Notes under the pieces: generated by a model
The model's input: only the letters and a program-made list of their open reading frames with translations
Database searches by the model: none
What the model was told of the DNA's origin: nothing
Origin: Candidatus Kaiserbacteria bacterium CG10_big_fil_rev_8_21_14_0_10_45_20
GTDB lineage: Bacteria > Patescibacteriota > Minisyncoccia > Phycocordibacterales > Phycocordibacteraceae
Direction: 5' to 3'
DNA length: 32,045 nt
Assembly: GCA_002773335.1 (NCBI GenBank)
Contig: PFBH01000001.1
Location: 61,280 to 93,324, forward strand
Part shown: piece by piece, positions 1 to 32,045 of the stretch
Layout of the letters: each line of letters opens with the position of its first letter
Numbering within the stretch: position 1 is the stretch's first letter
Position numbers and translations under genes: made by a program

Positions 1-420
1 ACTCGTCGCCTTATAGTCAACGATATGAATCTCTCCTTGCGGATTCACCCACAAATCGTCAACTGCCCCTGAGACAGTAAAGCCCGTCGGCTGATGGAAA
101 GTGTCCACCCCTTTAAAGTTCTCTCTCCAAATGTCCAGTTTTTTGTGTTCAAAAGGTATAGCGTCGACACCATACTCCAGCATAAGCGGATGTGCTTCTT
201 TTTGCCCCCTATGAATATCAAATTCTTTTTTTAAAAGGGCGTCAACAGCCGAGTTTAAGTTAAAAGGGTACCCTTTTGGTCGCGCCGTCCCTAGTTTATT
301 GTCTATATAAAAACAACGTGGACACTCAACGTAGAGATCAATTTTAGAGCGAGAAAGCCTCCATCGGGGACCGCCGTAGTTCCAATCTGCTTTACGAACA
401 GGTTTATAGTATTGCGACAT
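1..420 (-). CDS. PD-(D/E)XK nuclease superfamily protein (RecB/Cas4-like), N-terminal 140 aa, truncated by window edge
   Basis: Not in the ORF track. Reverse translation from ATG at 420 is open to base 1: MSQYYKPVRKADWNYGGPRWRLSRSKIDLYVECPRCFYIDNKLG...GAVDDLWVNPQGEIHIVDYKATS. 'S.S.ID.Y..CPR.FY' and 'DDLW....G..HIVDYKAT' resemble RecB/Cas4-type PD-(D/E)XK motifs. Confidence 0.75.
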   Translation of the reverse strand, partial: MSQYYKPVRKADWNYGGPRWRLSRSKIDLYVECPRCFYIDNKLGTARPKGYPFNLNSAVDALLKKEFDIHRGQKEAHPLMLEYGVDAIPFEHKKLDIWRENFKGVDTFHQPTGFTVSGAVDDLWVNPQGEIHIVDYKATS

Positions 421-450
421 CTCTCTCTAGTGTACCGCACAGAATCGGTA

Positions 451-1281
451 TTATCCAAGGCGACACAGCTGTGCACTTTCGTGTATCACCTCTTTATGCT
501 TCCGAGGTACCACCCCCGCCTGAGAGAGGGTTTCGGGGTTTTGGGCAATCATATTGCACATAGTTACACCAGTTTCAAGAAGACGCTTTTTTTCTGCCTT
601 AGAAAGTGACGTAAGAACCGTTACGGGGTAAAGGTTGTTTGTATTAACCAACGTTGAAAGTGATTCGCCGTGCGGGTAACTCCACCCTAACAAGTTGAGT
701 CCTGCGCACTTTGCATAATCAATCGTACTTGAGGTAAATTTTGTATTGGTAATCAACCATCCTTCCGTCATAGAGTTTTCATCACCACGATTTTTTGCTC
801 CTTCAAAAATATCCTGAAACCGTGCCGAGACATACAGCGCGGTCTTTAAATCAACCTTAAACCCCGGAACGTTATGAAACTTAAGCTCAGCTCCGCACAC
901 AACACCTTCCTTTTCCATCACCACGTCAAGTTCGTGCGAAACACAACGTCCCTTCACCATCACTCTCGTTTTTGTTGTGTAACCTCGTGACCGCATTACC
1001 TCAGAGATAAAATCTTCAAAAGGAAATCCTGTCGGCCCCAGCTCAAGGATGGCCCGACGCATTGAGTATTTCGCCGCGGATGTTTTTTCTATTTTCTTTA
1101 ATTCTCTAAATGCTTGTTTATAAATCTCTGTAGTGGTCATTCCATCGCGCAGTGCCGAAACAATGGTATCCGCCACATTCTCCGCAACAGCCTGATCTGC
1201 TCCAGAATGCACCAACGAAGCAATAAGTTTTTCTATCTGAAACTCTTCCTTAGTTCCGTCCCCTTTTATGATAGTTGTCAT
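451..1281 (-). CDS. ATP-cone domain protein fused to restriction-endonuclease-like (Mrr-type PD-(D/E)XK) domain
   Basis: 276 aa; N-terminal 'TTIIKGDGTKEEFQIEKLIASLVHSGA' resembles an ATP-cone; 'FEDFISEVMRSRGY...HELDVVMEKEGVVCGAELKFHN' resembles an Mrr-like D...ExK core. Confidence 0.7.
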   Translation of the reverse strand: MTTIIKGDGTKEEFQIEKLIASLVHSGADQAVAENVADTIVSALRDGMTTTEIYKQAFRELKKIEKTSAAKYSMRRAILELGPTGFPFEDFISEVMRSRGYTTKTRVMVKGRCVSHELDVVMEKEGVVCGAELKFHNVPGFKVDLKTALYVSARFQDIFEGAKNRGDENSMTEGWLITNTKFTSSTIDYAKCAGLNLLGWSYPHGESLSTLVNTNNLYPVTVLTSLSKAEKKRLLETGVTMCNMIAQNPETLSQAGVVPRKHKEVIHESAQLCRLG

Positions 1282-1314
1282 ATGTTTTTACTACTTACAT
1301 TCTACCCCATCTCT

Positions 1315-2379
1315 CTATTGCACAATCCCGCCCCCCAAACAACGCTCATTTTCATATAAAACAACAGACTGTCCCTTTGCAATTAATACTGACTCTTCAA
1401 ATACTATACTCCACTGACTCTCAGTTTGCGTCACACGCACCGGGTATTTTGCTCCGCGGTAACGTATCTGCGCTTGGTACACCCCGCTTTCACGAGGTGC
1501 TTCTGACACCCAATTTACTTTTTCAAGAACGTATACCTGCTTTGTATCGCTTACAGTTTCTGATTCAGATACCACCAATTCATTTGTCTCTTTATTTTTT
1601 TTGATCACGTATAGTCTGTGAGGAGTTGAGGTAGAAACGTGCTGTCCTAATGTATAAAAAGCAACACCTTCGTGCTTTCCAACCGCATTTCCTTCTATGT
1701 CTCGAATAATTCCTTCTTCTACGGGGATGTATCGCTTTAAAAATTCAGCCATATCTACATGCCCCAAAAAACAAATTCCTTGAGAGTCTTTTTTTGTAGC
1801 GTTTGGCAGTCCAACCGAGCTTGCAATACTCCTGACCTCTTTTTTTTGCACACCTCCTACGGGAAAGAGCGTATGCGATAGATCATCTTGGGTCAGTGTC
1901 CATAAAAAGTAACTCTGGTCTTTTGTCTCGTCCACGCCACGCAACAGTTTGTGTTCTGTTTTTTGTGTTTTATTTGTACCTTGTGATACCTGTGCTCCAT
2001 GTTTTTCATTGCGGGCGTAATGCCCCGTTGCGATAGCCTCGGCTCCATCTTTCTTTGCTCTTTCCCAAAAAATGCCAAACTTAATAGCCCTATTACACAT
2101 TACATCCGGATTTGGCGTACGCCCTTCTTTGTATTCAGAAAGTAAATATTCAACAACGCTCTCTTTATACTCTTCTTCAACGTCATACGTTTTAAATGGT
2201 ATTTGTAGGTGTCCCGCGACCCGCATCGCGTCCAGTCTGTCTTGCGCTCCGGTGCATGGCAAAAAATCAGGCTCCCACACCTTCAAAAAGACCCCTGTAA
2301 CGTCGTGCCCCGCCTTTTTAAGAAGGTAGGCAGACACCGCCGAGTCAACGCCTCCTGATAGTCCGACGAATATCTTCAT
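1315..2379 (-). CDS. mnmA: tRNA-specific 2-thiouridylase MnmA
   Basis: 354 aa; SGGVDSAV PP-loop, 'GRTPNPDVMCNRAIKFG', 'ATGHYAR', 'DQSYFLWTL', 'GICFLG' motifs. Confidence 0.95.
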   Translation of the reverse strand: MKIFVGLSGGVDSAVSAYLLKKAGHDVTGVFLKVWEPDFLPCTGAQDRLDAMRVAGHLQIPFKTYDVEEEYKESVVEYLLSEYKEGRTPNPDVMCNRAIKFGIFWERAKKDGAEAIATGHYARNEKHGAQVSQGTNKTQKTEHKLLRGVDETKDQSYFLWTLTQDDLSHTLFPVGGVQKKEVRSIASSVGLPNATKKDSQGICFLGHVDMAEFLKRYIPVEEGIIRDIEGNAVGKHEGVAFYTLGQHVSTSTPHRLYVIKKNKETNELVVSESETVSDTKQVYVLEKVNWVSEAPRESGVYQAQIRYRGAKYPVRVTQTESQWSIVFEESVLIAKGQSVVLYENERCLGGGIVQ

Positions 2380-2520
2380 TTATTTTTTGTAACCCCCGAG
2401 ACCTTTGCCCGTCTTAAGCACCGCTAGAATTTTTCCACAAGAACATTTATATCTTGCTCCAAGTATATCTTCTCGTATTCGTTGATCTGGGGTGCAAATA
2501 TGTTCACGTTCTTGTCTCAT
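2380..2520 (-). CDS. small 46-aa hypothetical protein with a CxC motif
   Basis: Not in the ORF track. Reverse translation MRQEREHICTPDQRIREDILGARYKCSCGKILAVLKTGKGLGGYKK*; fills the gap between mltG and mnmA and its stop codon directly abuts the mnmA ATG. Confidence 0.5.
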   Translation of the reverse strand: MRQEREHICTPDQRIREDILGARYKCSCGKILAVLKTGKGLGGYKK

Positions 2521-2532
2521 ATAAATTGAACA

Positions 2533-3510
2533 TTACCGTAAAAACCGTCGATTTGCTACATGCTCATCGAAAGTTCTCGCGTAGTGCATCCTCCCATCAG
2601 CACCGGTAAGGTAGTAGTAGTATTTAGTTTCAATAGGGTTTACAGCTGCTTTAATCGAGTCTATGCCGGGGTTAGCAATCGGCCCCGGGGGCAATCCAGG
2701 GTTCTTGTATGTGTTGTATGGAGAGTCAACCTCAAGGTCATCAAATGTCGGATTAAATGTCTCTCGTTCAAAGATGTATCCGAAGACGGCATCCACCTGA
2801 AGCAATATACCTTCCCGCTCTCTCTTCCATAGTATGCCTGCAACAATTTGCTTTGTTTCATATCGGCGAGCCTCTCTCTCGAGTATTGACGCCATGGTAA
2901 CTACCTCTTCCATACTTCTTCCAAAAGCGTTTATTTCTTCTTCTATAGAAGCTACCTTTTCATCAAACGCCTCTCTCATAACAGATACAATTCTTTCTGG
3001 CTTTACGTTTGGTGAAAATAAATAAGTATCAGGAAACAGAAACCCTTCATATAAGAGTGCTTCTTCTAAAAATCTTTCTGTATCAAAATGAGGCAGTGTG
3101 CTTTCTAAGGTGGTCGCCATCTGGCGAACAGTCAGACCTTCAGGAAAGGTAACGCGAACCAGTGGCGACCCGGTATTTCCAGAGAGTACGCGCGATGTAA
3201 CGCCAAAAATAGAGAGAGGTCTTTCAAACTCGTATATCCCAGAGCGCACCCCCGCATCGTCTCCATACAGCAGTATCAAAAAAGAGAAAAATTCTCCAGA
3301 CAAGATAACCTTTTGCTGTTGCAAAATAATACCCGCCTCACGAATTGATACCCCCTCAGGGATATCAATCAATTGTCCAACAGGAAAGGCGCGTGGTGGC
3401 TTTATCGCACTTGCGTAAAAGACGAGTGCTACAAACAGCGCACCCAAAAACCCTACTGTTATATATTTTTTATAAGTAAAAAAGAGTTCTTTCATAAAAA
3501 TGACTCTCAA
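2533..3510 (-). CDS. mltG: endolytic transglycosylase MltG (YceG-like)
   Basis: 325 aa; N-terminal TM, 'EGFLFPDTYLF', 'MASILEREA', 'SPYNTYKNPGLPPGPIANPG' signature; start overlaps the upstream gene's stop (ATGA). Confidence 0.93.
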   Translation of the reverse strand: MRVIFMKELFFTYKKYITVGFLGALFVALVFYASAIKPPRAFPVGQLIDIPEGVSIREAGIILQQQKVILSGEFFSFLILLYGDDAGVRSGIYEFERPLSIFGVTSRVLSGNTGSPLVRVTFPEGLTVRQMATTLESTLPHFDTERFLEEALLYEGFLFPDTYLFSPNVKPERIVSVMREAFDEKVASIEEEINAFGRSMEEVVTMASILEREARRYETKQIVAGILWKREREGILLQVDAVFGYIFERETFNPTFDDLEVDSPYNTYKNPGLPPGPIANPGIDSIKAAVNPIETKYYYYLTGADGRMHYARTFDEHVANRRFLR

Positions 3511-4733
3511 GAAATCGGCATATGCGGTACGTTTTCCGGCGGTTCAAGCTTATTTTTGTTAGCGAGTGGACTGGTTCTTACAATATGAGGAATATGAAAT
3601 ATAGTAGCAAACTCAGCGGTATTTAAAACAAAAGAATCTCCATAGTACGGAGGGGCAAAAAATGCCCGACGTTTATAGAGATCAAATAAATAAGAAGACT
3701 CTAAAGGGGGTACGGCTGAAAAGATGTCAGAGAGGGGCCACGAAATAGCTTCGCGAGGATTTTTAGGAACCAACACATTTAAATTTGGATCCGAAAATTC
3801 ATCAAAAAGTGTATTGAGGGACTCTGCGCGCACATCGTCAAATTGACTGCGCGGTGCAAAGTACACTGCACGAACACCAACATCAAAGGCGGGTTTAGTG
3901 AGCGCCTCTTCAATTGCTTCAACTACTCTCTTTTTTGTATCAGGGAGCGAACGAACGTCACCTTGCGAGCCAATAATATTTCCTATCTCCCCTTCTGCGT
4001 CTCCATGTAGCGTATCCTCTGGTGCCTTCCAAAACTTTTCTCTATCACGTTGGTGTGGTCGCACAATGTATGAAATGCAAAAATACTCTTGATTCTTGAG
4101 CGATGCGAGACTTTCAACAAGATTTAAAAAAGGATCTTCTGCTTTCTTTACCGACTCGTATGCTTCGTATGTCTTTAGTGGATACGGATCGGGTTTTCCC
4201 AAGGTATATTCAGACACTGCAAGCTTCATAGAGAGCGAATCAAAAGCAACCTGTCGGATGTAATCATTCGTCTGATCGATGTCTATATCGCGATACTCAG
4301 AACGAATGCGAGACTCAATGGTGGCTCGGTGACTGGTGGGAACTCGCATAAAAAACCGTACCTCTCCATTGTGTGCCATCAATTCAAACGACCACGGCAT
4401 TCTCATTTTTCCTATAAAGAAAGACTCTTTCCAAGAAACGTGAGACCTATGGTACAGAGAGTAAAAAACGAGCTCCATCGCGCGCGCTGTTTTTGGCGTT
4501 TCTAATCCCGGTTTTAATTCAAGCACCGTATAGGGAATATTTGAAACGTACTGAGATCGAACGTAGACCAGCCACAGCGGAATTAAAATAGCCGTAAGGA
4601 GTATCGGCAACCACAGTGGCGAAAGAAAGAAGATACCACCAAAAATAAAAGCTACAACACCTGGCGCAAGCCAAATACCAATCGGAATAACCAGTAGTAA
4701 AGAAAGCGTTATAAAACGCAGAACAATTCGCAT
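3507..4733 (-). CDS. conserved membrane-anchored protein of unknown function
   Basis: ORF open to 4754; alternative start MRIVLRFITL at 4733. Two N-terminal hydrophobic segments followed by a long soluble domain. Confidence 0.7.
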   Translation of the reverse strand: MRIVLRFITLSLLLVIPIGIWLAPGVVAFIFGGIFFLSPLWLPILLTAILIPLWLVYVRSQYVSNIPYTVLELKPGLETPKTARAMELVFYSLYHRSHVSWKESFFIGKMRMPWSFELMAHNGEVRFFMRVPTSHRATIESRIRSEYRDIDIDQTNDYIRQVAFDSLSMKLAVSEYTLGKPDPYPLKTYEAYESVKKAEDPFLNLVESLASLKNQEYFCISYIVRPHQRDREKFWKAPEDTLHGDAEGEIGNIIGSQGDVRSLPDTKKRVVEAIEEALTKPAFDVGVRAVYFAPRSQFDDVRAESLNTLFDEFSDPNLNVLVPKNPREAISWPLSDIFSAVPPLESSYLFDLYKRRAFFAPPYYGDSFVLNTAEFATIFHIPHIVRTSPLANKNKLEPPENVPHMPIS

Positions 4734-4783
4734 ACAAGTAAAATAATACACCATCTTTATCCTCGTGTACCCTTATATACAAA

Positions 4784-4813
4784 GTCCCCCTCAGAGTTTT
4801 CTCTGAGGGGGAC
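4784..4813 (-). terminator. perfect 13-bp stem-loop downstream of the sigma-r4/HARE gene
   Basis: GTCCCCCTCAGAG-TTTT-CTCTGAGGGGGAC; on the minus strand it lies just after the stop at 4828, with a modest T-containing tail. Confidence 0.75.
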
Positions 4814-4827
4814 GAAAACACCGTGTG

Positions 4828-5868
4828 CTACTTTGTGTTTTGCAGAGAGTACTTCCCGTCTTTCGTCTTTGTAAACTTAGGATTCTGAAGATTTACCACG
4901 ATGGTGTTATCTTTCACCCAACGTTGTTTTCGAACTTCTTCCATTATCTCATTTTTTGTCAGAGGACCTTTTTCGTTCAAAATCTGAGTGATCACATTGA
5001 TGACCGGTCCAGGTTCATACCCCCACTCAGAGAGCGCATACATACCGCGACCAACAAGAACAAATCGTTTATCTTTTATAAGTTCGTTATGAGTTGTTGC
5101 TTCGTGAGCCTTCTTTCCAAACAGTTGCTTAATGGTTTGTGCAACTTCTCTAAAGTGCATCGGAGAGCCATGACGTTTCAGTGCGAGGTAGGCGTAATCA
5201 CGAATGTTTTTTACCTTAATTCCAGGAGCTGACTCGCGACCCCACTCACCCAATGGGTTTTTAATGAGGCACTGCGAAAGCTCTAACCAGCGCAAAATGG
5301 TACTTCGGTTTCGATGCTTCGCATTGGCGCGAACCAAACACGACTCTACGTGCTTAACAAGTTCGTCTTCAGAAAGCACATCAGAGGGACGTACCTTACC
5401 GTGCACTTCTTTGAGCGCATCTTCAACAACTTTTGCGACATCGCTGTCCACGTGCCATCGGACGGCAAAGTGATCATCTTCTTTCGTTCTCTGAAACGCC
5501 CTACCAACGACAAGTAAAAAGTAGAGGTGGTTACGGGTCTCAACATCTGGTGCCAGTGTATTTAATATTGCCTTCTCCGATAAAATTGCCCCTAAATTGT
5601 GGATAGCCTCTTCAAGTGCGCTAAAAGACTCGTTTTCTTTAATGAGGGCTTCGGATTCTTGGATCAGCTTAATAGCGTGATTTTCAATTTGGCGCACCCG
5701 TTCACGGGTAATACCGTAGCGTTTTCCGATAGCATCAAGCGTTTCTGATTTTTTTCCCGGAGCAAGACCATAGCGAGAGACAACAACATCTCGAGACCTC
5801 TCAGGAAGCGATCCTACAAGTCTCTTTGTTACTGCGTTTGGTTTAAAAGGTAATGGTGTCTTGGGCAT
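4828..5868 (-). CDS. sigma-70 region-4-like helix-turn-helix protein with a HARE-HTH-like domain
   Basis: 346 aa; 'SRDVVVSRYGL...TLDAIGKRYGITRERVRQIENHAIKLI' is a sigma region 4 signature; 'YAYLALKRHGSPMHFREVAQTIKQLFGKKAHEATTHNELIKDKRFVLVGRGMYALSEWGY' resembles HARE-HTH as in RNAP delta. Confidence 0.85.
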   Translation of the reverse strand: MPKTPLPFKPNAVTKRLVGSLPERSRDVVVSRYGLAPGKKSETLDAIGKRYGITRERVRQIENHAIKLIQESEALIKENESFSALEEAIHNLGAILSEKAILNTLAPDVETRNHLYFLLVVGRAFQRTKEDDHFAVRWHVDSDVAKVVEDALKEVHGKVRPSDVLSEDELVKHVESCLVRANAKHRNRSTILRWLELSQCLIKNPLGEWGRESAPGIKVKNIRDYAYLALKRHGSPMHFREVAQTIKQLFGKKAHEATTHNELIKDKRFVLVGRGMYALSEWGYEPGPVINVITQILNEKGPLTKNEIMEEVRKQRWVKDNTIVVNLQNPKFTKTKDGKYSLQNTK

Positions 5869-5977
5869 GTTTGGTTTTTATGGTCTTATATATACTATTC
5901 TTATATCATAATAATGATTTTATGTAAAGTAGCCCCCTTTTCTTATCCACAGAAAGGTGGTCTAGTGATAATTGATA

Positions 5978-8434
5978 TTATAACACAAAACTTATTATTT
6001 TTCCGGCGCGGTATATTACCTTTTTAGGCAGTGTCTCCAAGTACTTTTTAAGCTTTTCGTTATTAGAAACTATCGTTATAACTTCGTCTTCAGGTGCCGT
6101 GGGGCTGACTAAAACCGTACCGCGAGTCTTTCCATCTATTTGAACAGCAATTTCAACCTCATCCAAGACGACTTTAGACTCATCGTGCTTTGGCCACTCT
6201 TCCAAATGCACTGACTGCGTATAAGAAAGATTCTCCCATAGCTCTTCAGCTATGTGGGGGGTAAACGGAGCCAAGATTTTCACAAACGCTTCAAATTGCT
6301 CGCGTCCGATAGTTCCCTCTTTTTCTACCGCGTTCAAAAAAATCATCATTTGCGACATTGCCGTATTAAATTTAAACGATTCAATATCATCGCCAACCTT
6401 TTTAAGGGTCTGATGGAGGATCGTCTCAAGTGCCTCAACCGGGGCGTCAGTAACCAATGTTTGCATTCGCCACACCTTTTCAATAAACCTACGGGTTCCG
6501 ACTAACCCGTTTGTAGACCACGCGATAGCATTTTCAAAAGGGCCCATAAACATCTCATAAGCACGGAGAGAGTCTGCCCCCACATTCTCTACAATATCGT
6601 CAGGGTTGATAACATTCCCCCACCGCTTACTCATTTTCCGCCCATCTTCCGCCTCTATCAGTCCAACAGAGTGCAGTTCAGTAAAGGGTTCCGCTGAAGA
6701 AACTACGTTAATGTCGTACAAAAACTTGTGCCAAAAGCGTGCGTATATGAGGTGACGCGTCGCATGCTCTGCTCCGCCAACATACACGTCAACCGGATTC
6801 CAATACTTCTCTCTCTTAGGATCAAAAATCTTTTCGTTATTATGTGGGTCGACGTAACGCAAATAGTACCAACACGACCCTGCCCACTGAGGCATAGTGT
6901 TCGTCTCTCGCTTTCCACCTCCTCCGCAGTGAGGGCATGTGACGTTGACCCACTCGGCAATACCCGCAAGCGGAGACTCTCCTGTCCCTGTCGGTTCGTA
7001 GTGTTCAACCTCAGGTAGGCGCACAGGCAAATCTTTCTCTGGTACCGGGACCGCGCCACACGTATCGCAGTGAATAATAGGAATTGGCTCTCCCCAGTAT
7101 CGCTGACGCGAAAAGACCCAGTCCTGAAGGCGGTACGTGTTTGTTATTTTTCCACTAACAAATGCAGTGATTTTCTTTTTTGCGTCTGAACTTTCTAGCA
7201 AGCTAAACGTGTCCGAATTAATAGTCTTTCCATTTCCAAGGTATGGTCCGTGTTTTTCAATGTGTTTCTGCGCAAATGCTTCAATTTTTTCTTGACTTTC
7301 AATAAACAAATCAAAATCCACAAATCCATCAGGAAGAATAACGGGCTTCACTGGTAGATTGAATTTTTTCGCAAACGCAAAATCTCTCTCATCGTGCGCG
7401 GGCACCGCCATAATAGCCCCCGTGCCATAGTGTGCCAAAACGTAGTCGGCAATATATATTGGAATCTCTTCTTGTGTTGCTGGATGCACTGCTAACACTC
7501 CCTCAAGAAGCACTCCCGTCTTTTCTTTTCCTTCTGCAACTCTCTCTATTTCACTTTTACTTTTTGCCTGCTCTCTGTACGTGTTAACCTCTTTTTGATT
7601 TTGTATACTTTCTCGTAATGTATCTAAAAGGGTATGCTCTGGAGAAAGCACGAGGTACGTCGCCCCGTAGAGAGTGTCGGGCCGGGTCGTAAACACCTTA
7701 ATTGCTTGTTCTTGATCCTTGATTTTAAATTCTATTTCAGCCCCTTCGCTCTTACCAATCCAGTGACGTTGCATCTCTTTTATATGCTCTGGCCACTTAT
7801 CGAGTGTTTCAAGATCATCAAGCAACCTATCTGCGTACTCTCTAATTTTTAAAACCCACTGCCTCATTGCTTTTTGTTCCACTGCACTTCCACAGCGTTC
7901 GCACACACCGCCCTCAAGGTCTTCATTCGCAAGTCCTGTCTGACACGAAGGGCACCAGTTAATTGGCTCAAACGACTGATACGCAAGCCCCTTTTCAAAA
8001 AGTTTAAGAAATATCCACTGTGTCCATTTATAGTATTCTGGATCCGTTGTATTTATCTCTCGAGACCAATCATAATTAAAACCTATTTTTGAAAGCTGTG
8101 ATTTATATCGGGCAATATTCTTTTCAACCGCAATTCGGGGATGCGTTTTTGTTTTTATAGCGTAGTTTTCAGCTGGAAGTCCAAACGCATCCCATCCCAT
8201 CGGATGAAGCACTGCATACCCTTTCATCCGTTGAAAACGAGAGTACACGTCGGTTGCAATGTACCCCTTTGGGTGTCCCACATGGAGCCCTTCCCCTGAA
8301 GGGTACGGAAACATATCCAAAACATACTTTTTCTTCTGCCCAACCTCTCCCTCTGTTTTGTAGAGATTGTCAGTAGCCCAACGGTCTTGCCACTTCTTTT
8401 CTATTTCTTTGTGATCGTAGGGTTTCATTCTCAT
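5978..8434 (-). CDS. leuS: leucyl-tRNA synthetase
   Basis: 818 aa; 'FPYPSGEGLHVGHPKGYIATD', 'AMAVPAHDERDFAFA', 'KMSKRWGNVINPDDIV'. Start may be 8428 (second Met). Confidence 0.97.
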   Translation of the reverse strand: MRMKPYDHKEIEKKWQDRWATDNLYKTEGEVGQKKKYVLDMFPYPSGEGLHVGHPKGYIATDVYSRFQRMKGYAVLHPMGWDAFGLPAENYAIKTKTHPRIAVEKNIARYKSQLSKIGFNYDWSREINTTDPEYYKWTQWIFLKLFEKGLAYQSFEPINWCPSCQTGLANEDLEGGVCERCGSAVEQKAMRQWVLKIREYADRLLDDLETLDKWPEHIKEMQRHWIGKSEGAEIEFKIKDQEQAIKVFTTRPDTLYGATYLVLSPEHTLLDTLRESIQNQKEVNTYREQAKSKSEIERVAEGKEKTGVLLEGVLAVHPATQEEIPIYIADYVLAHYGTGAIMAVPAHDERDFAFAKKFNLPVKPVILPDGFVDFDLFIESQEKIEAFAQKHIEKHGPYLGNGKTINSDTFSLLESSDAKKKITAFVSGKITNTYRLQDWVFSRQRYWGEPIPIIHCDTCGAVPVPEKDLPVRLPEVEHYEPTGTGESPLAGIAEWVNVTCPHCGGGGKRETNTMPQWAGSCWYYLRYVDPHNNEKIFDPKREKYWNPVDVYVGGAEHATRHLIYARFWHKFLYDINVVSSAEPFTELHSVGLIEAEDGRKMSKRWGNVINPDDIVENVGADSLRAYEMFMGPFENAIAWSTNGLVGTRRFIEKVWRMQTLVTDAPVEALETILHQTLKKVGDDIESFKFNTAMSQMMIFLNAVEKEGTIGREQFEAFVKILAPFTPHIAEELWENLSYTQSVHLEEWPKHDESKVVLDEVEIAVQIDGKTRGTVLVSPTAPEDEVITIVSNNEKLKKYLETLPKKVIYRAGKIISFVL

Positions 8435-8460
8435 TACTATACTAGAAACCTAGTATAGTA
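8435..8460. repeat. perfect 11-bp inverted repeat abutting the leuS start
   Basis: TACTATACTAG-AAAC-CTAGTATAGTA; contains TATACT/TATAGT -10-like hexamers and no T-run. Confidence 0.8.
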
Positions 8461-8480
8461 CGAAATATGTAACCAATGCA

Positions 8481-9494
8481 TTACTTACCCCGAGAGATGT
8501 ACTTTTTGTTAATAAATAACGTCAGGTACCCAACCCCAATCACAAAAAACCCACTGACAATGAGAACGAGTGGCCACCCAAAAGAGTCTGCAAAGTAGCG
8601 ACTGGTTATATGAACTATGTGAGCGATCAAAAAGATACCCGAAAAGACAAGCATAGATCTGCTTTGTAAAAAGACACTGCCGTAGAAACCTGCAAACAAA
8701 ACCACGATATACAGTAAGTCAAAAATACCGCCCAAAAAGAATCCTGCGAGTAAAATACCGAGTGATCCAAATAGGTATAAAATTCCTCGGACTGACCGTC
8801 TCTCTTTTTTAAGGTACGCCTCTATGTTATTTTTGTTTGTTGATATGCTGTATCCGATCAACAGATACGCGACTCCAAGTACAATAACCGACCAGTTGGT
8901 GACAGAAGAGAAGATATGAGACTCTAATGCTCCAAAGATAATTGAAAAGTATGCCGAAGACGCGTACGCAACCGCGAGCAGAATCAAAATGCTTTTTTTA
9001 CAAAGTACGTACGTTACCAAAAACAAAACAAACAAGAGCGCTCCGATTATAAAGTTTACCTCCCACCCAAAACGAATTGACAACTCAGTCAAAAGTACAA
9101 ATATACCCGCCGGAGCTAACCCGGCAGAAAAAGTAAAGAATACTTGAGAGAGTATGTTGTGGGGGCCCTTAGAAAATAGAAATCCGGCGATATACAGGGC
9201 TACAGACGTACCGAGGGTAATAATGAGTCGTCCAAGAAAGTTAATGTCCTCCCAAAACTGCCCGACGAGAGTAAAAATGCCCACAATCGCTATAATGGCT
9301 CCGATCGTATAAAAAATCGCCGGAATCTTCTTTGATAGACTGCTTTGCTCTTCTTGTGGTTCCTCAATGTGCGTATCAGCCCCAGCGTCTGGTTGTATAC
9401 CCATAGAAGGCTGTAGTGCGTACAGGTCCTCTTTGGTAATGGTGCCGTTTTGCAATTCTTGTTGAATTAAATTAAGTATTTCTCTTTTTTCCAT
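8481..9494 (-). CDS. polytopic membrane protein (DUF2157-like)
   Basis: ORF open to 9515; MEKREILNLIQQELQNGTITKEDLYAL start at 9494 preferred. Short soluble N-terminus followed by about 8-10 TM segments. Confidence 0.7.
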   Translation of the reverse strand: MEKREILNLIQQELQNGTITKEDLYALQPSMGIQPDAGADTHIEEPQEEQSSLSKKIPAIFYTIGAIIAIVGIFTLVGQFWEDINFLGRLIITLGTSVALYIAGFLFSKGPHNILSQVFFTFSAGLAPAGIFVLLTELSIRFGWEVNFIIGALLFVLFLVTYVLCKKSILILLAVAYASSAYFSIIFGALESHIFSSVTNWSVIVLGVAYLLIGYSISTNKNNIEAYLKKERRSVRGILYLFGSLGILLAGFFLGGIFDLLYIVVLFAGFYGSVFLQSRSMLVFSGIFLIAHIVHITSRYFADSFGWPLVLIVSGFFVIGVGYLTLFINKKYISRGK

Positions 9495-9502
9495 AGTACT
9501 GT

Positions 9503-10021
9503 TTACTGCACCCACCCGACTACTTGAATGTCGCTATTATAGCGCGTTATTGCACTGATTCCCTCTAATCGTTTTTTGCCTTTTTGATTTCCTATAAAGT
9601 ATCCTTCGGTACCGCCACCCCCACCAAAGATGCCAAAACTGTAGTTACCATATTCAAATGTTACCGTATATCCATCCGGAGAGGATGGCCCGGCAACAAA
9701 GGCAGTGTCCGCGACATCAGCTAACGAAATCTTTTTCACTGTATCGGCCTCAACCGAGTAGTAGTATAGGGGTGGATTTGCTTGCATTGTTGCTCCCTGT
9801 CTGCATTTCACTGTGTTTGGCACCGAAGAGAGACGTCCGTCGACAATGGCAAACTCATTTTCAAAACACACTCCGTAATACCCGTCGTTATTTACAGAAA
9901 ATACAAAGTCATGCTGTGGTTTTACCAATAGTGACGGGAGCAGTGAAGAGATAATAACAATCAGTACAAACACCAATGGTACGGCAATACCAATCATCAG
10001 TGAAAATGTCTCTTTTTTCAT
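9503..10021 (-). CDS. hypothetical membrane-anchored protein
   Basis: ORF open to 10225 but the likely start is MKKETFSLMIGIAVPLVFVLIVIISSLLP at 10021, which avoids long overlap with ychF; TATACT lies 9 nt upstream. Confidence 0.7.
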   Translation of the reverse strand: MKKETFSLMIGIAVPLVFVLIVIISSLLPSLLVKPQHDFVFSVNNDGYYGVCFENEFAIVDGRLSSVPNTVKCRQGATMQANPPLYYYSVEADTVKKISLADVADTAFVAGPSSPDGYTVTFEYGNYSFGIFGGGGGTEGYFIGNQKGKKRLEGISAITRYNSDIQVVGWVQ

Positions 10022-10046
10022 ACCTTCTACAGTATATCGCAAAAAA

Positions 10047-11144
10047 TTAAATTCTAAACTCAATGATATCACCGTCTTGTACAACGTACTCCTTGCCTTC
10101 TGTGCGCACCCACCCCCCCTCTCTTGCTTGAGCGTACGACCCTGCCTCAACCAATTGATCGTATGCGACAACCTCTGCTCGAATAAACTTCTCTTTAAAG
10201 TCTGTATGAATTGCCTGTCCGGCAACGGGGGCGGTTGAACCTATCTCTACAGTCCACGCCCTTGTTTCGTCCGGTCCGGTTGTAAAATAAGACATAAGTC
10301 CAAGGAGCGTGTACGATGCACGTATAAGGGTGTCAATCCCATCATTAAAAACCCCAAACTCTCGTCGAAGTGACTCCTTTTCATCTTGTGCAACATCTTT
10401 CAACTCGCCTTCTATTGCCGCGTCTACCGTTACGTAGGTAGCTCCGAGAGCATCCAAAAACGAAGTGAGTTGCCCCCAACGTTCATCATTCATCTCGTCG
10501 ATATTATGACCGCCTGCTTTTTTATTTAAAATGTACATAATTGGCTTCATTGAAATCAATTGGAGAAGCTTAACCTGTTCAAGTTCTTTCTCATCAAGCG
10601 ATGTTGTCTGCGCCAAGCGCCCCGCCTCAAGACTCTCCATTACTTTCTTCAGTGCGCTCTCGGCTATCAGTGCCTCTTTGTCGCCACGCTTCACATCACG
10701 AGACAGGCTCTCTAGTCGCTTTGAAACCGTCTGCATATCAGAGAGTATCAACTCTAAATTGATAATTTCTATATCGCGTACCGGATCAACGGCTCCCTCA
10801 ACGTGAGAGATATCGGCGTCGTCAAAAATACGTATTACCTCAGCGATAGCATCTGTTTCGCGAATGTGTTGTAAAAATTTGTTTCCAAGCCCTTGACCTT
10901 CAGACGCTCCCTTTACCAACCCTGCGATATCAACAAATTCAATAACAGCAGGAATGGTTTTTTCTGATTTTGAAAACTCAGTTAATACCTTGAGTCGCGA
11001 ATCAGGTACGGGGACAATGCCCACCGAAGGGTCAATGGTGCAAAAGGGATAATTTTCCGCCGGCACGCTTTTTTTAGTAAGCGCGTTAAATAAGGTTGAT
11101 TTTCCTACGTTTGGCAAACCGACTATACCGACTGAAATATTCAT
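10047..11144 (-). CDS. ychF: redox-regulated ATPase YchF (Obg family)
   Basis: 365 aa; 'GIVGLPNVGKSTLFNALT', 'FVDIAGLVKGASEGQGLGNKFL', 'NKKAGG', C-terminal TGS-like domain. Confidence 0.97.
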   Translation of the reverse strand: MNISVGIVGLPNVGKSTLFNALTKKSVPAENYPFCTIDPSVGIVPVPDSRLKVLTEFSKSEKTIPAVIEFVDIAGLVKGASEGQGLGNKFLQHIRETDAIAEVIRIFDDADISHVEGAVDPVRDIEIINLELILSDMQTVSKRLESLSRDVKRGDKEALIAESALKKVMESLEAGRLAQTTSLDEKELEQVKLLQLISMKPIMYILNKKAGGHNIDEMNDERWGQLTSFLDALGATYVTVDAAIEGELKDVAQDEKESLRREFGVFNDGIDTLIRASYTLLGLMSYFTTGPDETRAWTVEIGSTAPVAGQAIHTDFKEKFIRAEVVAYDQLVEAGSYAQAREGGWVRTEGKEYVVQDGDIIEFRI

Positions 11145-11183
11145 AATGTGAAGCAGTATACCTGCTTTTCACTCTAAACTCTA

Positions 11184-11765
11184 TCATCGAGCAGACTTTC
11201 CCATTTTTTTCATCTTCTTAATCCAATGCGTACACTTCTCTTTCGTAGATCGTTCAACGAAAGAAAAAATCGTAATGCGAACAGGGTCTATACCTGCAAA
11301 GCCAAGCGTTCCTCTGGCAAGTTCGTTGGTAAAGTCACCAAATAAAAATCTACCGATCAAACCCGAAGACGCCGCGGTAATAACAATACGCGCTGACTTT
11401 CCTCGTAACAGTTTGTCCCAACCCATTTTGTTTTTATGAAAACGAAATGCAAATCCCGGAAGCCACGCTCTATCAAAGAGTCCTTTCAGTAAAGCGGGCA
11501 TCGTACACCACCAGTTAGGGTACACAATAACAATGTGATCTGCCCACGCTACATTTTTCTGAAATGTTTTTAAGTCTGGCTCTAATTCTTGAATCACCTT
11601 GTACCCCCTGTGGAGTATGGGGTCAAACTGCATATCACCAACATTCATCCTTCGTACCTCATACCCCGATTCAAGCGCCTCGGATTCATACGCGTCAACG
11701 AGCGCGCCACCGAGGGTTTCTTTGTCCGGGTTTCCTAAAAGTATAAAGATCTTTTTATGAGCCAT
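11184..11765 (-). CDS. NAD(P)H-dependent oxidoreductase, flavodoxin-like fold (NQO/KefF type)
   Basis: 193 aa; 'ILLGNPDKETLGGALVDAY', 'DHIVIVYPNWWCTMPALLKGLFDRAWLPGFAF'. Confidence 0.9.
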   Translation of the reverse strand: MAHKKIFILLGNPDKETLGGALVDAYESEALESGYEVRRMNVGDMQFDPILHRGYKVIQELEPDLKTFQKNVAWADHIVIVYPNWWCTMPALLKGLFDRAWLPGFAFRFHKNKMGWDKLLRGKSARIVITAASSGLIGRFLFGDFTNELARGTLGFAGIDPVRITIFSFVERSTKEKCTHWIKKMKKMGKSAR

Positions 11766-11791
11766 AGTTTAAGAGAGGCAGGTCTTTTTGA

Positions 11792-12025
11792 TTACTGTCC
11801 TTGCTGAAAGAGCTGTTGCAGTTTTGCTTGATTTGCCATCGCAACTGCTTGCGCCGCCGCTACCTTATCTTCTCCTTTCTTTACGCGCTCATCAATTTGC
11901 TTTGATATATCAGTAAAAAAGTCTGGGTTTTTCTCAACCATTGCTAATACTTTTTCTTGCATTTCTTTTGGCATGCCTTTCAACTGTTTTTGCATTGCCA
12001 TTTTTAACATCATTTTTTTGAACAT
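11792..12025 (-). CDS. small Met/Lys/Gln-rich helical hypothetical protein
   Basis: ORF open to 12151; MFKKMMLKMAMQKQLKGMPKEMQEK start at 12025 preferred, since longer starts run into the divergent promoter region. Confidence 0.6.
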   Translation of the reverse strand: MFKKMMLKMAMQKQLKGMPKEMQEKVLAMVEKNPDFFTDISKQIDERVKKGEDKVAAAQAVAMANQAKLQQLFQQGQ

Positions 12026-12087
12026 ACCGTTTATCGTAACAGAAAATGTTTTTTTGTACATTCTGTGCACATCGTACCTACCTATCA

Positions 12088-12116
12088 AAATCATACTTGT
12101 ATGAAATGTATGATTT
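12088..12116. promoter_or_regulatory. candidate operator: nested inverted repeats
   Basis: AAATCATAC(12088-12096)...GTATGATTT(12108-12116), with CATAC-TT-GTATG (12092-12103) inside. Confidence 0.65.
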
Positions 12117-12125
12117 ATGTATACT
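12097..12125 (+). promoter_or_regulatory. sigma70-type promoter for the AbrB-RND operon
   Basis: TTGTAT (12097-12102), 17-bp spacer, TATACT (12120-12125); ATG at 12135 is 9 nt beyond the -10. Confidence 0.65.
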
Positions 12126-12134
12126 CCCTTTCGT

Positions 12135-12380
12135 ATGTCAAAAAACTGCATAGCTTCAGAAAAAGAGTTCTACGGTACCGCAACAGTCGGAGAGCGCGGA
12201 CAAATCGTCATACCTCTCAGTGCCCGAAAAGCACTGAACATTGAAAAAGGTGAAAAAATCCTCATTTTTGGTATGGGCACTATGTTAACCTGCGTTAAGT
12301 TTACCGATATGGAAAAATTTGCATCTCACCTCTCATCAAAAGTTGACTCAATAAAAACCTTACTAAAGAAAACAAAATAA
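12135..12380 (+). CDS. AbrB/MazE/SpoVT-like DNA-binding domain regulator
   Basis: MSKNCIASEKEFYGTATVGERGQIVIPLSARKALNIEKGEKILIFG is a swapped-hairpin AbrB signature; the track start 12117 overlaps the promoter. Confidence 0.88.
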   Translation: MSKNCIASEKEFYGTATVGERGQIVIPLSARKALNIEKGEKILIFGMGTMLTCVKFTDMEKFASHLSSKVDSIKTLLKKTK

Positions 12381-12384
12381 TTGT

Positions 12385-14022
12385 ATGTTTACCCGCGTTA
12401 AAAACTCTCTGTTTGCTTTGTATACTCGTGCTCGATCTCTCCTTTCAAAACTGAGCACAAAACAAAAAATAATTGCCGGAACTGCCGTGGTAATTGTTTT
12501 GATTATCGCAGTAACGTTTTTAACAGGCTCAAAACCGTCTGAAGGCAACGACTTAACGGCTGTGCGTTCGGTCTCGCTACTAAAGATAGACGAATACGCG
12601 AGCAACCTCCCACCTCTCTCCCTCATAGGAACTGTGCGCTCACAGAGCGAAGCATCAATAACAGCAGAGACACAGGGGGTGGTATCGCGTGTGTACTACT
12701 CTCTCGGAGACTTTGTATCTGCCGGATCAATTGTTGCCGAACTTGAAAACGCTTCTCAACGAGCAGGGTTACTCCAAGCGCAAGCAGCGCGCGATGTTGC
12801 CCTTGCTAATTTGGATAAAATAAAACGCGGTACACGAGATGAGCAACTTTCTGTCTTGATTATAACGAGAGACAACGCGCAATCAGCCCTCCGTACCGCC
12901 GAACTGTCTGCCGAAAACGCTATACGAAGTTCGTACGCTACGCTTGCCGATGCCATTCAACGACACATTGACGCCACCATCTCAAATCCAAACTCAAACC
13001 AACCATCGTTCATTCCACAAACGTCAAACACACAACTGGAAATCGACGTCGAGTCAATGCGCCCTCTCATACAAATCATTCTCAACAGACACTCTTCTGT
13101 CGAAGAGAGTGGCGTTTTCCCTGCCTTAGACACAGAGCTCTCACGCCTCGCGCAAGAATTGGCATCCGCAAGAGACTTTGTAACCAACGTTATCTCTGCG
13201 CTTAATTCAGCGATACCAACCTCTTCTGTTTCCGAAACGCAAATTGCCGCGTGGAGAGCAGATGCAAACACTGCACTCTCAAGCATCAACACCTCTCGTT
13301 CAACAATCCTGACCACCATAGACACACTCGCCTCTCGTCGCTCATCACTCGAAATCGCAGAAAAGAATCTCGAGCAGGGGCAAACAGGTGGACAACTTGA
13401 AGACATTCAGGCCGCAGAAGCATCGCTTCGACAGGCAGAAGCAAGTGTACTGTCAGCGCAAGCTTCTTTTCAAAAAACGCTCCTCCGCGCACCTATTTCA
13501 GGGACACTTGAAACTATGGATCTTGAACGAGGTCAATTCGTCCCCGCACTCTCTAGCATTGCCCGCATTGCTAACATTAACGCGCTTGAAATTATTGCCT
13601 TTGCTTCTCAAAACGACCTACCGTACCTTCAAATCGGAGCCGAAGTGACAATAAACAGTGGTGTCAGTGGTGTCGTAACGCGCGTAGCACCGTCTTTAGA
13701 TCCATCAACAAAACGTATTGAGGTTCGCATTGGCGTACAGGAAGAAGTACCATTAACAAACGGGCAATCAACCGAAATAGCGATTGCGCGTACAACAACC
13801 AACGAAAGTATTGACATACGCGTACCACTCTCAGCAATAAAAGTTACCGCCGACTCATCTTTTGTATTTTCATTGAACGACGACAGTACGCTCCACGCAC
13901 ACCCCGTTACCATCGAATCAATTCTTGGAAACGATGTTGTCATTACTGGCGTTAGCCCAACGCTCACCATCATCAAGGACGCTCGAGGTCTCAAGGACGG
14001 CGAAAAAGTAAGAGTGCAATAG
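12385..14022 (+). CDS. RND efflux periplasmic adaptor (membrane fusion protein, HlyD/AcrA family)
   Basis: 545 aa; N-terminal TM, lipoyl halves 'ITAETQGVVSRVYYSLGDFVSAGSIVAELE' and 'LRAPISGTLETMDLERGQFV', long helical hairpin between. Confidence 0.92.
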   Translation: MFTRVKNSLFALYTRARSLLSKLSTKQKIIAGTAVVIVLIIAVTFLTGSKPSEGNDLTAVRSVSLLKIDEYASNLPPLSLIGTVRSQSEASITAETQGVVSRVYYSLGDFVSAGSIVAELENASQRAGLLQAQAARDVALANLDKIKRGTRDEQLSVLIITRDNAQSALRTAELSAENAIRSSYATLADAIQRHIDATISNPNSNQPSFIPQTSNTQLEIDVESMRPLIQIILNRHSSVEESGVFPALDTELSRLAQELASARDFVTNVISALNSAIPTSSVSETQIAAWRADANTALSSINTSRSTILTTIDTLASRRSSLEIAEKNLEQGQTGGQLEDIQAAEASLRQAEASVLSAQASFQKTLLRAPISGTLETMDLERGQFVPALSSIARIANINALEIIAFASQNDLPYLQIGAEVTINSGVSGVVTRVAPSLDPSTKRIEVRIGVQEEVPLTNGQSTEIAIARTTTNESIDIRVPLSAIKVTADSSFVFSLNDDSTLHAHPVTIESILGNDVVITGVSPTLTIIKDARGLKDGEKVRVQ

Positions 14023-14023
14023 T

Positions 14024-17000
14024 ATGTTATTTCTTTGGAATTTTTTACTGGAGAAACGTCGCTTCGCTGCGATAGTACTTATTGCAATTATTCTCTTTGG
14101 TCTAGGGTCTCTATTTTCTATCAAAAAAGAGTCTAGTCCTGAAGTAACTATTCCTATCGGCATTGTCTCAACAGGCTTTCCTGGCGCATCAGCAGAAGAG
14201 GTTGAAACACTCGTCACCAACAAACTGGAGCGGAGAATCTCTTCGAATGTTGATAACATTAACAAGCTCTCTTCATCTTCCAGCGAAGGGTTTTCTGTTA
14301 TTACTGTCGAGTTTTCTGCAAATGCCGACTTGGACAAATCACTTCGTCAGCTTCGAGACGAAGTTGACATAGTCCGCACCGAACTTCCCGAAGAGGCAAA
14401 CGACCCTTCCGTATCAGAGGTAGATTTTGTAAATCAGCCCATCGTCACTATCGTCATAAGCGGAGACGTTCCTTCAGAAGAATTAATCGCTCTTGCAAAA
14501 CCGATACAAGAAGAAATAGAGAGAGTCTCTGGTGTTGGAAATGTTTCTATCGGCGGTTTTCGTGAACGAGAGGTGGCTGTAGTGGTAAACCAAGAGGCGC
14601 TCTCTTCATACAACCTATCTTTAAATGACATTGCGAGCGGTATTCGAGCCCAGAACGCTTCCCTTCCCGCAGGATCCATTACCGTAGACGAGATCTCATA
14701 TTCACTCCGTATTGAAGGAGACTTTAGCGAAAACGAATCTTTTGGCGATATTCCCATCGTAACAACAAACGGCGTTGTCTACTTACGCGACCTCGGAGCT
14801 GTTATTGACGGCCTTGAAAAAACAGACTCAATTTCTCGGGCATCCCTCAACGGCAACCCCTCTCTTCCAGCGCTCTCTTTCTCAGTCTTCAAAAGAAGCG
14901 GAGCCGATGTAACAGAGGTATCTTCAGCTGTACGAAACCGTGTTGAAAGCCTAAAAAACGAACCGCTCCTTAACGGACTTGAAGCAATTGTGCTGTACGA
15001 CCTAGGAGAGCAGATTGAAGACGATCTCAATACACTCGGAACCAGCGGACTAATGACTGTGCTGTTGGTGGCAATCGTACTGTTTATAACACTCGGTTGG
15101 CGCGAGGCACTGCTTGCGTCGGTTGCAATACCTCTTTCCTTCTTTGCCGGTTTTATCGGGCTTGAAAACTCTGGCAACACACTTAACTTTATTTCTCTCT
15201 TTGCCTTAATTTTGGCAGTGGGAATTTTGGTTGACTCTGCAATTGTCATTGTTGAAGGGATTCATAACAACCTTAAAAAACATCCTGATGGCGATAAAAT
15301 TGAAGCGGCAAAAAAAGCGCTCGTAGAGTACCACTGGCCAATCAGCTCGGGGACTATGACAACCATTGCTGTCTTTGCCCCCCTCTTTCTTGTGTCCGGG
15401 ATTGTTGGAGAGTTTATCTCATCAATTCCCTTTACCATTATTTTTATTCTGATCGCCTCCCTCTTTGTTGCGCTTGGGGTTCTCCCGATGCTGGCAGTGT
15501 CATTTTTGCGACGTCGAACAACATCTGCGCTTGAGTTAAAACAAGAAGCCCTCACGCACACACTTCAAGTGTGGTATCGCAACATTTTAGAGTCGTTGTT
15601 GGGTAACAAAAAGAAAGAGAATCGATTCTTTGCTCTCATTCTTTTACTATTTGTGATCACACTCTCCTTCCCGTTTGTTGGTATCGTAAAAGTTATCTTT
15701 TTTGCCAACGATGACTCAGAGTACATCTTTATAGACGCAGAACTACCCCAAGGCTCCATATTAGAGAACACAGACCTTGAAATGCGTCGTATAGAAGAAA
15801 CGCTCTACGCAAACAAAGATATTGAGTCATTTGTAACCACCGCGGGAGGAGCAAGTCCCTTTAGCTCAGGAGCATCAGGTCAGAAGTTCGGAAATATACA
15901 AATCACCCTTAAAGACACTCGAGTTAAAAAAAGTATAGATATTGTTGAAGACCTCCGTCAACAGTTTGCAGAAATAGGAAAGGCAAAAATTACACTGTTT
16001 CAAGAAGGGGGTGGTCCACCTGTTGGAGACCCAGTGCTCATTACGGTACAGGGAGACAACTTGAGCGAAATTACCCTTGTTGCAGAAGACGTACTTTCAG
16101 TACTTGAATCAATTGAAGGAACGGCGAACGTCTCAACAACGGCACGCGAATCTGCGCCTGAAGTTGTGTTTACCATCAAACGAGCAGAAGCTGCAGAGGT
16201 TGGAATGACTCCCTCTATGATCGCGAGCGCCGTGCGTACGGCAATCTCTGGTGTTACGGCAACCAAGGTGGTCGGTACTGACGCTGATATAGACGTTGTG
16301 GTAAAAGCCGGTCTAAATAGTTCGTTTACCGATCAGCACGACACAAATAAAATTAGTATTGATGAGATCCGCAACTTTAGCCTTCTCTCTCCTCAAGGAC
16401 CAATACTTCTTGCCTCTGTCGTTGATGTTTCAATACGAGAAGGAAAGACAACTATACGGCACGAAGACGAGAGCAGAATAATGACTGTTTCTGCCGGAAT
16501 CACAAAAGACGGTAACGTATTTGATATTCAAAAAGCGTTCGAGCTTAAACGTGACGAGATTGCAATCCCCGATGGCGTTACCGTAACGTTTGGTGGAGAA
16601 AATGACGAAACGAATCAATCATTTGCCGATATGGGAACGTCGCTTCTCATTGGTTTGGTTGCTATGTTTACCATTCTTATCTTGCAGTTCAATTCGTACC
16701 GTCTGGCGCTCTACGTTATTTCTATTGTTCCATTTTCACTCATTGGTATTATGGCAGGGCTCGCACTTACCGGCAAAGACCTTTCGTTCTCTTCGGTTAT
16801 GGGATTCATTGCACTTACCGGAATTGTGGTTAATAACTCAATCATCCTCATAGACGTAATAAATAGGTACAGAAAAGACGGTATGTCCGTTCGCGAAGCG
16901 GTTATTGAAGGTTCAGTGAGCCGTATTAGGCCAATACTTCTTACCACGATTACGACCGTTATCGGCGTTATACCTCTTATATTTACCTCTGCACTCTGGA

Positions 17001-17101
17001 GTCCTCTTGCCTACGCGATTATGTTTGGACTCGCCTTCTCAATAGTAATTACCCTCCTCCTTATTCCCGTTGTGTACAGTAGGTGGCCGGGAAAGATTTA
17101 A
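14024..17101 (+). CDS. RND efflux transporter permease (AcrB-like)
   Basis: 1025 aa; paired TM/porter domain halves, 'GILVDSAIVIVEGI', 'GIVVNNSIILIDVINRYR', 'EGSVSRIRPILLTTITTVIGVIPL'. Confidence 0.95.
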   Translation: MLFLWNFLLEKRRFAAIVLIAIILFGLGSLFSIKKESSPEVTIPIGIVSTGFPGASAEEVETLVTNKLERRISSNVDNINKLSSSSSEGFSVITVEFSANADLDKSLRQLRDEVDIVRTELPEEANDPSVSEVDFVNQPIVTIVISGDVPSEELIALAKPIQEEIERVSGVGNVSIGGFREREVAVVVNQEALSSYNLSLNDIASGIRAQNASLPAGSITVDEISYSLRIEGDFSENESFGDIPIVTTNGVVYLRDLGAVIDGLEKTDSISRASLNGNPSLPALSFSVFKRSGADVTEVSSAVRNRVESLKNEPLLNGLEAIVLYDLGEQIEDDLNTLGTSGLMTVLLVAIVLFITLGWREALLASVAIPLSFFAGFIGLENSGNTLNFISLFALILAVGILVDSAIVIVEGIHNNLKKHPDGDKIEAAKKALVEYHWPISSGTMTTIAVFAPLFLVSGIVGEFISSIPFTIIFILIASLFVALGVLPMLAVSFLRRRTTSALELKQEALTHTLQVWYRNILESLLGNKKKENRFFALILLLFVITLSFPFVGIVKVIFFANDDSEYIFIDAELPQGSILENTDLEMRRIEETLYANKDIESFVTTAGGASPFSSGASGQKFGNIQITLKDTRVKKSIDIVEDLRQQFAEIGKAKITLFQEGGGPPVGDPVLITVQGDNLSEITLVAEDVLSVLESIEGTANVSTTARESAPEVVFTIKRAEAAEVGMTPSMIASAVRTAISGVTATKVVGTDADIDVVVKAGLNSSFTDQHDTNKISIDEIRNFSLLSPQGPILLASVVDVSIREGKTTIRHEDESRIMTVSAGITKDGNVFDIQKAFELKRDEIAIPDGVTVTFGGENDETNQSFADMGTSLLIGLVAMFTILILQFNSYRLALYVISIVPFSLIGIMAGLALTGKDLSFSSVMGFIALTGIVVNNSIILIDVINRYRKDGMSVREAVIEGSVSRIRPILLTTITTVIGVIPLIFTSALWSPLAYAIMFGLAFSIVITLLLIPVVYSRWPGKI

Positions 17102-17496
17102 TCTACCGGAAAACAGTCTGCACAGTAGTGCATATCTTCTCCTGTCAAAAAAGATACTCTTTTCAGAGACGCTTGTTTTGAGCAAGTGACACAGTAAAAG
17201 ACTTCAAAGTCTTTCTGTTTAAGAACGTCTGGGTGGGTTGGTATAGTTTGTTTTACTACTTCAGGTTTTGGTATAAAATTTTCCTCCCTCTCTTCTTCTT
17301 GTGAGGCAATGCCGAGAGCGCTTTCGCTTACATCCATTCTCTGCGCACACACATTACCGGTAACGGTTTCTTTTTGTACTCCTTTCTGTCGAGATTTAAT
17401 GCGATATGCTTTTAGCATTTCACGAGTTTTTTCTTGCTCCCTGAGAGGAAGGTCGCTATGAATAAAATCCTCTTGTGTCCCTATTAGCCACGTCAT
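17098..17496 (-). CDS. hypothetical protein with C-terminal zinc-ribbon-like CxxC...CxxC
   Basis: 132 aa; 'FYCVTCSKQASLKRVSFLTGEDMHYCADCFPVD'; follows atpC by 3 nt. Confidence 0.7.
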   Translation of the reverse strand: MTWLIGTQEDFIHSDLPLREQEKTREMLKAYRIKSRQKGVQKETVTGNVCAQRMDVSESALGIASQEEEREENFIPKPEVVKQTIPTHPDVLKQKDFEVFYCVTCSKQASLKRVSFLTGEDMHYCADCFPVD

Positions 17497-17499
17497 ATA

Positions 17500-17730
17500 T
17501 TACAAAATTACTGTTGCTTGATTATTACTCACCTCTAGCACTCCGCTTTCAACATCAAATACTTTTTCTCCCTCAGCGCTACGCACGGTAACCTTTCCCG
17601 CGCTCAAAGTTGATACGAACGGTTCGTGGTGTGGCAGAATGGTTGCAACACCCTCAGACAGAGGCAGTGTGAGCGACTCCGCCTCTCCAGAAAAGAGGTT
17701 TTCGTGAGCGCGTGCAATGGTAACCTTCAT
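17500..17730 (-). CDS. atpC: F1 ATP synthase subunit epsilon, short form
   Basis: 76 aa; 'LPLSEGVATILPHHEPFVSTLSAGKVTVRSAEGEKVFDVESGVLEVSNNQATVIL'; directly after atpD. Confidence 0.9.
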   Translation of the reverse strand: MKVTIARAHENLFSGEAESLTLPLSEGVATILPHHEPFVSTLSAGKVTVRSAEGEKVFDVESGVLEVSNNQATVIL

Positions 17731-17738
17731 ACAATAAT

Positions 17739-20064
<2,326 letters not shown>

Positions 20065-20080
20065 ATGGAGGTCTGTAAGG

Positions 20081-21637
20081 CTACGATTTCATAGAAGACA
20101 CGAACGCTTCAAGGGCTGTCTTAAGTACCGCTTCGTTCTCTTCAGTGATTTTCTTTTCAGTTCTAATGGATTCAAAAATCGCCTTATGTTCGCGGTCAAA
20201 GAATCCTTGCAGTTTCTCTTCAAGGGTTGAAATCTCTTCCGGTGGAAACTCGTCCAAGAACCCGTTAATTGCGGCGTAGATAGAGACCACCTGCCGCTCA
20301 AATGGAATGGGGGCATTCTTGTCTTGATTCAATACACCGGTCAAACGCTTTCCTGTATCAATCCGTTTTGCAGTTTCAGCATCGAGGTCTGAGGCAAACT
20401 GCATAAACGCCTCTAGTTCTCTAAACTGTGCGAGGTCAAGCTTAATTCTTCCGGCAACTTGCTTCATTGCTTTTGTTTGTGCCGCAGATCCCACACGAGA
20501 CACAGAGCTTCCAACGTTAATTGCCGGACGAGTCCCTTTGTTAAAGAGATCTGCTTCCAAAAACATTTGCCCGTCAGTAATTGAAATGACGTTTGTAGGA
20601 ATGTACGCCGAAATGTCTCCTTCTTGCGTTTCGATAATCGGAAGTGCTGTCATTGAACCACCTCCCTTTTCAGGAGACAATTTCGCAGCTCGCTCCAACA
20701 GACGAGAGTGGAGGTAAAAAATATCTCCAGGGTACGCCTCTCGTCCGGGAGGACGACGAAGCAAGAGCGAGAGCTGTCGGTACGCGACAGCCTGTTTTGA
20801 AAGGTCGTCGTAAATAACCAAAACGTCTCTGCCTTTGTCCATAAAGTGCTCTCCGAGAGCAGCTCCGGCATATGGAGCTAAAAACTGAAACGCCGCAGGA
20901 GCTGAGGCAGGAGCCGTAATAATGGTTGTGTACGCCATAGCCCCACGCTCTTCAAGGAGTCCCGCGATACGAGCAGTTTTTGATTCTTTTTGTCCAATAG
21001 CGACGTAAATACAGATGGGACGTGTCTCTTCTGGCTCGTTAAGCTGGTTGATAATCGCGTCAATGGCGACGGTGGTTTTTCCGGTTCCTCTGTCACCAAT
21101 AATGAGCTCTCGCTGTCCGCGACCTATTGGAATGAGCGCGTCAATAGCCTTAATGCCTGTGTGGAGCGGAGTATCAACCGGAGCACGGTCAATCACTCCT
21201 GAGGCCTCTCGTTCAATAGGATGCGTCGCCTCTGATGCAATTGGACCCTTCCCATCAACGGGGTCTCCGAGTGGGTTTATAATGCGTCCAATAAAATTTT
21301 CTCCTACGGGAATTGAGAGAAGGTTTCCGGTTCTCTTTACCACCATCCCCTCTTGTACACGAGAAGAATCTCCGAGAATAATTGCCTTAACCGTATCCTC
21401 TTCGAGGTTGAGAGCGAGTCCATAGAGCTTCCCTTCTCGAGAAATGGTTTCTTCAACCGAAGAGATGCTTGATTCATCAAAATAGAGCATTTCCGCCATG
21501 GCAGCACCACTCAACCCCTCTATCTCAACAATACCGTCGCCGACGGTCCGAACCACACCCACTTCTTGAGTGTCTTTTTGCACAGAAAGATTTTGAATCT
21601 CCTGCTTTAAACGTTCAATAACTGTTTTGTCTGCCAT
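20081..21637 (-). CDS. atpA: F1 ATP synthase subunit alpha
   Basis: 518 aa; '[15 protein letters not shown]', '[29 protein letters not shown]', '[17 protein letters not shown]'. Confidence 0.98.
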
Positions 21638-21643
21638 AGATAA

Positions 21644-22018
21644 TTATGAAATTGCGTTCTGATAAATGTTAACGAGTGAAGTTCGTATTGTCGCGTCAAC
21701 CATACGAGAGCCACTCCTCACTGAAAAGCCACCGACTATGTTTGGGTCAATGGACGTTCGTGATGACCCATTGCTCCCCACTGCTTGCAGTGCCTCTTCA
21801 ATATCTTTTTTATGTTTTTCTGTGTCACTCTCTCGAGCAACACTAATGTGAACCTCTGCGCGCTCTTGTTGCTCGCGCTCTACAATACGAAGCATTTCCG
21901 GCAACACCGAGAGGTGTCCTTTTTGCTTCATATAGGTAATCATCTGTTCAACTACTTCTGGAGCGTTGCTCTTGGAAAGCTCTCGAAAGACTGTGGCATA
22001 TGTACGAGCGAGTGACAT
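21644..22018 (-). CDS. atpH: F1 ATP synthase subunit delta (short)
   Basis: 124 aa; position between atpF and atpA; C-terminal 'DPNIVGGFSVRSGSRMVDATIRTSLVNI'. Confidence 0.88.
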   Translation of the reverse strand: MSLARTYATVFRELSKSNAPEVVEQMITYMKQKGHLSVLPEMLRIVEREQQERAEVHISVARESDTEKHKKDIEEALQAVGSNGSSRTSIDPNIVGGFSVRSGSRMVDATIRTSLVNIYQNAIS

Positions 22019-22025
22019 AACTGAT

Positions 22026-22484
22026 TTAGGTGTTTGCCTCTAACTTAGTACGAATAAGTTTTTCTGTCGCAAGGATGGCAACACGGGCAATCTCTTGTTC
22101 GCTCTCTTTTAACGCCGAGCGTTTAAGCTCTTCTCCCTCAGCACGAGCTCCCTCCAGGATACCCTCTGCTCTCTCTTGCGCCTTTACTACAATCTCCCCT
22201 CTCTCTCGTTTTGCCTCTTCTTGAGCACGAGAAACAATATCTTCTGCTCCCTGATGGGCAAAAGCAATAATTCCCGCTTTCTCTTCTTCTATTTTCAAGC
22301 GTGCTTTTTCAGCTTTCTCGGCATCTTTTATGCCTTGTGCTATTTTTGCCTCACGTTCAGAAATAATTTTCAGAACCGGCTTATACAGAAAGAATGTCAA
22401 ACCGCCAAACACAATGACAAAATTCACCGTCTGAGCGATAAGTAGTTTCCAATCCAAACCGAATGCTGAGAAAAGTTCTGCCAT
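22026..22484 (-). CDS. atpF: Fo ATP synthase subunit b
   Basis: 152 aa; N-terminal TM then long charged helix 'KPVLKIISEREAKIAQGIKDAEKAEKARLKIEEEK'. Confidence 0.95.
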   Translation of the reverse strand: MAELFSAFGLDWKLLIAQTVNFVIVFGGLTFFLYKPVLKIISEREAKIAQGIKDAEKAEKARLKIEEEKAGIIAFAHQGAEDIVSRAQEEAKRERGEIVVKAQERAEGILEGARAEGEELKRSALKESEQEIARVAILATEKLIRTKLEANT

Positions 22485-22503
22485 ATTGAAGAAGGTGACG
22501 TTA

Positions 22504-22545
22504 AGAGGTTACGGATACTGTGCGACGCATAGCTCTCGTACCTCT
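22504..22545 (-). other. atpE-atpF intergenic stem-loop
   Basis: + strand AGAGGTTACG (22504-22513) pairs with CGTACCTCT (22537-22545) with one bulged base; inner TGCG/CGCA element. Confidence 0.55.
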
Positions 22546-22558
22546 CTAACCACAAGAC

Positions 22559-22792
<234 letters not shown>

Positions 22793-22831
22793 TTAGAAAA
22801 ATTAATGAGATTTATAATGGTTAAGTAGTGA

Positions 22832-22870
22832 GTATCAGACATCAAAAATCATTCTATTGATATCTGATAC
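22832..22870 (-). other. atpB-atpE intergenic stem-loop
   Basis: GTATCAGA-c-ATCAA-aaatcattcta-TTGAT-a-TCTGATAC: 13 pairs with one mismatch; no T-run following on the minus strand. Confidence 0.75.
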
Positions 22871-22877
22871 AGAGTAC

Positions 22878-23633
22878 CTAATGAGCCTCGTGTGGCGTGG
22901 CTGCAATCTTTATAAAAAAGAGCGTAAGAAGTGCAAAGATTGCTCCTTGAATTATTCCCACTAACGTCTCGTACAGCACGAGAGGAACGGGCAACAAAAA
23001 AGGGATAAAGTACAACGCTACCAAAAGAAGTACTTTTCCCGCAAAAATGTTCCCAAAGAGACGGAACGAAAAGGTAACCAATCTCGCTACCTCACTTATC
23101 AATTCAATGATCCCGACAACAAAGCCGATGACCGAACTAAAATTAACAAATTTATGGGCATACTTCAAGAAGCCCAACGCCGCAATACCTGCAAATTCAA
23201 TTGCTAAAAACGCTACAAAGGCAAGCGCGAGCGGAAAGTTTAAATCAGAACTTGGTGGGTAAAATAGCGGTGTAAATCCCCCATGGCCGGTACCCCCATG
23301 CACTCCGATTGATCCCACAAAAGGAAGGAGTCCAAATAGATTGGCAATGGCGATATATAAAAATATCGTTACAATCAAAGGAAAGAAGCGTTTTGCCAAT
23401 TTTTCGTCCTCAAGAACACTTAAAACGTACCCATACACGCCATACAAAACCCCCTCGACGGCAACCTGCCCCTTTCCGGGTACTATTTTTATATTTCTTC
23501 CGATAAAAAAAGCTGCAGTAACGAGAAGTACTGCCACAAACGAGGTGGTCAAAAGTGTTGGAGTAATGGGAAGTCCCCATAATTCACCTATGTGATATGG
23601 GGCAATAGAAACATGCAGACCTTCGCCTTTCAT
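22878..23633 (-). CDS. atpB: Fo ATP synthase subunit a
   Basis: Start MKGEGLHVSIAPYHIGELWGLPIT at 23633 (ORF open to 23684); 'SFRLFGNIFAGKVLL' with the essential Arg. Confidence 0.95.
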   Translation of the reverse strand: MKGEGLHVSIAPYHIGELWGLPITPTLLTTSFVAVLLVTAAFFIGRNIKIVPGKGQVAVEGVLYGVYGYVLSVLEDEKLAKRFFPLIVTIFLYIAIANLFGLLPFVGSIGVHGGTGHGGFTPLFYPPSSDLNFPLALAFVAFLAIEFAGIAALGFLKYAHKFVNFSSVIGFVVGIIELISEVARLVTFSFRLFGNIFAGKVLLLVALYFIPFLLPVPLVLYETLVGIIQGAIFALLTLFFIKIAATPHEAH

Positions 23634-23687
23634 ACAGGTGTACTCTACCATATCTCTCGCACGAAAGACCAGTGATATATTCAATAT

Positions 23688-24103
23688 ATGACCGATGTTT
23701 TTCCTGAATGCAAAACACTTATCTCATATACCCCCTTTGCTGACGAAGTGGACCCTCTGGTGTTTTGCCCCCCCTTCCAACGCCCTCCTTTACGGTTCCG
23801 CAAAACAAGGCGACCGACCCCTTCTTTTACGCAAAGCTCACTACTGAAAAACTGCAACCTTACTCTTCTGTTGGCATTTTGATACCGGGAAAGCGATTTG
23901 ATATGTATGGTACCCGTTATGGGCGTGGTTGCGGTTGGTATGATCGCTTTTTATCAAACATACCATCGCAGTGGATTACTATCGGTGTAACACCCAAAAA
24001 AAATATTTCAAAAACAGCGCTCGTACGAAAAGAGTGGGATATTCCTGTACGGTGGCTCGCTATTGTAACAGGTACTGATGTGGTACAGTTTTTACATATA
24101 TGA
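23688..24103 (+). CDS. 5-formyltetrahydrofolate cyclo-ligase-like protein, apparently split by a -1 frameshift at a C7 run
   Basis: Frame 1 MTDVFPECKTLISYTPFADEVDPLVF; after C7 (23768-23774) the other frame continues PLPTPSFTVPQNK...SVGILIPGKRFDMYGTRYGRGCGWYDRFLS, a 5-FCL C-terminal signature. Confidence 0.65.
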
Positions 24104-24402
24104 AAAACTTTATCGAATTTATCCGAGAGCAGGGCGTTATGGGTCTCGCTATCGGTTTTATACTGGGAGGGGCAGTATCAGAAGTTGTAAAGTCACTGGT
24201 AAACGACATTATCAATCCACTCCTTGGCCTTATGCTCGGCTCGGTCGACGGCCTAAAAGAAGCGACGTTTTCTTTTTTTGGTGCACACATTTTATGGGGA
24301 AACTTTATCGCAATCCTCATTAACTTTATAGTTATCGCTCTCGTTGTCTATTTTGGATTTAAAGGCCTCAAACTGGATACACTCGATAAGAAAAAGGGCT
24401 AG
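24100..24402 (+). CDS. mscL: large-conductance mechanosensitive channel MscL
   Basis: 100 aa; 'FIREQGVMGLAIGFILGGAVSEVVKSLVNDIINPLLGLML' and C-terminal TM; ATGA overlap with the upstream gene. Confidence 0.95.
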   Translation: MKNFIEFIREQGVMGLAIGFILGGAVSEVVKSLVNDIINPLLGLMLGSVDGLKEATFSFFGAHILWGNFIAILINFIVIALVVYFGFKGLKLDTLDKKKG

Positions 24403-24668
24403 CTCTCGTCACCTTCTTCGCACGGACCGATAAAACTTTGAGAATAAAGAACCGTTCCTGTACTTGAAACTATTGCTACTCCTAAAAAACCTTCTGCACG
24501 CGCTCTGGTAATGGCGTTTTGCCACTCTTCCTCTGGCATATCTCCTATAATCTGAAAATCAACAACAATCGCCTTGTAATCAAGAAAATTAAAGTCACGT
24601 ACAACTGGCCACAAAATATACGGATTCCTGCGTTCTTTTTTTAAAAACTCTCTTCGCGCCTCATGCAT
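24399..24668 (-). CDS. small hypothetical protein
   Basis: 89 aa ORF with a good promoter immediately upstream; stop codon shares CTAG with mscL. Confidence 0.6.
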   Translation of the reverse strand: MHEARREFLKKERRNPYILWPVVRDFNFLDYKAIVVDFQIIGDMPEEEWQNAITRARAEGFLGVAIVSSTGTVLYSQSFIGPCEEGDES

Positions 24669-24676
24669 AGAACGTC

Positions 24677-24705
24677 ACTATACCAACGAGGAGCACTGTA
24701 ATCAA
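24677..24705 (-). promoter_or_regulatory. sigma70-type promoter
   Basis: Minus strand TTGATT (24700-24705), 17-bp spacer, TATAGT (24677-24682); ATG at 24668. Confidence 0.7.
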
Positions 24706-24729
24706 TGCACCCGTATTACAGAGATTAGG

Positions 24730-27615
24730 TTACTTTGCCGGGCCAAAAAACGAACTGATAGTGTTTGCAAGAGACTGCGCTCCGCGACTAAACGCGTCAA
24801 AAAATGCCTGTCGCACATTCTCAACAATGAGTGTTGTGATAGAGTCTGCATCTACCACGCGCAGTGAGCGAATCTTAAATCCCATAGAGTCGTTCTGTGC
24901 TGTCGATCCAAAAAAGATAATATTTTCGTCTGTTGGATGAAAGGCCGGGGTTCCCACTCGATACTGACCAACACCCACATCAACGATTTTCTTATGCGCC
25001 AAAGACCAGTTCACACCGTCGGTACTGGTAAATAAATCAATCGTACTTTGCGGTTCTGCACGCTCTGCCAAGATACGGTACGTCCCCTCTTTTAGGTTAT
25101 AGGTAACATCAACATTTGCAAAATGCCCATCAGTGCCATACGAGACACGTTCAATGGTGTCAACGTTAACCCCTGATTTCCCGAGATTGATTTTTACAAC
25201 ACCGCCGTGGATAGTGTTGTCATTTGCATACAATTCAACCTCACCTTTTCCATTTACTGTCGCAGAAGGAAGCCAGTGGTGTCGCAACAGTAATTTTGGT
25301 GTCGACCAATTAATGCCATTGTTTGCCCAAGATGTTGAGTAATACAAGTGGTTATTTCCCGCAACCAGACCGTCCTCTCCTTCTTCAACTCCGGTAAGGT
25401 ACATAATGTAGTATCCGCGCCCTGTGTTGTTAGAGTCAACGAGGCGTACTATAGACGGGTCATTTAAGTGGTTAAATCCTTTAGCGGTTGCGTCGATAAC
25501 AGTTCGTATATTAGAGCAGGTAGAGCCATCCTCAGAACAGTCGGCAACGTAAATATTATCGTGTCGTTGCCCTTTGTTCATCCACCCACCAAAGTACATT
25601 CGCATTCCATCGTTTCCAAAAATTAAATCGGCAGAATACACATTGAATCCGTTAATGACAATGTTTTGCTCTGGAGGTTTTGGTACTGTCGTATTTTGTG
25701 AATCCACAGTAATTTGTACCGTGTCGAGAACAGAAGAATTTCCAAAGTTGGATTGCCATATTAATTTTGCGTCATAAGTACCCGCGTTTCTGTATGTATG
25801 TAATCCTACCCATGATGCCGTACACGCAGATACACCGGAGAGATTTGGTTTACACAATATGCCCTGTTGTCCATCACCAAAATCTAACTGTACAGACCCA
25901 TCCGGTTGAGATACGCTCAAGAAACTTTCAAGGTTTGCAGTGAACGTAACTGCAAGCGGAGCACGTCCTGAAGTGGGACTCGCTGTAAGGTTTGCTTGCG
26001 GTAACTGCACAGATTTAATTTGAATAGACACTTCTGCTACTGCTATTTCTTCTGGGTAGAAAAGGCCACGACACCCAACCAACCACCGATACCTCGCAAA
26101 CCCACCAAAATCACGCCAGTCAGAGAGTGGGTACGGAACGAGCGTTGCTATACCCTCTGTTTGACCAGCCGAATACCCAAGGTGTTGCTCCCAATTAACA
26201 GAACCCTTCTCTGTAACTCTTATCGGCTGACTGCATACAAGCGCGTTTTTTGAATTCCACGTAAGGTTTACCGACTCTCCTGCGCTCACGGTAGACGGAG
26301 AGGCTGTGAGTGTCACTTGCGCTGATCGCTCAGGTATTGGATCCACAGCACCTCCATTACGAGTAAGAATACTTCGTATGACATCAATCGTTCTCTGGTC
26401 TGCGCCAAAGCTTTCAAGTAATCCAATGAGGCTTTTTAACCGAGCTTCAGATGTCTGTACGTGACCAGTTGAGCTTGATGAGTACCCTCGTAAAACCGCA
26501 TCAACGTCGTCAATAGCGCTCTGGGGAATACCGAAGCTTTGCATCAAGGCGACCAATGCTTGTATTTGAGATTCCGTTAGTATCGGCTGAACCTTCACTT
26601 CAACCACTGCAGACGATCCTTTTCCTAAATCATTGCTACATTCAATACGGTAAGAAAATGTTCCAAATGGCGAAACAACCATTGAGCCTACTTTTGGAAC
26701 TGAGACGTACGCACCCTCTTTATCTGCAAAATTTCCTATACAGGGATACGTAATGCTTGACCGCCACGTAATAGTTGAAGACTCTCCCCTCTTTATCTGA
26801 GACGGACTTGCCGACATTGTTATAAACGGATGAGGTGCTACCGGCGATAGGGGTCTAGTAGGCGGTGTCGTTACTGACGGAGGGATAAAGTTCGGGCTCG
26901 ATGGTGTGCCGTCTGACGGCTCTTGTTCAGAGCTGGCTATTGTAGGTATGTCTCTGGTCATCTCTTCTGCCAATACGCGACGAGTGGAAGGTCCAACCAG
27001 TCCGAATCCCGTCGTCTGCGGAGACCCATCGCTCACAACGCCGGTACGTGCTTGAAATTTTTGCACAGCCTCTTGCGTTACCGGACCAAAGTAGCCCGTT
27101 ACCTCGGGGTACGTATAGTCACCTTGATTTTTTAGAAATTCTTGTAAAAGTCGCACGTCGTCTCCCTTCGATCGCAGTGTCAGTGTTCTTGTTATGGGCA
27201 ACTCACTTGAGCGATACGACTGTGCTGAAACAGAGCTGACTGCAGAAGGCTCTACCACAGCAACGTTTGGAGTGCTCTCAACTGGTGCGCTGTTCGAACA
27301 GTACGCATTCATTGCTTTCCGTGTAGCAGGACCAACGGCGCCATACCCCGTTGTTGAAGGCGTACCAGTTGAAACGATACCAGTTCTTTTTTGAAAACGT
27401 TGTACTGCCTGTTGCGTAGAGAGGCCAAAGTAACCGGAAATTTGAGAGTCTGTGTAATCACCTGTTGACTGTAAAAATGATTGAAGGCTTGAGACGCTAC
27501 TGTCCCGCGCTCCGGGGTAAAGACTATTTTCTAACCTAACGCAGTCTGTTGCCACTGCAGACTGAAAAGAAAATAAGAGTAAAAATACAAACGCAAAATA
27601 AATAATTTTTTTCAT
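24730..27615 (-). CDS. large secreted protein: two peptidoglycan-binding-like repeats, Ig/PKD-like domains, C-terminal beta-propeller glycosidase-like region
   Basis: Start MKKIIYFAFVFLLLFSFQSAVATDC at 27615 (signal peptide). Repeats 'GYFGLSTQQAVQRFQKRTGIVSTGTPSTTGYGAVGPATRKAM' and 'GYFGPVTQEAVQKFQARTGVVSDGSPQTTGFGLVGPSTRRVL'; 'SGRAPLAVTFTANL...LDFGDGQQ' PKD-like; 'DGMRMYFGGWM...HLNDPSIVRL...GYYIMYLTG' propeller-like. Confidence 0.85.
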   Translation of the reverse strand: MKKIIYFAFVFLLLFSFQSAVATDCVRLENSLYPGARDSSVSSLQSFLQSTGDYTDSQISGYFGLSTQQAVQRFQKRTGIVSTGTPSTTGYGAVGPATRKAMNAYCSNSAPVESTPNVAVVEPSAVSSVSAQSYRSSELPITRTLTLRSKGDDVRLLQEFLKNQGDYTYPEVTGYFGPVTQEAVQKFQARTGVVSDGSPQTTGFGLVGPSTRRVLAEEMTRDIPTIASSEQEPSDGTPSSPNFIPPSVTTPPTRPLSPVAPHPFITMSASPSQIKRGESSTITWRSSITYPCIGNFADKEGAYVSVPKVGSMVVSPFGTFSYRIECSNDLGKGSSAVVEVKVQPILTESQIQALVALMQSFGIPQSAIDDVDAVLRGYSSSSTGHVQTSEARLKSLIGLLESFGADQRTIDVIRSILTRNGGAVDPIPERSAQVTLTASPSTVSAGESVNLTWNSKNALVCSQPIRVTEKGSVNWEQHLGYSAGQTEGIATLVPYPLSDWRDFGGFARYRWLVGCRGLFYPEEIAVAEVSIQIKSVQLPQANLTASPTSGRAPLAVTFTANLESFLSVSQPDGSVQLDFGDGQQGILCKPNLSGVSACTASWVGLHTYRNAGTYDAKLIWQSNFGNSSVLDTVQITVDSQNTTVPKPPEQNIVINGFNVYSADLIFGNDGMRMYFGGWMNKGQRHDNIYVADCSEDGSTCSNIRTVIDATAKGFNHLNDPSIVRLVDSNNTGRGYYIMYLTGVEEGEDGLVAGNNHLYYSTSWANNGINWSTPKLLLRHHWLPSATVNGKGEVELYANDNTIHGGVVKINLGKSGVNVDTIERVSYGTDGHFANVDVTYNLKEGTYRILAERAEPQSTIDLFTSTDGVNWSLAHKKIVDVGVGQYRVGTPAFHPTDENIIFFGSTAQNDSMGFKIRSLRVVDADSITTLIVENVRQAFFDAFSRGAQSLANTISSFFGPAK

Positions 27616-27713
27616 AAAAATAAGTGGAAAACCAAACCTTCCTAGTATGCCTACATAGTACACTCGTTTTTTGTAAGGCCATTGAGGTAATCCACTCCCC
27701 TTATATTGCCATA

Positions 27714-27808
27714 TACGCACCGTGGGTGTATTGTAGCCGACGCAGAAGCTGTTGCAGTATTGTCTCTGCTTCTGCTACAAGCCCGACGAAGGCTTTTATT
27801 TATTTTTT
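27714..27808 (+). promoter_or_regulatory. structured leader upstream of nhaD with a terminator-like element
   Basis: Hairpins: CACC-GTG-GGTG; TTGTA-(GCCGAC)-GCAGAAGC...GCTTCTGC-TACAA; then AAGCC-CGACGAA-GGCTT followed by TTATTTATTTTTT. Confidence 0.5.
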
Positions 27809-27821
27809 ATCGAATACTTTT

Positions 27822-29135
27822 ATGTTACTTACCATTTCCGCAACAATACTGTTTGTGGTTGGATATATTCTTATAACGCTTGAGCATCGATACGAGCTCC
27901 ATAAAGCCCTCCCCGCCGCCGCGTTAGGTGCTTTTCTTTGGATACTTATTGCCATTGTCGACAGTCCACACCTTGAAGAATCTATGACTCATATGGGTTC
28001 AGAAATCTTTGGGCTTATTATGTTCCTCCTTGCTGCGATGGCGCTGGTAGAGATACTTACCCACTATAAACTTTTTGATCTTATTCGAGTAAAAATTCTC
28101 TCTCTTGGACTCCACGATCGAAAACAGCTTTGGGTAATGGGTGCGGTGACATTCTTCCTTTCACCAATCATCGATAACCTCACTGCAACCTTGGTGATAC
28201 TTGCGATCAGTACACGTTTCTTTGCTGGGGCAAACTTGGTGCGCGCCGCAGCAATAATTGTTATCTCTGCAAACGCTGGAGGCGCGTGGTCACCAATCGG
28301 TGACGTTACCACCATTATGTTGTGGTTAGCGGGCAAATTCACTGCTTTCGAGGTAATTGCGTGGGGTTTCCTTCCTTCGCTTGCACTTTTCTTTGTAAGT
28401 ACCTTTATGCTCACACGAGGTGTCTCTGAAGACGCTCATGATATTGAGGAAGAGAAAGTGGTGCTTCGCGCTTCAGAAAAAGCGGTCATCACGGTTGGTC
28501 TCCTTTCTTTCCTCTTTCCGGTTCTCGTGAGCCGTATTGGGTTGGAACCGTATTTCGGCCTCATCTTCGGACTCGGCTTGGTAGGTATGATGATCTCATT
28601 CTTTAAGCTCCGTGATTTAAAAAAGATACGAGAGAATGGTGACTCAAAAGAAAATCTTAATGGTATTGTTCCTACTCACCTTCACTCTGATATTGATAAG
28701 AGTTTAGCGAAAGTAGACTTAGGAAGTTTGATTTTCTTTGCGGGTATTCTTCTTGCCGTAGGTGCTCTTGAACACTTGGGAATTCTAGAAACTATTTCTC
28801 ACCTACTCTTAGGGCAAGATCCAACCTTTATGCGTTACTTCATCGGCAATGGTGCTCTCGGTCTCCTCTCAGCAGTTATGGACAACATCCCCCTTACCGC
28901 TGCCGCAATGAGTATCCTACACACAACTGACTCTGCCATCTGGGTGTTGCTCGCAATAACCGCAGGAACTGGTGGATCTCTACTTGCGATTGGTTCTGCT
29001 GCCGGTGTGGTTGCAATGGGTAAGGTAAAAGAGCTTACTTTCTTCCGCTACCTCAAAATTGCAACTCTTCCGGCAGCAGCGGGATACGTTGCCGCAGTGA
29101 CGGTGTGGTACATGCAGTATATGTTCTTTGGATAG
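27822..29135 (+). CDS. nhaD: sodium:proton antiporter NhaD-like
   Basis: Start MLLTISATILFVVGYILITLEHRYELHKALPAAALG at 27822; 'SPIIDNLTATLVILAI', 'SANAGGAWSPIGDVTTIMLWLAGK', 'SAVMDNIPLTAAAM'. Confidence 0.92.
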   Translation: MLLTISATILFVVGYILITLEHRYELHKALPAAALGAFLWILIAIVDSPHLEESMTHMGSEIFGLIMFLLAAMALVEILTHYKLFDLIRVKILSLGLHDRKQLWVMGAVTFFLSPIIDNLTATLVILAISTRFFAGANLVRAAAIIVISANAGGAWSPIGDVTTIMLWLAGKFTAFEVIAWGFLPSLALFFVSTFMLTRGVSEDAHDIEEEKVVLRASEKAVITVGLLSFLFPVLVSRIGLEPYFGLIFGLGLVGMMISFFKLRDLKKIRENGDSKENLNGIVPTHLHSDIDKSLAKVDLGSLIFFAGILLAVGALEHLGILETISHLLLGQDPTFMRYFIGNGALGLLSAVMDNIPLTAAAMSILHTTDSAIWVLLAITAGTGGSLLAIGSAAGVVAMGKVKELTFFRYLKIATLPAAAGYVAAVTVWYMQYMFFG

Positions 29136-29264
29136 AAACGTACTTTAGCTTTTAAGCTCTAGGCTTTATTTGGTTTTTGGACTTCTGTGCTCTGTGTTTT
29201 ATTTGGACTCTGTTTCCTGTGCTTTGGCAGTTTTTCCTATCTAAGCACTGTCTTTTAGCTAACG

Positions 29265-29340
29265 CCTAATGTCCTAACAACTTAATCCTCCTAACCTCCT
29301 AATCCTCCCTAATAACCTAATTATTCGCCTAAGGTCCTAA
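29265..29340. repeat. CCTAA-rich (TTAGG on minus) degenerate low-complexity tract
   Basis: Eight CCTAA pentamers in 76 bp, e.g. CCTAATGTCCTAACAACTTAATCCTCCTAACCTCCTAATCCTCCCTAATAACCTAA. Confidence 0.8.
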
Positions 29341-29357
29341 CAGGCTAGTGTATTAAC

Positions 29358-29389
29358 AAAAACCACCCCGTTTTCACGGGGTGGTTTTT
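29358..29389. terminator. bidirectional intrinsic terminator
   Basis: AAAAACCACCCCG-TTTTCA-CGGGGTGGTTTTT between convergent nhaD and the 29416 gene. Confidence 0.93.
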
Positions 29390-29415
29390 ATTTATTCCAA
29401 ACTAAACAATATTAG

Positions 29416-30126
29416 TTATTGAGCGGTACGGAATGTTTTTGGCCATGTCATTGTCATATTTCCCACATTATCAATACTTCGAACAATGTAGTAGTACGTT
29501 GTATCTGCTTGCAGGTTTGAGACCGTAACAGTGTGACTGTTTTGCAGACCACCGCTGTCAGTGGCAAGAGTTCCGCTTACATACGGTTTTTGGCGAGGTC
29601 CCGTAGCTTCGTTAAATTGAAGTGGCGTACTGCTCCAATACACTTGACCTTGTGTTGCCTCGTTACTTGTCCACGTAAACGTTGCGTTGGTGTTTGTGTG
29701 CTGAACACTAGGGATACTTAAAGTGGGTGAGGTGTCAAACGATGTTTGTGTTTCTCCTCCTCCAGACACCAGAAGGACGTTAATTCGTGCCATTGTCTTT
29801 GGCCCAACCCGACCATACCCTGTTGTGGCAGGTGTTCCTTGAGATACAATTCCCTGCTCTGCCTGAAACCTTTCTACTGCCGCCTTGGTAAGCTGTCCAT
29901 AGTACCCGGTAACGAGTCTTTCAGGATAGATGCTTATGTCTGTAGCTAAGTATGCCTGAAGCTCGGTCACCTCTGCACTACGGTCACCAATGTCTAACTG
30001 AGTCGTTATTGCGGCAAGTGCCTGCTGAGCCCCTAAAAACATAACGGCAAATACCGTAATCGCTATAAAGCCTGATAAGAGGCTCAAGTGCGAAGTGTTT
30101 GTTTGTAAATGTGTTGTTTTATTCAT
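29416..30126 (-). CDS. secreted protein with peptidoglycan-binding-like domain and C-terminal FN3-like domain
   Basis: 236 aa; N-terminal TM/signal; 'GYYGQLTKAAVERFQAEQGIVSQGTPATTGYGRVGPKTMARI'; 'ADTTYYYIVRSIDNVGNMT'. Confidence 0.85.
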   Translation of the reverse strand: MNKTTHLQTNTSHLSLLSGFIAITVFAVMFLGAQQALAAITTQLDIGDRSAEVTELQAYLATDISIYPERLVTGYYGQLTKAAVERFQAEQGIVSQGTPATTGYGRVGPKTMARINVLLVSGGGETQTSFDTSPTLSIPSVQHTNTNATFTWTSNEATQGQVYWSSTPLQFNEATGPRQKPYVSGTLATDSGGLQNSHTVTVSNLQADTTYYYIVRSIDNVGNMTMTWPKTFRTAQ

Positions 30127-30260
30127 GTATTTTTTATTAGTATGTACTGTTAAAGATTAGTTAGAGGTGTTCTGTGTAATTGCACTGTTTGGTTGTCTCT
30201 CTATATCTATAATGATGCCGACTCAACACCGATAGCATTACACTGTTTTAATACCGGCTC

Positions 30261-30830
30261 TCATTTTTTCTTTTTTAGCGTCATAATTTCTTTTTCCAGT
30301 TCTTCCATTTTGCTTTCCATTTTACCTGTCCGTTTTAGTAGTTTTGATTCTATCTGCTTTGTATGTGTTGCAAGCCTCTCTGCGATAGCCATCATTTCAG
30401 TAACGTCTTCCATCGCGAGAAGTATGATGGGCGGAAAGGTGGCGTCTTCTTTAATATAAATTTGCCGAGCATTCAAAATCATTACTTTATGACCAATGGT
30501 CGGAAAATTGTGAGCGACTTCAAACCCTTTAAAAAAAGTGTTTTTGGGTAAAATATCTTCTAGCAATTTTTTCAACGCGGGGATTTCCCACTGTCCATTA
30601 CCGAGGTTGTATATATTTTTCTTCTCTGTGTCTTTGGGATCAACCTGAAACGTCTGATAAAAAGAATCGTTTGCCGCCATAACGGTAAGGTCTTTATCCA
30701 GTATTAATATTGGTTCTCGCACCACGTCTGCAACCGTTCTAATGTAGGTCCAGCTCTTCTCCCAAAAGTGATCTATAAGCTCTGCGCCAATTGGTAAGGT
30801 TTTTCTTGTGCTCTTTTTATTTTTTTCCAT
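30261..30830 (-). CDS. stand-alone PAS-domain protein with C-terminal coiled coil
   Basis: 189 aa; 'VREPILILDKDLTVMAANDSFYQTFQV...GNGQWEIPALKKLLEDIL...LLAMEDVTEMM' then Lys/Glu-rich helix; no kinase domain. Confidence 0.85.
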   Translation of the reverse strand: MEKNKKSTRKTLPIGAELIDHFWEKSWTYIRTVADVVREPILILDKDLTVMAANDSFYQTFQVDPKDTEKKNIYNLGNGQWEIPALKKLLEDILPKNTFFKGFEVAHNFPTIGHKVMILNARQIYIKEDATFPPIILLAMEDVTEMMAIAERLATHTKQIESKLLKRTGKMESKMEELEKEIMTLKKKK

Positions 30831-30930
30831 AGTGTGGTTGCCGTTACAAAAGGCTTCTTATTACACAAAGGATTAAAAAGGTTGAAACCCTCAAAAAGTT
30901 AAGACTTTAGGCTCTTCACATTCAAAAAGT

Positions 30931-30952
30931 AAGGTTAACCTTGTGCTATACT
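30931..30952 (+). promoter_or_regulatory. extended -10 promoter preceded by a perfect 12-bp palindrome
   Basis: AAGGTTAACCTT (30931-30942), then TGcTATACT (-10 at 30947-30952), upstream of the ECF sigma gene. Confidence 0.5.
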
Positions 30953-31116
30953 GAAGTAAGTAAACTTTCTCCAAAGAGGCAAAATGTAATACTGACGCAA
31001 TAAAATGAGTCCGGTGTTGATGTCTACCTACCGCTAAAAATATGCCTCCTTCGCAACATACCGCGATTTGGTTGTAATGCTTATGTAATAGAGTGTCTCT
31101 GCGCACGGCTTATGTA

Positions 31117-31638
31117 ATGTATATGACAACCAAAAAACAGGACGAACTACGAAAGGTGGTATTGACTCAGGCATACAACGATTACGCAAAAGGTATGAAT
31201 TCGTACGCCTTTTTCAAAAGCAGTAATCACGAAACGAGTGATGATTTGGTTCAAGATACATTTATGAAAACGTGGAGCTATCTCCTTAAAGGGGGGAAAA
31301 TTGACTTAATGAAGGCCTTTCTGTACCACGTTCTCAATCAGTTGATTATTGATGAGTACAGAAAACACAAGACAACCTCGCTCGATGTATTTATTGAGAA
31401 GGGGTACGAGCCAAGTTTCGACCGCTCAGAGAGCAACGTCAACGTCTTTGACGGTAAGGTGGCAATTCTTTTGATTGAAGCACTTCCAATAAAGTACAGG
31501 CGTGTTATGAAAATGCGCTACGCGCAAGGTCTCTCAATTAAAGAAATAGCCCTCATTACCGGGCAGTCAAAAAATACCGTTGCCGTACAGGCTCACCGAG
31601 GTCTTCTGAAGCTTAAATTACTATATAAAAATAAATAA
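31117..31638 (+). CDS. ECF-like RNA polymerase sigma-70 family factor
   Basis: ORF 31093-31638, likely ATG 31117 or 31123; 'DDLVQDTFMKTWSYL', 'FLYHVLNQLIIDEYRKHK', 'LPIKYRRVMKMRYAQGLSIKEIALITGQSKNTVAVQAHRGLLKLK'. Confidence 0.92.
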   Translation: MYMTTKKQDELRKVVLTQAYNDYAKGMNSYAFFKSSNHETSDDLVQDTFMKTWSYLLKGGKIDLMKAFLYHVLNQLIIDEYRKHKTTSLDVFIEKGYEPSFDRSESNVNVFDGKVAILLIEALPIKYRRVMKMRYAQGLSIKEIALITGQSKNTVAVQAHRGLLKLKLLYKNK

Positions 31639-31639
31639 T

Positions 31640-31771
31640 ATGCTGTGGACCATTATTGTAGTCTTGTTCGTACTCTGGATCCTCGGGTTCAGTTTTAACT
31701 TTGGAGGAAACCTTATTCATACCCTTCTCGTCATCGCGCTCGTTGTGTTTATTGTCCAATTTCTGACGTAA
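31640..31771 (+). CDS. Lmo0937-like small membrane protein (43 aa)
   Basis: Not in the ORF track. MLWTIIVVLFVLWILGFSFNFGGNLIHTLLVIALVVFIVQFLT*; two short TM segments with the family's 'GG.LIH.LLVIALVVF' pattern. Confidence 0.85.
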   Translation: MLWTIIVVLFVLWILGFSFNFGGNLIHTLLVIALVVFIVQFLT

Positions 31772-31783
31772 AAAACATAAAAA

Positions 31784-31807
31784 CCTGTCGCGCCACAGGG
31801 GTGTTTT
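31784..31807 (+). terminator. probable intrinsic terminator of the sigma/Lmo0937 unit
   Basis: CCTGT-cgcgcc-ACAGG stem followed by GGTGTTTTT, preceded by an A-tract. Confidence 0.55.
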
Positions 31808-31830
31808 TGTATGTCTTTGTGGTCACGAGT

Positions 31831-31872
31831 CGCTAAGTATAATTGTTCGCTTTGCTCCAATTCTACTAAGCG
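31831..31872. repeat. imperfect 15-bp inverted repeat
   Basis: CGCTAAGTATAATTG ... CAATTCTACTAAGCG, 13 of 15 positions pair. Confidence 0.6.
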
Positions 31873-31892
31873 CTCTCGACCCCGGCTCGGCT

Positions 31893-31926
31893 TTTTCTTT
31901 TTGTCAGAAACTCAACAAAAAGAAAA
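31893..31926. repeat. 12-bp inverted repeat
   Basis: TTTTCTTTTTGT-cagaaactca-ACAAAAAGAAAA. Confidence 0.7.
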
Positions 31927-31935
31927 TATGCCTCC

Positions 31936-32045
31936 GACTTTGTTTTGTTATGAACGAAGTGAGTTAGAAAACAAGAAGTGCCCGTGTGGTGCGACTTTGT
32001 TTTGTTACGACTGAAAGGAGTTAGAAAACAAGAAGTGCCCGTGTG
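31936..32045. repeat. tandem direct repeat, 53-bp copies at 57-bp period, running off the window edge
   Basis: gactttgttttgttatgaacgaagtgagttagaaaacaagaagtgcccgtgtg (31936-31988) and gactttgttttgttacgactgaaaggagttagaaaacaagaagtgcccgtgtg (31993-32045). Confidence 0.9.

Follow-up and report, generated by a model that had tools for sequence, protein, structure and literature searches.

A candidate attenuator-type leader with a 5′-terminal hairpin upstream of the antiporter gene nhaD in a Patescibacteria genome

The short region upstream of nhaD in the genome studied here is tentatively read, at somewhat less than even confidence, as an attenuator-type leader with a stable 5′-terminal hairpin and a leaky terminator. 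The computed features comprise the hairpins and their order, a predicted promoter, the absence of known RNA families, and an architecture common to one orthologue. From these we infer a start site, termination, regulation and any signal acting on it. The region would consist of the nhaD promoter and a short 5′ leader, with RNA starting near 27741. The first hairpin may protect the 5′ end of the message, as 5′-terminal hairpins do in bacterial mRNAs, and just 5′ of the start codon the RNA would fold into a second, weak hairpin that resembles an intrinsic terminator and ends in a U-rich run. Partial premature termination there, probably aided by NusA, could keep nhaD expression low or tune its level.

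The window, that is, the whole stretch of 32,045 nucleotides analysed, is part of a 0.6-Mb genome from the Patescibacteria (CPR). The intergenic region 5′ of nhaD measures 205 bp and holds every element listed in an earlier sequence-only reading of this DNA, whose letters and coordinates proved accurate: AGCCGACG at 27735–27742, AGCCCGACG at 27780–27788, GGCT at 27791–27794, and the TTGTA/TACAA arms. The features of the locus are as follows.

24730–27615, − strand: large surface-protein gene, divergent from nhaD
27706–27711, + strand: predicted −35-like hexamer TTGCCA, 9/12 consensus matches
27729–27734, + strand: predicted −10-like hexamer TATTGT after a 17-nt spacer, overlapping the hairpin outer arm TTGTA
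27731–27780, + strand: full inverted repeat TTGTAGCCGACGCAGA / TCTGCTTCTGCTACAA, 16-nt arms, 88% complementary
27742–27775, + strand: 5′-terminal hairpin of the predicted transcript, GCAGAAGC (27742–27749) pairing with GCTTCTGC (27768–27775), pairing probability >0.99 for RNA from 27741
27779–27795, + strand: weak terminator-like hairpin AAGCC-CGACGAA-GGCTT, 5 bp, −4.2 kcal/mol
27794–27809, + strand: U-rich run TTTTATTTATTTTTTA, seen in the sequence 3′ of the terminator-like hairpin
27822–29135, + strand: nhaD, Na+/H+ antiporter, 437 aa, assigned by NF038006 NhaD_1, CitMHS and start-site alignment

By its sequence, the gene at 27822 is a genuine NhaD antiporter: its product scores 189 bits against the NF038006 NhaD_1 model (cut-off of 80) and falls below the cut-off of the stricter TIGR00775 model (254.9 versus 577.1). 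The ATG at 27822 is backed by the N-termini of orthologues. Because the frame stays open upstream to a GTG at 27624, 27624–27821 could in principle be coding, as an N-terminal extension of NhaD or a small ORF; however, the start codons of the orthologues correspond to Met 27822, with stop codons a short distance before them, which rules out the extension and leaves a coding role for this interval scarcely credible.

Two peptidoglycan-binding-type surface protein genes flank nhaD (24730–30126), and no regulator gene adjoins it. Downstream, 29140–29345 is rich in short CCTAA-type repeats and is followed by a strong bidirectional terminator at 29358–29389. Low-complexity intergenic repeats of this kind (CTAAGCACTAA, TCCTAACTTCCT) are common in the same genome, of which about 200 kb was available for all genome-wide comparisons reported here. 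In those 200 kb, the palindromic 13-mer GACGTCGGACGTC has five copies (C2:13165, C5:2505, C5:2545, C6:2052 and C6:8705). At least two of them cap long intergenic hairpins, and the 13-mer may represent a repeat element or else a signal akin to those for DNA uptake.

The promoter prediction sets the frame for the leader. TTGCCA-17-TATTGT, with a PWM score of 9.5, is the clear best of the intergenic region and is on a par with the best promoters of divergent genes in this genome, and on this model nhaD transcription most likely starts at about 27741. The predicted leader would then comprise 81 nt, holding in order the 5′-terminal hairpin, the weak terminator-like hairpin, the U-rich run and the ATG. 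Since the −10 box doubles as the TTGTA outer arm, RNA from about 27741 would carry the inner hairpin only, beginning at nucleotide 2, and the 13-bp interrupted stem of the sequence-only reading is probably not wholly transcribed.

All three hairpins described in that reading were located, including a small one, GCACC/GGTGT, at about 27718–27730; only the large hairpin exceeds chance. The inverted repeat at 27731–27780 folds at −18.7 kcal/mol (z −3.15), as good a value being reached by 2 of 200 dinucleotide shuffles, and the 27741–27821 fold also departs from its shuffles (z −2.81). On the + strand of the window, the large hairpin takes eighth place among non-overlapping 50-nt folds ranked by strength and, two bona fide terminators aside, is the strongest intergenic one. 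In the register first drawn for it, with a 6-nt GCCGAC bulge, the long stem reaches −12.5 kcal/mol, against −18.7 for a register with 1×1 mismatches. The same repeat might instead act as DNA, namely as the operator of a dimeric nhaD repressor with its dyad over the −10 box and start site. Its perfect 8-bp arms, 18 nt apart and spanning roughly −10 to +35 relative to the predicted start, suit such a role; yet the ~200 kb compared contain a single copy of the 8-nt arm pattern, the hairpin arms of the closest orthologue differ, and a regulator gene is lacking beside nhaD, so that an operator is considered unlikely.

The terminator-like hairpin is a different matter. The AAGCC..GGCTT stem at 27779–27795, followed by TTATTTATTTTTT, is present with its U-rich tail as had been claimed, but is weak and, taken alone, lies at chance level: when its stretch was shuffled 200 times, 48 of the shuffles folded as well, and a scan for terminator-like elements found one in 600 bp where 0.6 was expected. 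True terminators in ~200 kb of the genome mostly have long stems, at about −20 to −30 kcal/mol. Because the upstream gene is divergent, the element cannot serve an annotated + strand gene upstream. These values, together with the absence of such a leader from most nhaD orthologues, feed the main competing explanation, in which the 5′ hairpin merely stabilises the mRNA or has no role, the terminator-like element arose by chance in an A/T-rich leader, and nhaD is constitutive. This explanation is a real possibility, held with less than even confidence and rather doubtful; against it stand the same order of parts in the closest orthologue and control leaders with hairpins, both described below.

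Whether any part of the leader could switch depends on where the RNA begins. The sequence-only reading proposed that the two CCGACG copies compete for GGCT; this pairing was computed and rejected, AGCC at 27735–38 pairing with GGCT at 27791–94 with a probability of 0.000, and the predicted start leaves most of the 5′ copy outside the transcript. For RNA starting at 27731 or later, the terminator-like hairpin forms with a probability of ~0.99, and when RNA from 27741 was folded, it had no competing alternative. For starts at 27715–27723, CGTGGG pairs with CCCGACG, suppressing the terminator-like hairpin to a probability of 0.03–0.04; this is the sole switch-like fold computed, and it hangs on an unproven start. 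A novel cation- or pH-sensing riboswitch could be built on it, with this pairing disrupting the terminator and a ligand tipping the balance, and Na+ and Li+ riboswitches do regulate nhaD in other bacteria, in one case in a triple arrangement with terminators (PMC9646797). However, promoters for the upstream starts are poor (3.0–3.7 versus 9.5), and the leader, at only about 80–107 nt, has no demonstrable conserved unpaired core.

Searches for known families and for homologous leaders also speak against a riboswitch. A cmscan against all 4227 Rfam families gave no match to the nhaD leader at the gathering threshold, and at E ≤ 10 it still matches none of these models, those of the Na+-I, Li+-I and Li+-II riboswitches included; nor did the leader of the closest orthologue give a credible Rfam match at the gathering threshold or at E ≤ 10. 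When the leader was compared by BLAST with 61 genomes, only short chance matches came back, the best of them (L005) inside a coding gene. A single-sequence covariance model run on 100 genomes recovered the leader itself, its own reverse complement and chance-level matches only; no homologous leader was found in the 99 relatives and none at other nhaD loci. A single-protein search for nhaD across contigs yielded no relative; an alignment-based search yielded 80 nhaD loci, and no motif common to the window leader occurs in 15 inspected leaders of these. The 10-mer CGACGAAGGC, which the region upstream of nhaD in G130 shares with the leader studied here, lacks a hairpin context and does not recur. 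Covariation cannot be counted, because there are two leaders only and that of the nearest orthologue is not alignable. The analysis gives no indication of a ligand-binding aptamer in the nhaD leader, or of sensing. Given the missing Rfam match and homologous leader, the unsupported competing pairing and the unmeasurable covariation, the riboswitch half of the earlier label "attenuator/riboswitch-like" was dropped; being unsupported, it carries no weight here, and the riboswitch is rated very improbable. The attenuator half is kept as a hypothesis because the closest orthologue repeats the order of parts.

nhaD itself is patchy in this lineage. None of 105 other genomes compared from the family has it, and 23 of 397 genomes of the order match at E ≤ 1e-10, distant matches included. 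The absence from the family, together with a 70% identical copy in another one, makes horizontal transfer or repeated loss likely. The closest orthologue, from another family (G906, 70% identity; locus L165), has a comparable leader (1369–1491): after a divergent upstream ORF comes the promoter TTGCAT-17-TATAAT, a hairpin that begins 4 nt downstream of the predicted start, AGACGGCTTGCCGTCT with a U-run, a second weak hairpin with its own U-run and, later, the ATG. Its terminator-like hairpin is the stronger, at −7.4 to −8 kcal/mol versus −4.2 in the window. Alignment of the two leaders does not rise above chance (171 of 1000 shuffles score as well), and the likeness is therefore one of architecture only, which convergence or coincidence could explain. 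Among 24 other nhaD loci examined, two pairs of which look like the same genomes, 22 lack a terminator-like hairpin; of the remaining two, L119 has one that precedes the promoter, and the matches in L036 are weak. In several nhaD orthologues the leader is very short or none is visible.

Two further observations concern these loci. Stretches of GTTCTTTGA or GTTCTTTTA type, which are boxA-like, stand a few nucleotides 5′ of AAAAGGAG before nhaD or nhaD-like genes in L119, L122 and L002; the combination may reflect a leader element that other Patescibacteria lineages have conserved. In G100 (L026/L033, C2:86539–87749), nhaD is split over two adjacent frames, which suggests a frameshift or a pseudogene.

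Leader hairpins before other genes bear on how the nhaD leader is read. Control divergent leaders of the same genome contain a terminator-like hairpin in 3 of 30 cases, and two of the three, nusA and typA, each show a promoter, a hairpin with a T-run and the ATG, as true leaders would, which argues against the terminator-like element at nhaD being a chance feature. Among relatives, nusA has a terminator-like hairpin within 130 nt of its start in 26 of 30 genomes sampled, the genome studied here included, often with TTGACA/TATAAT just 5′ and with recurrent stems GTCCGC..GCGGGC or AGTTCGCC..GGCGGGCT.

L183–L212, and own genome C3 upstream of 9226 (− strand in C3): nusA loci, hairpin with a T-run before the ATG

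No Rfam match was found in the nusA loci scanned. Terminators in leaders are generally weaker than those at 3′ ends, and the shortness of regulatory ones has led to their being overlooked (PMC2965389); in B. subtilis, termination in the nusA leader is stimulated by NusA (PMC12288461). By analogy, the nusA leader hairpin is probably a Patescibacteria counterpart of the rimP-nusA attenuator already described. In a small set of leaders with good predicted promoters, the other terminator-like cases were nearly all nusA or nhaD, typA being the exception. Contig C1 of the same genome (L158, ~13580–13633) contains a candidate leader terminator, in which a predicted promoter and then GAAGCTCCGTTTTAAGGCGGAGTTTTT lead to the ATG of a GTPase gene, likened by its sequence to typA/bipA. 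With hairpin leaders before nusA across the order and before typA here, the architecture recurs in the lineage, which makes leader termination a plausible device of general use there.

For the attenuator, then, were counted the strong hairpin, a predicted start at the hairpin base, the divergent upstream gene, the architecture of the closest orthologue, and the nusA and typA leaders; against it were counted the 5-bp chance-level hairpin, the unalignable leaders, the 22 of 24 loci without a hairpin, and the lack of a competing fold. A bolder version, in which the leader is a minimal, fast-evolving regulatory RNA whose two hairpins serve to sense Na+, pH or NusA-dependent pausing, is judged improbable; if true, it would be an ion-responsive attenuator of a kind not described before. 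Almost nothing is known of gene regulation in Patescibacteria. Should leader termination indeed tune nhaD, short premature terminators would be doing the work of dedicated regulators in these reduced genomes. With a shared architecture at nusA and typA, the idea could then be tested across the group.

Several known systems share parts of this arrangement. The ompA-type 5′-terminal stem-loops stabilise bacterial mRNAs, and both nhaD orthologues likewise have a stable hairpin 2–5 nt from the predicted 5′ end; unlike the ompA type, the nhaD 5′ hairpin is followed by a terminator-like element. The Na+-I (DUF1646), Li+-I/Na+-II (nhaA-I) and Li+-II (nhaA-II) riboswitches precede cation transporters, occasionally nhaD, and some of them use an intrinsic terminator (PMC9646797, PMC9337991); unlike in kefB, the nhaD leader lacks a mutually exclusive aptamer–terminator pairing. 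The leader of rimP-nusA-infB carries, 3′ of its promoter and 5′ of the start codon, a short terminator-like hairpin and U-run, and little or nothing else in it is conserved (PMC2965389). Relative to this type, the nhaD hairpin is weaker, lacks a conserved motif and has an architecture common to one orthologue only, but the nhaD leader resembles it in also placing a hairpin and U-run between promoter and start codon.
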